NCBI GenBank assembly: GCA_009773355.1
Contig: WRPG01000030.1
Span: 65,182 to 118,711, forward strand
DNA from: Limisphaerales bacterium
GTDB lineage: Bacteria; Verrucomicrobiota; Verrucomicrobiia; Limisphaerales; SXTU01
Direction: 5' to 3'
Length of the DNA: 53,530 bases
Part shown: positions 1 to 53,530 of the stretch, piece by piece
How the letters are laid out: every line of letters starts with the position of its first letter
How positions within the stretch are numbered: position 1 is the stretch's first letter
The notes under the pieces: generated by a model
Seen by the model: the letters and a program-made list of their open reading frames with translations, nothing else
Told to the model about the DNA's origin: nothing
Database searches by the model: none
Translations under genes and position numbers: made by a program

Positions 1-132
1 CTGGCGGCGTGGGGCGCGGGCCGGCGGTCGCCCGCCAACATCAGCGCCGTCTGGCGCGCGCGGCTGACGGCCCGGGCCATGACCGAGGAGTTGATGCGCC
101 TGGCGGGAGAGGCGGCCGCGCGGCGGGGCTGA
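1..132 (+). CDS. C-terminal end of an unidentified protein (5' truncated by the window)
   Basis: An open frame enters from the left edge and stops at TGA 130-132. The 44 visible residues are Ala/Arg-rich and end in a helix-like stretch (TEELMRLAGEAAARRG). No family motif is visible. Because the following genes form a polysaccharide locus on the same strand, it may be the end of another glycosyltransferase or sugar enzyme, but that is inference from position only. Confidence 0.5.
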   Translation: MAAWGAGRRSPANISAVWRARLTARAMTEELMRLAGEAAARRG

Positions 133-157
133 TGCGGTCCCGGCGGGTGGCCGGGGC

Positions 158-186
158 TTGCCGTTGCGTTGGCCGGCGGCTATAGC
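158..186 (+). promoter_or_regulatory. Candidate sigma70-type promoter for the polysaccharide operon
   Basis: TTGCCG at 158-163 and TATAGC at 181-186 are separated by 17 bases. They lie in the 140-base gap before the first complete gene of the polysaccharide cluster. The leader downstream (about 85 bases to the ATG at 273) contains an 8-base inverted repeat, GGCTTGCC near 155 and its complement near 211. No transcription data are available. Confidence 0.4.
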
Positions 187-272
187 TGGCGCATCAGATT
201 GCTCGCCGGGGCAAGCCCGTGACAGGCCGGGACGGTTCTGGCGGCGTGACCCATGCCGCATCGTCCCCTGCC

Positions 273-1076
273 ATGAGAATCAAGGAAGCCATCTGGTTTT
301 TCATCCACCATCACCGGCGCAACCGCGTCGTGGCGCGCTTCGCCAGGCTGTGCAAGAACATCCATCGCGCGTCGGAGCATCCCACCTACGACATCGTCCG
401 CAACGGGGAAAGCGCCGTGCTGGCGCGCGTGGTGGCAGGGCCGGCCCCGATGCTCTTCGACGTGGGCGCGAACGTCGGCGACTGGACCGTGATGGCGCGC
501 GAGCGGTTTCCCCAGGCCACCGTCCACGCGTTTGAGTTGAATCCGGCCACGGCCGCCCAACTGACCGCGCGGCTGGGGGGACAGCCGGGCGTGGAAATCC
601 ACGCGCACGGGCTGGGCGCGACCACCGGCGAGGTGACGTTCTTCGCGTATTCCGGGGAGCAGAGCGTCCTGAGCGGGATGCGCGCGCCGCTGCACAGCAG
701 CGTGCCGCACCGGGTGGAGCGTTCCCGGATTCGCACCGGGGATGAGTTCTGCAAGGAACGCGGCATAGAGCGGATTGACTATCTCAAGGTGGACGCCGAG
801 GGGGCGGACCACGAGGTGCTGTCCGGGTTTGGCGATATGTTGAGTGCTCAACGAGTGGGGGCCGTGCAATTCGAGCATGAGGGCGGACGCTTCCTGCGCG
901 ACTACTACGATCTGCTGCGGCCCAAGGGCTACGTGCTGGGCAAGCTCTACGCCAACTACGTGGATTTCCGCGAACATGACATTGATCAGGAGCACTTCCT
1001 CGGGCCGAATTACCTGGCCCTGCCGGCGGCCCGGGAGGATTTGATCCAGCGTCTTAAAAGCGGCTGGCCGGTTTGA
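273..1076 (+). CDS. FkbM-family SAM-dependent methyltransferase
   Basis: 267 residues. FkbM enzymes are class I Rossmann methyltransferases that usually O-methylate sugars or polyketides. The SAM-binding glycine motif FDVGANVGDWT lies at about 62-72, an acidic HAFELNP segment at 85-91, and the family block LKVDAEGADHEVL at 171-183. The ATG at 273 is chosen over an upstream in-frame start at 219 because the extra 18 residues look unconserved and the protein proper begins MRIKEAIWFF. It heads a run of same-strand genes (flippase, second FkbM, GT4, O-antigen ligase), so a role in methylating a surface glycan is inferred. The end abuts the next gene. The acceptor cannot be read from sequence. Confidence 0.85.
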   Translation: MRIKEAIWFFIHHHRRNRVVARFARLCKNIHRASEHPTYDIVRNGESAVLARVVAGPAPMLFDVGANVGDWTVMARERFPQATVHAFELNPATAAQLTARLGGQPGVEIHAHGLGATTGEVTFFAYSGEQSVLSGMRAPLHSSVPHRVERSRIRTGDEFCKERGIERIDYLKVDAEGADHEVLSGFGDMLSAQRVGAVQFEHEGGRFLRDYYDLLRPKGYVLGKLYANYVDFREHDIDQEHFLGPNYLALPAAREDLIQRLKSGWPV

Positions 1077-1099
1077 GCCATGTCCGCCGCCGCACCAGC

Positions 1100-2497
1100 A
1101 TGACCCGGCTCCTCCTTCTCCTGCGTCAGGCGGCCCAATCGGCGGTGGTGTGGTCGTGGGGGATGAACGGGCTGCGGCTGGGTTCGAGCCTGATCTTGCT
1201 GCCCCTGTTGGTGCATCGGCTGTCCAAGACCGATCTGGGGATGCATTACGTCCTGCTGAACTTGGGCGCGCTGGCGGCGGTGCTGGACTTTGGCTTCAGT
1301 GGCGCAGTATGGCGGGCGGTCGCCCATGCGTCCGCCGGCGGGAAGCAGATGTTGAAGTTTGGCGTGGATGAGCCGCCGCCCGAGGGGAGCGAACCCAACC
1401 GGGAGTTGATCTGGAATCTGATGGCGGCGGCGCGGCGGCTGTATGGCGGGCTGGCAATGGCGTCGCTGCTCCTGATCGCCCCGGTGGGCACGCTGCTGGT
1501 GAACGTGGGTGTGCTGGAAACCAGTTCGCCCGCCCGCACCTGGCTGGCGTGGGGCGCGACTTTACTGCTGGCCGTGTGGGAAGTCTATGCGAGCTGGTGG
1601 AACGCCTACCTCATGGGGCTGAACCGCGTGGTCGTCTGCGCGCAGCTCAACTTCGCGGCCTACCTGATCAAGCTGGCGGGCAGCGCGGCGCTCCTCAGCC
1701 TGGACGTTGGACTGTTGAGCGTGCCGCTGGCCGGACTGGTGGCCGTCTTGGTGCAGCGCACGCTGGCCCGGCGCGCGTGCCTCCGGTGCCTGGGCGAACC
1801 GCCGCCGACCCCGACGGACCCGGCGGTGCGCCGAGACTTGATCGCGCACCTCTGGCCGAACGCGAGCCGGATCGGCTTCCTGAACGTGGGCAGCTACTTG
1901 GGCGGGCAGGCCATGGCGTTCCTCTGCCTGACCACGCTCGGCCTCGCCGCCAACGCCGAGTATGGCTTGTCGTTGCAGATCATGTCCGTCGCCCAAGGCA
2001 TGGCCGTGGTGTGGATCCAGGTGAAATGGCCGGCGATCGCCCGGCTGCGAACCCAAGGCGATTTCGCGGGCATCCGGGCCATCCTGCGACAACGGCTGTG
2101 GCTGTCGGTGGCGACGTTCGGCTTGCTGGTCGCGGTCGCCATTCCCCTGGCCCCGCCGCTGCTGCGCTGGCTCGACACGGACAAGGCCGTCATGCCCGCC
2201 GCCTGGCTCTGCGTGATGGCGGTTCACACCCTGCTGGAGATGCACCTTTCCGTCTGGGGGATGCTGATCTACACCGACAACCGCGTGCCCTACCTGCGCC
2301 CGTTGCTGCTGGCGAACGGCGCGAGTCTCGGGCTGGCGATTGGCCTGCTGCATTTCACCGGCCTGGGTCTGGGCGCGCTGGTCTTGGCGCCGTTGCTGGC
2401 CGGGGCCGCGTTCAACTACTGGCACTGGCCCCGGGTGGGCGGCGGGCTGCTGCAAACTTCCTGGAGCCGGCTGCTCTTTGCCCGGCGCGCTGACTGA
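1100..2497 (+). CDS. Polysaccharide flippase-like membrane protein (Wzx/MATE type)
   Basis: 465 residues, dominated by hydrophobic segments (about 12), including LILLPLLVHRLSKTDLG near the N terminus and a cluster of helices at the C terminus. This is the organisation of polysaccharide export proteins of the MOP superfamily that flip lipid-linked oligosaccharides across the inner membrane. The ATG at 1100 is preferred; an in-frame TTG at 1073 overlaps the stop of the preceding gene. It sits between two FkbM methyltransferases and upstream of the glycosyltransferase and ligase genes, which fits a Wzx role in a Wzy-dependent pathway. No substrate is visible. Some MATE transporters share the fold, but the context favours glycan export. 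Confidence 0.75.
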   Translation: MTRLLLLLRQAAQSAVVWSWGMNGLRLGSSLILLPLLVHRLSKTDLGMHYVLLNLGALAAVLDFGFSGAVWRAVAHASAGGKQMLKFGVDEPPPEGSEPNRELIWNLMAAARRLYGGLAMASLLLIAPVGTLLVNVGVLETSSPARTWLAWGATLLLAVWEVYASWWNAYLMGLNRVVVCAQLNFAAYLIKLAGSAALLSLDVGLLSVPLAGLVAVLVQRTLARRACLRCLGEPPPTPTDPAVRRDLIAHLWPNASRIGFLNVGSYLGGQAMAFLCLTTLGLAANAEYGLSLQIMSVAQGMAVVWIQVKWPAIARLRTQGDFAGIRAILRQRLWLSVATFGLLVAVAIPLAPPLLRWLDTDKAVMPAAWLCVMAVHTLLEMHLSVWGMLIYTDNRVPYLRPLLLANGASLGLAIGLLHFTGLGLGALVLAPLLAGAAFNYWHWPRVGGGLLQTSWSRLLFARRAD

Positions 2498-2506
2498 GAC
2501 CCGGCC

Positions 2507-3403
2507 ATGAATCCACTCAAGGTTTTCACGCGCCCGGAATACGCCTTCCGCCCCCGGCAGATTCTGACCCGCCTGCGCCGCGCGCTGTCGCCCGTGCCGG
2601 AGTCGGCGGAGGTCACGCTGCCTTGGGGCGACACCGTGCGCGTGTGTCCCCGCGAAACGATCGGCGCGGAGATCTGGTATTGCGGCGTGTTTGACCTGCC
2701 GGTGGCCGAGACGCTCTGGCGGCTGCTGGACGCCGGGGAAACTGCCTTGGACGTGGGTGCCAATCTCGGGCAGATGACCAGCCTGCTGCGCTGCAAGGCC
2801 GGACCCGCCGGCCGCGTGCTCGCCTTCGAGCCGCACCCGCAACTTTTTGGCGCGCTGGAATTCCTGCGCGATGCCCCTGCCAACCAGCGGCCTGGAGCGC
2901 CGCTGGAATTGTTCCAGGCCGGACTGAGCGACGCTGCCCGCGCGGCGTGGCTGGACCCGGGCGGAGACTGGCAGGCCAACCGTGGCCTGGGCCGGGTGAC
3001 GGCGGCGGACACAGGTGGGCGTGCCGTCTCCATCCAGCTCCTCACGCTGGATGAGCTCCTGCCGCCGGGGTCGTTGGTGGGAGTGGCGAAGGTGGACGTG
3101 GAAGGTCACGAACTGGACGTGCTGCGCGGTGCGTCCCGGCTGCTGGGTGAGCGGGCCGTGCGTGATTTGATCTACGAAGATCTCGCCGTGCAACCATCGC
3201 CGGTGTCGGCGTTGCTCCGAGCGCAGGGCTATTCGCTCTTCACGTTGCAAGCGCGCAGGCGCGGGCCGGGCCTCCGGGCCAGCGACGCACCGGATGAGCC
3301 GGCGGACTTGCAGCACAACTTCCTTGCCACGCTCGACCCAGCCCGTGCCCAAGCCCGCCTGGCGGCTCCGGGTTGGCAGGTATTGTCCACCGGCGGAAAA
3401 TGA
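2507..3403 (+). CDS. FkbM-family SAM-dependent methyltransferase (second copy)
   Basis: 298 residues with the FkbM signature: LDVGANLGQMT at 81-91 (SAM binding), FEPHP at 107-111, and KVDVEGHELDVL at 195-206. It differs strongly from the copy at 273-1076, so the two are old paralogues rather than a recent duplication. It starts 9 bases after the flippase stop and its TGA (3401-3403) overlaps the ATG of the next gene as ATGA, indicating translational coupling. Inferred to methylate the surface polysaccharide made by this locus. Confidence 0.85.
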   Translation: MNPLKVFTRPEYAFRPRQILTRLRRALSPVPESAEVTLPWGDTVRVCPRETIGAEIWYCGVFDLPVAETLWRLLDAGETALDVGANLGQMTSLLRCKAGPAGRVLAFEPHPQLFGALEFLRDAPANQRPGAPLELFQAGLSDAARAAWLDPGGDWQANRGLGRVTAADTGGRAVSIQLLTLDELLPPGSLVGVAKVDVEGHELDVLRGASRLLGERAVRDLIYEDLAVQPSPVSALLRAQGYSLFTLQARRRGPGLRASDAPDEPADLQHNFLATLDPARAQARLAAPGWQVLSTGGK

Positions 3404-4521
3404 CCGAGCCTGCGCCCATGCGGGTTCTGCTCCTGCACAACGAAAGCCAATACTACGGCGGCACCGAGGTGCAGTTAGGTCGGCTTGTCGCCGGGTTGGC
3501 GGACAGCTCGGTCCACGCCACCGTGGCCTGCGTGGCCGGGAGCCCGCTCGCGCAGGCGCTGCCACCGGGAATCGCGACGCTGGCGCTGCCAGCCAATCAG
3601 CCGTTCTCGGTCGGCGGATTGCGCCGGCAGCTTCGCGCCGTGTCCGCGGCGGAATTTGATGTGTTCCACGGGTGGGGGGCGCGCGCTTGGGAATTGACCA
3701 GCCTGGCGGGCTGCACGCGGCGGCGCCCGACCGTTGGGACGCTGCACGATCATCCGCACGCGGACTACATGACGGCGCGGCGGCAAAAACTCCTGCGTTG
3801 GTGCGCCCGGTTCGGACTCGATCAGGTGACGGTGGTCTCCACCGCCCTGCGGGAGGCGTGTCTCCAAGCTGGCTGGCCCGCCCGGAAGCTGACCGTGATC
3901 CACAACGGCTTGTCCTCCCCGGCGGAAACCCCGGCGGTGCGCAACGCCTCCGGCCGTCTGCGGCTGGGCTTTCTCGGTTCCTTGTCCGAAGGCAAGGGGC
4001 TGCGGGACTTGCTGGCCGCCGTGGTGGAGTTGGAACAGCGCGTGGCCGGGCGCTGGGAGCTGCATGTGGCGGGCGCGGCGCAGGACGCGGCGGGTGAGGC
4101 CTTGATGGGCGAACTGGCCCGCACCTATTCGACCGCCCCGTGGTGGTCCCGGGTGCATTGGCGCGGCTGGGTGCGGGCGGAGGAGTTCCTGCGCGGGATT
4201 GACGTGCTGGTGTTTCCCTCGCGGGCGTTCGAGACCTTCGGCCTGGCCCCGGCGGAGGCGGCGCTGGCCGGGGTGCCCACCGTGGCCGCCCGCGTGGGCG
4301 CGGTGCCGGAGGTGGTGCTGGACGGTCGCAGCGGCTGGCTGTTTGAGCCGGGAGACGCGCCGGGCTGCGCCACGTTGCTCGAACGGCTGGTTAATCAGCC
4401 TGAAACCGTGGCCGCCGCCGGCGCGGCGGCCCGCGAGCATGTCAGCGCCAGCTTTCCCGCCGGGAAAATGGTTGCGGCCTGCGCAGCCATCTATTCTGCT
4501 CTCACCCACGATGGACGCTAG
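3400..4521 (+). CDS. GT4-type glycosyltransferase (GT-B fold)
   Basis: 373 residues. The N-terminal domain opens MRVLLLHNESQYYGGTEVQ, the usual donor-side loop of GT4 enzymes (GGTE). The C-terminal domain has the strand GFLGSLSEGKGLRDLL and the nucleotide-sugar binding block with paired glutamates, FPSRAFETFGLAPAEAALAG, followed by GVPTVAARVGAVPEVV. The start is the ATG at 3400, which overlaps the preceding TGA; an in-frame TTG at 3373 lies inside the upstream gene. The 3' end overlaps the start of the O-antigen ligase gene by 11 bases. Expected to add a sugar to the lipid-linked repeat on the cytoplasmic face; donor and linkage are not deducible. Confidence 0.88.
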   Translation: MTEPAPMRVLLLHNESQYYGGTEVQLGRLVAGLADSSVHATVACVAGSPLAQALPPGIATLALPANQPFSVGGLRRQLRAVSAAEFDVFHGWGARAWELTSLAGCTRRRPTVGTLHDHPHADYMTARRQKLLRWCARFGLDQVTVVSTALREACLQAGWPARKLTVIHNGLSSPAETPAVRNASGRLRLGFLGSLSEGKGLRDLLAAVVELEQRVAGRWELHVAGAAQDAAGEALMGELARTYSTAPWWSRVHWRGWVRAEEFLRGIDVLVFPSRAFETFGLAPAEAALAGVPTVAARVGAVPEVVLDGRSGWLFEPGDAPGCATLLERLVNQPETVAAAGAAAREHVSASFPAGKMVAACAAIYSALTHDGR

Positions 4522-6007
4522 CGTCAGCAATCTGCGCACGGCCCTGGTTTATGCCGTGGTGGTGATCATCAGCCTGGGGTTTGGCTTTGCGGTGGCCACG
4601 CCGCAGTCGCTCCTGAGCCTGGCCAGCGTGAGCCTGATGCTGCTCGTCTTGTGCCTGCCGATCCTGCTGCGCTGGCATCATGCGCTGGTCATCTGCTGCT
4701 GGAACGCGGTGTTCATCTGTTTCTTCCTGCCGGGCAAGCCGCCCTTGTGGGCGGTGCTGGCCGGCTTGAGCCTGGGCCTCGCCGTGGTCACCCGGACCTT
4801 GCGGGCCAAGTCCGAGTTTCTCCATGTCCGCTCGGTGGCGCTGCCGCTGCTCCTGCTGGCGGCGGTGGTGGTGGTGACGATCAGCGTGCGCGGCATCGGC
4901 GGGCGGGCCTTTGGCAGCGAGCTTTGGGGGGCCAAGCGTTATCTGGGAGTGCTGGGAGCCATCCTTGGTTACTTCGCGTTGACGGCACAGGCCATCCCGC
5001 GCAAGCAGGTCGAACTGATGGTCAGCCTGTATTTTCTCTCGGGCATGACGGCGGTGATGAGCGACCTGGCGTTTGCCTTCGGCCCGGGGTTTTACTTCCT
5101 GTTCCTGTTCGTGCCCACGGAGCTGGCGGTGGCGCAGGCCTCCACGCAGGACACGCTGATGCGCCTGACCGGGATTGCGTGGATGGCCCAGGCGGGCAAC
5201 TGGTTCATGCTCATGCGGTATGGCATCCGCGGTATGCTGGAGGTGCGCCACATGTGGCGGGCGGTGGTGTTCGTCGCGCTTTTTCTGGTGGGCCTGTTCG
5301 GAGGGTTCCGCTCCTCGATCATCCTGATGTGCATTCTGTTTGCGACGCAGTTCTGGTTTGAGGGCCTGCTGCGCACCAAGTGGTTTCCCATCGCGGTGGT
5401 GACCGGGCTGCTGGTGGGATCAGTGCTGATCGGCTATGCGGAGAAGCTGCCGTTGTCCGTGCAACGCAGCCTGAGTTTTCTGCCCATTGACGTGCATCCG
5501 ACGGCGCGTCAGGACGCGCTGGGAACTTTGGACTGGCGCTTGCAGATGTGGCGGGTGGTGATCCAGGAGGTGCCGCAATACCTGCTGCTGGGCAAGGGCT
5601 ACACCTTCAGCAGCACGGACTACCTGCTGGTGCAGGAGTCCATCCGGCGCGGGATGTTCACGCTCTACGAGGACACGCTGGTCAGCGGCAATTATCACAA
5701 CGGCATCCTGACCCTGCTCGTGCCGTTTGGGCTGGCTGGCACGTTTGCCTTTGCCGCGTTCGCGTGGGCCGGGTGGCGGGTGCTCCACCGGAACTACCAT
5801 TACGGCCCGCCCGAGTTCAGGCACATCAACACCTTCCTGATCGCCTTCTTCGCCGCGCGGATGATTTTCTACCTCGCGCTCTACGGCCAGTTTGACTTGG
5901 ATCTGATGGTGTTCACCGGCGTCGTCGGCCTCAGCATCTCGGTCAACCGAGGCGTCTGCTCGCCCGCATCCGGTGCCGCGCCGAAGCCCGATCCCGCCCC
6001 AGCTTAA
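4511..6007 (+). CDS. O-antigen ligase / Wzy-like polymerase membrane protein
   Basis: 498 residues, about 12 hydrophobic segments, with a large extracytoplasmic loop at roughly 315-400 containing the landmarks LDWRLQMW, LLGKGYTFSS and NYHNGILTLLVPFGL. That HNxxL-type motif before a C-terminal helix is typical of WaaL/Wzy (O-antigen ligase superfamily). The frame is open upstream to 4199, but that part runs out of frame inside the glycosyltransferase. The ATG at 4511 (MDASVSNLRTAL) is the first start after it and overlaps the upstream gene by 11 bases. Ligase and polymerase cannot be separated by sequence alone. Its TAA (6005-6007) overlaps the TAA of the opposite-strand GT9 gene. Confidence 0.8.
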   Translation: MDASVSNLRTALVYAVVVIISLGFGFAVATPQSLLSLASVSLMLLVLCLPILLRWHHALVICCWNAVFICFFLPGKPPLWAVLAGLSLGLAVVTRTLRAKSEFLHVRSVALPLLLLAAVVVVTISVRGIGGRAFGSELWGAKRYLGVLGAILGYFALTAQAIPRKQVELMVSLYFLSGMTAVMSDLAFAFGPGFYFLFLFVPTELAVAQASTQDTLMRLTGIAWMAQAGNWFMLMRYGIRGMLEVRHMWRAVVFVALFLVGLFGGFRSSIILMCILFATQFWFEGLLRTKWFPIAVVTGLLVGSVLIGYAEKLPLSVQRSLSFLPIDVHPTARQDALGTLDWRLQMWRVVIQEVPQYLLLGKGYTFSSTDYLLVQESIRRGMFTLYEDTLVSGNYHNGILTLLVPFGLAGTFAFAAFAWAGWRVLHRNYHYGPPEFRHINTFLIAFFAARMIFYLALYGQFDLDLMVFTGVVGLSISVNRGVCSPASGAAPKPDPAPA

Positions 6008-7152
6008 CCCCTCACTGCACGGGCAGCCGTCTGGCGCAAGATCGCTTCAACCACGGCCGCAGGCTGGATTTGTTCGAAATACCGGGCCTGATCACCGGGG
6101 GGCACGAACTCCACTGGCGGCGCGACGTCACACTCGGTCGGACAATACACACCGCTCTCGACGCGGTTCACGTAGAGATTTCGCACGAACACCACCGGGA
6201 CATCCGCCGCGTTGGCCAGATGGCGCGGGCCGGTGTCGGGGGCGATGACGCCGGCGCATCGTTCCAGGAAACACACCAGCGCCCGCACCGACAGATCGCC
6301 GGCCAGCACAGCGCAGTCCAAGCCGGCCAGCCCGCGCACCCGCTCCAAGGCCGCCCGGTCCCCTGCCGATCCGCCGAGCACGATGCGGTGCCGTCCGGCC
6401 TCGTTCAGCAACCGCAGCGTCTGGGCGAACCGCTCCAACGGCCACACCCCGCTGGCCTGCCGGCTGGTGCAGAAGCACATCACCACCGGTAGGTCATTGG
6501 CGAGTCCGAGCCGTTCCCAGCACCCGGCCGCCGCCTGGCGGTCGGCGTCCGTGGGAAAAACCTGCGGGCGCGTCGGGGCCGGCACCGGCTGCCCGGTGAG
6601 CTGACTGACCAGGTCCCGGAAGTAGAAGGGAAACGGTTGCGGATGACGGAGCGCGATCGGATGCGTAACCAAGCCGGAGAAACCCTTGTGGACAAAGCCC
6701 ACCCGGTTGGGAATGCCCAGCCTCGCCAGCCGCAACAAATCCCGCCAGAAGGCGATGTTGCTGTAGGCGATGGCCACGTCGAACGGGCCCGCGGCAGCCA
6801 GCTCCGCCTGCGCCCGCTTCAAGGGAGCGGCCACCACATCCAGGCGCAGACAACCACTCAAGTGCGGGTTCGTCTCCAGCACCTCGCACCCGGGCGGCGG
6901 CGCAACGCAATGCCACTGGCAATCCGGCAGCCCGGCCCGCAACGCCGGCAGGCTGGCCGTCAGGTGCAGGCAATCTCCGATGTGATTGGAGCCGACCAGC
7001 AGGCCACGTCGCCACGCCGTCGGCGGTGACGGTGACACCGCGCACCAGGACCGGCCCAGTCCCACCAAAGCCGGCCGGAGCATCTCACTGGCGCAAGCGA
7101 ACCAGTAATTGCCCGGCTTCTGAAAGGCGCTCCGGTTGACTCGCGAAAACAT
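6004..7152 (-). CDS. Glycosyltransferase family 9 (heptosyltransferase-like)
   Basis: 382 residues. GT9 enzymes transfer ADP-heptose or related sugars to LPS core. Landmarks are LLVGSNHIGDCLHLTASLPALRAGLP at about 50-75 (the GDxL...PALR N-terminal block; only part shown by family convention), a central FPFYFRDLV segment, VVMCFCTSRQASGVWPLERFAQ, and the C-terminal APDTGPRHLANA block (usual form xDTGxxHLA). The ATG at 7152 is used; the frame stays open to 7518 but that stretch overlaps the divergent gene at 7289. It is convergent with the ligase gene, sharing the TTAA at 6004-6007. Confidence 0.82.
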   Translation of the reverse strand: MFSRVNRSAFQKPGNYWFACASEMLRPALVGLGRSWCAVSPSPPTAWRRGLLVGSNHIGDCLHLTASLPALRAGLPDCQWHCVAPPPGCEVLETNPHLSGCLRLDVVAAPLKRAQAELAAAGPFDVAIAYSNIAFWRDLLRLARLGIPNRVGFVHKGFSGLVTHPIALRHPQPFPFYFRDLVSQLTGQPVPAPTRPQVFPTDADRQAAAGCWERLGLANDLPVVMCFCTSRQASGVWPLERFAQTLRLLNEAGRHRIVLGGSAGDRAALERVRGLAGLDCAVLAGDLSVRALVCFLERCAGVIAPDTGPRHLANAADVPVVFVRNLYVNRVESGVYCPTECDVAPPVEFVPPGDQARYFEQIQPAAVVEAILRQTAARAVRG

Positions 7153-7288
7153 TGTGACGCGCTCAAGGCTGGCAGAACGGAGGCGGCCCGCAAGCCCAAG
7201 TCCGCCCACGGGCTGCGCCGGCGGCTCCGTCAATGATTCATTGGCACGCCCCCGGCCCGCGTGATTACATCGCCGAGCCAACCTTTCG

Positions 7289-8416
7289 ATGAACGCCCGT
7301 CCGCTGACTCTCACCTGCTCGCTGGCGGACCAGTTGTTCGTGCAAACCAAGTCGGTTGGCATTTTCAATCTGTCCCTCGGCCTCGTTGAGCAACTCGCCC
7401 GGCGGCCCGAAATCTCACGCCTGACCGTCCTGGCGAACCGCACGCTGGCTGGCCGGCTGCCCGGATCCCTCGACGTCCGCTGGCACGACGCGCCGGCGCG
7501 TGGGCGGCTGGGCCGCATCTGGTGGGATCAATGGGGCGTCTATTCCGCCGCCACAGCCACGGCGAACGACTGGCTGTTCCTCCCCAAGGGCTTCGCCTCT
7601 TTCGCCCGTGCGTGTCCGCGACGGCTCGCCGCCTGTGTGGCGGACACGATCCACGACTTTTACCAGACGCGGTATCCGCAGTCGGGCGGCGCACTGGAGC
7701 GAGGCTACTTCGTCCGCAGTTTTTGGGGCACGGTGCGGCACGCGCGGGTCATCTTCACCATCAGCGACTTCACGAGCGGAGAAATTGCCCGGCTCGCCCG
7801 CGCGCGGGGCGTGGTGCCGCCGCCCATCCACACCATCGGCATCGGTTTCACGCGCCCTGCGCCAGCAGCGGTTCCGCAGGAAAACCGCTTGTGCGTGCTG
7901 GCCAGCCCGTTCCCGCACAAGCGCACCGATCTGGCCGTGGACTGGCTCGCGCGCTGGCAGCGGGAGAGTGGCTTCGCGGGCACAGTGGACTGGGTGGGCG
8001 GTTTGCCGACGCGTTTGGTAATGCCTAATTTCTCGAACTGGCAACGCCACGAGCGGCTGCCGGAGGAGGCGTATCGTCGTCTGCTCGCGCGGGCGAAGGC
8101 GCTGGTCTTCTTCTCCGAATACGAAGGCTTCGGGATGCCGCCGGTGGAGGCGGTGCTCGCTGGCGCGTGCCCGGTCTTCTCGGACATTCCCGCGACGCGC
8201 GAGGTGATGGGCGATGCCGGCTTCGCCTTCGCCAACTCGGACTACGAATCGTTCCGCGCGGCGATGAACTCCGCGCTCGCCGTGCCGCGTGAACAAATCG
8301 GGACGTGGGCGGGGCAGTTGCTCATCCAGCACGACTGGAAGCTGGTGCTCGACCGGTTTGTGGCGGGCCTGCAAGCGGCGCAGGCTGAAACGCAGCTCAC
8401 GCCAGCACGCCCTTGA
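7289..8416 (+). CDS. GT4-type glycosyltransferase
   Basis: 375 residues. N-terminal donor-loop region GIFNLSLGLVEQLA, central HDFYQTRYP and FTISDFTSGEIARLA segments (typical of mannosyltransferase-like GT4 proteins), then LASPFPHKRTDLAVDWL and the signature VFFSEYEGFGMPPVEAVLAG with the paired glutamates, followed by DIPATREVMGDAGFAF. It is divergent from the GT9 gene and overlaps the tail of the opposite-strand DUF1501 gene by 20 bases. A candidate promoter, TTGGCA 7241-7246 and TTACAT 7265-7270 (18-base spacer), lies upstream with an 18-base leader. Completes the surface-glycan locus. Confidence 0.85.
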   Translation: MNARPLTLTCSLADQLFVQTKSVGIFNLSLGLVEQLARRPEISRLTVLANRTLAGRLPGSLDVRWHDAPARGRLGRIWWDQWGVYSAATATANDWLFLPKGFASFARACPRRLAACVADTIHDFYQTRYPQSGGALERGYFVRSFWGTVRHARVIFTISDFTSGEIARLARARGVVPPPIHTIGIGFTRPAPAAVPQENRLCVLASPFPHKRTDLAVDWLARWQRESGFAGTVDWVGGLPTRLVMPNFSNWQRHERLPEEAYRRLLARAKALVFFSEYEGFGMPPVEAVLAGACPVFSDIPATREVMGDAGFAFANSDYESFRAAMNSALAVPREQIGTWAGQLLIQHDWKLVLDRFVAGLQAAQAETQLTPARP

Positions 8417-9845
8417 CCACGTTGCCGCTAAGGTCCGTGAGTCGGAAGTCGCGGCCCGCGTGGCGGAAGGTGAGGCGCTCGTGGTCGAAACCGAGGAGGT
8501 GGAGAATCGTCGCCTGCAAGTCGTGGACGTGGACGGGATTCACCTCGGCCTTGAAGCCGAACTCGTCCGTGGCGCCATAGACGGTGCCGCCCTTCACCCC
8601 GCCGCCCGCGAGCCACGTCGTGAAGCCGTGGTGGTTGTGGTCGCGACCGTTGATTTTGCCCGCGTTCGAGCCGGGTGTGGGCAGCTCGACCGTCGGCGTG
8701 CGGCCAAATTCGCCGCACCAGATGACGAGCGTCTCGTCGAGCAGGCCGCGCTGCTTCAAGTCCTTCAACAACGCGCCGATGGCCTGGTCGCACTGTTTCG
8801 CGAGGTTGCGATGCTGCACCTCGAGGTCGTCGTGGCTGTCCCACGGCTGGCCCGCGCCGTGCCAGACCTGCACGAAGCGCACGCCGCGCTCGATGAGCCG
8901 CCGCGCCGTGAGGATCTGCCGCGCCTGCGTGCCTTCGCCATACATCGCGCGGATGTGCGCCGGCTCCTTGCTGATGTCGAAGGCGTCCGCCGCCTCCATC
9001 TGCATCCGGTAGGCCAGCTCGAAGGACTCGATGCGCGCCTCAAGCTGCGCCTCGCGGGCGCGCGCCTTTGCGTGGCGCTCGTTCAAGGCACGGAGCAAAT
9101 CCAACTGCGCCCGCTGGTCGCTGACGGGAATCTGCTTGTTGTTGATGTGCTCGATGAGCCGCTCGATGCGCGTCTCGGCGGTGTTGATGTAGGTGCCCTG
9201 AAAAACACCTGGAAGAAACGCGCACTGCCAGTTCTGTGACTCCTGAATCGGATAGCCGCCGGGGCACATCGCGATGAAGCCGGGCAGGTTCTGGTTCTCC
9301 GTGCCGAGGCCGTAAGTCACCCACGAACCCATGCTCGGGCGCGGCAGGCGGGCGTCGCCGCAGTTGAGCAGCATCAGTGAAGGCTCATGGTTCGGCACGT
9401 CCGCGTGCATCGAGCGGATGACGCAGATGTCGTCCATGCTCTCCGCCGTCTTCGCAAAAATCTCGCTCACCTCGATGCCGCTCTTGCCATACTTCTGAAA
9501 CTTGTAGGGCGAACGGAAGGCCGTGCCGGTGCGGCGCTCGGTGCGCAACTCGTAGGGCAAGGTCTTCCCGTGGAACTTGTCCAGCGACGGCTTGGGGTCA
9601 AACGTGTCCACATGGGACGGGCCGCCGTTGAGGAAGATGTGGATGACGCGCTTGGCCTTCGCCGCAAAGTGCGGAGCCTTGGGTGCGAGCGGTGAAGCGT
9701 TGTTGACCTCGGCTTGCGCTGAGGACAGGCCCAGCTCACCGAAAAGCGCGCCGAGGCCGAGCGCGCCCATGCCCATGCCGCAGCGGGTCAGCAGCTCGCG
9801 CCGGGTGAGGCCGAGGTGTTCAGGGCGAAGTCCGTGATGACTCAT
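8397..9845 (-). CDS. DUF1501 family secreted protein (alkaline phosphatase/sulfatase-like fold), Tat leader
   Basis: 482 residues. A twin-arginine leader (LTRRELLTRCGMGMGALGLG, residues about 11-30) is followed by the DUF1501 core: HIFLNGGPSHVDTFDPKP, HEPSLMLLNCGD, GFIAMCPGGYPI, and the C-terminal metal-site-like blocks WCGEFGRTPTVE and GRDHNHHGFTTWLAGGG. DUF1501 proteins are abundant in Planctomycetes and Verrucomicrobia and usually pair with a DUF1549/DUF1553 cytochrome-like gene; no such gene is adjacent. The ATG at 9845 is chosen because the 33 codons upstream to 9944 run through a palindromic repeat. A paralogue lies at 50273-51682 on the other strand. Enzymatic activity is undetermined. 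Confidence 0.88.
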   Translation of the reverse strand: MSHHGLRPEHLGLTRRELLTRCGMGMGALGLGALFGELGLSSAQAEVNNASPLAPKAPHFAAKAKRVIHIFLNGGPSHVDTFDPKPSLDKFHGKTLPYELRTERRTGTAFRSPYKFQKYGKSGIEVSEIFAKTAESMDDICVIRSMHADVPNHEPSLMLLNCGDARLPRPSMGSWVTYGLGTENQNLPGFIAMCPGGYPIQESQNWQCAFLPGVFQGTYINTAETRIERLIEHINNKQIPVSDQRAQLDLLRALNERHAKARAREAQLEARIESFELAYRMQMEAADAFDISKEPAHIRAMYGEGTQARQILTARRLIERGVRFVQVWHGAGQPWDSHDDLEVQHRNLAKQCDQAIGALLKDLKQRGLLDETLVIWCGEFGRTPTVELPTPGSNAGKINGRDHNHHGFTTWLAGGGVKGGTVYGATDEFGFKAEVNPVHVHDLQATILHLLGFDHERLTFRHAGRDFRLTDLSGNVVKGVLA

Positions 9846-9864
9846 GCGTTGAAACTGACGGCCC

Positions 9865-10043
9865 TCGTAGTCGCAGGCTTCAGCCGGCGCGTCGAGCGGG
9901 AAGCGGAGCGCGGCATTCCAGGTCGCAGCGTTGGATGACTGCAACGGCTTTTGAACTCCAACGCTGCTGCTGCTGCTTGCGATGCCGCTGCGGGCGGAGG
10001 CCCGCGCGCCGAGCGATTCGCAACCTGAAGGTTGCGACTACGA
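9865..10043. repeat. Composite palindromic element with 11-base terminal inverted repeats
   Basis: TCGTAGTCGCA at 9865-9875 faces its exact complement at 10033-10043. Inside the right end is the perfect palindrome GCAACCTGAAGGTTGC (10020-10035), mirrored on the left by GCAGGCTTCAGCC. The element fills the spacer between the DUF1501 start and the DUF167 end. The TAG stop of the DUF167 gene (10038-10040) lies inside the terminal repeat, so insertion probably redefined that end. Confidence 0.7.
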
Positions 10044-10331
10044 CAACTTGGTCGCCGCCGCTTCTGCAGTGATGCCGTCGAGGCGGAAGACTTTGTGCCG
10101 CGAGGTCTGGCCGCGCATGAGGGTCACGGCGCGGCGCGGCAGGCCGAGCGCTTCGGCGAGGAATTCCACGACAGCTTGATTAGCCGCCGAGTCCACCGGC
10201 GGTGCGGTGACGGCGACTTTCAACTCGTTGCCGTGCAGGCCACCGATCTGGTTCCGGCTGGCGCGCGGCTGGACTTTGACGGAGAGGAAAACGCCGTCGG
10301 GCTGGGCGCGGAGATATGGCGGCAGGTTCAT
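10038..10331 (-). CDS. DUF167 / YggU family small protein
   Basis: 97 residues. The DUF167 core is clear: FLSVKVQPRASRNQIGGLHG (about 19-38), LKVAVTAPPVDSAANQAVVE, LGLPRRAVTLMRGQTSRHK. This is the compact alpha/beta YggU fold of unknown function, found next to diverse genes. The ATG at 10331 is preferred: the next in-frame ATG upstream (10361) lies inside the repeat at 10349-10452. The C terminus ends in TKLS with a TAG supplied by the 9865-10043 repeat, so the last residues may not be ancestral. Confidence 0.8.
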   Translation of the reverse strand: MNLPPYLRAQPDGVFLSVKVQPRASRNQIGGLHGNELKVAVTAPPVDSAANQAVVEFLAEALGLPRRAVTLMRGQTSRHKVFRLDGITAEAAATKLS

Positions 10332-10348
10332 GGGCGAGTGCGGCCAAC

Positions 10349-10452
10349 GTAGGACGAGCATCCTGCTCGCCTCCGCGAGCCAAAGGCTCGCAATACAAAG
10401 TCTTTCATCGCTCGTCTTTCGACGAGCAAGGCGGGCAGGATGCCCGCTCTAC
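10349..10452. repeat. Three-hairpin element with 23-base imperfect terminal inverted repeats
   Basis: The arm at 10349-10371 (GTAGGACGAGCATCCTGCTC...) matches the complement of 10430-10452 at about 19 of 23 positions. Two further hairpins lie between them: GCGAGCCAAAGGCTCGC (10375-10391) and GCTCGTCTTTCGACGAGC (10410-10427). It fills the spacer between purK and the DUF167 gene. The TAG stop of purK (10449-10451) comes from the outer edge of the right arm. Confidence 0.75.
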
Positions 10453-11585
10453 GATAGCAGCCGCTCCCGCGCCGCCATCACGCGGGCAATGGCGGCTTCA
10501 ACGCTCCGTCCGCAGGCGCTGATGTGTCCCATCTTGCGGCCTTTGCGCGCCTCGGCCTTGCCGTAAAGGTGGAGTTTCACATGCGGGTCGGACAGCGCGG
10601 CGGCCCAGTGCGGCTCGCCCTTCTCCCACAAGTGGCCGAGCAGGTTCGCCATCGCGGCGGGCTGGCGCAGCGCGGTGGAGCCGAGCGGCAGGCAGCACAC
10701 GGCACGGACCTGCTGCTCAAACTGGCTCGTCACGCACGCGTCCAGCGTGAGGTGGCCGCTGTTGTGCGTGCGCGGGGCCAGTTCGTTCACGAGCAGCTTG
10801 CCGCTCTTGGTCACGAACATCTCCACGGTCAGCAGGCCGATGACGCCGAGCTTCTCCAGAATGCCGGCGGCGAGGTCCACCGCTTCCTTCGCAAGCTGCG
10901 GGCCGATGGCGGCGGGCACGAAGGTCACGTCGAGGATGTGGTTAGCGTGGCGGTTCTCGAAAACAGGGAACGCGGCGAACTGCCCGTCCGCCGTGCGCGC
11001 GGCGACGACGGAGATTTCCTTCTCGAAGTCCACCCACGCCTCGTAGATGCCCACCGCGCCACCGAGATTCGCATAGACCTGCGCGGGGTCGGACTGCGCA
11101 TAGACTTTCTGCTGACCCTTGCCGTCGTAGCCGAAGCTCGCGGTCTTGAGCACGGCGGGCAGCCCGAGGTCGCGCGCGGCGGCGTGGAGGTCGGCGTAGG
11201 TCCGCACCTCGCGGAAGGGCGTGGTGGGAAAGCCGTTGTCGCGGAGGAAAGTCTTCTCCCGCAGCCGCTCCTGGGTGATGTGCAGCACGCTGCCGGCAGG
11301 GCGGACGATGGTGTGCTTCGCGGCGACTTCGGAGGCGACCGAGGGGACATTCTCAAACTCGAACGTCAGCACGCTCACGCGCTGCGCGAAGTCGGCAAGC
11401 CGCTCCTCATCGAGATAATCTCCGACCGCCTCCACATCCGCGACCTGCCCCGCCGGAGTGTCCGTGTCCGGAGAATACACGGCGACGCGGTAGCCAAGCT
11501 GGCGCGCAGCGATGGCGAGCATCCGCCCAAGCTGGCCGCTGCCAAGGATGCCGATGGTCGAGCCGGGGAGGATGGGGAAGTTCAC
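10449..11585 (-). CDS. purK: N5-carboxyaminoimidazole ribonucleotide synthase PurK
   Basis: 378 residues, normal length. ATP-grasp enzyme that carboxylates AIR with bicarbonate and ATP in purine synthesis. Visible: N-terminal GSTIGILGSGQLGRMLAIAA (residues 8-27), DTPAGQVADVEAVGDYLDEE, the ATP-grasp block LPAVLKTASFGYDGKGQQKV, the EAWVDFEKEISVVAAR strand, and the C-terminal metal/ADP site VNELAPRTHNSGHLTLDACVTSQFEQ. It follows purE by 15 bases on the same strand, giving a purEK operon, as in many bacteria. Its stop codon lies inside the adjacent hairpin element. Confidence 0.96.
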   Translation of the reverse strand: MNFPILPGSTIGILGSGQLGRMLAIAARQLGYRVAVYSPDTDTPAGQVADVEAVGDYLDEERLADFAQRVSVLTFEFENVPSVASEVAAKHTIVRPAGSVLHITQERLREKTFLRDNGFPTTPFREVRTYADLHAAARDLGLPAVLKTASFGYDGKGQQKVYAQSDPAQVYANLGGAVGIYEAWVDFEKEISVVAARTADGQFAAFPVFENRHANHILDVTFVPAAIGPQLAKEAVDLAAGILEKLGVIGLLTVEMFVTKSGKLLVNELAPRTHNSGHLTLDACVTSQFEQQVRAVCCLPLGSTALRQPAAMANLLGHLWEKGEPHWAAALSDPHVKLHLYGKAEARKGRKMGHISACGRSVEAAIARVMAARERLLS

Positions 11586-11600
11586 GCGCGCGGGCGAAAG

Positions 11601-12122
11601 TCAGGCGGCGGGTTTCGGCGGCAGAGTGTGGCTCTCCCGCACCTTGCGCGTCTGCTCCGCGCGGAACTGGTCGTAAGCCTTGCGAAACTTCGCGTGCTTG
11701 TTGCCGAGCATCGCGGTGGCGAGCAGCGCGGCGTTGATGGCGCCGGCCTTGCCGATGGCGAGCGCGCCCACGGGAATTCCGCCGGGCATCTGCACGATGG
11801 AGAGGAGCGAGTCGAGGCCGTTGAGCGACTTGGATTGCACGGGCACGCCGAGCACGGGGAGCGAAGTTTTCGCCGCCGTCATGCCCGGCAGATGCGCCGC
11901 GCCGCCTGCGCCGGCGATGATGACTTCGAGGCCGCGCTGCGCCGCCGTCTCCGCATACTCGAACATCCGGTCCGGCGTGCGGTGCGCGGAGACGACCTCG
12001 GCCTCGTAGGGCACGCCGAGCGCGTCGAGCTGCGCGGCGGCGTGCTGCATCGTCTCCCAGTCGGACTGGCTGCCCATGATGATGCCGACGAGAGGTTTGG
12101 GTGGCGTGCGCTGGCGGGCCAT
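11601..12122 (-). CDS. purE: N5-CAIR mutase PurE (class I)
   Basis: 173 residues. Converts N5-CAIR to CAIR, the step after PurK. Motifs: [18 protein letters not shown] at 12-29, [16 protein letters not shown] (catalytic His region), [20 protein letters not shown], and [20 protein letters not shown], all class I PurE hallmarks. The ATG at 12122 is used because the frame upstream to 12227 is non-conserved and runs through the promoter. A promoter with TTGCCA (complement of 12155-12160), a 17-base spacer and TTCAAT (complement of 12132-12137) ends 9 bases before this ATG, supporting the start and implying an almost leaderless purEK message. Confidence 0.95.
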
Positions 12123-12131
12123 AGCGCGGGC

Positions 12132-12160
12132 ATTGAAGCGGAGCGGGGCGGATTTGGCAA
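12132..12160 (-). promoter_or_regulatory. Promoter of purEK with a very short leader
   Basis: On the minus strand, TTGCCA (12160-12155) and TTCAAT (12137-12132) are separated by 17 bases. Only 9 bases separate the -10 box from the ATG at 12122, leaving almost no room for a Shine-Dalgarno sequence after a normal transcription start. Confidence 0.5.
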
Positions 12161-12189
12161 CCGCCACGCCCAACCGCCTAATCCGCGCC

Positions 12190-12218
12190 TTGCCAAACGG
12201 CCCTAAACCTTCCACGCT
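12190..12218 (+). promoter_or_regulatory. Candidate promoter of the outer-membrane protein gene, short leader
   Basis: TTGCCA at 12190-12195 and CACGCT at 12213-12218 with a 17-base spacer; the ATG follows after 11 bases. The -10 box is weak against TATAAT but shares ACGCT with the box before the DUF1080 gene (52231-52236). It is divergent from the purEK promoter. Confidence 0.35.
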
Positions 12219-12229
12219 CCGCCGCACGC

Positions 12230-13126
12230 ATGAAGACGACCTCGGCGCTCCTCGGAATGGCGGTGACGCTCGCAGCCATGACCGCGCGCGCGGACTACTG
12301 GCACGTCCCGCCCCGCGGCAACACCGTCCAGCTCGAATACGAGGCCGGGGCCGCCTACATGTCCGGCTCCCGCCTCTCGCTCGGCACCGCGCGCCTCGGC
12401 AGCCTTGATTCGACCCACACCCACCTGGTCGGCGGCATCGCGGTGCGCGCGACCGACGACTTCACCTTCCGCGTCGCCGCCGAGTATCGCCGCAACGACT
12501 TCGATGTCGGCCCCGGCGTCCCGGTTCCGAACGTCCTCGGCAACGCCGGCCTCCAGCTCACCGGCAACTGGGCGCTGCGGGACAAGGTTTCCCTCTGGCT
12601 CAACGTCCGCCCCGGCATCTACAGCGACTTCCGCGACATCAGCTTTGGCGACGTGAACGCCCCGTTCAACCTGGTGGTCGCCTGGCAGCCCGACGAGGAT
12701 CTCACCTGGCTGCTCGGCCTGTATGTGGACCTCCGCTCCGAGTTTCCCGTCTACGGCGGTCCCGGCGTGCGCTGGCGCTTCGCGGAATACTGGACGCTGA
12801 GCCTCGTGGCCCCGCGCCCGCGCGTCGAGTTCCAGGCCAGCGACGACCTCCTGCTTTTCGCCGGCCTCGAATGGCGGCAGGTCGCCTACCGGGTCGCCCG
12901 CGACTTCGGCACCAAAGTCGGCAACGCGGCGCTGAACAACTCGATGCTCGACTACCGCGACACCCGCATCGGCGGCGGCCTCAACTACAGCTTCAGCCGG
13001 CACCTCAACCTCGGCCTCGAAGGCGGCTACGCCATCGAACGCCGTTTCCACTACTACAGCCCCAAGGTCCAGCTCACCGACAACGGCTCGGGCTACGTGG
13101 CCGCCACCATCAACGGGCGGTTCTAG
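12230..13126 (+). CDS. Putative outer-membrane beta-barrel protein (DUF6268-like)
   Basis: 298 residues. A Sec signal peptide of about 21 residues ([21 protein letters not shown], cleavage after ARA) precedes alternating amphipathic strands rich in Tyr/Trp/Arg, such as [57 protein letters not shown], and a C terminus ending in Phe (VAATINGRF), as expected for a BamA-inserted barrel. The pattern resembles the DUF6268 family of predicted outer-membrane proteins common in Verrucomicrobia. No ligand or pore function can be inferred. Divergent from purE and convergent with ligA. Confidence 0.75.
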
Positions 13127-13156
13127 CGGAGCGTCGGTCTCCGACCGGCGTGGCCT

Positions 13157-15766
<2,610 letters not shown>

Positions 15767-15776
15767 TGGAAGTCAG

Positions 15777-16697
15777 TCACTTCGCGAAAATCTCCTCCAG
15801 CTTCTCCGAAATCTGCCGCAACCGCGCCGCCGGCTCCACGCCCGCCGGACGCCACGCCGGTTCCGCGATGCCCCAGCCGCGAAAACCGATGTCGTCCAGC
15901 GCGCGCATGATGGCGGGCCAGTCGTTGTCGCCCGCGAGATACTCGACCTCGAAGCCCTTGCGCTTGCCCTCCGCCTCCATCTTCTTCCGGCTGTATTCCT
16001 TGATGTGCAGCGTGGCGATGCGCTTGCCGAGGATGCGAATCCACTGCTCCGGCCAGCCGAGGAACATCACGTTGCCGATGTCGAAGTGCCAGCCGACCGC
16101 CGTGCTCTTGAACTCGTCCACGTAGCGCGCGGCCTCCAGCGGGCTGAGGTGAAAGTTGTTCCAGACATTCTCGATGGCGAGCTTCACGCCAAGTTCCTCC
16201 GCGAGCGGCACGCACTGGCGGATGCCGTTGAAGGTCCACGTCCAGTTCTGCTCGTAGGTGATTTTCTCCGTCACGCCGCCGGGCACGACGAGGATGGACC
16301 CCGCGCCGTAGCGCTTCGCGTCGCGCAACGCCTGCTGGATGCCCTCGACACCCTTCGCGCGCTGGTCGGGGCTGGGATTCGCGAGCATCCGCGAGTGCGC
16401 GCCGCAGCTCACGCTCGGGATGGCGAGGCCGGTGGCATCGCGCGCGCGGAGCACTTCGTCCTGGTCCATGTGGCTCGGCGGCTCGACGCCCTCGAAGCCG
16501 GCTGTCTTGAGCATCCTGAACTTCTCCAGCACCGGCAGCTCGCGCACGGGAAAGGTGTTGAGCATGTAGCCCTTTTGCAGCGGGCGCTTCCGCGCGGGCG
16601 CGGCCAGCGACGGGACGGTCATCGCACACCCCGCAGCGAAGCCCAACCCGGCAGTGTGGAGAAAGCGGCGGCGGTCGGAAGGCGGCGGCGGAATCAT
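15777..16697 (-). CDS. Sugar phosphate isomerase/epimerase family protein (xylose-isomerase-like TIM barrel), Tat leader
   Basis: 306 residues. An N-terminal twin-arginine-type leader (SDRRRFLHTAGLGFAAGCAM, about 7-26) is followed by the AP endonuclease 2 / hydroxypyruvate isomerase barrel: FEGVEPPSH, VSCGAH, ILVVPGG, LAIENVWNNF (metal-binding Glu), GWHFDIGNVMF (metal ligands His/Asp) and ATLHIKEYSR. The ATG at 16697 immediately precedes the leader; a longer frame to 16769 adds unconserved residues. It is divergent from the oxidoreductase at 16783, with an 85-base shared spacer, suggesting joint control and a common sugar pathway. Substrate unknown. Confidence 0.85.
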   Translation of the reverse strand: MIPPPPSDRRRFLHTAGLGFAAGCAMTVPSLAAPARKRPLQKGYMLNTFPVRELPVLEKFRMLKTAGFEGVEPPSHMDQDEVLRARDATGLAIPSVSCGAHSRMLANPSPDQRAKGVEGIQQALRDAKRYGAGSILVVPGGVTEKITYEQNWTWTFNGIRQCVPLAEELGVKLAIENVWNNFHLSPLEAARYVDEFKSTAVGWHFDIGNVMFLGWPEQWIRILGKRIATLHIKEYSRKKMEAEGKRKGFEVEYLAGDNDWPAIMRALDDIGFRGWGIAEPAWRPAGVEPAARLRQISEKLEEIFAK

Positions 16698-16782
16698 GCG
16701 GAACGTGACGCACGCGGGCGCGAGGGAATTCGGCGGACGGCGAATCCGCGCTTGGCCCGCACCGTCCACTCAACCCAGCACC

Positions 16783-17967
16783 ATGAACTCCGCTCTCCTT
16801 CCTTCCCGCCGCAAGTTCCTCGCCGCCACTGCCGCCACGCTGGCCGCACCGGCGGTGCTCCGCGCGGCGGACGCGCCGAAGCTCAAGGCCGCCCTCATCG
16901 GCCACACCGGGCGTGGCGATTACGGCCACGGCCTCGACATCATCTTCAACGACCGCCCGAACATCGGGCTCGTCGCCGTCGCCGACGCGCACCCCGACGG
17001 TCTGGCGAAGATGGCCGCCAAGCTCAAGGCCCCGCGTCAATACGCCGACTATCGCGCGATGCTGGAGAAGGAGCGCCCGCAGCTCGTCGCCATCGGCCCG
17101 CGCCACGCCGACCAGCACCTCGCGATGGGCCTCGCGGCGGTCGCCGTCGGCGCGCACATCTACATGGAGAAGCCCATCACGCCAACGCCCGCCGAGGCGG
17201 ACGAGCTGCTCGCGGCGGCGGACAAGCGCGGGGTGAAGGTCGCCGTCGCGCACCAGATGCGGATGTCTCCGAATGTCACGCACTTGAAGAAGCGCATCGC
17301 CGAGGGCCTCATCGGCGAGCTGCTCGAAATGCGTGCCTGGGGCAAGCAGGACGCCCGCGCCGGCGGCGAGGACATGATCGTGCTCGGCTCGCACCTCTTC
17401 GACCTCATGCGCCTCTTCGCCGGCGACCCGCAGTGGTGCGCCGCCCGTGTGACGCAGGCCGGCCGCGACATCACGCCCGCCGACGCGCGCGTAATGCGGG
17501 ACAACGTCGGCCCCGTGGCGGGCGATGAGGTGAGCGCGCAGTTCGGCTTCGCGAAGGGCGTGACCGCCACGTTCACCAGCCGGGGCAGGCTGCGCGAGCA
17601 CACGGGCCACTGGGGCATTGAATTCATCGGCACCAAGGGCGCGGCGCGCATCCTCGCCAACATCCCGCCGCAGGTCTTCGCGTTGAAATCCTCCGGCTGG
17701 AAACCCGACGGCAAGGCCGACGAATGGCGCAAACTCCCCGATGACCCGACCCTCACCGTGCCCGCCGCCGCGCAGGGTTTCACCGCCGCCAACGCCCGCC
17801 TCGTGGACGACTGGCTCGACGCCATCGCCAAAAACCGCGCGCCGGAATGCAGCGGCCACAACGCAGCGAAGGCCATCGAGATGATCATGGCCGTGTATCA
17901 GTCGGCGCTCGCGGCGAGGCGGGTGTCGTTGCCGCTCACGAACCGCAGGCATCCGCTGGCGGCGTGA
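16783..17967 (+). CDS. Gfo/Idh/MocA family oxidoreductase, Tat leader
   Basis: 394 residues. Leader [23 protein letters not shown] (twin Arg at 9-10), then the Rossmann start [15 protein letters not shown], the acidic [19 protein letters not shown], the family block [16 protein letters not shown] (EKP motif with catalytic Lys) and [11 protein letters not shown]. The C-terminal alpha/beta domain begins near [14 protein letters not shown], with [13 protein letters not shown] as expected. The start at 16783 directly precedes the leader. Divergent from the isomerase gene. Expected to oxidise or reduce a sugar derivative with NAD(P) in the periplasm or after cofactor loading; the substrate is not readable. 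Confidence 0.9.
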
Positions 17968-17987
17968 CGCGCGCCGGTTCTTTCCAG

Positions 17988-18016
17988 TTGCCGCCCGGTC
18001 AGCCACTTCCCAAACT
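17988..18016 (+). promoter_or_regulatory. Candidate promoter with 6-base leader
   Basis: TTGCCG 17988-17993 and CAAACT 18011-18016, 17-base spacer. The -10 box ends 6 bases before the ATG at 18023. Confidence 0.35.
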
Positions 18017-18022
18017 CTCCCC

Positions 18023-19105
18023 ATGAACACCGCCGTCTTCCGCCGTCTCGCCATCGCGCTGCTTGCCCTCGCCGCCTTCACCGCGCGCGCGGGCAAGGCC
18101 GACAAGACCCTCGACATTTACTGGGTGGACTCCGAGGGCGGCGGCTCCACGCTCATCGTCACGCCCGAGGGCGAGTCCGTGCTCATTGACACCGGCAACC
18201 CCGGCGGGCGCGACGCCCGGCGCATCCACAAGGTTGCCACCGAGGTCGCGGGCTTGAAGCAGATTGACCACGTCGTCATCACGCATTTCCACATTGACCA
18301 CTTCGGCGGGCTGGCCGAACTCGCCGACCTCATGCCCGTCGGCGCGCTCTACGACAAGGGCCTCACCGACACCAGCCCCGATGGCAACGCGAAGGACACC
18401 CGCTGGCCGCTGCTCTCCAAGCCCTACCGCGAGGCGAAGGTCGGCAAGCGCGTCACCATCAAGGCCGGCGATCCCATCCCGCTCCTCCAGCCGAAAGTTC
18501 CCGGCAATCCCAAGTTCGACCTCCGCGTGCTTTGCGCCAACCAGAAGACCATCGCCCCGCGTCCCGACCAGCGCCGCGAGAATCCCCTCGCCGCCAAGGC
18601 CGAAGCCCAGCCCGAGGACAAGTCCGACAACGCCAACTCCGTCGTGCTGCTCCTGCAATACGGCGGCTTCCGCTTCTTCGACGGCGGCGACGCCACGCTC
18701 CGCACCGAGCAGTCGCTGGTCGTGCCCCACAACCTCGTCGGCAAGGTGGACGTGTATCAGGTCAACCACCACGGCCTCGACGTGAGCAGCAATCCGCTCC
18801 TGGTCCAGTCCATCGAGCCGACCGTCGCCGTGATGAACAACGGCCCGCGCAAGGGCACGATGCCGAAGGTTGTCGCCACCTTGCGCGGCACCAAGAGCAT
18901 CGCCGCCATCTACCAGGTCCACGAAAACGTCCGCCCCGAGCCAGGCTCCAACACCGCGAAGGAGCTGATCGCCAACCCCGGCGACAAGGCCGACAAGTGC
19001 GAAGCCCACCACCTCAAGCTCGCCGTCAACCACACCGGCGAGAGCTACAGCGTCTCCGTGCCGAGCACCGGGCATCTGCGGACCTTCCAGACGCGGAAGA
19101 AGTAG
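18023..19105 (+). CDS. Secreted metallo-beta-lactamase-fold hydrolase (ComEC C-terminal-like)
   Basis: 360 residues with a Sec signal peptide ([23 protein letters not shown]). The mature part has the DNA/lactamase fold: [26 protein letters not shown], the metal motif [10 protein letters not shown] (HxHxDH), FFDGGDAT (later Asp ligand) and [15 protein letters not shown] (last His region). The order Gly-Gly-Gly-Ser then LIDTG is that of the ComEC/Rec2 C-terminal MBL domains, but there is no membrane channel. Likely a periplasmic phosphodiesterase or lactonase-type hydrolase; substrate unknown. It appears to be monocistronic. Confidence 0.82.
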
Positions 19106-19131
19106 CCGGGCTGCCCGGCCTCGCGTCCGGC

Positions 19132-20226
19132 TCACTCCTTCCGAAACCACTGCGCCGTCGGCTCGCTCTTGAAGAACTTGAGCAGCAGGTCCGCCACCTT
19201 CTGCTGGCCGCTGCCGCTCGGATGCGTGCCGTCGCCGCCGAAGTCTTCCTTCTGGTAGAGGAACCCATCCGCCTTGCGCGGCGTCGCCCCGTCCGCCCAC
19301 AGATATGGACCCCAGAGCAGCAGCGGGGACTTCACCGGCCCGCGCGCGGCGTCGAAGTTCAGCTCCGGCTTCCCGGCGATCTGGTCCTGGATCAGCCAGC
19401 GCGGCGCGAACGCGGTCTCAAACGCATACGGCTCCGGGTTCAGCGGCGTGGTCGCGTAGCCGCCGTAAGTCCGGCTGGACAGGTAGGCGACGCGCAGGTT
19501 CGGAAACTTCGTTTTCAAGTTGTGCAGGCTGGCGACAAGGTTGGTCTTGAGCACCAGCGCGTGACGCGGGAACTCGCCGAGGTTCGCCGGTCCGGCCTCG
19601 GCCTGCTTCATCCACACGACCTGCACCTGCCGCGGTGAAACGCCCGCGCGCCGCAGCCGGTTGTCCACCTCGGCCCACAACGGCGTGGTGGCGTTCGCCC
19701 AGCGCATTCCCGTCTGGCCGCCCTGAGCGCCGTCCACGATGACCAGCGACGGCGACTTCGCCGGGTCGCGGTCGGCCTGCTGTTTGAAGCGGGAGAAGGA
19801 CTGCGTCGTGTTCGACATGCCGACGCTGAGGAGGACGAGCTTGCCGTCCTTGGCCGGTTTGCCGTCGGCGTCGAGCGGCTGGATTTTCGCGGCCTCGCGC
19901 TGCGCTGCGGCGCGGTGCGCGGGCGGCGGCTCGTTCTTCCCGCCGCCATATAGCCCGCCGGCCTCGCCCTTGTATGGCTCCGCGCCGAGTTCGGTGAGCG
20001 GTGTGAGCTGGCCCGTCCAGCGTGGTTGCGACGCGCCGCCGGGCTGGCCGCCCCTGGCCCGCGCAGCCTTGGCGCGCTCGTAGTAAGCCTGCTCCTCCGG
20101 CGTGAGCTTCTCGCCGCGCTGGGCGCGCCGGTGCAGCTCCTGCGCGCGGCTCCAGTCAATCGGCGGCTCGGCGGCGGAGGCCAGCAGCCCGGCGAGCAGG
20201 AGGACCGGGAGAAAACAGCCGTTCAT
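19132..20226 (-). CDS. Secreted SGNH-hydrolase-like protein
   Basis: 364 residues. The signal peptide is MNGCFLPVLLLAGLLASAAE. After a charged segment with EKLTPEEQAYYERAKAARA comes a core with LVLLSVGMSNTTQSFSRF (Ser-Asn block I-like), IVDGAQGGQTGMRWA, and the C-terminal GGDGTHPSGSGQQKVADLLL, which has the Asp-x-x-His of SGNH block V. The ATG at 20226 starts the signal peptide; the longer frame to 20253 adds nine residues. Likely a periplasmic esterase or similar hydrolase. Divergent from glpK. Confidence 0.7.
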   Translation of the reverse strand: MNGCFLPVLLLAGLLASAAEPPIDWSRAQELHRRAQRGEKLTPEEQAYYERAKAARARGGQPGGASQPRWTGQLTPLTELGAEPYKGEAGGLYGGGKNEPPPAHRAAAQREAAKIQPLDADGKPAKDGKLVLLSVGMSNTTQSFSRFKQQADRDPAKSPSLVIVDGAQGGQTGMRWANATTPLWAEVDNRLRRAGVSPRQVQVVWMKQAEAGPANLGEFPRHALVLKTNLVASLHNLKTKFPNLRVAYLSSRTYGGYATTPLNPEPYAFETAFAPRWLIQDQIAGKPELNFDAARGPVKSPLLLWGPYLWADGATPRKADGFLYQKEDFGGDGTHPSGSGQQKVADLLLKFFKSEPTAQWFRKE

Positions 20227-20297
20227 GGTGTCGTCCGTGAAGACGGTCATCACTCTCGCTCGGTTTCAACCTGAATCCGGCGTCTCGCACCCGGCAC

Positions 20298-20325
20298 TTG
20301 CTTCGACCTTGCTGCCGCGCATACT
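20298..20325 (+). promoter_or_regulatory. Promoter of glpK with short leader
   Basis: TTGCTT 20298-20303 and CATACT 20320-20325, 16-base spacer; the ATG follows after 11 bases. Confidence 0.45.
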
Positions 20326-20336
20326 CGACGCGTCCC

Positions 20337-21821
<1,485 letters not shown>

Positions 21822-21823
21822 CC

Positions 21824-21928
21824 CGTGCCGGCGACTTGCAGTCGCCGCGTCGCGGGTGAACAGCTCGGGGCCGCCATGAACTGCTGCTCCCCACGGTCGG
21901 CGGTTGCAAACCGCCGGCCCGGGCGCTA
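21824..21928. repeat. TTGCAA-core palindromic pair element
   Basis: Two palindromes, around GGCGACTTGCAGTCGCC (21829-21847) and CGGCGGTTGCAAACCGCCG (21898-21916), with GC-rich outer edges (GTGCCGG left, CCGGCCCGGG right). The same design occurs at 43633-43702 and 44545-44616 inside genes. It follows the glpK stop directly and contributes the in-frame TAG at 21926-21928 downstream of lpxA. Confidence 0.7.
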
Positions 21929-22000
21929 CGGCTTCTTCACTTTCACCGAGTTCTCCGCGACGGCGCTCTCGGCACCGGCGGCCTTGGGCCAGCCCAACTG

Positions 22001-22789
22001 CTACTCCTCTGAATGCCCCTCACTAACGTGGGCGCAGACGCCGCGCGTGCTGGCGGCGATGAAGTCGAGGAACTGCTTCGCGGCAGGACCGGCGGCGACC
22101 GCCCCGGCTTCCGCCAGCGCGTCGCGCCGCAGCTTGCCGCTGAGGAAGAGCAGGTGGTAGAGCCGCTTCAGCTCCGCGCGCTGCTCCGCCGTGAAGCCGC
22201 CACGCCGCAGGCCGATAGTGTTCAGCCCGCAGATTGAGTTGATGCCCGTGGCGATGCAGAAGGGCGGCACGTCCTTGCTCACCGCCGCGCCACCTTGTAG
22301 CAGCGCCAGCGGGCCGACGCGGCAGAACTGGTGCACGAGCGAGTTCGCCGAAAGGAACGCGCGCTCACCGATGACCGCGAAGCCGGCGATGGCGATGCCG
22401 TTGCAGAGGATCGCGTGGTCTCGCACCTGCACGTCGTGGCCGACGTGCGCGTTGCCCATGATGAAGCAGTGGGAGCCGATGGTCGTGGCGGTGTCCGGCT
22501 GGGTTGAGCAGTGGATGGTGGCGTGCTCGCGGATGACGTTGTCATCACCGATGACCAGGCGCGTCGGCTCGCCCTTGTATTTCAAGTCCTGCGGCGCGTC
22601 GCCGATGACCGCGCCGGCATGGATGCGGTTCCGTGCGCCGAGGGTCGTGCGCCCGAGGAGATGCACGAACGGCCCGACCACGCAGCCGGGGCCAAGCGTG
22701 ACGTGGCCCTCGATGACGGCGTAGGGGCCGACCTGCACGTCGGGTGCGAGTTGCGCGGTCGGGGCGATGAGGGCGGTGGGGTGGAGCAT
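22001..22789 (-). CDS. lpxA: Acyl-ACP--UDP-N-acetylglucosamine O-acyltransferase LpxA
   Basis: 262 residues, the same length as E. coli LpxA. First step of lipid A synthesis. Left-handed beta-helix hexapeptide repeats run from LHPTALIAPTAQLAPDVQVG, through HLLGRTTLGARNRIHAGAVIG, to the DNVIREHATIHCSTQPDTATT block. The active-site His region is MGNAHVGHDVQV, and GLNTIGLRRGGFTAEQRAEL marks the C-terminal helical domain. No other lpx gene is nearby. After the TAG (22001-22003) the frame continues open for 24 sense codons (to a second TAG at 21926-21928) with coding-like GC3. A short-word inverted repeat lies just upstream of the start. Confidence 0.96.
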   Translation of the reverse strand: MLHPTALIAPTAQLAPDVQVGPYAVIEGHVTLGPGCVVGPFVHLLGRTTLGARNRIHAGAVIGDAPQDLKYKGEPTRLVIGDDNVIREHATIHCSTQPDTATTIGSHCFIMGNAHVGHDVQVRDHAILCNGIAIAGFAVIGERAFLSANSLVHQFCRVGPLALLQGGAAVSKDVPPFCIATGINSICGLNTIGLRRGGFTAEQRAELKRLYHLLFLSGKLRRDALAEAGAVAAGPAAKQFLDFIAASTRGVCAHVSEGHSEE

Positions 22790-22793
22790 CTGA

Positions 22794-22876
22794 AGTAATC
22801 AGTATTCAGTGTTCAGTAATCAGTGAGGGACTGCCGCCGCTCGTGACTGGAGACTGAATACTGAATACTGAATACT
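22794..22876. repeat. Inverted repeat built from AGTATTC-type heptamers
   Basis: The left arm (from 22794) reads AGTAATC, AGTATTC, AGTGTTC, AGTAATC, AGTGAGG. The right arm (22846-22876) reads ACTGGAG then three ACTGAAT units. The two are complementary with single-base drift and a strict 7-base period. It lies between the radC stop and the lpxA start. Confidence 0.82.
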
Positions 22877-22891
22877 CCCGCCATCTTTGTC

Positions 22892-23599
22892 TCACGCGTA
22901 GAAGTAACCCAGCTCCCGCAACGACGCGTAATCCCGCTCCCGCTCCGTAGTCCGGCGGCCGAGGATGACGTGGTCCACCACCTCGATCTTGAGCAACTGC
23001 CCGGCGCGGATGAGATCGCGCGTCACCTTGATGTCCGCCTCGCTGGGCGTCGGGTCGCCGCTGGGGTGGTTGTGCGCGAGCGCGATGGCGGCGGCGTTGG
23101 CGGTGATGGCGTGCTTGAAGACCTCGCGCGCGTGGACGTGGATGGCGTCGAGTGTGCCGTGCGCCAGCTCCTCCACGCGGATGAGCCGCCGCCGGGTGTC
23201 GAGCAGCAGCACCACGAGCCGTTCCACGCCCGTCGCCCGGAAGTCCTCGCGCAGCCAGTCCGAAATCCGCTCCGGCGAATCCAGCAGCGGGCGTTCGGCG
23301 CGGATTTCCGCCGCCATGCGGCGCGCGAGCGTGAACGCGGCCTTGAGCGTCACTGCCTTGTCGCGCCCGATGCCCTTCACCGCGCACAGCTCCGGCACCG
23401 ACGCCTGTGAGAGCCGGTCGAGCGTTTGGAACTTCGCCAGCAGCTCCGCGCCGATGACCAGCGCGGATTTCCCCTGCAAGCCGGTGCGCAGCAGGATGGC
23501 GATGAGATCGGAGTTGCCGAGCGAGTCCGCGCCGTTGGCCGCGAGCCGCTCGCGCGGGCGCTCGCTGGCGGGGATGTCCTTGATGCGCGGGCCGCTCAT
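22892..23599 (-). CDS. radC: RadC family protein (JAB/MPN+ metalloprotease-like domain)
   Basis: 235 residues. The N-terminal HhH region (SDLIAILLRTGLQGKSALVIGAELLAKF) is followed by the RadC domain with the JAMM/MPN+ motif IALAHNHPSGDPTPSEADIK and the C-terminal HVILGRRTTERERDYASLRELG. The family was named for DNA repair, but its biochemical role is uncertain. The ATG at 23599 (MSGPRIKDIP) is the real start; the frame upstream runs through a heptamer repeat. Same strand as hflX upstream and lpxA downstream, each spacer being occupied by a different tandem-word repeat. Confidence 0.93.
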   Translation of the reverse strand: MSGPRIKDIPASERPRERLAANGADSLGNSDLIAILLRTGLQGKSALVIGAELLAKFQTLDRLSQASVPELCAVKGIGRDKAVTLKAAFTLARRMAAEIRAERPLLDSPERISDWLREDFRATGVERLVVLLLDTRRRLIRVEELAHGTLDAIHVHAREVFKHAITANAAAIALAHNHPSGDPTPSEADIKVTRDLIRAGQLLKIEVVDHVILGRRTTERERDYASLRELGYFYA

Positions 23600-23608
23600 G
23601 GGGAGAAG

Positions 23609-23686
23609 GCGTGCTGCGTGCTGCGTGTTGCGTGAAACACTTCGGTGCGCTGCGGAAAAGCACGCAGCACGCAACACGCAGCACGT
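23609..23686. repeat. Inverted repeat built from GCGTGCT-type heptamers
   Basis: The left arm reads GCGTGCT, GCGTGCT, GCGTGTT, GCGTGAA (23609-23636). The right arm reads AGCACGC, AGCACGC, AACACGC, AGCACGT (23659-23686), the complement with one drifted unit on each side. The period is exactly 7. It lies between hflX and radC. Confidence 0.85.
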
Positions 23687-23701
23687 TCCAGTTTCATGGT
23701 C

Positions 23702-24985
23702 TCAAAGCTCCTTCACCACGAACTCCGCAAACTCCGCGTGCAGGTGCGGCGGGATGCGGGCCTTGAAACGTGCGGCCTTGCCCCGGTAGTTGCGCTCCAC
23801 GATCTGCGCGACTTCGTGGAGCTTGGCGATGACGGCGGACTGCTCGTGCGGGATGGCGAGCTGAACGAAGTTGCGGACGGGCCTAAGCGCGGTGCCCAGC
23901 TCGGCCATCAACGCGTCGAAGCCCTCGCCGGTGCGCGCGGAGACGGTCACGGCGCGCGGGTGAGCCATGCGCCAGCGCGCGACCAGGTCCGGCTCGGCAC
24001 GGTCAATTTTGTTGAGCACGAGCAAGGTGGGTTTCTCGCCCGCGTGGATTTCCTCCAACACGGCGTTCACCGCACGAATCTGCTCCTCGGCCTGCGGGTG
24101 TGAGCAGTCCACGACATGCAGCAGCAGGTCGGCCTCGACGACTTCCTCCAGCGTGGCCTTGAAGGCTTCGACCAGGCGCGTGGGCAGCTTACGGATGAAA
24201 CCGACGGTGTCGGAGAGCAGGACGTTCTGGTTCGTCGGCAGGCGCAGGCGGCGCGTGGTCGGGTCCAGCGTGGCGAAGAGCTTGTCCTCTGCGAGCACCG
24301 CCGCGCCGGTGAGCTTGTTGAACAGCGTGGACTTGCCGGCGTTCGTGTAGCCGACGATGGACGCGAGCGGCCACTGGTTGCGCTGGCGGCCCGCGCGCTG
24401 CGTGGCCCGCTGGCGGCGGACAAGGACGAGTTCCTCGTCGAGTTTCAAGATGCGCTCGGAGATTTTGCGGCGGTCCACTTCGAGCTGGGATTCGCCTTCA
24501 CCGCCCATCGCACCCACGCCGCCGCGTTGGCGGGAAAGGTGCGTCCAGTAGCGGGTGAGGCGCGGCAGCAGATACTGGAGCTGCGCGAGTTCGACCTGGA
24601 GCTTGCCTTCGCGGGTGCGGGCGCGCTGCGCGAAGATGTCTAGGATGAGCGCGGTGCGGTCGAGCACGGTGCAGTCGAAGACCTTCTCCAAGTTGCGCGT
24701 CTGCGCGGGCGAAAGCTCGTCGTCGAAGATGACCGTGTCCACGTGCGACTCACGGCAGCTCGCGGCGAACTCCTCCGCCTTGCCCGTGCCGATGAAGGTG
24801 GCGGGGCTGAGTGATTCTAGCTTTTGCGTGCCTTCGCCGACGATGTTCGAGCCGGCAGTGCGCGCGAGTTCCTCCAGCTCGGCCATGGAGTCGGCGGTCT
24901 CCCACTGGGAGCCGGCCTTCAGCTCCACGCCGACGAGGAAGACGCGCTGGGCCTTGTGCTTGGGATTGGCGATGAGTGCTTTCAA
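23702..24985 (-). CDS. hflX: Ribosome-associated GTPase HflX
   Basis: 427 residues from the proposed TTG start. HflX binds the 50S subunit and splits stalled or hibernating ribosomes. The N-terminal domain has RVFLVGVELK, FIGTGKAEEF and VIFDDELSPAQTRNLE. The glycine-rich linker is LSRQRGGVGAMGGEGESQLE. The G domain has GYTNAGKST (G1), DTVGFIRKLP (G3), LNKID (G4) and a C-terminal barrel. No ATG exists near the expected N terminus. The TTG at 24985 (KALIANPKHKAQ) is preferred over TTG 25081, which lies inside a 9-base tandem repeat and would add 32 residues translated largely from spacer sequence. Confidence 0.92.
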   Translation of the reverse strand: MKALIANPKHKAQRVFLVGVELKAGSQWETADSMAELEELARTAGSNIVGEGTQKLESLSPATFIGTGKAEEFAASCRESHVDTVIFDDELSPAQTRNLEKVFDCTVLDRTALILDIFAQRARTREGKLQVELAQLQYLLPRLTRYWTHLSRQRGGVGAMGGEGESQLEVDRRKISERILKLDEELVLVRRQRATQRAGRQRNQWPLASIVGYTNAGKSTLFNKLTGAAVLAEDKLFATLDPTTRRLRLPTNQNVLLSDTVGFIRKLPTRLVEAFKATLEEVVEADLLLHVVDCSHPQAEEQIRAVNAVLEEIHAGEKPTLLVLNKIDRAEPDLVARWRMAHPRAVTVSARTGEGFDALMAELGTALRPVRNFVQLAIPHEQSAVIAKLHEVAQIVERNYRGKAARFKARIPPHLHAEFAEFVVKEL

Positions 24986-25057
24986 ATCAGGACGGCGCGC
25001 AGCGTAGCAGGGAGCGGGACGGGGCGGAAGGACGTTGAGGAAACGGCTTTCTGCCGC

Positions 25058-25150
25058 ACGCAAAGGACGCGAAGGGCGCAAAGGAACTTACTGGCAGCGC
25101 TTCGCGTTTCCCGTTGCGGCCTTGGCGGCCATGGCGGCCTTGGCGTGAGG
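25058..25150. repeat. Inverted repeat built from CGCAAAGGA-type nonamers
   Basis: The left arm reads CGCAAAGGA, CGCGAAGGG, CGCAAAGGA (25059-25085). The right arm (25114-25149) reads TTGCGGCC, then TTGGCGGCC, ATGGCGGCC, TTGGCGTGA, the complement of CGCCAAGGC-type units. The period is 9. It lies between hflX and the upstream coiled-coil membrane protein gene. Confidence 0.72.
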
Positions 25151-25162
25151 CCAGCCAAGCCA

Positions 25163-25999
25163 TCAAGGTTGGGCCGGCGCAGGCGGGGTTGGCGGCAACT
25201 GGTTCAGTTCAAACTTGAAGTCCAGCCGGACGGCAGTCCGCGTCACATCAACCGTGGGCGTGACTCTGATCAGCGGACCGGTCTCGGTGCCGTCCGCCAG
25301 CCGTTGGCGGATGGCCACTTCCGCCTCGCGCCCGCTGAGCGTGATGATGCGCGGCATGGCCAGGACATCGGTTCCGTCCGCCTGCTCCGCACGCTGGAGG
25401 ATTCCTTTGAACTGGTCGGGGGTGAAGGTCGCGCCGTTCCCAAATTGATTGAAGCCGAGCTGCTCCAACGTGGACTTGGGAATTTCAAAGATGCGGGTCG
25501 CCACCATGACTCCGTCACCGGAAAGCTCAGGCGTCAGGAAACCCATGATTTGCTTGCCCGGAGTGGACGAACGCCACGAACCGAGAGAGATGGTATGCCC
25601 CAAGTGAATGTTCGCAGAGGACGTGATGCCGTGGGAGATGACTTTGGTGGCGACCTGCTCTGATGTGCCAGCGGGGACAGTCGCGTCCGTCACAGGCTTT
25701 GCCGAAGCGGCGCGCTGCTCGTTGCGCAGGCGCGTGACCTCGTTGCGGAGCCGGGCGAGTTCGAGCACCTCGGCATCGGAGAGCGCGGGCTTGTCCGCAG
25801 CGCGAGACTGGGCGGCGGTTTCCATTTGTCTCAGGAGCTGCATCAATTCCTCGCCATTCCGGCGTTCGCTCGCCAACTGAACTTCCATCAGCTTCCACTT
25901 GCCCATGAAACCGATGAACACAAGCAGCAACAGGCAGTTCGCAGCAAGGGACAGCCAGAGGAGTATCCTTTCGCGGCGCATGGCGGACATAGTGAGCAA
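25163..25999 (-). CDS. Membrane-anchored coiled-coil protein with a secretin-like C-terminal segment
   Basis: 278 residues. One transmembrane helix near the N terminus (LLWLSLAANCLLLLVFIGFM, about 13-32) is followed by a coiled coil with ELARLRNEVTRLRNEQRA (a Leu-x-x-Leu-Arg pattern common in Verrucomicrobia). The periplasmic part contains VMVATRIFEIPKSTLEQLGF and then VLAMPRIITLSGREAEVAIR ... IRVTPTVDVTRTAVRLDFKF, which resembles the beta-sheet region of GspD/PilQ secretins, but it lacks the full barrel. The C terminus is Pro-rich. No secretion genes lie beside it. Function unknown; possibly a soluble relative of verrucomicrobial secretin-like proteins. An internal ATG (MSAMRRERI) three codons downstream is an alternative start. 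Confidence 0.7.
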   Translation of the reverse strand: MLTMSAMRRERILLWLSLAANCLLLLVFIGFMGKWKLMEVQLASERRNGEELMQLLRQMETAAQSRAADKPALSDAEVLELARLRNEVTRLRNEQRAASAKPVTDATVPAGTSEQVATKVISHGITSSANIHLGHTISLGSWRSSTPGKQIMGFLTPELSGDGVMVATRIFEIPKSTLEQLGFNQFGNGATFTPDQFKGILQRAEQADGTDVLAMPRIITLSGREAEVAIRQRLADGTETGPLIRVTPTVDVTRTAVRLDFKFELNQLPPTPPAPAQP

Positions 26000-26076
26000 A
26001 CTCTAGCACCCGAACTGGTGCTGGGAAGCCGCGATTGCCGGCTGTTTTGGTGTGCGGCCTCGGTTAGAGTGCCCGC

Positions 26077-26790
26077 GTGGCTGAGTCAACCGGCAGCATC
26101 TCCGTGATCATCCCGACGCTGAATGAAGCGGCGGAACTGCCGGAGACCTTGCGGCGGCTGCGGCTGGTGCCGGAGGTGAGGGAGGTCATCATCGCGGATG
26201 GCGGGAGCCGGGATGACACGGTGAAGCTGGCGCAGGAGGCGGGCCGCATGGTGGTGAACTGCGAGTCGGGCCGCGGGCGGCAACTGCGCGCGGGAGCGGA
26301 GCGGGCGACGGGCGAAGTCGTCTTGTTCCTGCACGCGGACACTTGGGTGCCTCCGGCAGCGGGGCGGGCGTTGCTGGCTTGCCTGGCGCGGCCCGGCGTG
26401 GTGGCGGGCGGGTTCTACAAGGTTTTCCGCGACCCGCCGAGCTGGCTGGTGCGCGGCTCGCGGTTCAAGTGCTGGTGGCGGCTGCTGGTTGCGCGGCGCG
26501 TGATGGCGGACCAGGGGATTTTTCTCCGACGCGAGACGCTGACGCGCATCGGCGGCGTGCCGGACGTGCCGCTGATGGAGGAGTTCGAGCTGTGCAAGCG
26601 GCTGCGACTACTTGGGCGCATCGCGCTGGCGGACGCGACGGTGGTCACCTCGGCGCGAAAGTTCCGCAAGCTGGGCGTGCTGCGGACTTATGCGCTGATG
26701 TGGCGGGTGACTGCGGGCTACCACCGGGGCGTGCCGCTGGAGGAGCTGCGGCGGTGGTATGAGGGGGAGGGCGTAAAACGTAATGCGTAA
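26077..26790 (+). CDS. TIGR04283-type GT2 glycosyltransferase
   Basis: 237 residues starting at GTG 26077. GT-A fold: ISVIIPTLNEAAELPETLRR (8-27), VIIADGGSRDDTVKLAQEA, LFLHADTWVPP (DxD-like), WWRLLVARRVMADQGIFLRR and PLMEEFELCKRLRLLGRIAL. This is the pattern of the TIGR04283 family, named after arsenosugar loci. A TAGAGT box (26065-26070) ends 6 bases before the GTG. The last residues (GEGVKRNA) and the TAA stop are encoded by the heptamer repeat at 26771, so the native C terminus may have been altered. Confidence 0.85.
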   Translation: MAESTGSISVIIPTLNEAAELPETLRRLRLVPEVREVIIADGGSRDDTVKLAQEAGRMVVNCESGRGRQLRAGAERATGEVVLFLHADTWVPPAAGRALLACLARPGVVAGGFYKVFRDPPSWLVRGSRFKCWWRLLVARRVMADQGIFLRRETLTRIGGVPDVPLMEEFELCKRLRLLGRIALADATVVTSARKFRKLGVLRTYALMWRVTAGYHRGVPLEELRRWYEGEGVKRNA

Positions 26791-26861
26791 AACGTAAGGG
26801 CCAACGGCCTTCGCGAGCCGACGGCCCTTACGTTTTACGCATTACGCATTACGTTTTACTC
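26771..26861. repeat. Inverted repeat built from GCGTAAA/ACGTAAT heptamers
   Basis: The left arm reads GCGTAAA, ACGTAAT, GCGTAAA, ACGTAAG (26771-26798), then GGGCC. The right arm reads GGCC then CTTACGT, TTTACGC, ATTACGC, ATTACGT, TTTACTC (26827-26861). The period is 7. The left arm supplies the stop codon of the preceding glycosyltransferase. The right-arm words recur as a single arm at 32124-32151. Confidence 0.85.
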
Positions 26862-26883
26862 CGCCCCGTGCCACACTCCCCCC

Positions 26884-27987
26884 ATGTTCCGGATCGGGCC
26901 ACTTGAGCTTCAGTCCAACTTGTTCCTCTCGCCTCTGGCGGGCTACACGAACCTGCCGTTCCGGCTCGTGATCCGCGAGGTCGGCGGCGTGGACTTGTGC
27001 ACGACAGATTTGGTCAACGCGCGCTCGCTGCTGGAGCGGAACAAGAAGGCGCTGAAACTCATCGAGACCAACGAGCGCGACCGTCCGCTGGCGGTGCAGC
27101 TCTTCGGTTCGGTGCCGGAGGAGATGCGCGACGCGGCGGCGGACCTGGAGCGGCGCGGCATCGCCAGCGTGGACATCAACATGGGCTGTCCCGTGCGCAA
27201 GGTCTGCCGCGTCGGCGGTGGCTCGGCGATGATGACCGAGCACGAGAAGACGGCGGCACTGGTGAAGGGCATGGTGAACGCGGTCAAAATCCCGGTGACC
27301 GCGAAGATGCGCCTCGGCTGGGATGACGACAACATCACCGCACCGGACTTGGCGCGGGCGTTGGAGGACGCGGGCGTGGCAGCCATCTTCGTGCATGGGC
27401 GGACGCGGGAGCAGGGTTTTAGCGGGACGGTGAATCTGGCGGGCATCCGCAAGGTCGTCGAGGCCGTGCGCATCCCGGTCATCGGCAACGGCGACGTGAC
27501 CACGCCGGAGTCGGCGAAGATGATGTTCGACGACACCGGCTGCGCGGGCGTAAGCGTGGGGCGCGGGGCGTTTTACAACCCGTGGATTTTCCCGCAGACG
27601 CGGCATCTGCTCGCGACGGGTGAACTGCTGCCGGAGCCGAAGTTCGAGGAGCGCGTGCGCGTGATGTGCCGGCACCTGGACCTGATGGTCGAGGTGTTCG
27701 GCGAGGAGCACGGGTGCCGGATGTTCCGCAAGGTCGCGCCGTGGTATGCCAAGCGGTTCGGGCCGGTGAACGAGTTCAACAAGAAGGTCGTGGGCATCGG
27801 CAGCCGCGCGGAGTTTCACGATGCGCTGGAGCGCTACCTGCGCTGGCGGCAGCAGTTCTGCGACGGCGACGGCCATCTGCTCCCGCGCTACGCGCTGGCC
27901 CCGATGGTGGCGAGCTTCATGCAAGACCCGGCGTCCGCACAGCGGCAGAGCGTGCCGGTGCCCAAGGGGCCGGTGGAGGTGTGGTGA
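26884..27987 (+). CDS. tRNA-dihydrouridine synthase (Dus/NifR3 family)
   Basis: 367 residues. FMN-dependent TIM-barrel enzyme that reduces uridines in the tRNA D-loop. Motifs: SPLAGYTNLPFRLVIREVGG (residues 18-37), LAVQLFGSVPEEM, VDINMGCPVRKVCRVGGGSA with the catalytic Cys, VPVTAKMRLGW-like segment (IPVTAKMRLGWDDDN), VHGRTREQGFSG, IPVIGNGDVTTPE and VGRGAFYNPWIF. The C-terminal helical domain follows. The particular Dus subfamily (A, B or C) is not assigned. Start at ATG 26884; a perfect palindromic terminator follows 6 bases after the stop. Confidence 0.94.
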   Translation: MFRIGPLELQSNLFLSPLAGYTNLPFRLVIREVGGVDLCTTDLVNARSLLERNKKALKLIETNERDRPLAVQLFGSVPEEMRDAAADLERRGIASVDINMGCPVRKVCRVGGGSAMMTEHEKTAALVKGMVNAVKIPVTAKMRLGWDDDNITAPDLARALEDAGVAAIFVHGRTREQGFSGTVNLAGIRKVVEAVRIPVIGNGDVTTPESAKMMFDDTGCAGVSVGRGAFYNPWIFPQTRHLLATGELLPEPKFEERVRVMCRHLDLMVEVFGEEHGCRMFRKVAPWYAKRFGPVNEFNKKVVGIGSRAEFHDALERYLRWRQQFCDGDGHLLPRYALAPMVASFMQDPASAQRQSVPVPKGPVEVW

Positions 27988-27993
27988 AAGCAA

Positions 27994-28021
27994 AAGGGCG
28001 GCCTCGCGCGAGGCCGCCCTT
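27994..28021. terminator. Bidirectional stem-loop terminator between convergent genes
   Basis: A 28-base perfect palindrome of the form AAGGGCGGCCTCGC/GCGAGGCCGCCCTT, flanked by AAAAG-type runs on the left and a weak T/A context on the right. It lies exactly between the dus stop (27987) and the end of the MFS gene (28042), as expected for a terminator serving both strands. Confidence 0.75.
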
Positions 28022-28041
28022 GAAGCAAAACACTGGCTGGC

Positions 28042-29682
28042 TCAGGCCTTGGGCGCGTGGCCTTCGCCGCTGGTGCCTTCGAGATGCACCGCCTTGTAGC
28101 CGCCGATGGATTTGAAGTAGAGGAAGATGCCCAGATAGAGCAGGGCCATGGTCGCCGGGATGTAGGAATCCAATTTCAAGGTCTTGCGATCGCCAAGCTG
28201 GTCAGCCGCAACGACCGCCTTTTGTTTCTCGGTCTTCTCTTTGGCGTCCTTGGCTTCGCCCAGCTTCTTGCCGTCCAGACCGAACGCTTCCATTGACTTG
28301 ATGCTGAGGAAGGTGCTTGGCTTTTCCGCTTTGTATTCAGCGAACAGGGCGGCGTCCTTCTCCTTGAGCGACTCGCCAGCGTAGCGGTCTTTCAGGTAGC
28401 CAAGACCAGGGCCACCGATGGTTCCGACCGAGAGCATCCCGATGCCGCCCATGATTGAAATCGCCACCGCACCTGTCTGCGGGAAACGGTCGGAGGCCAC
28501 GGCCAGCATCGTGGGCCAGAAGAAGGTCTTGCCGACGGCGTAAATGCCCAGCGCGACAAAGGCCATTTCAATGCTGGTCATCGAGCTGGCGAGTTGCAGG
28601 CCGATGAAGGCGAGCACCGAGCAGACGAACAGCAACATGACAGGCGTGAACTTGAGAGTCTGCTCAATCCAATTGGCGCAGAAGCGCAGGCTGAACATGA
28701 TGACCGAAGTCCATAGGAAGAGATACTTGCCCTGCTCGGAGGAGGTGAAAATGTTGCCGGTGATGAATTGGATCCACTGATCCGTGCCCAGTTCGACGGA
28801 GCCGATGAGGGCGTGGGTAATGAACAATGTGAAGAGCAGGAAAGAGCCGATGGAGCCTTTGGTGAGAATACCCACGGCGACCACCGTAAGACCGCCCACG
28901 ACGTAGCCGATCTTTTCCGCAACATCGCCGGAGATGCCGAACAGCGGGAGGAAGCTGCCGCAGAACAGCAGCAGGAGCGGAGCGACCACGAGCGCGCCGA
29001 GGATGCCCACGTCCTTGAACATCTCACCAAGGCTCGCGCCCTTCTCGGACGCCTCCGATTTCGGGAAACTCTGGCCGAAGAACATGATGCCGTAAGCCAA
29101 GGTTGGAATGAGATAGAGCGAGAGCTGAATCTTCCAGGACATTTCCATCTTGTCGTCCAGCACCCAGCCAAGCGCCACGCCGATGATCATGCCCGCCGGC
29201 CAAGAGGCGTGGAGGATGTTCAGGTAGTGCGTGCGGTTGTGAGGAAAGAGCGTGGCGACCAGCGGATTCGCGACGGCTTCGAGGGTGCCGTTGGCAAAAG
29301 CAAAGATGAACATCCCGCCAAAAAGGCAGTTGTAGGCCAAGGACTTCGCCGCTTCACCGCCGTCGCCCGGCACAGCGGCGAACGTGACGACGGCCGAGAG
29401 GATGTGCAGCAGGAACGCGGTGATGACCAGCTTGCCGTAGCCAATCTTGTCGCAGATGACGCCGCCGATGATGATGCCGAAGCAGAACCCGGAAAGTCCG
29501 GCACCACCAATGGAGCCGAGTTGTGCGCCAGTGAAGCCGAACTCCTTGCCCCAGTTGTCAAAGATGCCACCCCGGATGGCGAAGCCGACGCCGGCGGCGA
29601 GAATCGCCATGAAGCCGGCCCATAGCAGCCGTTTGGCATTGGGCGCGATGGCCTCGTTCGAGATCGTTTGGTCTTCGGTCAT
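28042..29682 (-). CDS. MFS transporter with a large C-terminal hydrophilic insert
   Basis: 546 residues, long for MFS. About 12 helices. N-terminal landmarks are [20 protein letters not shown] and the inter-helix [12 protein letters not shown] (MFS motif A-like, GxxxDKxGxxK). Helices continue through [27 protein letters not shown]. Between the penultimate helix and the last helix ([16 protein letters not shown]) sits about 95 residues of charged sequence ([18 protein letters not shown] ... [16 protein letters not shown]). The layout resembles the nucleoside/sugar:H+ symporter-type MFS proteins common in Verrucomicrobia. It lies 37 bases downstream of an oxidoreductase gene on the same strand, suggesting a sugar-utilisation pair. 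G+C is visibly lower than neighbours. Confidence 0.85.
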
Positions 29683-29719
29683 AGTTTTTGCTGGCTGATG
29701 GTTTCGCTACAGGAACCGA

Positions 29720-30841
29720 CTAAAGGGTGAAGGCGGGCAGCTTCACGATCGCGCCGCCTTTCTTGGCGGACTCATGCGCGCAAAGGCCCACGCACGTCCA
29801 GTTGGCGGACTGCTTCGCGTTCGGGAAAGGGTCGCGCTTCTCCACGAGGGCCATCGCGAACTCGTGCGCGAGGTGCGGGTGGCTGCCGCCGTGGCCGCTG
29901 CCCTGCGTGAAGCTCAGGTGCGTCTTCTTGCTGGAGTCGTAGACGCCCTGCGTTGTGTATTTGGCAATGCCCTTGGGCAGGCGCTTGGCAAAGTCGGGGC
30001 ACTTCACGGGCTTGGGAATCTTCGGCTCGGGCAGTTTCGCCGTGTGCATCACGAGCGGCTCGTGCTCGACGAGCGGCCACTCGACGGACTTCTTGTCGCC
30101 ATAGACATCAATGCTCTCGCGATACTGGCGCGCGGTGTCGAAGAGCGAGCGGATGATGCGGGCGTTGACGTCGGTGCCCTTGAACTTGATGTGGGCGGTC
30201 TCGACGGCGAAGGGCGAGCCGTAGCACTTGATGAGTTCCTTGCGGATGGTGCCGGAGCCGAAGCAGGAGACGTATTCGGCGGGCTTGCCGATGAGTCCGG
30301 CGACCGGGCCGACGCAGTGGGTGGCATACCACATCGGCGGAAGGCCGGGCCAGTAGTTGGGCCAGCCGTCCATGTCCTGCTGGTGCGAGGCCTGCACGAA
30401 CTGGAGCTTGCCGAGTTCGCCCTTGTCGAGCAGCTCCTTCATGAAGAGATACTCGCGGGCATACACGACGGTCTCCATCATCATGTATTTGAGGCCGGTC
30501 TGCTGGACGAGGTCCACGATCTTTTTGCAGTCGGCGATGTTCGTGGCCATCGGCACGGTGCAGGCGACGTGCTTGCCGGCCTTGAGGGCGGCGATGGACA
30601 TCCACGCGTGGTCGGGGATGGGGGAATTGATGTGGACCACGTCCACGGCGGGATCCTTGAGCAGCGCGGCGAAGTCCTGATAACGAACATCCACGCCGAA
30701 GTAGTCACCCACGTCATCCAGCTTCTTCTGGTTGCGCTGGCAGATGGCGTAACAGGTGGTGTGGGGATGCTTCTGCCAGAGGGGGATGAATTCCGCTCCG
30801 AAACCGAGTCCGACGATGGCGACGTTGATCTTTTTGCTCAT
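29720..30841 (-). CDS. Gfo/Idh/MocA family oxidoreductase (cytoplasmic)
   Basis: 373 residues without a leader. Rossmann start INVAIVGLGFGAEFIPLW (GxGxGA, residues 5-22), VVHINSPIPDHAWMSIAALKAGKHV, and a family block in which the usual EKP is replaced by TVPMATN. The C-terminal half has FVQASHQQDMDGWPNYW and HPHLAHEFAMALVEKRDP. It precedes an MFS transporter by 37 bases on the same strand, so the pair probably imports and oxidises a sugar or inositol derivative. The altered EKP site means the catalytic residue may differ from family standard. Confidence 0.88.
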   Translation of the reverse strand: MSKKINVAIVGLGFGAEFIPLWQKHPHTTCYAICQRNQKKLDDVGDYFGVDVRYQDFAALLKDPAVDVVHINSPIPDHAWMSIAALKAGKHVACTVPMATNIADCKKIVDLVQQTGLKYMMMETVVYAREYLFMKELLDKGELGKLQFVQASHQQDMDGWPNYWPGLPPMWYATHCVGPVAGLIGKPAEYVSCFGSGTIRKELIKCYGSPFAVETAHIKFKGTDVNARIIRSLFDTARQYRESIDVYGDKKSVEWPLVEHEPLVMHTAKLPEPKIPKPVKCPDFAKRLPKGIAKYTTQGVYDSSKKTHLSFTQGSGHGGSHPHLAHEFAMALVEKRDPFPNAKQSANWTCVGLCAHESAKKGGAIVKLPAFTL

Positions 30842-31112
30842 GGTGAATGGCTGTTAACGATTTGCGGGGCGCACAGTGCCCGAAGCGCCCGCGTCCAGCC
30901 ATGAGTTCCTGCGCATTCGATTTGAACAATTTTACGCCGCGTGGGGGCGCAAAATGCCCGTCCACACTCGATTTTGACCAGCGGCAACGCGGCGAATCAA
31001 ACCGCTCCGCCCCCCGAGCGTCAACGCGAAACTTCCCCCGCCGCAGCGCGAGCTCGCACTGCGGAGAGTTGCCCTTGACTCCCCCGCCAACAGGCGGCAT
31101 AGGACGCGCGCC
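30842..31112. promoter_or_regulatory. Divergent 271-base spacer with a candidate promoter for the UPF0114 gene
   Basis: No ORF with coding character is seen here. Near the right end TTGACT (31075-31080) and CATAGG (31098-31103) are 17 bases apart, ending 9 bases before the ATG at 31113, the same short-leader arrangement as at other genes in the window. The rest shows nothing I can identify. Confidence 0.4.
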
Positions 31113-31661
31113 ATGTCCGCTGAAACCCACACTCCGCCGCCCGCCGAACGCTCCCCTGCGCTTCAGTCGCTGAACAACTTCATCTTTCTGAGCCGCTGGC
31201 TGCAGGCACCGCTTTATGTCGGTCTCATCGTCGCGCAAGGCGTGTATGTCTATCGCTTCATGGTGGAGCTGTGGCATCTGGTGCTCAAGACCACCTCGCT
31301 CCAGGAGGCGGAACTCATGCTCATGGTGCTGGGGCTGATTGACGTGGTGATGATCGCGAACCTGCTCGTCATGGTGATCGTGGGCGGCTACGAGACGTTC
31401 GTGTCGCGGCTCAATCTCGAAGGGCATCCCGACCAGCCGGAATGGCTCTCGCACGTCAACGCGGGCGTGCTGAAGGTCAAGCTGGCGATGGCGCTCATCG
31501 GCATCTCCTCCATCCACCTGCTCAAGACCTTCATCGAAGCGGACAAGCTGACGGACAAGGTCATCATGTGGCAGGTGCTCATCCACCTCACCTTTGTTGT
31601 CTCGGCGCTGATGCTGGCGTGGATTGACCGGATCATCGCGCCGCCGAAGGCGGAGCACTGA
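31113..31661 (+). CDS. UPF0114 / TIGR00645 (YqhA-like) membrane protein
   Basis: 182 residues with four hydrophobic helices: APLYVGLIVAQGVYVYRFMV, MLMVLGLIDVVMIANLLVMVIVGGYETFVSRL (containing the family's DVVMIANLL and GYE landmarks), VKLAMALIGISSIHLLKTFI, and VLIHLTFVVSALMLAWIDRI. This matches the YqhA/UPF0114 inner-membrane family of unknown function. The gene precedes the redox trio by 70 bases on the same strand and may share its transcript. Start at ATG 31113. Confidence 0.9.
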   Translation: MSAETHTPPPAERSPALQSLNNFIFLSRWLQAPLYVGLIVAQGVYVYRFMVELWHLVLKTTSLQEAELMLMVLGLIDVVMIANLLVMVIVGGYETFVSRLNLEGHPDQPEWLSHVNAGVLKVKLAMALIGISSIHLLKTFIEADKLTDKVIMWQVLIHLTFVVSALMLAWIDRIIAPPKAEH

Positions 31662-31731
31662 GGAGGCCCGCTGTCACCCGCGCAAACCGCAGTTGCCGCC
31701 GCCCGCCGCCTCGCGCAAGCTGTCCCGCGAC

Positions 31732-32124
31732 ATGCCCGACGCGCCGCGAATACTTTACTGCCACTGCCAATACGCGCAGGTCGTTCCGCCTGAGGTGAAG
31801 GAGGCCGTGCTGAAAAAGCTCTCCGACTCCGGCGTGGCCTTCGACGCCGTGGCCGACCTCTGCGAAATGAGCGCGCGGCAGGATCCGTCGCTCAAGCGCC
31901 TGGCCGACGGCGGCCCGGTGAAGATCGCCGCCTGCTTCCCGCGCGCCGTGAAGTGGCTCTTCCACACCGCCAAGGCCGACCTCCCGCTCGACACCGCCGA
32001 GGTGCTCAACATGCGCGTGCAAACCGCCGAGGAAGTCTGCGCAGCCCTCTTCAACGGCGCAGTTCAGCCAAACTTGCCCAAAGGCAAAGTCACCGGCACC
32101 GACGCCCCGAAAGCCGACGCCTGA
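31732..32124 (+). CDS. Stand-alone HdrA N-terminal-domain-like redox protein
   Basis: 130 residues. The frame is open upstream to 31624, but only from ATG 31732 (MPDAPRILYCHCQYA) is it protein-like. The Cys pattern CxC at 10-12, Cys44 (ADLCEMS) and Cys68 (KIAACFPRAV) follows the N-terminal domain of heterodisulfide reductase subunit A (CHCG..., ...mCS..., ...aACSPR...), in which such a segment contributes an Fe-S site; the rest of HdrA is absent. It is followed, after a spacer made wholly of a heptamer repeat, by a 2x[4Fe-4S] ferredoxin and then a radical SAM gene. A small electron-transfer role is inferred; the resemblance was made by eye. Confidence 0.6.
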   Translation: MPDAPRILYCHCQYAQVVPPEVKEAVLKKLSDSGVAFDAVADLCEMSARQDPSLKRLADGGPVKIAACFPRAVKWLFHTAKADLPLDTAEVLNMRVQTAEEVCAALFNGAVQPNLPKGKVTGTDAPKADA

Positions 32125-32151
32125 TTACGTTTTACGCATTACGCATTACTC
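32124..32151 (+). repeat. Single arm of ATTACGT/TTTACGC heptamers filling an intergenic gap
   Basis: ATTACGT, TTTACGC, ATTACGC, ATTACTC, a 7-base period. The same words in the same order form the right arm of the inverted repeat at 26771-26861. It begins on the last base of the upstream stop codon and ends three bases before the next ATG (32155). Confidence 0.8.
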
Positions 32152-32154
32152 CCC

Positions 32155-33009
32155 ATGTCCCTCACCACCGCCGCCACCCTCCGCGTCGTCCTCTACGAAG
32201 GCGCCGACTCCGCCCCGCTCGCCAGCACCGACCGCTTCTCCGCGCTGACCGCGCTGCTGGAGAAGGGCTTCGCCGTCACCCGCGCCGTCGCGGGCGGACG
32301 CGTCGCGCCGCATGAGCGCGGGTCGTTGATCGTGCTCGGCCAGTTTGCCGGGCGCACGCCCGAGGCCGAGGGCGTGACCGCCGGCACCATCGTGCGCTTC
32401 CAGGACATCACCGGCCTCGACGCCGCGCGCATCGCCGAGCGCGCCGAGGCCGTGCAGACCGAGACCGGCGCCGCGCGCCACGGCGAGTGGAAGCCGTGGT
32501 TCCCGGTCATTGACTACGACCGCTGCACGAACTGCATGCAATGCCTGAGCTTCTGCCTCTTCGGCGTCTATGGCGTGGACGAGCAGAACAAGATTCAGGC
32601 GCAGAACCACGACAACTGCAAAACCAACTGCCCCGCCTGCTCGCGCGTCTGCCCCGAGGCCGCCATCATGTTCCCGAAATACAAGGCTGGCCCCATCAAC
32701 GGCGACGAGGTGCAAGCCTCCGACCTCGGCAAGGAGAAGATGAAGATAGACATCTCCTCGCTCCTCGGCGGCGACGTCTATTCCCAGCTCCGCCAGCGCA
32801 GCGACGCCGCCAAGGCCCGCTTCAGCAAGGAGCGCGACGACAAGAAAGCCCTGGCCGAGCGCCAGAAATGCCTCACCAAGCTCGCCAGCGCCGCCAGCGA
32901 CATCCCGGCAGAAGTCCTGATGAACCTGCCGTCTCCCGAGGAAATCATGCGCCGCGCGGAAGAGGCCAAGGCGAAGGCCCAGGCGGCGTTGGCGGCGAAT
33001 CGTCAATAG
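32155..33009 (+). CDS. 2x[4Fe-4S] ferredoxin-domain protein
   Basis: 284 residues. An N-terminal domain of about 110 residues without Cys (TLRVVLYEGADSAPLASTDR ...) precedes a dicluster ferredoxin module: YDRCTNCMQCLSFC (Cys 124, 127, 130, 134) and CKTNCPACSRVCPEAA (Cys 155, 159, 162, 166). The C-terminal third is highly charged and helical (EEIMRRAEEAKAKAQAAL). It lies between the HdrA-N-like gene and, beyond an inserted ATPase gene, a radical SAM enzyme. Likely an electron carrier for that enzyme or for an unknown reductase; inference from context. No Shine-Dalgarno sequence is present, since the repeat fills the leader. Confidence 0.85.
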   Translation: MSLTTAATLRVVLYEGADSAPLASTDRFSALTALLEKGFAVTRAVAGGRVAPHERGSLIVLGQFAGRTPEAEGVTAGTIVRFQDITGLDAARIAERAEAVQTETGAARHGEWKPWFPVIDYDRCTNCMQCLSFCLFGVYGVDEQNKIQAQNHDNCKTNCPACSRVCPEAAIMFPKYKAGPINGDEVQASDLGKEKMKIDISSLLGGDVYSQLRQRSDAAKARFSKERDDKKALAERQKCLTKLASAASDIPAEVLMNLPSPEEIMRRAEEAKAKAQAALAANRQ

Positions 33010-33021
33010 AAAGTCGCAGCG

Positions 33022-34809
33022 ATGATTACCAAGCTGACAATCGAGAACTTCAAAAGGTTCGGCCAGAAGGTCGAAATCGAACTCGGCAGTCCGGTCGTGT
33101 TTGTGGGGCCGAACAACTGCGGAAAAACCACCGCACTACAGGCTCTGGCACTATGGGAAACCGCTGCCCGTCGCTGGTTTGAGAAGCGTCACCCAGACGT
33201 GACCACAGCGTCGGAGCGCGCCGGCGTTCCCATCAACCGCAAGGACATCTTGTTCGCACCTGTGCCTGACTCGAAGGTTTACTGGCACGGACTTCACGTC
33301 CGGCGCGGGGTCAAACGCAAAGGGAAGGCGGCCACCCAGAACATCCGCATGAACATCGTGGTCGAGGGTGCCACGGAAGACCGCACATGGGTTTGCGGGT
33401 TCGAGTTCGACTATCAGAACGCGGAAACTTTTAATATCCGACCACTTCGCAAAGCCGGGTTTGATGACTCGCCGGTCGCGGAGGCGGAATACACGGTTCC
33501 ACCGGAAGCCGCCGGCAAAGTCCGCATCGCCTATCTGCCGCCCATGTCGGGTCTGGCCAGCATCGAAGACCGTTTGGACTCGGGCGCGATTCGACGCAGG
33601 ATTGGTGAAGGACGCACTGCGGAAGTGTTGAGAAATCTCTGCTATTCGCTGCTTCATCCGGACAACAATGGAGGCGACCCGGACATCGCCACCCAGCGCT
33701 GGGAGGAGTTGAAGCGAACGATGAAGACTTTGTTCGGAGTCGAGTTGTTGGAGCCTGCCTACAACGCAGACCGTGGAGAAGTTACGATGTCCTACCGGGA
33801 CAGGGCGGGAACGGAACTCGATTTGTCGAGTTCTGGGCGCGGCATGCAACAGACGTTGTTGCTTTTCGCTTACCTCTACGCAAATCCGGGCACCGCCATC
33901 TTGCTGGACGAACCTGACGCCCACTTGGAGGTTTTACGTCAGCGGCAAACCTACAACCTGCTGGTGGAAACGGCCCGACAGCTGCATTCGCAAGTCATCG
34001 CTGCCAGCCACTCGGAAGTAGTGCTAAACGAGGCGGCAGGAAAGGACTGTGTCGTGGCGTTCGTCGGCAGCAAACCGCACGTCATCTCCGACCGTGGCAG
34101 CCAGCTCGTAAAGGCACTTACCACGTTTGGTTTCGAAAACTATGTGCTCGGGGAAACCAAAGGCTGGGCGCTCTATCTCGAAGGCTCCACCGACTTGGCC
34201 ATCCTCAAGGCACTTGCTGCGGTTCTCAAGCACCAGGAGGCAGTTCAATGTCTCGAATCCCCCTTTGTTCACTACCTGAACACCAACCTGCCGCAAAGCG
34301 CCCGAGAGCATTTTTACGGAATCCGTGACGCGGTTCCAAACTTAGTTGGCTTCGCGCTTTTTGACCGCATAGACAAGCCGCTCCAGTCCCAAGATTGCTA
34401 CGTGGAAGCAGCTTGGAGCCGTAGAGAGATTGAAAACTACCTCTGCACCCGTGAGGTGCTTTTGCGGTTTGCGCGCGGGACTGAAGCAGATGCGGACCTG
34501 TTCAGTGCCTCTGAAGCGGACATCCGGGTGAAAGCGATGGAGAAGGCTATCACTGATGTGGAGCAGTCACTCCAAGTGCTCGACAAACCCAGCCCTTGGT
34601 CGGCCGATTGCAAGGTGAGCGATGACTTTCTCCGCCCGCTGTTCAAGGCTTACTTCGCTGCCCTCAAGATGCCGAACGTGATAGCGAAGTCCGATTACCA
34701 CCAGTTGGCGCCGTTTCTACAACCCAGTGACGTGGACATCGAAGTCCGCGCGAAACTCGACCAACTTGTTGCAATCGCATCCAAAGCCAAGCCGGCATCT
34801 CAGGGCTAG
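33022..34809 (+). CDS. OLD-family-like AAA ATPase with TOPRIM-type C terminus (possible anti-phage defence)
   Basis: 595 residues. An SMC/ABC-like ATPase opens with ITKLTIENFKRFGQKVEIEL and Walker A GPNNCGKTT (29-37). Signature SSSGRGMQQTLLLFAYLY lies near 269-286, Walker B AILLDEPDAH at 292-301 and H-loop ASHSE at 328-332. The C-terminal region shows a TOPRIM-like pattern: LYLEGSTDLAILKAL (Glu387, Asp391), FALFDRID (Asp448) and SRREIENYL (466-474). This is the layout of class 1 OLD nucleases and related defence ATPases. No nuclease partner or UvrD-like gene is adjacent, so it would act alone. G+C (about 53-62% in sampled lines) is below that of its neighbours, and it separates the ferredoxin from the radical SAM gene, suggesting a later insertion. 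Confidence 0.85.
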   Translation: MITKLTIENFKRFGQKVEIELGSPVVFVGPNNCGKTTALQALALWETAARRWFEKRHPDVTTASERAGVPINRKDILFAPVPDSKVYWHGLHVRRGVKRKGKAATQNIRMNIVVEGATEDRTWVCGFEFDYQNAETFNIRPLRKAGFDDSPVAEAEYTVPPEAAGKVRIAYLPPMSGLASIEDRLDSGAIRRRIGEGRTAEVLRNLCYSLLHPDNNGGDPDIATQRWEELKRTMKTLFGVELLEPAYNADRGEVTMSYRDRAGTELDLSSSGRGMQQTLLLFAYLYANPGTAILLDEPDAHLEVLRQRQTYNLLVETARQLHSQVIAASHSEVVLNEAAGKDCVVAFVGSKPHVISDRGSQLVKALTTFGFENYVLGETKGWALYLEGSTDLAILKALAAVLKHQEAVQCLESPFVHYLNTNLPQSAREHFYGIRDAVPNLVGFALFDRIDKPLQSQDCYVEAAWSRREIENYLCTREVLLRFARGTEADADLFSASEADIRVKAMEKAITDVEQSLQVLDKPSPWSADCKVSDDFLRPLFKAYFAALKMPNVIAKSDYHQLAPFLQPSDVDIEVRAKLDQLVAIASKAKPASQG

Positions 34810-34829
34810 TTCGTAAGTCCACCACCCTC

Positions 34830-36083
34830 ATGCTCCCCGCCCTCGCCCTCCGCACCCTTCGCTTCGCTGACAAGCGCTGCATCGCCAAGTTCGTTTGGAA
34901 CTTCGGCGTGAAGGGCATGCTCTCCGTCGAGCGCTTCAAGCGCCGGCTCGCGCGTGGCGAGACCTTCCCGCCGTTCCTCTACCTCTCCATCATCAACTCC
35001 TGCAACCTCCGCTGCCAGGGCTGCTGGGTGGATGTCGAGGAGAAGGACTCCATTGATCTCGCCACCCTGAACCGCACCATCGAGGACGCGCAGGCGCACG
35101 GGAACGGCTTCTTCGGCATCCTCGGCGGCGAGCCGTTCATGCACCCGCAGCTCCTCGACCTGCTCGCGGCGCACCCGGACTGCTACTTCCAGATTTTCAC
35201 CAACGGCCAGTTCATCACCGAGAAGGTGGCGAAGCGCCTGCGCGAGATTGGCAACTGCACGCCGCTCATCTCCATCGAGGGCCGCGAGGTGGTCAGCGAC
35301 GAGCGGCGCGGGAAGAAGGACGTGCTGAACAAGACCCTGCGCGGCCTCGACCACTGCCTGCGCGAGGGCATCCTCACCGGCGTCGCGACCAGCGTCTGCC
35401 AGACGAACATTGACGAGTTGCTCACTGAGGAATGGCTCCAGCACCTCATCAAGCGCGGCGTCCACTACGCCTGGTATCATACTTACCGGCCCGTCGGCCC
35501 GAAGATGAACATGGCCCTCGCGCTGCGGCCCGACCAACTCGTGCGCGTGCGCCGGTTCGTCACCGAGATGCGCGCGCGCCTGCCCATCGCGATCATTGAC
35601 GCCTACTATGACGGCGAGGGCCAGGCGCTCTGCCCCATGTCCACCGGCGTCTCGCACCACATCGGGCCGAAGGGCGACATCGAGCCGTGCCCCATCATCC
35701 AGTTCGCCAAGGAAACCATCCACGACGAGCGCGGCATCTACGAAACGATGCGCGACAGCGCGTTCCTGAAGGACTTCCGCGAACTCAGCGCCGAGCACAC
35801 GCGCGGCTGCGTGGTGCTGGAGCGCCCCGACCTGGTAAAGCAGCTCGTGGTGAAGCACGGCGCGCGCGACACCACCGTGCGCGGCACCGCGCTGGCCGAA
35901 CTCGACGCCATGACGCCGCGCTTCAGTCAATGGCTCCCCGGCGAGGAAATCCCCGAGAAGCACTGGATGTATCGCATCGCCAAGAAGTATTGGTTCAGCG
36001 ACTTCGGCGCGTATCGGAAGGCGGACCACGCGCGGACCGTGGCGGCGAAGACGAAGCAGCTTGTTGAAGCCGGACACGGCTGA
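34830..36083 (+). CDS. Radical SAM enzyme of the redox trio
   Basis: 417 residues. SAM/[4Fe-4S] motif NSCNLRCQGCW (CX3CX2C, Cys 58, 62, 65), then FFGILGGEPFMHPQL (GGEP, SAM amino group) and IFTNGQFITEKVAKRL. A later Cys set (GQALCPMSTGVSHHIGPKGD, IEPCPIIQFA, TRGCVVLERP) resembles a SPASM/twitch auxiliary cluster. The C terminus carries an extra helical region (PEKHWMYRIAKKYWFSDFGA). Start at ATG 34830. It follows the OLD-like gene by 20 bases, but the natural partners are probably the ferredoxin (32155) and HdrA-N-like protein (31732), which could supply electrons. The substrate is unknown; no precursor peptide was seen nearby. Confidence 0.87.
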   Translation: MLPALALRTLRFADKRCIAKFVWNFGVKGMLSVERFKRRLARGETFPPFLYLSIINSCNLRCQGCWVDVEEKDSIDLATLNRTIEDAQAHGNGFFGILGGEPFMHPQLLDLLAAHPDCYFQIFTNGQFITEKVAKRLREIGNCTPLISIEGREVVSDERRGKKDVLNKTLRGLDHCLREGILTGVATSVCQTNIDELLTEEWLQHLIKRGVHYAWYHTYRPVGPKMNMALALRPDQLVRVRRFVTEMRARLPIAIIDAYYDGEGQALCPMSTGVSHHIGPKGDIEPCPIIQFAKETIHDERGIYETMRDSAFLKDFRELSAEHTRGCVVLERPDLVKQLVVKHGARDTTVRGTALAELDAMTPRFSQWLPGEEIPEKHWMYRIAKKYWFSDFGAYRKADHARTVAAKTKQLVEAGHG

Positions 36084-36086
36084 AGT

Positions 36087-36236
36087 GTGGTAGGGACGCG
36101 CTGCCGCGCGTCCGGATTGTCCCGCAAACGAGCGGAGCGACGTTTGTCATCGGCATGCCCTGAGACCAAACCCGCTCGCTTCGCTGCGCTCGCTGACGCC
36201 AAGCGCAATGGCCGACCGGCAGGTCGGCCCTACCAC
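36087..36236. repeat. Composite palindromic element with GTGGTAGGG/CCCTACCAC ends
   Basis: Exact 9-base terminal inverted repeats lie at 36087-36095 and 36228-36236. Inside are the palindromes GGACGCGC-TGCC-GCGCGTCC (36094-36113) and GGCCGACCGGCAGGTCGGCC (36210-36229), and a middle part with further GCTCGCTT/AAGCGAGC-like symmetry. The element is about 150 bases and fills the spacer before the esterase gene; it is the source of misleading upstream in-frame starts there. Confidence 0.72.
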
Positions 36237-36318
36237 GATGGGTGTGGATTCAAGGACTTGCTCGCCTCTGGGCCACGACCGTGATTTCCTTCTGGAAAAT
36301 CACCGACTCACTGACCTG

Positions 36319-37188
36319 ATGAACACAAAGCTTCTCCTCGCCACGTTGCTCGTGCCCGCCGCGCTGTTCGCCGCTGAGTTGCCGAAGGAGATTCCGCTCT
36401 GGCCCAACGGCGCGCCCGGTTCCGAGGGCAGGACTGAGAAGGAGCTTCAGGTGAAGAACGCCGGCGGCGATGTCACCAGCGTCTCGCGTGTCCACAATCC
36501 CAGCCTCACGCCCTACCTGCCAGCGCCCGGCAAGGCCAACGGTTGCGCGGTGCTCGTCATCCCCGGCGGCGGGCATCGCGTGCTCGCCATTGCGCACGAG
36601 GGCTACAATGTCGGCGAGTGGCTGCGGGAGCGTGGCTTCGCGGCCTTTGTGCTCAAGCACCGGCTCGCCCGGGAGACGAACTCGACCTACCAGATTGAAG
36701 TCCACGCGCTCGCCGACACGCAGCGCGCAATGCGCCTCATCCGCAGCCGCGCGGCGGAATGGAAGGTGGACCCGGCGCGCCTCGGCGTGATGGGCTTCAG
36801 CGCCGGCGGCGAACTTGCGTGGCTGGTCAGTTCGCGCAATGACAACGGTCTCCCCGATGCGAAGGACGCCGTGGACAAGTTTGGCTGCCGTCCCGCCTTT
36901 CAAGCGCTGATCTATCCCGGCCGCTCCGGCGACGTGCAGCCGAAAAAGGGGATGCCACCGGCCTTCCTCTGCGCAGGCTACGGCGACCGCAAGGACATCG
37001 CGGAGGGGCTGGCGGAGGCTTACCTGCGGTTCAAGCAGGCCGAGGTTCCCGCCGAGCTGCACATGTATTCCAACGCCGGGCACGGCTTCGGCCTGCGCGC
37101 GAGCAACAAGGGGCCGCACGCCGCGTGGCCGGAGCGCTTCGTCGAGTGGCTGGAGGTGCGCGGACTGCTGGCGGCGAAGACTCCCTGA
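36319..37188 (+). CDS. Secreted alpha/beta hydrolase (acetyl-xylan-esterase/BD-FAE-like)
   Basis: 289 residues. Signal peptide MNTKLLLATLLVPAALFAAE; then EIPLWPNGAPGSEGRTEKE, the usual opening of this esterase group; the oxyanion stretch AVLVIPGGGHRVLAIAHEG; nucleophile elbow LGVMGFSAGGELAWL (GxSxG); a late Asp region FLCAGYGDRKDIAEGL; and the His loop YSNAGHGFGLRA. The order Ser-Asp-His fits an alpha/beta hydrolase removing acyl groups from polysaccharide. The ATG at 36319 starts the signal peptide; earlier in-frame codons back to 36208 lie partly in a repeat element. Confidence 0.88.
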   Translation: MNTKLLLATLLVPAALFAAELPKEIPLWPNGAPGSEGRTEKELQVKNAGGDVTSVSRVHNPSLTPYLPAPGKANGCAVLVIPGGGHRVLAIAHEGYNVGEWLRERGFAAFVLKHRLARETNSTYQIEVHALADTQRAMRLIRSRAAEWKVDPARLGVMGFSAGGELAWLVSSRNDNGLPDAKDAVDKFGCRPAFQALIYPGRSGDVQPKKGMPPAFLCAGYGDRKDIAEGLAEAYLRFKQAEVPAELHMYSNAGHGFGLRASNKGPHAAWPERFVEWLEVRGLLAAKTP

Positions 37189-37217
37189 GTGCGCCGGCCA
37201 GCCGCCGTGGGCGCGGG

Positions 37218-38093
37218 CTATTTCGACAGCGCGACGATGTAGCGCTGGAAGCGGGTGGTCTCCTCGGCGAGGCCCAGGTTGCTGTAGATGCCGTGGAGGT
37301 TCGAGCAGATGCGCAGCAGGATGCGGCGCGGCGAGTTGGGCGCGAGGAAGCCGTCGTGGAAGTCGTGGCCGGAGTTGATGAGGAACTTGATGCAGTCGCC
37401 CTTGGTCATCAGCTTGCCCTTGCGGAACGCGTCAATATAGACCTCGCCCTTGGAGGTCTGGAGCCGGCAGACGAAGTGCCCCGGCATCCCGATGCCGGAG
37501 ACCGGCAGCCGCAGGCGGCGCGCGACCGCCAGATAGACCACGCAGAGGCTGATGGGATTGCCCGTGCGGCGGTCCATGACGCGGTTGAGGTAGCTGTTGT
37601 CCGGGTCGTAGTAAGTCCCTTCGTTCCCCGCGAAGCCCAGCTCGTGAAAGAGGTAGTGGTTGATCGTGCCGATGATGCGGTCCAGCGGCGCGCCAAAGTC
37701 CACGCGCACGCGCAGGTCCGCCGCGTAGCTGTCGAAGAGCGCGGAGTAGGCCAGTGCGTTGATGTTCGGGTATTGCGTCTGGCATAACAGCCAGATGGCT
37801 TGCTCCAAGTCCATGTCCTCGCCCCGGCTCAGGCAGAACGCGAGGAAGCGGTTGTCCGCCGCGCCGCGCTCGAAGTGGTCCACGATCTCCTGCGCGCGCC
37901 GGCGCAGCACCGGGTCGCTGCTCAAGGTGTGGCCCCGCAGCCAGTCGCGCGCGGGCTGGCCCTGCTCGATGATCTTCGCGCGGATGACCTGGTAGATGGC
38001 CGGATCCTCGTCGGTGAGGAGCGTCAGCAGGGCGGCGCGCTGGCCCTCGGTCAGGGCCGCCGGTGGATTCGCGCTGGGGGCGGAGAGGTTCAC
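37218..38093 (-). CDS. SirB1/YchA-type transglutaminase-like protein
   Basis: 291 residues from GTG 38093 (TTG 38135 would add 14 residues). The transglutaminase-like core follows the SirB1 pattern: TINHYLFHELGFAGNEGTYYDPDNSYLNRVMDRR-type region (landmarks HELGFAGNEGTYYDPDNSY), the Cys-bearing strand GNPISLCVVYLAVARRL and the His strand GMPGHFVCRLQTSKGEVYID. An N-terminal helical repeat-like region precedes it. The family is often encoded near prmC/hemK or in stress loci in proteobacteria; here it is divergent from the dUTPase-like gene. Exact function unknown. Confidence 0.85.
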   Translation of the reverse strand: MNLSAPSANPPAALTEGQRAALLTLLTDEDPAIYQVIRAKIIEQGQPARDWLRGHTLSSDPVLRRRAQEIVDHFERGAADNRFLAFCLSRGEDMDLEQAIWLLCQTQYPNINALAYSALFDSYAADLRVRVDFGAPLDRIIGTINHYLFHELGFAGNEGTYYDPDNSYLNRVMDRRTGNPISLCVVYLAVARRLRLPVSGIGMPGHFVCRLQTSKGEVYIDAFRKGKLMTKGDCIKFLINSGHDFHDGFLAPNSPRRILLRICSNLHGIYSNLGLAEETTRFQRYIVALSK

Positions 38094-38203
38094 GGCTGAC
38101 GGCAGAACAGTGTCAGGCGACGACAGGCAGTTCAATGGAGAAACCGACCGGGGGCGGGGCGGGATAATTCACCGGCGACCGGCGCGGAGGATGCCGCCCC
38201 GCC

Positions 38204-38238
38204 ACTTTGAACCTTGAACTTTGAACCCGGAACTTCAC
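38204..38238 (+). repeat. Single arm of ACTTTGA-type heptamers
   Basis: ACTTTGA, ACCTTGA, ACTTTGA, ACCCGGA, ACTTCAC: five units with a 7-base period, ending 9 bases before the ATG at 38248. No facing arm is seen. It occupies the 5' leader of the pyrophosphatase gene. Confidence 0.78.
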
Positions 38239-38247
38239 CCTTCCCGC

Positions 38248-38628
38248 ATGGAAACACCCGACCAACTACGCGAACTCTTCCGGATGCAGCAGGCGCTCAA
38301 CCAGCGCATCGGCGTCAAGACCGAGGGCATGACCGAGGAGGAGAAGACCAAATGGCTCCTCAACTACACGCGCGCCATGCAGCAGGAGCTGGCCGAGCTG
38401 ACCGACAGCGTCCCGTGGAAGTGGTGGGCCAAATACCAGAAGTTCGACGAGCAGAACGCGCGCGTGGAGGTCGTGGACCTGTTCCACTTCCTCATTTCGA
38501 TGGCGCAGGTGCTCGGCATGAGCGCGGACGACGTCTTCGCCGCCTACGTGAAGAAGAACGCGGTGAACTTCCAGCGCCAGGACTCCGGCTACACGCAGAA
38601 GAACCACGACGACTCGAAGCATATCTGA
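38248..38628 (+). CDS. All-alpha NTP pyrophosphatase (dimeric dUTPase/MazG-like)
   Basis: 126 residues. Helical protein with metal-binding acidic pairs MQQELAELTDSVPWKWWAK and VEVVDLFHFLISMAQVLGM (ExxxE ... ExxD), followed by DVFAAYVKKNAVNFQRQDSGY (K..N..R..G). This is the dimeric dUTPase/MazG superfamily arrangement, which hydrolyses dUTP or another NTP to NMP and PPi. The ATG at 38248 is chosen since upstream in-frame codons come from the heptamer repeat. Confidence 0.87.
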   Translation: METPDQLRELFRMQQALNQRIGVKTEGMTEEEKTKWLLNYTRAMQQELAELTDSVPWKWWAKYQKFDEQNARVEVVDLFHFLISMAQVLGMSADDVFAAYVKKNAVNFQRQDSGYTQKNHDDSKHI

Positions 38629-38638
38629 GCTGCAATAC

Positions 38639-39694
38639 TCAATCGGGTCGCTTGATCGTCGGCAATTCCACGGCCTTCAAGAAGGCAACCAGACGCTCCG
38701 CATACACTTGGTTCGCCTTCGCGCTGGGATGGCCATCGTGCGGAGCGTTGGTATTGCCCGGTTCTGCCAGCCGCACCGAGATGTTCACAGTAGGGATCAG
38801 GTTGGCGTGGCACCAGTCCAGCATCGGCGTGGCGTCGGAGCTGATGCCGGCCACGATGAACGGGATGCCTTCCTTCAGGCACACGCCCGCCCAGTTCGCG
38901 AGCAGCGCACGGGAAACCTCGTGGCTCCGCACGCGCCGCTCCTCGGCGAGGTTTGCCTGCTGCTCCACCCAATGCACCAGCGCGGACTGCCGTTGCAACG
39001 GCCACTCGAAATACGTTGCGGGTGAAGCATCGTAGCTGAGTTCCCCGGCAGTGCTCAGGCGCGCGAAGGGATACGTGAGGTCCGGCAGGCGGTTGTAGGG
39101 CGCGAAGCCCTTCTGCCAGATGCGGACGTAGGTGTTGCGGTAGTCGTGGAAGAGCCCGTAGGCCACGACCACCATCGCCGGCTTGCCGCGCTGTTTGAGC
39201 AGCTCCTGAAAGAGCAGCCGCTGGTGCAGCGTGCCGTAGCCGGACACGCCGCCGTTCACCACCTCGAACTCCGGCAGCGCCGCCTGCACACGCCACGGGT
39301 AGGTGTCCTCGTCGTTCAGCGACCAGCCGTGCGTGAGCGAGCACCCCAGAATCCACAGCTCCGGTCGCGGCTTTGCGTCCGGCGCGGGCGGCGGATGCGT
39401 GGCGCGCAAACCATTCGTCCCATGCGTGACGCGGAACTGATAGCCCGTCGGCAGCGTGACCTTGAACCCGCCCGGCAAGTGCGCGAAGCCGCCGTCCGGC
39501 AGCGCGCGAAACAGTCTGCCGCCCGGCTCCACGCGGATGTCCGGCGGCTGGGCGGCGAAGGGCTTGAAGCCGCGCAACCGGGCCACGCCTTCGCCGGCGA
39601 GGAACACGACGCCCAACGCGAGTGCCACCGCCGCCGCGATGAACGCCGGACGCTTGCGGCGCGGAGGCGCGGGTGAATCAACACTGGCGGACAC
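38639..39694 (-). CDS. Membrane-anchored SGNH/GDSL-type hydrolase
   Basis: 351 residues from GTG 39694. An N-terminal anchor helix (FIAAAVALALGVVFLAGEGVA) follows a basic stretch PPRRKR. The periplasmic part contains VTHGTNGLRATHPPPAPD, block I WILGCSLTHGWSLND (GxSxT), block II-III VVNGGVSGYGTLHQRL, and the terminal block NAPHDGHPSAKANQVYAERL with Asp-x-His. Similar proteins acetylate or deacetylate surface polymers. The frame is open back to 40015, but that stretch crosses the divergent molybdoprotein start; GTG 39694 avoids the overlap. Confidence 0.8.
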   Translation of the reverse strand: MSASVDSPAPPRRKRPAFIAAAVALALGVVFLAGEGVARLRGFKPFAAQPPDIRVEPGGRLFRALPDGGFAHLPGGFKVTLPTGYQFRVTHGTNGLRATHPPPAPDAKPRPELWILGCSLTHGWSLNDEDTYPWRVQAALPEFEVVNGGVSGYGTLHQRLLFQELLKQRGKPAMVVVAYGLFHDYRNTYVRIWQKGFAPYNRLPDLTYPFARLSTAGELSYDASPATYFEWPLQRQSALVHWVEQQANLAEERRVRSHEVSRALLANWAGVCLKEGIPFIVAGISSDATPMLDWCHANLIPTVNISVRLAEPGNTNAPHDGHPSAKANQVYAERLVAFLKAVELPTIKRPD

Positions 39695-39809
39695 GCGCTG
39701 CTTGTAGCCGCAGGCCGGCGAAATTACCACGCCGAAGCCGCGCTTCGCCCGCCGGGAACGCCGGCAATTCGCGCGTGACGGCTCCCGCCCCCGGGGCTTA
39801 ACTCGCGCC

Positions 39810-40964
39810 ATGCAGCCCAATTTCACCCGCCGCGACGTGTTGCGCGGCAGCGTGGCGTTTGCCGCCACCGTCATGACCCGCACGCCGCTGGCCGCCCTTG
39901 GCTTCCCGGAGCCGGAGGCCGGCTCCACGCCCGTGCCGTTCGTCACGCCACAAATCAAAAGCCCCAACCGTCCCATGGTCCACTGGGACACCCTCACGGA
40001 CTGGCAGACCGACAACGCCAGCGTCTATGTCGTGAGCCATTACAACAAACCTGACCTGGCCGCAGATGACTGGCGGCTGAACGTCGCCGGCTTCGTCGAG
40101 CGGCCTGCAACCTTCACGCTCGCCGACCTGAAGCAGCGCCCGCGCAAGGAGCTGCTCGCCACGCTCGAATGCGGCGGCAACGGCGCCAGCCCGACCTTCC
40201 TCGGCGCGGCGGCCAACGTCCGCTGGACCGGCACGCCGCTTGCGCCGCTGCTCAAGGAGTGCGGCCTCAAGAAACGCGGCCTGGAAGTCGCCTTCTTCGG
40301 CGCGGACCAAAAGCAGGAGAAGGTGCGCGAGCAGGAGTTCGAGATGCGCTTCTCCCGCAGCCTCGCGCTCGGGGACGCGCTGCGCGACGACGTGCTGCTG
40401 TGCTGGGAGATGAACGGCCAGCCGCTCCCGCGCGAGCACGGCTTCCCGCTGCGGTTGGTCGTGCCCGGCTGGTATGGCATCGCGTGGGTGAAGTGGCTCA
40501 CGCGCATCGAGGTGCTCGACCGCCGGCTGATGAGCAAATACATGGGCCGCGAATATGTCACCATTCGCGGCGAGGACGTGGGCGGGCAGACGCTTTGGCG
40601 CGAGACCTCGGTGAGCTTCATGAACGTCAAGAGCGTCGTCGCGCGCGTGCTCAAGCTGAAGGACGGCACCTTGCGCGTCAGCGGCGCGGCGTGGAGCGAC
40701 GGCACGCCGATCCAGACCGTCGAGCTGAAGCTCGACGACGGCCCGTGGCAGCCGGTGAAACTCGACACCACGCGGCAGTCGAAATACTCGTGGACCTTCT
40801 GGTGGTTTGACTGGAAGGGCGCCCCCGTCGGCGAACACACGCTCGTCTCCCGCGCGACCGACGCCGACGGCCGCGTGCAACCCGCGCCCGACGACCCGGC
40901 CATCAAGCTCAAGAAAACCTACTGGGAGGCCAACCAGCAGTGGTCTCGGAAAATCCGGATTTGA
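39810..40964 (+). CDS. Periplasmic sulfite-oxidase-type molybdopterin enzyme, Tat leader
   Basis: 384 residues. Tat leader NFTRRDVLRGSVAFAAT (Arg 7-8). The oxidoreductase molybdopterin domain has DWRLNVAGFVERPATFTLADL and ATLECGGNGASPTF with the Mo-ligating Cys121, then WTGTPLAPLLKECGL, HGFPLRLVVPGWYGIAWVKW, and the C-terminal dimerisation Ig-like domain (VRVSGAAWSDGTPIQTVELK-type region). Candidate for sulfite or sulfoxide-type oxidation; a haem partner is not adjacent. A TTAACT -10-like box ends 6 bases before the ATG. The start is divergent from the SGNH gene. Confidence 0.9.
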   Translation: MQPNFTRRDVLRGSVAFAATVMTRTPLAALGFPEPEAGSTPVPFVTPQIKSPNRPMVHWDTLTDWQTDNASVYVVSHYNKPDLAADDWRLNVAGFVERPATFTLADLKQRPRKELLATLECGGNGASPTFLGAAANVRWTGTPLAPLLKECGLKKRGLEVAFFGADQKQEKVREQEFEMRFSRSLALGDALRDDVLLCWEMNGQPLPREHGFPLRLVVPGWYGIAWVKWLTRIEVLDRRLMSKYMGREYVTIRGEDVGGQTLWRETSVSFMNVKSVVARVLKLKDGTLRVSGAAWSDGTPIQTVELKLDDGPWQPVKLDTTRQSKYSWTFWWFDWKGAPVGEHTLVSRATDADGRVQPAPDDPAIKLKKTYWEANQQWSRKIRI

Positions 40965-40989
40965 CGCCTCAACCGGCTCGCCCAGCGCC

Positions 40990-42168
40990 TCACCAGTCCG
41001 TCACGGCCCCATCGCGGTTGAACTCCCGCAGCACAATTTCCTGCTGGAACGGGTGCTTCTTCACCGCCTTCTCGTTGATGGTGATGCCCAGGCCGGGCTT
41101 GGTGTTCGGGCGCACGATGCGGCCCTTCTTCTCGACGGTGAAGCCCTCCTGCACCACGTCCGTGCGCCACGGCACGTCGTTGTGGACGGTCTCGCAGATG
41201 ATGTAGCTGGGCTGCGAGAAGCCGAACTCCAGCGACGCCGCCGTGCTCACCGGCCCCTGCGGGTTGTGGGGCGCGAGCGCAATGCGATGCGCCTCCGCCA
41301 GCGCCGCCACGCGCCGCGCCGCCGTGAAGCCGCCACAGTGCGTCAGGTCGAGTTGGCAGACTTCGACGGCGCGCTTGTCGAAGAGTTCCTTGAACGCCTC
41401 CAGGTTCGTCACGCGCTCGCCACTCGCCACGGGCGTGGTGAGCGCGGCGTTAATCTTTGCGAGTCCGTCCACGCACTCGGGCCAGCACGGCTCCTCGAAG
41501 AAGTAGAGGCCATACGCATCGAGCGCCTTGCCGAACTTCAGGCCCATCGCCGGCGACGGGCGCGCGTGGCAGTCCACCATGATGTCAATGTCGGGCCCCA
41601 CGGCGTCGCGCATCGCGGCCACGGCGGCCTCGGCGGCGCGCACCGGCTTCTGGCCTTCGATGGGCATCGTGCTGGGCACGGCCATGCTCTTGAACGCGGT
41701 GAAGCCATCCGCCACCGCCGCGCGGGCGAGGTCGGCGAAGCGCTTGGCGTTGTCCACCGGCGTCTCGTAAAAATCCTCCATCCGCCCGCCGCCGAGATGG
41801 CAGTAGGTCCGCACGTAGTCGCGCACCGGCCCGCCGAAGACCCTCGCCAGCGGCAGCCCCGCGACCTTCCCAACAATGTCCCACAACGCGAGGTCAATGC
41901 CCGCAATCGCCGTGGCACGCACGATGCCGTGCCCGTGCCAGAAGTGCTGGCGATACATCATCTGCCACAAGTGTTCAGGCCGCGTCGGGTCCTCGCCCAC
42001 CAGCAACTCCGCGATGTCCTCAATCGCGCCGACCACGCTGCGCGTGTGCCACTCCAGCGTCGCCTCGCCCCAGCCGATGAGTCCCGGCTGGTCGGTGACG
42101 ATCTTCACAAACACCCAGTTCCGCATCCGCGCGTGGCAGACGAGGGTTTCGATTTTCTTGATTTTCAT
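40990..42168 (-). CDS. Mandelate racemase / enolase superfamily sugar-acid dehydratase
   Basis: 392 residues. N-terminal capping domain ([20 protein letters not shown]) and barrel with [20 protein letters not shown], the metal-ligand strand [27 protein letters not shown] (Glu ligand), [18 protein letters not shown] and [20 protein letters not shown], then [18 protein letters not shown] with the catalytic His. Closest in pattern to galactonate/gluconate-type dehydratases. It is the last gene of a same-strand set (amidohydrolase, MFS, ceramidase-like), separated from them by a four-hairpin element. Pathway role inferred: sugar-acid breakdown. Confidence 0.88.
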
Positions 42169-42227
42169 GGTTTCAAGCTTGGGTAGCAGCCGACGTGAGG
42201 AGGCTCAAACTCGACGCACTCTCCTTG

Positions 42228-42353
42228 CACCCGGCTTCAGCCGGGTGTCTGGCGCGATGGTGAGGCAAAACTGTTTCAACAGTTTCACCGGTCGAGAAGC
42301 CGCTGAAGCGGCTCGCGCTCCGCCGCATCTCAACACCGGGCTGAAGCCCGGTG
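42228..42353. repeat. Four-hairpin composite element
   Basis: In order: CACCCGGCTTCAGCCGGGTG (42228-42247), AAACTGTTTCAACAGTTT (42268-42285), GCCGCTGAAGCGGC (42299-42312), CACCGGGCTGAAGCCCGGTG (42334-42353). The outer two are near-identical and form terminal inverted repeats, all with TTCAgc/gcTGAA centres. The element fills the spacer between the ceramidase-like stop and the dehydratase start. Confidence 0.8.
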
Positions 42354-42371
42354 CTAATGAAAGGGGTTTGT

Positions 42372-43886
42372 TCACCTCGACTCCTCTATCCGCTGCGCCA
42401 CCGCTTCTACCACCTGCTCCAAACTCCCCGGCGCGACAACGGCGATGGTCTCCTGGTAAATCCCCGTCCCGTAAAGCTCGCGGGGCGGAAAATACGATGC
42501 GCCCCAGTCCGCCGCGATGGTCGCGACCACGATGGCCTTGCCCGGGAAGCGCCGGCGCAGCTCGGTTTGGAGCACGCTGTAGAACTCGCCCTGCACGCCG
42601 AGCCACCACGCATCGCCCATCCGCCAGAGTGTGACTTGCAGCGGGAACTTATCGCCCGCCGGAAGCTGCGAGAGCCGGTGCAGCAGGCGGCGTTTCCGCT
42701 CCGCCATCGCGCGGCAGTCAGCGGCCTTGGCGGCGTCACCAGCGGTGCGGGCAGCTTCTTCATCCGCTTGGAACTGCTGCAACTCCGCCTCGACCTGCGC
42801 TGCGGTCGGCTGACCGGGGCGATAGGCGAGCGGCTCATTCCACCGCGCGACTTGCCACGCTTGCTTGTCCGCGAGTTCCTCTGCGGTCAACGGCTCGTGC
42901 GCCCACGTGCCGAGGGTCGCACCGGACACGACCGGGCCGGTGTAGCGGAAGCGCGTGCCTGGCACTGGCATCGCCGTCAGCGTCGAGAGCGCGGCGTAGG
43001 CGAGCTGCCGGCCATTGCGGTCCGCCACCGCCGCGTCACCGACAAATCCCTCGACCGGACCCAGCTCGGCGCTCGCACCTTGCAGGAAGAGGCAGGGCGC
43101 GCCCGTCTCGCGCTCGACCACCTCGCGCAGCGCGCCGATGTAGTCGGGGCTGATGAGCGTGTTGTCCCACGCGAGCGTGGTCGGGTGGCAGGCGTAGTTG
43201 ACCACGCTGGCGAGGAGCTTGCCGTCGTTGCCGGTCACACGCGCGACGAGCACGGTGTCATCGGCGGGTCCGGCGGGATTGAAGCCGCAGGCCCAGAGCT
43301 TCCGCTCGGCGTCCCAGAAGTCGCGGTGCGCGGCGAGGTTGCAGCACCCGTTGCCGTAGGTGATGTCGGCGGGCGCGAGCTTGGCCAAGGCTTCGTTCAC
43401 CAGCGTCGCAGCGCGTTCCGCCACGCTGCGGAGATAACCCGGAATCAAATCCCCGCCCGGCAGCGACGCACGTTCCAAACCCATCAAGCCCGCGCCATGC
43501 GTGTGTGAAAAGACGACGAGGATGCTTTCCCGCGCCTGCCCTGTGGCCAGCGCAATGTGCGCGACAAGCCGCCCATGCTCCAGCGCGCCCAAAACGCAAT
43601 GGTCGAGGGCGAGGAGGATTTGGCGTGGGGCCGTGCCGGCGGTTTGCATCCGCCGTCCGTTGTTTTCGGATGCTTCAGACGGCGATTGCAAATCGCCGGC
43701 ACGGGCAGTGGCGTTGTCGAGCGCTTCAAAGACGGTGACGGTCGCGCGCAGCGGGCGATGCACACCCGTCGCCCGCTCGTGCTTCGCCGCGCCCCACATG
43801 CGGTGGTAGATGTCCGCGGGCGGCGTGATGTCACCCCACGCGAGCGCGAAGCGGCAGCGGCTTTGCGGAGTTTCAACTTGAGTCAT
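42372..43886 (-). CDS. Ceramidase N-terminal-domain-like secreted/intracellular hydrolase (DUF-type, neutral/alkaline ceramidase family)
   Basis: 504 residues. Early region GDITPPADIYHRMWGAAKHERATGVHRPL matches the ceramidase-like opening (ITPP ... G.....GVH-P-L; landmark ITPPADIYHRMWGA). Then ILLALDHCVLG, the HxH-bearing VVFSHTHGAGLM, YACHPTTLAWDNTLISPDY, and LFLQGASAELGP follow the neutral ceramidase N-terminal fold. No signal peptide. Residues 62-85 are encoded by a palindromic repeat (43633-43702), giving the odd peptide AGDLQSPSEASENNG in a surface loop. ATG 43886 overlaps the MFS stop as ATGA. Substrate probably not ceramide in this context. Confidence 0.72.
   Translation of the reverse strand: MTQVETPQSRCRFALAWGDITPPADIYHRMWGAAKHERATGVHRPLRATVTVFEALDNATARAGDLQSPSEASENNGRRMQTAGTAPRQILLALDHCVLGALEHGRLVAHIALATGQARESILVVFSHTHGAGLMGLERASLPGGDLIPGYLRSVAERAATLVNEALAKLAPADITYGNGCCNLAAHRDFWDAERKLWACGFNPAGPADDTVLVARVTGNDGKLLASVVNYACHPTTLAWDNTLISPDYIGALREVVERETGAPCLFLQGASAELGPVEGFVGDAAVADRNGRQLAYAALSTLTAMPVPGTRFRYTGPVVSGATLGTWAHEPLTAEELADKQAWQVARWNEPLAYRPGQPTAAQVEAELQQFQADEEAARTAGDAAKAADCRAMAERKRRLLHRLSQLPAGDKFPLQVTLWRMGDAWWLGVQGEFYSVLQTELRRRFPGKAIVVATIAADWGASYFPPRELYGTGIYQETIAVVAPGSLEQVVEAVAQRIEESR
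43633..43702. repeat. TTGCAA-core palindromic element inside the ceramidase-like gene
   Basis: Outer GTGCCGGCG and CGCCGGCAC ends enclose two palindromic halves with TTGCA centres, as at 21824-21928 and 44545-44616. The reading frame of the host gene stays open through it. Confidence 0.8.
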
Positions 43887-45247
43887 GGCTGGGAATCCGA
43901 CTTCGCTCGCACCAGCGCTTGTTCAAAGACTGTGCCCTCCGGCTTCAACAGCCACCAGCACAGCGCGCTGCCGAGGTAGAGCGCGCCGAAGGTCACGAGC
44001 ACGACGTTCCAGTTCTGCTCCTTGCCCAGCAGCAACGGCACGGCGAGCGGGAAGAGCATCGCGCCGAAGTTGCCAGTCATGTTCATCACGCTGTTCACGG
44101 TCGGCACATGCGCGCCGCCCATGTCTATGGTGATGGTGTAGCCGCACGGCCCAGCGACCGCTGCGAAGAACGACCCCGCGCTGATGATGAGCACCGCTGC
44201 CAGCGCGTCGGCGAAGAAGTAGGCGGACAACGTCAGCCCCGCGCACAGGCCGAGCGAGGCCACTGCCACGCCCTGTCGCGCGAGCCGTCGGCTGCCAGTG
44301 CGCTTCAGCACGGTGTCGGAGATGACGCCGCCCGCGAGGCTGCCGACTACAACGGCGAGCAGCGGCAGCATGGTGAGAAAGCCGGACTTCAAGATGGTCA
44401 CGCCGCGCGCTTCTTGGAGATACGTGGCGAACCAGCTCGTGAAGAACATGTAGCCGGCCGCGCGGAAAAATTGCTGGCCGCAGATGCACCACATGGCCGG
44501 GCTGGTGAGGAGTTGGAGCCAGGGAATCGGCGGGGCCTCGGCTCGTGCCGGCGATTTGCAATCGCCGGTCTGTTCAGCAGCGGGAGCCACCGACGGCGGT
44601 TGCAAACCGCCGGCACGGGGGCTGATGAGTTCCGCTTCCGCTGCATTCACCGCGCCATGCTCACTCGGCGTCTCGCGGAACCAGCCCCAGAACCACGCCG
44701 CCCACAGCAGCCCGGGCAGGCTGTAGAGCACGAACATCCAGCGCCAGCCAATCTCCACCACCAGCCAGCCCGTCAGCGCCGCGCCCACCGCACCGCCCAC
44801 GGACATGAAGCTGCCGAGCGCGCCGGTCGCGAACGCCTGGCCAGTCTTGGGAAACCACTTCGCCACGACGCCGGTGCAAATCGGAAAGAGGCCGCCCTGC
44901 GAAACGCCTTTGACCACGCGCATCAAGAGCACGTTCACGAAACCGCCCAGGGCTGTCGCCGCCGTGGCGATGGACCACACGACGGCAAAGGCCGGCAACG
45001 CCCGTCGCGCGCCGAACCGCTGCCCGACCCATGCGCCGGGAATCTGGCAGACGGAATACGAAATGAAGAACGCGCTCATCAGCCAGCCGGACTGCTCCTT
45101 GGTCAGCTCAAGGTCCGCGCGCACGGTGCTCTCGGCGACGGCGATGGCGTTGCGGCTGACGTAGGACAGCGCGGCGGCGGCGCACAGGCCCGCGAGCACG
45201 AGGAAGCGGGTGTGCGTTGGCGCGGTGTTGGCGGGAGACGGATTCAT
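43883..45247 (-). CDS. MFS transporter (anion:cation symporter/ExuT-GlpT type)
   Basis: 454 residues, about 12 helices. Landmarks: LAGLCAAAALSYVSRNAIAVAE (first helix), LTKEQSGWLMSAFFISYSVC, GAWVGQRFGARR (motif A), VVKGVSQGGLFPICTGVVAKWF, FFRAAGYMFFTSWFATYLQ and GPCGYTITIDMGG. The TM6-TM7 cytoplasmic loop (residues about 211-235) is encoded by a palindromic repeat at 44545-44616. Start ATG 45247 overlaps the amidohydrolase stop (ATGA) and its stop overlaps the ceramidase-like start (ATGA), so three genes are translationally coupled. Likely imports the substrate of the pathway. Confidence 0.9.
   Translation of the reverse strand: MNPSPANTAPTHTRFLVLAGLCAAAALSYVSRNAIAVAESTVRADLELTKEQSGWLMSAFFISYSVCQIPGAWVGQRFGARRALPAFAVVWSIATAATALGGFVNVLLMRVVKGVSQGGLFPICTGVVAKWFPKTGQAFATGALGSFMSVGGAVGAALTGWLVVEIGWRWMFVLYSLPGLLWAAWFWGWFRETPSEHGAVNAAEAELISPRAGGLQPPSVAPAAEQTGDCKSPARAEAPPIPWLQLLTSPAMWCICGQQFFRAAGYMFFTSWFATYLQEARGVTILKSGFLTMLPLLAVVVGSLAGGVISDTVLKRTGSRRLARQGVAVASLGLCAGLTLSAYFFADALAAVLIISAGSFFAAVAGPCGYTITIDMGGAHVPTVNSVMNMTGNFGAMLFPLAVPLLLGKEQNWNVVLVTFGALYLGSALCWWLLKPEGTVFEQALVRAKSDSQP
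44545..44616. repeat. TTGCAA-core palindromic element inside the MFS gene
   Basis: 72 bases from GTGCCGGCG to CGCCGGCAC, with GGCGATTTGCAATCGCC and GGCGGTTGCAAACCGCC halves. It encodes AGGLQPPSVAPAAEQTGDCK in the central loop of the transporter. Confidence 0.82.
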
Positions 45248-46092
45248 TTCTCCAAGCCGAGCAACTTGAGGCTGTCCCGCTGAATCATCGCCTCGATTTG
45301 CTGCACGTCGAGACGCGGCAGCTTCGTGCCTTCGAGCATGTCGTTGAGCGCGCGCAGGCCGGCGATGCTGGCGTTGACGGTCGTGAACGGATAGTCGGTG
45401 CCGAAGAGGAGCTTGGGCCAGACGCCGTATTCCTGTGCGAGCATCAGGCTGTGGTAAAGCTGGAAGGGCCGGTAGTGCAGCGCGCTCACGTCGGCGAAGA
45501 CGTTGTCATGCTTGCGGATGGTCACGAGGCACTCGGCTTCGTAGGGATGGCCGAGATGCGCGAGGATGATTTTGATGCCGGGGAATTTCAGCGCGACCGG
45601 CTCGATGAGGCGCGGCAGCGTGAAAGCCAGTGGTGCCTGCGCGACGAAGGTCGTGCCCGCGTGCAGCAGCACCGGCAACGCGTGCTGCTCGGCGTAGCGC
45701 CAAAGCGGGTCGAGACGCGGGTCGTCCATGCTGAAGCCGGCATACATGGGCAGGAGCTTGATGCCGCGCAGGCCCAGTTCCTCGCGGCCCGCGCGCAGCT
45801 CGCGCTCCCAGCCGTCTTGCGTCGGGTCCACGGAGAGAAAGCCGATGAGCCGGTCCGGGTGCGCGGCGACGTAGTCCGCCACGAGCCGGTCATCCACCCA
45901 CACGCCGCTCAAGCGCGCCTTGCCGCCGAAGACGATGGTGCGCGTGTCCGCCGGCGCGCTGGCCGCGTAGTCCTCGAACCGCACACGCAAATCCACCGCC
46001 TGCCCGCCCCGCGCCCGCTGCGCCTGCCGGATGAAGTCGGCGGAAAAGTCCTCCGGGAACCGCCAGAAGTGCGAGTGGACGTCAATGGTCAT
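45244..46092 (-). CDS. Amidohydrolase (amidohydrolase-2 / decarboxylase type)
   Basis: 282 residues from ATG 46092 (MTIDVHSHFWRFPED). TIM-barrel metal enzyme: HxH motif VHSHFW (residues 5-10), IKLLPMYAGFSMDDPRL, VLLHAGTTFVAQAPL (His), IILAHLGHPYEAEC (His), and LLFGTDYPFTTVN with the terminal Asp. Upstream in-frame codons to 46359 run antisense to the vapB-like gene and are discounted. It is the first gene of the coupled operon with the MFS and ceramidase-like genes; the relation suggests hydrolysis or decarboxylation of an imported aromatic, lactone or sugar-acid compound, which is an inference. Confidence 0.85.
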   Translation of the reverse strand: MTIDVHSHFWRFPEDFSADFIRQAQRARGGQAVDLRVRFEDYAASAPADTRTIVFGGKARLSGVWVDDRLVADYVAAHPDRLIGFLSVDPTQDGWERELRAGREELGLRGIKLLPMYAGFSMDDPRLDPLWRYAEQHALPVLLHAGTTFVAQAPLAFTLPRLIEPVALKFPGIKIILAHLGHPYEAECLVTIRKHDNVFADVSALHYRPFQLYHSLMLAQEYGVWPKLLFGTDYPFTTVNASIAGLRALNDMLEGTKLPRLDVQQIEAMIQRDSLKLLGLEK

Positions 46093-46174
46093 GGCGAACG
46101 GAACCATGAGTGGACAAGAATGCCCACGCGGGAATTCGGTGCGGCACGGCTGAACCGGGATGCCAGCCGCCGGA

Positions 46175-46202
46175 TTGACACCTCTCGGGCCAAGATTACA
46201 GT
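46175..46202 (+). promoter_or_regulatory. Promoter of the VapBC-like/GT2/radical SAM run, short leader
   Basis: TTGACA 46175-46180 and TACAGT 46197-46202, 16-base spacer; the -10 box ends 7 bases before ATG 46210. This is the best -35 match in the window. Confidence 0.5.
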
Positions 46203-46209
46203 CGGGTGT

Positions 46210-46443
46210 ATGACACTCCTTCAGACCCGGGTGGACGAGAAGACGGCGCGCAATTTCGTGCGCGCGGCGAAGGCGCGCGGCCACACTCCCTACAGCCTTC
46301 TGCAAGCGCTGGTGAAAGACGCCGCCGCGCAGCCGAAGCAGCGCACTTGGAAGAAGCACTTTGAATGGCTGGACAGCCTCGGCATGAAGCCCGTGCCCTA
46401 CGGCATCGTGGCCCGGCAGCGCGAGGAGGACGGCGAGCGGTGA
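46210..46443 (+). CDS. Putative antitoxin of a VapBC-like pair
   Basis: 77 residues. A short basic/helical protein (TLLQTRVDEKTARNFVRAAKARG, then PYSLLQALVKDAA) resembling ribbon-helix-helix or Phd-type antitoxins with a hydrophobic C-terminal tail (HFEWLDSLGMKPVPYGIVAR). Its TGA (46441-46443) overlaps a GTG that starts the PIN-domain gene. Position and size, rather than a clear motif, make it the antitoxin; it would neutralise the toxin and repress the promoter at 46175-46202. Confidence 0.7.
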   Translation: MTLLQTRVDEKTARNFVRAAKARGHTPYSLLQALVKDAAAQPKQRTWKKHFEWLDSLGMKPVPYGIVARQREEDGER

Positions 46444-46898
46444 GCTACGCCGACACCAGCTTCATCGCCGCCGCTTACGCGGTGGACGTGAACACGCCCG
46501 AGGCCCGCCGCTACATGGCGGAGGAGGAGCCGCGCCTGCCCTTCACCTTTCTCCACTGGCCCGAAGTCGCCAAGGCGCTCTGGACCAGTCATCCCGCGCA
46601 GGCCGAGGCCATCTGGGATGAACTGAAGGGCGCGCTTGCCGACGGCCAGACCCTCTACCGGGCCGAACTGGACGCCGACACCGTGGCCCAGCGCGCCGCG
46701 GGACTCATGCGTCACTACGCGCAACGCTGGCCCAAGCTCCGCGCGATTGACGTGATGCACGTCAGCGCCGCCGTCGAGTGCCATGCGAAAACCTTCCTCT
46801 CCTTCGACTCGCGCAGCTATCAACGTGTCCTCGCCCACACGCAGAAGCTGAAGGTCTGGCCTGCCCTCACCAGTGAGGAAGCCGCGCACCTCAAGTAG
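46440..46898 (+). CDS. PIN-domain RNase toxin (VapC-like)
   Basis: 152 residues starting at GTG 46440, which overlaps the antitoxin stop (GTGA). Acidic residues of the PIN active site are in order: Asp5 (YADTSF), Glu42 (HWPEVAKAL), Asp104 (LRAIDVMHVSAAV) and Asp123 (LSFDSR), the usual VapC quartet. VapC toxins cleave tRNA or rRNA. The pair is followed after 22 bases by the GT2 gene on the same strand, so it may stabilise or be cotranscribed with that cluster. Confidence 0.85.
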   Translation: MSYADTSFIAAAYAVDVNTPEARRYMAEEEPRLPFTFLHWPEVAKALWTSHPAQAEAIWDELKGALADGQTLYRAELDADTVAQRAAGLMRHYAQRWPKLRAIDVMHVSAAVECHAKTFLSFDSRSYQRVLAHTQKLKVWPALTSEEAAHLK

Positions 46899-46920
46899 CC
46901 TCCCTGCCAACTTTCAGCTC

Positions 46921-47691
46921 ATGAGCATCCTTGTCATTCCGTGCTTCATCCGAGCCCAGTCGGATCTGGATTGCCTCCACCGGCTGCTCGACAGCGTGCG
47001 GGGCCAGTCGAAGCCATTTGAGAAGGTTTACTTGGTGGATGATGCGAGTCCGCTGAAATATGAGGTCGGTCGCCACGCGGTGGAGCATCTTGTTCTCGAC
47101 AAGAACGGCGGCCCGGCCTGCGCGAGGAACATCGCAATCAGCAGGGCCTTGCAGGATAAGGCAGAGCACATCTTGTTCACCGACCACGACTGCATTCTTG
47201 ATACGGATTGGAACGCGGAGATGACAGCATTCTTGAGCCGGACGGAGTTCGCGGCAGTCGGCGGCATGACTTACTCTTGGGGCAAGACCCTGCTGGATTA
47301 CTATCACGACATCAACGGCACCCTCGCCGGCAAATGGCTGCTACCTGACAGGAAGGAGCTCTGGTATATGCCATCGCTAAACTTTGGCATGAAGGCTTTC
47401 GCCGCCGAGCAATTTCCGTTCGATGAGCGGTTTCCCAGCGCCGCCGGCGAAGACGTCGACCTCTGCCTGCGCCTTCGCAGCAAATACAAGATTGGTTTCT
47501 GCCCAACCGCGAAGCTCTGGCACGATTACGGATACAAGAGCACCATCACGGGTTTTGCACGGTTCGTGCGACTGTTCAAAAAATACAAGAGCTCAAGTGC
47601 AACTCTTTACGAAGGGCACACCGTGCTGATGTGGGACTCCTCTGAATCCATCTACGAGGGAAACAATCATGAGCCTCGTCTACAGGTTTAA
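46921..47691 (+). CDS. GT2-type glycosyltransferase of the low-GC cluster
   Basis: 256 residues. GT-A fold: ILVIPCFIRAQSDLDCLHRL (residues 3-22), VYLVDDASPLKYEV, NGGPACARNIAI, the DxD-like TDHDCILDTDW, MPSLNFGMKAFAAEQFPFD and AAGEDVDLCLRLR (ED..L acceptor/catalytic block), then HDYGYKSTITGFARFVRLFKKY. Start ATG 46921; its last 23 bases overlap the radical SAM gene. Together with the following genes it has visibly lower G+C than the flanks. Confidence 0.86.
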   Translation: MSILVIPCFIRAQSDLDCLHRLLDSVRGQSKPFEKVYLVDDASPLKYEVGRHAVEHLVLDKNGGPACARNIAISRALQDKAEHILFTDHDCILDTDWNAEMTAFLSRTEFAAVGGMTYSWGKTLLDYYHDINGTLAGKWLLPDRKELWYMPSLNFGMKAFAAEQFPFDERFPSAAGEDVDLCLRLRSKYKIGFCPTAKLWHDYGYKSTITGFARFVRLFKKYKSSSATLYEGHTVLMWDSSESIYEGNNHEPRLQV

Positions 47692-48691
47692 GGCCAATCA
47701 GCCAAACTTCACCCATGTGCTCCAGGATTTTGTTGGGGAAGTCCTGCCCTTCGCTAAACGGGTGAACAACCCGCTCCTCGTCGCCCCGATGGTGCTACTC
47801 AAATCAATCGAGTGGAGCATCTATCGCTGGCACAAGACGCCGATCCGCAGGTTCTACGGGATCAAGAGCAACGAACTGCTCTACATGATCACCAACGCCT
47901 GCAACGACCGCTGCCCCAAATGCGGCATTTGGGAGCGGCCAGAACCCAAGAGCCAGCATTTGATGATTGGCCACTTCATCAACTGCCTGAAGCGGCTCCA
48001 CCACAACCTGTATCAGGTGACCCTGACCGGTGGTGAGCCCCTGCTGTTCAAGCGGGACATCGTGCTCATCGCCGAAGAGGCTCGGAAACTCGGGGTGCCG
48101 ATGGTGACCGTTACCAATGCGCGGTTGCTGGATGAGGCATTCCTCACACGCTACAAGGAACTGGGCCACGTCTTGGTCATCTCGATTGATTCAGTCGAGA
48201 GGAGCAAGTGGAACGAGTTCAGGGGCACCCCGAGCTTCGACATCGTCATGCCGAAGATTTTGCTCGCGAAGAAGATGCTGGGCGACCAACTGCGTATCCA
48301 ATCCGTGCTTTCCAAGGAGTCAGAGCAGGAAATCCCGAAGGTCGCCGAGTGGTGTCGCCAGCAGGGGTTGCAGCACAATGTCCAACTGTATCAGGACTTC
48401 GGGGCCTACAACTGGAGCAACGCGATCACTCAGAAGGAGATGGTGGACGACGGGACTCCCTGCGCGGCGAGGAAGAACATCTGCATCTATCCAAACGGCG
48501 ATGTGGTGAAATGCTTCGACCATCGGCGAATCCCGCTCGCCAAAGAGCCCCTTGGCAACATCGCCAAGCAGGACATCATTGAGATCCTCTGCACCAAGCG
48601 CTCAACGGAAGTCTCCAAGATCATGAAAACGTGCAACTTCCCGTGCAAGCACATGTCCTGCAACAAGCCTCAGGCGCTCCTGTTCCGATGA
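47669..48691 (+). CDS. Radical SAM enzyme with SPASM-like C terminus
   Basis: 340 residues. SAM cluster ITNACNDRCPKCGIW (CX3CX2C, Cys 78, 82, 85), QVTLTGGEPLLFKRDI (GGEP), VISIDSVERSKW, and C-terminal cysteines GTPCAARKNICIYPNGDVVKCFDHR and CNFPCKHMSC, which look like an auxiliary-cluster binding region. The N-terminal 70 residues are basic and aromatic, possibly membrane-associated (VAPMVLLKSIEWSIYRW). Overlaps GT2 upstream (23 bases) and the P-loop gene downstream (ATGA). A preceding GAGGGAAAC may serve as a Shine-Dalgarno sequence, unusual in this window. Substrate unknown. Confidence 0.87.
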   Translation: MSLVYRFKANQPNFTHVLQDFVGEVLPFAKRVNNPLLVAPMVLLKSIEWSIYRWHKTPIRRFYGIKSNELLYMITNACNDRCPKCGIWERPEPKSQHLMIGHFINCLKRLHHNLYQVTLTGGEPLLFKRDIVLIAEEARKLGVPMVTVTNARLLDEAFLTRYKELGHVLVISIDSVERSKWNEFRGTPSFDIVMPKILLAKKMLGDQLRIQSVLSKESEQEIPKVAEWCRQQGLQHNVQLYQDFGAYNWSNAITQKEMVDDGTPCAARKNICIYPNGDVVKCFDHRRIPLAKEPLGNIAKQDIIEILCTKRSTEVSKIMKTCNFPCKHMSCNKPQALLFR

Positions 48692-49212
48692 TGGTGGCCG
48701 CCACAGACATCATCATCATCCGCGGTGCACCAGGGGTGGGAAAGTCCCAGGCAGCCAAGTGCTTGGAGTCGTTTTTCCCCGATGGTGTCAAGATCGAGGT
48801 GGATATTTTGCGAAAGTTCGTGATCTCCGTGGATTGGAAAAACCAGCAGGAGCACAAGAATCTGCTGTCGGTTGCCGCTAGACTAGCACGCGAATATCGC
48901 ACGTTGGGGTTCGCTCCTGTGATTGTCGTCGACACTTTTAGCGGCGATAAGGTGAACGGGTTCCTTGAGGTGCTCCGGGATATGGGCGGCGATCTCAAGA
49001 TCAGGCAGTTTGCCCTCTACGTCTCCGAGGAAGTCTTGAAGGAGCGGCTCGGAAGGCGCTCAAGCGATGAGTTCAAAGATCTCGCAATTTCTCAGAAGCT
49101 TAACGCTGATGTCCTCAAGGGTTTGCCCGATGGGGCATGCCGAATAGACACCAGCCAGCTTACTCCCAAAGGGACGGCGGAAAAAATGGCCAGTCTTTTG
49201 AGCAGCTTTTGA
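48688..49212 (+). CDS. Small P-loop kinase-like ATPase
   Basis: 174 residues. N-terminal Walker A IIIIRGAPGVGKSQAAKCL (GAPGVGKS, 13-20), followed by VDILRKFVISVDW (an Asp-Leu-Arg segment typical of AAA_33/zeta-type small-molecule kinases), VIVVDTFSGDKVNGFL (Walker B-like Asp), LYVSEEVLKERLGRR (lid arginines) and a short tail. Start ATG overlaps the stop of the radical SAM gene as ATGA. Likely phosphorylates a small molecule or sugar connected with the GT2/radical SAM product. G+C of sampled lines is about 45-55% against about 70% in the next gene. Confidence 0.8.
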   Translation: MMVAATDIIIIRGAPGVGKSQAAKCLESFFPDGVKIEVDILRKFVISVDWKNQQEHKNLLSVAARLAREYRTLGFAPVIVVDTFSGDKVNGFLEVLRDMGGDLKIRQFALYVSEEVLKERLGRRSSDEFKDLAISQKLNADVLKGLPDGACRIDTSQLTPKGTAEKMASLLSSF

Positions 49213-49241
49213 GTCTCGCTCAATTGAGCTTGGTCTCAAGA

Positions 49242-50156
49242 TCAGCTCGCCGCTTCAATCATCCGGTCGAACAGCCGGTCCACTTCGCGCGTGGTTTCGG
49301 TGTCCAGCCGGAAGCCGACGGGGCCGCGGACGAGGGTGTTTTGGAAGATGCCCTGGCGGGCGAGCAGGTGCTTCTCCACGGCGAGGAAGGCGTCGAGGCT
49401 GGTCTGCATCGAGATGAGCGCGGCGAGCGGGCCGTGGATGCGGTCGGCGCGCGCGGTGTCGCTGGCGGCGAGTGCGTGCCACAGCGGGACGAGGCCGCGG
49501 ATGAGGTCCGCGCCCGGCATGGTGCCGACGATGCCGCGCCGGAAGGAGTCCACGAGCGCGATGCCGCCGGTGCCCTCGAAGACCCGCGCGCGTCCGCCCG
49601 TGGCGTCGCGCAGCTCGGAGAGCTTCGGGCCGATGGGGCTGGCCTCGGGCTTGTAAAGCACGCGGTCGGGGCCGAACTCGTCGAGCAGCCGCGCCTGCAT
49701 GGCGATGGGCATGGGCTTGCCGACGTAGCCACTGGCGTCCTGCACGATGACGGGGATGCGGATGGCCTCGATGATGCGCCGGTAGTAGGCGAGGAGTTCG
49801 CCCTCGCCGATGCCCACGGACACGGGCGGAATGGCCATCACCGCGTCCGCCCCGACGGACTCAGCGTGCCGCGCGTAACGCTCGGCGACTTTGCTCGACT
49901 CCGCGCCAACGCTGATGACTACGACTCCTCGCGCGCGGCCGAACTTGCACGCGGCGGCGGCGAGTTCCTCACGCTCTTCGCTGCTGAGCCGCAGCGTCTC
50001 GGACACCATCGCCATCACGATGCCGTGCGCGCCGCAGTCGTGGAGCCAGGCGATTTCGCGTTCGAGCGTGGCGTGATCGATGGTTTCGTCAGGATGCCAG
50101 GGCGTCTGGAAGACCGGCAGGACGCCGCGCAGTTCGCGTGTGGTGGTGGAACTCAT
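49242..50156 (-). CDS. DapA-superfamily aldolase/lyase (DHDPS family)
   Basis: 304 residues. Class I aldolase TIM barrel: LRGVLPVFQTPWHPDETIDH (opening), DCGAHGIVMAMVSETLRLS, ARGVVVISVGAES, ADAVMAIPPVSV, IPVIVQDASGYVGKPM, VLYKPEASPIGPKL (the Schiff-base Lys in YKPE), FEGTGGIALVDSF and GTMPGADLIRGLV. Members cleave or condense 2-keto sugar acids. Start ATG 50156; the short extension to 50195 is discounted. Divergent from the second DUF1501 gene. It may serve the sugar-acid pathway suggested by the dehydratase, though it is 7 kb away. Confidence 0.87.
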   Translation of the reverse strand: MSSTTTRELRGVLPVFQTPWHPDETIDHATLEREIAWLHDCGAHGIVMAMVSETLRLSSEEREELAAAACKFGRARGVVVISVGAESSKVAERYARHAESVGADAVMAIPPVSVGIGEGELLAYYRRIIEAIRIPVIVQDASGYVGKPMPIAMQARLLDEFGPDRVLYKPEASPIGPKLSELRDATGGRARVFEGTGGIALVDSFRRGIVGTMPGADLIRGLVPLWHALAASDTARADRIHGPLAALISMQTSLDAFLAVEKHLLARQGIFQNTLVRGPVGFRLDTETTREVDRLFDRMIEAAS

Positions 50157-50235
50157 GAGTCGCGGGAGTTGTAACCGCAGGAGTGGTGAAGGCAAGCGCC
50201 CGCGCGACGAATGTTGCGGAGAACACGGAAGTGCG

Positions 50236-50265
50236 TTGCCGCGTCCAACGTCGGCTTGCTATGTT
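50236..50265 (+). promoter_or_regulatory. Promoter of the second DUF1501 gene, short leader
   Basis: TTGCCG 50236-50241 and TATGTT 50260-50265, 18-base spacer; ATG 50273 follows after 7 bases. The in-frame ATG at 50261 lies inside the -10 box, which supports 50273 as the start. Confidence 0.45.
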
Positions 50266-50272
50266 TCCTGCC

Positions 50273-51682
50273 ATGAACACCTCGCCCCTCGCGTTCAACC
50301 GTCGCGACTTCCTCGCGCGCTGCGGCATGGGCATGGGCACGGTGGGCCTCGCGGGCTTGCTGCCGTCGGCGAGCGCGGCGGAGTCGGTCAGTCCGCTCGC
50401 GCCGAAGGCTCCGCACTTCCCCGGTCGGGCCAAGCGCGTCATCCACTTCTTCCTCAACGGCGGGCCGTCCCATGTGGACACGTTCGACCCCAAGCCCGCG
50501 CTCGCCAAATACGCCGGCCAGCAGTTGCCCAACGAAAACCTCCGCACCGAGCGCAAGACCGGCGCGGCGTTTCCCTCGCCCTTCAAGTTCCAGCCCTACG
50601 GCCAGAGCGGCCTCGAAATCAGCGAGGTCTTTGCGAAGACGGCGCAGTTCGCCGACGACATCGCGGTGGTGCGCTCGATGTATGCGCAGGTGCCCAACCA
50701 CGAGCCGTCGCTGATGCTGATGAACTGCGGCGACTCCGTGCAGGCGCGGCCCAGCTTCGGCTCGTGGCTGCTCTACGGCCTCGGCTCGGAGAACCAGAAC
50801 CTGCCCGGCTTCATCGCGATGAGTCCCGGCGGCTATCCCATCAAGGACACGCAGAACTGGCAGAACGGCTTCCTGCCCGGCGTGTATCAGGGGACGTTCA
50901 TTGACCCGCAGCACACGCAGATAGACAAGCTCATCGAGAACATCCGCAGCCCGCACGCGACCGCCGAGATGCAGCAGCGGCAACTCGGTTTGCTCCGGCA
51001 GTTGAACGCCGAGCATCAGGCCGCGCGCGCGACGGACTCGCGGCTCGACGCGCGCATCCAGTCCTTTGAACTCGCCTTCCGCATGCAGATGGAGGCGAGC
51101 GATGCGTTTGACCTGAGCAAGGAACCCGAGCATCTCCGGTCGCTCTACGGCGAGCACGTCCACGGGCGGCAGACGCTCATCGCGCGGCGGCTGCTGGAGC
51201 GCGGCGTGCGCTTCGTGCAGCTCTGGCACGGCGCGGGCCAGCCGTGGGACAACCACGACAACATCGAGGGCAACGTCCGCAAGCTCGCCGCGCAGATTGA
51301 CCAGCCCATCGCCGCGCTCATCGCGGACCTCAAGCAGCGCGGGATGTTCGAGGACACGCTCATTCTCTGGGGCGGCGAGTTTGGCCGCACGCCCACGGTG
51401 GAGCTGACCGATGCGGGCAAGTCCAAGCTGGGCCGCGACCACAACCACTACGGTTTCAGCGTGTGGATGGCCGGCGGCGGCATCCGGGGCGGCACCGTCC
51501 ACGGCGCGACGGACGAGTTCGGCTTCAAGGCCGTGCAAGACCGCACGTCCGTCCATGACCTACACGCGACGCTCCTCGACCGCCTCGGCTTCGACCACGA
51601 GCGCCTGACCTATCGCTACGCCGGCCGGGACTTCCGGCTGACGGATGTGCATGGGCACGTGCTGCGGGATATCGTGGCTTAA
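50273..51682 (+). CDS. DUF1501 family secreted protein (second copy), Tat leader
   Basis: 469 residues. Tat leader FNRRDFLARCGMGMGTVGLAG, then the DUF1501 core with HFFLNGGPSHVDTFDPKP, HEPSLMLMNCGD, LPGFIAMSPGGYPIK, LWGGEFGRTPTVE, GRDHNHYGFSVWMAGGG and a C terminus FDHERLTYRYAGRDFRLTD. It is clearly paralogous to the gene at 8397-9845 along its whole length. The usual DUF1549/1553 partner is missing here too. Function unknown; the fold is that of alkaline phosphatase/sulfatase enzymes. Confidence 0.9.
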   Translation: MNTSPLAFNRRDFLARCGMGMGTVGLAGLLPSASAAESVSPLAPKAPHFPGRAKRVIHFFLNGGPSHVDTFDPKPALAKYAGQQLPNENLRTERKTGAAFPSPFKFQPYGQSGLEISEVFAKTAQFADDIAVVRSMYAQVPNHEPSLMLMNCGDSVQARPSFGSWLLYGLGSENQNLPGFIAMSPGGYPIKDTQNWQNGFLPGVYQGTFIDPQHTQIDKLIENIRSPHATAEMQQRQLGLLRQLNAEHQAARATDSRLDARIQSFELAFRMQMEASDAFDLSKEPEHLRSLYGEHVHGRQTLIARRLLERGVRFVQLWHGAGQPWDNHDNIEGNVRKLAAQIDQPIAALIADLKQRGMFEDTLILWGGEFGRTPTVELTDAGKSKLGRDHNHYGFSVWMAGGGIRGGTVHGATDEFGFKAVQDRTSVHDLHATLLDRLGFDHERLTYRYAGRDFRLTDVHGHVLRDIVA

Positions 51683-51697
51683 TCAACGGAAACCGAC

Positions 51698-52060
51698 ATG
51701 CAAGGCTGGTATTCCGTCCGTAGTGTGTTTCGGAGTGACCGCACCGAAGACGGACAACCACGCCGCAGTTTCGAGGAGCGCGTGGTGCTCTTCCGCGCAG
51801 CCAGTTTCGAGGACGCGCTGGCCAAGGGCGAGGTGGAGGCCAAATGCTACAGTGCCCATGCTGCCGATTCCCCGCATTACCACATGCTCGACCACTTGGT
51901 CGCCTACTACATCCACAGCGATGAGGTCTTGTGCGATGGCGACGAAGTGTGGTCTTGCTTCCGCGACATGGACACCAGTGACGAGCTGTTTCTGAAGAAG
52001 ATTTTCGAGGACGAGAATGAAAGCCTAACGAATGTTTGGCGGCAGAAACCAGAAGCCTGA
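51698..52060 (+). CDS. DUF4288-like small protein
   Basis: 120 residues. Pattern WYSVRSVFRSDR near the start, then FEERVVLFRAASFEDALAKGEVEAKCYSA, which fits DUF4288 (an Arg/Glu-rich strand plus helix where E-x2-A spacing recurs), and a charged C terminus EIFEDEN-like. No function is known for the family. It starts 15 bases after the DUF1501 stop and ends shortly before a repeat element, so it may be cotranscribed with DUF1501. Base composition is less GC-rich than its neighbours. Confidence 0.65.
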   Translation: MQGWYSVRSVFRSDRTEDGQPRRSFEERVVLFRAASFEDALAKGEVEAKCYSAHAADSPHYHMLDHLVAYYIHSDEVLCDGDEVWSCFRDMDTSDELFLKKIFEDENESLTNVWRQKPEA

Positions 52061-52067
52061 ACCCGGC

Positions 52068-52154
52068 TTGGTAGGTAGGGCGAGTCTGTCCCCAGCGCGC
52101 CGCCAGACCGTCCGCACGCCCAACCGGCGCGGTGAGGACACCGCACCCTACCAA
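52068..52154. repeat. Inverted-repeat element with TTGGTAGG/CCTACCAA ends
   Basis: TTGGTAGG at 52068-52075 (followed by TAGGGCG) faces CGCACCCTACCAA at 52142-52154. Inside, GTCTGTCCCCAGCGCGCC on the left pairs loosely with GGCGCGGTGAGGACACC on the right. It shares the GGTAGGG edge motif with the element at 36087-36236 but has a different core. Confidence 0.6.
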
Positions 52155-52207
52155 TTTCAAGTTTACGCGCCCGTTCCTGCTTCTGTTGATTCCGACAGAT
52201 TCCCACC

Positions 52208-52236
52208 TTGGACAGCCGCCGCTGGCTTGCTACGCT
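52208..52236 (+). promoter_or_regulatory. Promoter of the DUF1080 gene, short leader
   Basis: TTGGAC 52208-52213 and TACGCT 52231-52236, 17-base spacer; ATG 52243 follows after 6 bases. Confidence 0.4.
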
Positions 52237-52242
52237 CCGACC

Positions 52243-53394
52243 ATGAAACGCCTCCTCTCTCTCGCGCTCACCGCGCTGGCCCTCCCGCTCCTCGCCGCTG
52301 ACTCCGACGGCTTCGTCTCCATGTTCAACGGCCGTGACCTCACCGGCTGGACGAACATCAACTGCGCGCCCGAGACCTGGACCGTGAAGGACGGCAACAT
52401 CCATTGCACCGGCCGGCCCGTCGGTGCGCTGCGCACGTTGCGGCACTACGAGAACTTCATCATGGAGGTCGAGTGGCGGCACCTCAGCAGCGGCGGCAAC
52501 TCCGGCGTGTTCATGTGGGGCACGCCCATCAGCGCGCCCGGCGTGCCCTTCCTGCGCGGCATCGAGGTGCAGGTGCTCGACCACGGCTACGCCACCAACT
52601 ACGAGAAGCAGAACGGCAAGAAGTCCGACTGGTTCACCACGCACGGCGATGTCTTCCCCATCCACGGCGCGAAGATGATTCCGCTGGGCAAGCATCGCGG
52701 CGACCGCAGTTTCCCCAGCGAGGACCGCAGCAAGCCCTCGCCCGAGTGGAACCACTATCGCATCGTCTGCACCAACGGCTCCCTCCGCCTGCACGTCAAC
52801 GGCAAGGAAGTCTCCGGCGGCGACGAGTGCAATTATCGCAAAGGCTACCTCGCCCTCGAAAGCGAGGGCGCGCCCGTCGAGTTCCGCAACCTCCGCATCA
52901 AGGAGCTTCCCTCCAGCAATCCCGCGCCCGAACTCGTCGCGCCCCTCGACCCCGGCTGGGCTCCGCTCTACACCGGCACGGACCTGCGCGGCTGGAAGAG
53001 CGCCGGCGACGCCAAGTCCCGCTGGCAGCCCAGCGGCTGGCGGCTCGTGCTGAAGGAAGGTGCCGACGCTGCGAAGCAAACTCTCTGGACTCAGGCCGAG
53101 TTCGGCGACGTGGAATTTCTCATGGACATCCGTGCCGGCAAGAACGCCGCTGGCACCGCCACCCCGACGCTGCTCGTGCGCGGTCGCGATGGCAAAGGCG
53201 CCGAGATCAAGCCCGGCATCGAGGCTGGCAAGGGCGGACGCGTCCGAGTGCAGGTGAAAGGGACCGAAGCTGTCGTCTTCCTCAACGACAAGGAAACTTC
53301 GCGCGTCACCGTGCCCGCCGGTCGGGGCGCGCTGGGCCTCAAGGACACCGGGGCCGGCATGGACTTCGGAAATGTCCATGTGCGAAAGCTCTGA
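52243..53394 (+). CDS. DUF1080 family secreted protein (3-keto-glycoside hydrolase-like), two tandem domains
   Basis: 383 residues with signal peptide MKRLLSLALTALALPLLAAD. The first DUF1080 domain begins DGFVSMFNGRDLTGWTNIN and shows FIMEVEWRHLSSGGNSGVFM, GIEVQVLDHGY, WNHYRIVCTNGSLRLHVNGK and YLALESEGAPVEFRNLRIKE. A second copy follows: LYTGTDLRGWKSAGDAKSRW, EFLMDIRAGKNAAGTATPTL, RVRVQVKGTEAVVFLNDKET. DUF1080 domains are laminin-G-like lectin/hydrolase folds, and some members cleave 3-keto-disaccharides. The tandem arrangement suggests binding plus catalysis. Confidence 0.9.
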   Translation: MKRLLSLALTALALPLLAADSDGFVSMFNGRDLTGWTNINCAPETWTVKDGNIHCTGRPVGALRTLRHYENFIMEVEWRHLSSGGNSGVFMWGTPISAPGVPFLRGIEVQVLDHGYATNYEKQNGKKSDWFTTHGDVFPIHGAKMIPLGKHRGDRSFPSEDRSKPSPEWNHYRIVCTNGSLRLHVNGKEVSGGDECNYRKGYLALESEGAPVEFRNLRIKELPSSNPAPELVAPLDPGWAPLYTGTDLRGWKSAGDAKSRWQPSGWRLVLKEGADAAKQTLWTQAEFGDVEFLMDIRAGKNAAGTATPTLLVRGRDGKGAEIKPGIEAGKGGRVRVQVKGTEAVVFLNDKETSRVTVPAGRGALGLKDTGAGMDFGNVHVRKL

Positions 53395-53447
53395 GCGCCT
53401 CCGCGGCCAGCATGGCGGGGCCATCAAAAGCTGTCAAAACTCTTTAG

Positions 53448-53486
53448 AAATGTCCCCTGTTTAACTCACGAGAGAATGTCCCCTGT
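53448..53486. repeat. Direct repeat AATGTCCCCTGT, possible insertion-sequence end
   Basis: AAATGTCCCCTGT at 53448-53460 and GAATGTCCCCTGT at 53474-53486 are spaced 26 bases apart. Repeated AATGTCCCC motifs are what I recall at ends of IS21/IS481-like elements, and 53487-53530 continues past it without a visible gene. The element body would lie beyond the window, so this is tentative. Confidence 0.4.
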
Positions 53487-53530
53487 GTTGTTGGTTGTCC
53501 GTTTCCCCGGCTGGGGGTGCGGGACGCAGG

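Follow-up and report, generated by a model that had tools for sequence, protein, structure and literature searches.

The window, the 53,530-nucleotide stretch of DNA analyzed here, carries genes for an HdrA-N-like protein (HdrAN), a ferredoxin (Fd), and a radical SAM enzyme (rSAM), which lie on the forward strand among the following features.

31113..31661, + strand: UPF0114/TIGR00645 membrane protein (E=5e-37)
31732..32124, + strand: HdrAN, 130 aa, ATG start, four conserved cysteines
32124..32151, + strand: dispersed repeat TTACGTTTTACGCATTACGCATTACTC, intergenic, between the HdrAN and ferredoxin genes
32155..33009, + strand: 2x[4Fe-4S] ferredoxin (Fd), 284 aa
33022..34809, + strand: AAA/OLD-like ATPase, 595 aa, Pfam AAA_15/AAA_21, between the ferredoxin and rSAM genes
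34830..36083, + strand: radical SAM enzyme (rSAM), 417 aa, CxxxCxxC plus C268, C287, and C327

The UPF0114 gene, which the original prediction put forward as a possibly cotranscribed partner, was found upstream of HdrAN in four loci only, all from the window's genus, and was rejected as a conserved partner, being a neighbor at the genus level. The rSAM gene had been placed directly after the Fd gene; in the window the two are separated by the ATPase gene. Among relatives, the latter was found only in the window genome (G000) and one congener (G007), on which count it was rejected as a partner of HdrAN, Fd, and rSAM; it is a lineage-specific insertion outside the conserved set. The dispersed repeat occurs at about 20 places in the genome, also near window positions 26771 and 26833.

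Resemblance of HdrAN to the HdrA N-terminal domain

The 130-residue protein had been described as reproducing the cysteine pattern of the HdrA N-terminal domain alone, a description that holds for the window copy and its relatives. The cysteines are arranged as C10xC12, C44, and C68, the last within an AC[FYH]PRAV motif that reads AC68FPR in the window. In an alignment of 113 relatives, C44 and C68 are present in every sequence and CxC in 107, the remaining sequences being gapped there. These cysteines, like those of Fd and rSAM described below, are not a product of chance, since they are conserved across relatives. HdrAN carries the signature of the HdrA N-terminal Fe-S domain (CxC...C...C[ST]PR) and shares with HdrA the pattern CxC...C...AC[SF]PR, its spacing of CxC-31-C-23-C staying within one residue of CxC-32-C-24-C in the HdrA of 8rvu. 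An N-x-R motif after the last strand is likewise common to both, as is, by prediction for HdrAN, a Rossmann-like type of fold.

HdrAN was modeled by AF2 with a pLDDT of 90. When the model was compared with known folds, HdrA N-domains made up six of the 10 best matches (Z 6.0–6.5, 106–119 residues aligned, rmsd 3.9–4.6), tied with generic Rossmann folds. The predicted fold is thus compatible with the HdrA N-terminal domain, as anticipated, at a very low overall identity (17–19% by structural alignment) and with a weak profile-to-profile similarity (hhalign probability 9–13%, E 0.004–0.0005). HdrAN gave no significant match in Pfam or NCBIfam, no family in PADLOC, and no relative in a profile search of PDB sequences.

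Ferredoxin partner of HdrAN

The ferredoxin contains two cluster motifs, CTNCMQCLSFC and CKTNCPACSRVCP, the cysteines of which are invariant among 16 divergent relatives compared. The predicted long N-terminal extension was confirmed at ∼105 aa and comprises a cysteine-free, Rossmann-like domain (about residues 9–104), while the C-terminal tail is helical with an invariant Cys239. The extension was considered as a flavodoxin or a duplicate of HdrAN, and neither identity found support: its fold is of the generic Rossmann-like type, model confidence is low elsewhere, and, as a control for the HdrAN comparison, its model returned no HdrA among the best 50 fold matches.

HdrAN and Fd are fused in 31 of 106 loci, and the 75 split pairs are all encoded on the same strand with a median gap of 44 nt. 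The fused homologs consist of HdrAN and Fd parts only, except for an ECF sigma factor in locus L071. The combination of an N-terminal cluster domain with a 2x[4Fe-4S] ferredoxin is reminiscent of HdrA, whose output path is reported to lead via its N-terminal cluster and one ferredoxin domain (PMC9012536). In contrast to HdrA, neither HdrAN nor Fd has a Pfam or NCBIfam match to the thioredoxin-reductase-type FAD domain, and the pair therefore lacks the site of bifurcation. Neither HdrB nor HdrC was noticed among the neighbor families that are conserved.

Radical SAM enzyme

The rSAM protein matches PF04055 above cut-off (E=2.9e-13) and belongs to the radical SAM superfamily, with the motif CNLRCQGCW; C58, C62, and C65 together with GGEP are kept in 133 to 134 of 134 relatives. 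The additional C-terminal cysteines of the original prediction, C268, C287, and C327, were found in all 134 and are candidates for ligands of an auxiliary cluster. AhbC (3e-17), NirJ2 (4e-17), and HpnH (1.5e-9) were the best NCBIfam matches, while the equivalog cut-offs for HpnH, AhbC, and NirJ were all missed widely (e.g., 62 versus 650 bits for AhbC and 37 versus 225 for HpnH), and SkfB (6efn, 5e-22) was the closest solved structure. The enzyme thus shares CxxxCxxC, GGEP, and partial SPASM-like C-terminal cysteines with radical SAM/SPASM-twitch enzymes (AhbC, NirJ, HpnH, SkfB, and BlsE) but forms a conserved family of its own, in which three invariant extra cysteines (134 relatives) stand against the seven, for two auxiliary clusters, of a full SPASM domain.

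Conserved gene set in related genomes

In complete relatives, the operon encodes a NifS-like cysteine desulfurase, a GcvH-like carrier, a CobW-like GTPase, HdrAN, Fd, rSAM, a fusion of DUF116 with a polyprenyl synthase (DUF116-PPS), an alpha-toroid protein, and a cyclase. It is found entire and on a single strand in Planctomycetales bacterium ZRK34 (L204), a complete genome, as well as in a member of the Phycisphaerales (L220) and a genome labeled Bryobacterales (L217). Among named isolates of the relevant lineage, Brevifollis gellanilyticus has HdrAN, Fd, and rSAM together. The gene set occurs under three phylum labels, namely Verrucomicrobiota, Planctomycetota, and, for some genomes, Acidobacteriota.

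The polyprenyl synthase has a first DDxxD conserved in 95 of 95 sequences and a second DD in 93; the copy of the window genome, with DDIED and DDLSD, has the two DDxxD motifs of a trans-isoprenyl diphosphate synthase. Seven cysteines of the DUF116 domain are invariant in the same number of sequences (95). The cyclase is of the squalene-cyclase-like class II type, with DxDD in every full-length family member and both SQHop domains (SQHop_cyclase_C, 5.7e-40), and falls below the cut-off of the hopene cyclase equivalog TIGR01507 (102 versus 431 bits). Of the Asp, Cys, and His zinc ligands of protein prenyltransferase beta subunits, taken at their presumed positions, the toroid protein has a conserved Asp in PDLLSTA, with Leu and Tyr at the presumed Cys and His positions. 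The GcvH-like protein carries the lipoyl-lysine motif E-x-x-K, with K82 invariant (49/49), and scores below the cut-off of TIGR00527 (80.5 versus 115.85 bits). The GTPase has an invariant CFCC motif, and the NifS-like protein has the desulfurase loop.

The NifS, GcvH, and GTPase genes head the operon in Planctomycetota, Acidobacteriota-labeled, and crown Verrucomicrobiota loci, whereas the set of the basal clades, made up of HdrAN-Fd, rSAM, DUF116-PPS, toroid, and cyclase, lacks all three. In the window genome, DUF116-PPS lies on contig C52, the toroid on C27, and NifS with the cyclase (DADDT) on C30; the GTPase and GcvH-like genes were searched for in this genome and not found. The window thus holds one part of a larger gene set, further members of which are spread over separate contigs of this genome. 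The window clade is nested phylogenetically among carriers of the full cluster. The operon has probably broken up in the window's genus, with HdrAN, Fd, and rSAM alone still together.

Many further genomes have the three genes as neighbors, and the three co-occur as one unit, as the original prediction had required. Across 58 genomes spanning the order, with kinship handled solely by collapsing to genus, presence and absence were associated for HdrAN with Fd (36/2/0/20, p=1.3e-13), rSAM (34/4/2/18, p=2.5e-9), the cyclase (33/5/5/15, p=4.4e-6), and the GTPase (31/7/1/19, p=1.2e-8), and all four pairs retained p<=1e-5 at the genus level. Absence of a squalene/phytoene synthase was considered as a sign of a nonsqualene substrate and was rejected, PF00494 being present in 57 of the 58 genomes with or without the module.

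Proposed electron relay for isoprenoid biosynthesis

The statement that no known pathway fits is too strong: judged by their family matches and motifs, the conserved neighbors (DUF116-PPS, toroid, cyclase, GcvH-like protein, GTPase, and NifS-like protein) place HdrAN, Fd, and rSAM in isoprenoid biosynthesis. Because the set also encodes enzymes that make isoprenoid chains and close rings, the module probably supplies electrons and radical chemistry for a ring-shaped lipid. Our main reading, with a probability just under 0.6, is that HdrAN and Fd form a flavinless electron relay, i.e., the HdrA N-terminal cluster domain and a dicluster ferredoxin minus the FAD domain of HdrA, which works with rSAM in a gene set for a cyclized, terpenoid-type isoprenoid.

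What has been observed is which genes are present and in what order, their motifs, their co-occurrence and fusion, and the nesting of the clades; electron flow, substrate, and product are inferred from this as follows. The polyprenyl-diphosphate synthase domain, given its intact DDxxD motifs, would produce an isoprenoid chain. Ring closure may then fall to the squalene-cyclase-like protein with its DxDD motif, possibly aided by the toroid. Using its putative auxiliary Fe-S cluster, rSAM would then make or break an unactivated C-H or C-C bond in the chain or ring. Low-potential electrons would pass through Fd and the HdrAN cluster to the SAM-binding cluster of rSAM, a path suggested by adjacency, fusion, co-occurrence, and the analogy to HdrA. 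The NifS-like, GcvH-like, and CobW-like proteins appear to be accessories of a derived clade, in which they could provide sulfur, a swinging arm, or metal. Such a pathway would amount to an anaerobic-type synthesis of a cyclic isoprenoid with radical and Fe-S steps.

Electron delivery to Fe-S or radical chemistry, as originally proposed, remains the best reading of the module, while rSAM as the acceptor is unproven. DUF116-PPS follows Fd directly in 11 of 101 loci, and L108 and L109 keep HdrAN-Fd with DUF116-PPS while rSAM of the same genomes is located with GcvH on another contig (L127 and L128), which leaves uncertain whether rSAM or DUF116 receives the electrons. HdrAN-Fd might instead reduce the cysteine-rich DUF116 domain, with its seven invariant cysteines, for a reaction such as reductive removal or coupling at an allylic diphosphate, rSAM being fed by general ferredoxins or flavodoxins. 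We consider this unlikely, as rSAM follows Fd directly in 60 of the 101 loci and co-occurs almost perfectly with HdrAN, and a redox role for DUF116 is itself putative.

The head of the operon recalls the sHdr/lipoate-binding-protein (LbpA) system of sulfur oxidation, in which a single operon likewise brings together an HdrA-like Fe-S component and a GcvH-like lipoyl carrier. By this logic, NifS sulfur, a lipoyl-type arm, CobW-type metal delivery, and HdrA-like redox parts would form a cofactor or sulfur-transfer system, with the isoprenoid genes devoted to a lipid anchor or to some separate branch; the desulfurase loop, K82, and the CFCC motif agree with it. However, because basal clades lack NifS, GcvH, and the GTPase, it is the isoprenoid genes, and not the sulfur genes, that stay constant, and by score GcvH itself is a nearer match for the GcvH-like protein than the GcvH-related desulfurization family is, making this explanation improbable. 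That HdrAN is what remains of a complete HdrA after decay, placed among accidental neighbors, is very improbable indeed: the domain content of HdrA proteins does vary (PMC12054007) and the locus is rearranged in the window's genus, but the four cysteines are kept across >100 relatives, HdrAN is conserved in many families, and its fusion to Fd and co-occurrence are conserved and strong.

The preferred relay for a cyclized isoprenoid can be compared with hopanoid operons (squalene-hopene cyclase plus HpnH), which also unite a DxDD cyclase, a prenyl-diphosphate-forming enzyme, and a radical SAM enzyme. They differ from the present set in that HdrAN, Fd, DUF116, toroid, GcvH, GTPase, and NifS are extra here and that the cyclase and rSAM fall short of the hopene cyclase and HpnH cut-offs. 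No described cluster of matching make-up was found in the open-access papers searched. Verrucomicrobial terpene clusters have been reported (PMC8692599), and the portions of that report consulted do not describe this gene set. We tentatively suggest an undescribed, oxygen-independent pathway, widespread in Verrucomicrobiota, Planctomycetota, and some Acidobacteriota-labeled genomes, which would yield cyclic isoprenoid lipids of a new class or an isoprenoid redox cofactor, and in which a flavin-free, HdrA-derived relay would drive a new rSAM family, the PPS-fused DUF116 Fe-S domain, or both.

An orphan HdrA-like domain, the uncharacterized domain DUF116, and a radical SAM family without assignment are here brought together in a single conserved biosynthetic gene set, whose isoprenoid enzymes are recognizable. 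A named isolate together with a genome holding the complete operon makes the product testable. If the reading is correct, these bacteria would make a lipid by radical chemistry, and parts of HdrA would have a use beyond energy metabolism, as a simple wire for electrons.

Gene content, co-occurrence and order of the locus

The original prediction placed a 130-residue HdrA-N-like protein (HdrAN), a 2x[4Fe-4S] ferredoxin (Fd) and a radical SAM enzyme (rSAM) one after another in the window, which derives from one contig of a 6.16-Mb draft genome of 162 contigs. All three genes are real, but rSAM does not directly follow Fd, an AAA ATPase gene lying between them:

31113–31661, UPF0114, upstream of HdrAN
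31732–32124, HdrAN, 130 aa, with C10xC12, C44 and AC68FPR
32155–33009, Fd, two-cluster ferredoxin, 284 aa
33022–34809, AAA/OLD-like ATPase, 595 aa, on the same strand as Fd and rSAM
34830–36083, rSAM, 417 aa

No sigma-70-like promoter or terminator stood out in the inter-gene gaps of the locus. A dispersed intergenic repeat (TTTTACGCATTACGCATTACG...; ∼20 genome copies) occurs at 32124–32151 and 26771–26854. The ATPase resembles AriA/GajA/PtuA-type defence ATPases (PADLOC best 2e-21), a TOPRIM-like region is suggested by its "EGSTD" stretch, and it occurs within the module (HdrAN, Fd and rSAM) only in the window genome and one congener (G007).

Among 58 relatives searched, HdrAN was present in 38, Fd in 36 (all HdrAN-bearing) and rSAM in 36 (E<1e-60). 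HdrAN and Fd were strongly co-present (both 36, HdrAN alone 2, Fd alone 0, neither 20; p=1.3e-13), as were HdrAN and rSAM (34/4/2/18; p=2.5e-9), and each association kept p<1e-9 with the window's genus collapsed to one entry, these values ignoring kinship deeper than that genus. HdrAN and Fd form a single fused ORF in 31 of 106 loci with both, and in the other 75 they always share a strand, with a median domain gap of 44 nt; these counts are not fully independent, some contigs belonging to two locus sets. The predicted neighbourhood is recovered elsewhere, the next gene after Fd being rSAM in 60 of 101 cases, a DUF116::polyprenyl-diphosphate-synthase fusion (DUF116-PPS) in 11 and the AAA ATPase in 2. 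At L071:5414–7381, HdrAN-Fd and a C-terminal ECF sigma factor share one open frame (656 aa), which may be a genuine fusion or may result from an assembly or frame effect.

Comparison of HdrAN and rSAM with known proteins

The predicted HdrA N-terminal cysteine pattern was borne out: C10 and C12 are kept in 107/113 HdrAN relatives (the remaining six being gaps) and C44 and C68 in 113/113, and the spacing, CxC-31-C-23-C, is within one residue of the CxC-32-C-24-C of HdrA in the experimental structure 8rvu. HdrA N-terminal domains (7bkd, 8rvu, 7bkb, 5odi, 5odh and 5odc) make up 6 of the 10 best matches to the AlphaFold model (pLDDT 90.4), with Z 6.0–6.5 and 17–19% identity over 106–119 aligned residues, but tie with generic Rossmann folds. 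As a control, Fd's own Rossmann-like extension returned no HdrA among its best 50 fold matches. The HdrAN–HdrA profile–profile match is weak (E 0.004; 0.0005 with a deeper alignment) and aligns the last cysteine and an N-x-R motif. In HdrA, the N-terminal cluster, to which a partner subunit contributes one ligand, sits on the electron path to ferredoxin (PMC9012536), and a FAD domain is normally also present (PMC12054007). Pfam and NCBIfam searches found no FAD domain in HdrAN or Fd, so the pair looks like the outlet of HdrA minus its flavin engine; by analogy it would act as part of HdrA does, although it lacks the FAD domain that defines HdrA itself.

The CxxxCxxC and GGEP motifs, C268, C287 and C327 of rSAM are kept in 133–134 of 134 relatives; the genome collection holds at least 577 confirmed relatives. 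rSAM falls below every NCBIfam equivalog cut-off (AhbC comes closest, at 62 bits versus 650), and among proteins of solved structure SkfB and BlsE are nearest to it.

The full operon and its dispersal in the window genome

In relatives, the three genes sit inside a longer operon, whose constant part is HdrAN-Fd, rSAM, DUF116-PPS (PF01976 and PF00348) and an alpha-toroid prenyltransferase-like protein of ∼300 aa (PF00432), together with a class II squalene-cyclase-like protein of ∼600 aa (SQHop_cyclase_C, 5.7e-40) that is encoded in 35 loci and has DxDD in all full-length members. NifS-like, GcvH-like and CobW-like GTPase proteins are additions of a derived clade; lysine K82 of the GcvH-like protein is invariant (49/49), as is the CFCC motif of the GTPase. 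The complete nine-gene order lies on one strand in Planctomycetales bacterium ZRK34 (L204), a Phycisphaerales MAG (L220) and a Bryobacterales-labelled MAG (L217). In basal clades, NapG-like polyferredoxin, NapH-like membrane ferredoxin, NHL-type lipoprotein and PQQ-like beta-propeller genes adjoin the operon (L114, L115, L117, L118, L120, L140, L142, L107 and L109), possibly as a membrane electron-transfer partner. In 20 loci (e.g., L041:8393–9601, L116:5198–6382 and L142:294–1601), from many basal lineages and several window congeners, the gene immediately upstream of HdrAN is on its strand and encodes a secreted PQQ_2 beta-propeller; the window itself lacks this gene. The module also occurs in environmental MAG records titled "Akkermansia muciniphila" (L146, L148, L150, L165, L184, L202 and L218), probably mislabels.

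In the window genome, DUF116-PPS (with DDIED and DDLSD), the toroid protein, and the NifS-like protein with the cyclase (DADDT) are encoded on three other contigs (C52, C27 and C30, respectively); searches of this genome returned neither the GTPase nor the GcvH-like gene, although seven congeners have the GTPase. The rSAM tree nests the window's genus among full-cluster carriers, so on this phylogeny the three-gene arrangement is a derived, broken-up state. Insertions vary among congeners, either DUF1592/DUF1552 genes separating HdrAN from Fd or the AAA ATPase separating Fd from rSAM, and the HdrAN-Fd locus of this group is an insertion hot spot. In L039, L040, L043 and L047, and in L046 and L148, which are related to the window's genus, HdrAN has as neighbours a DUF1592/PSD-type planctomycete cytochrome-family gene and a DUF1552 gene, mostly placed between it and Fd. 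Close to intact rSAM and Fd genes, remnants of a second copy (L041:2–352; G046:C3:56558–56653 and 57544–57642) suggest duplication then decay in the lineage.

Proposed role

In the reading best supported by gene content, motifs, fusion, order and co-occurrence, HdrAN-Fd would hand low-potential electrons to rSAM and/or the seven-cysteine DUF116 domain, and we infer that these electrons would serve synthesis of a cyclised isoprenoid. The main alternative, in which the electrons go to DUF116, draws on L107–L109, where the HdrAN-Fd relay adjoins DUF116-PPS, and on L127/L128, which show that two of the same genomes carry rSAM on a separate contig with GcvH; we consider it less likely. Squalene may be the cyclase substrate, since 57/58 genomes have squalene/phytoene synthase whether or not they carry the module. 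A literature search, with most subscription journals outside its reach, found no published description of this gene combination. The individual parts are of known kinds; we regard their combination as a terpenoid gene set that brings Fe-S/radical machinery of its own.
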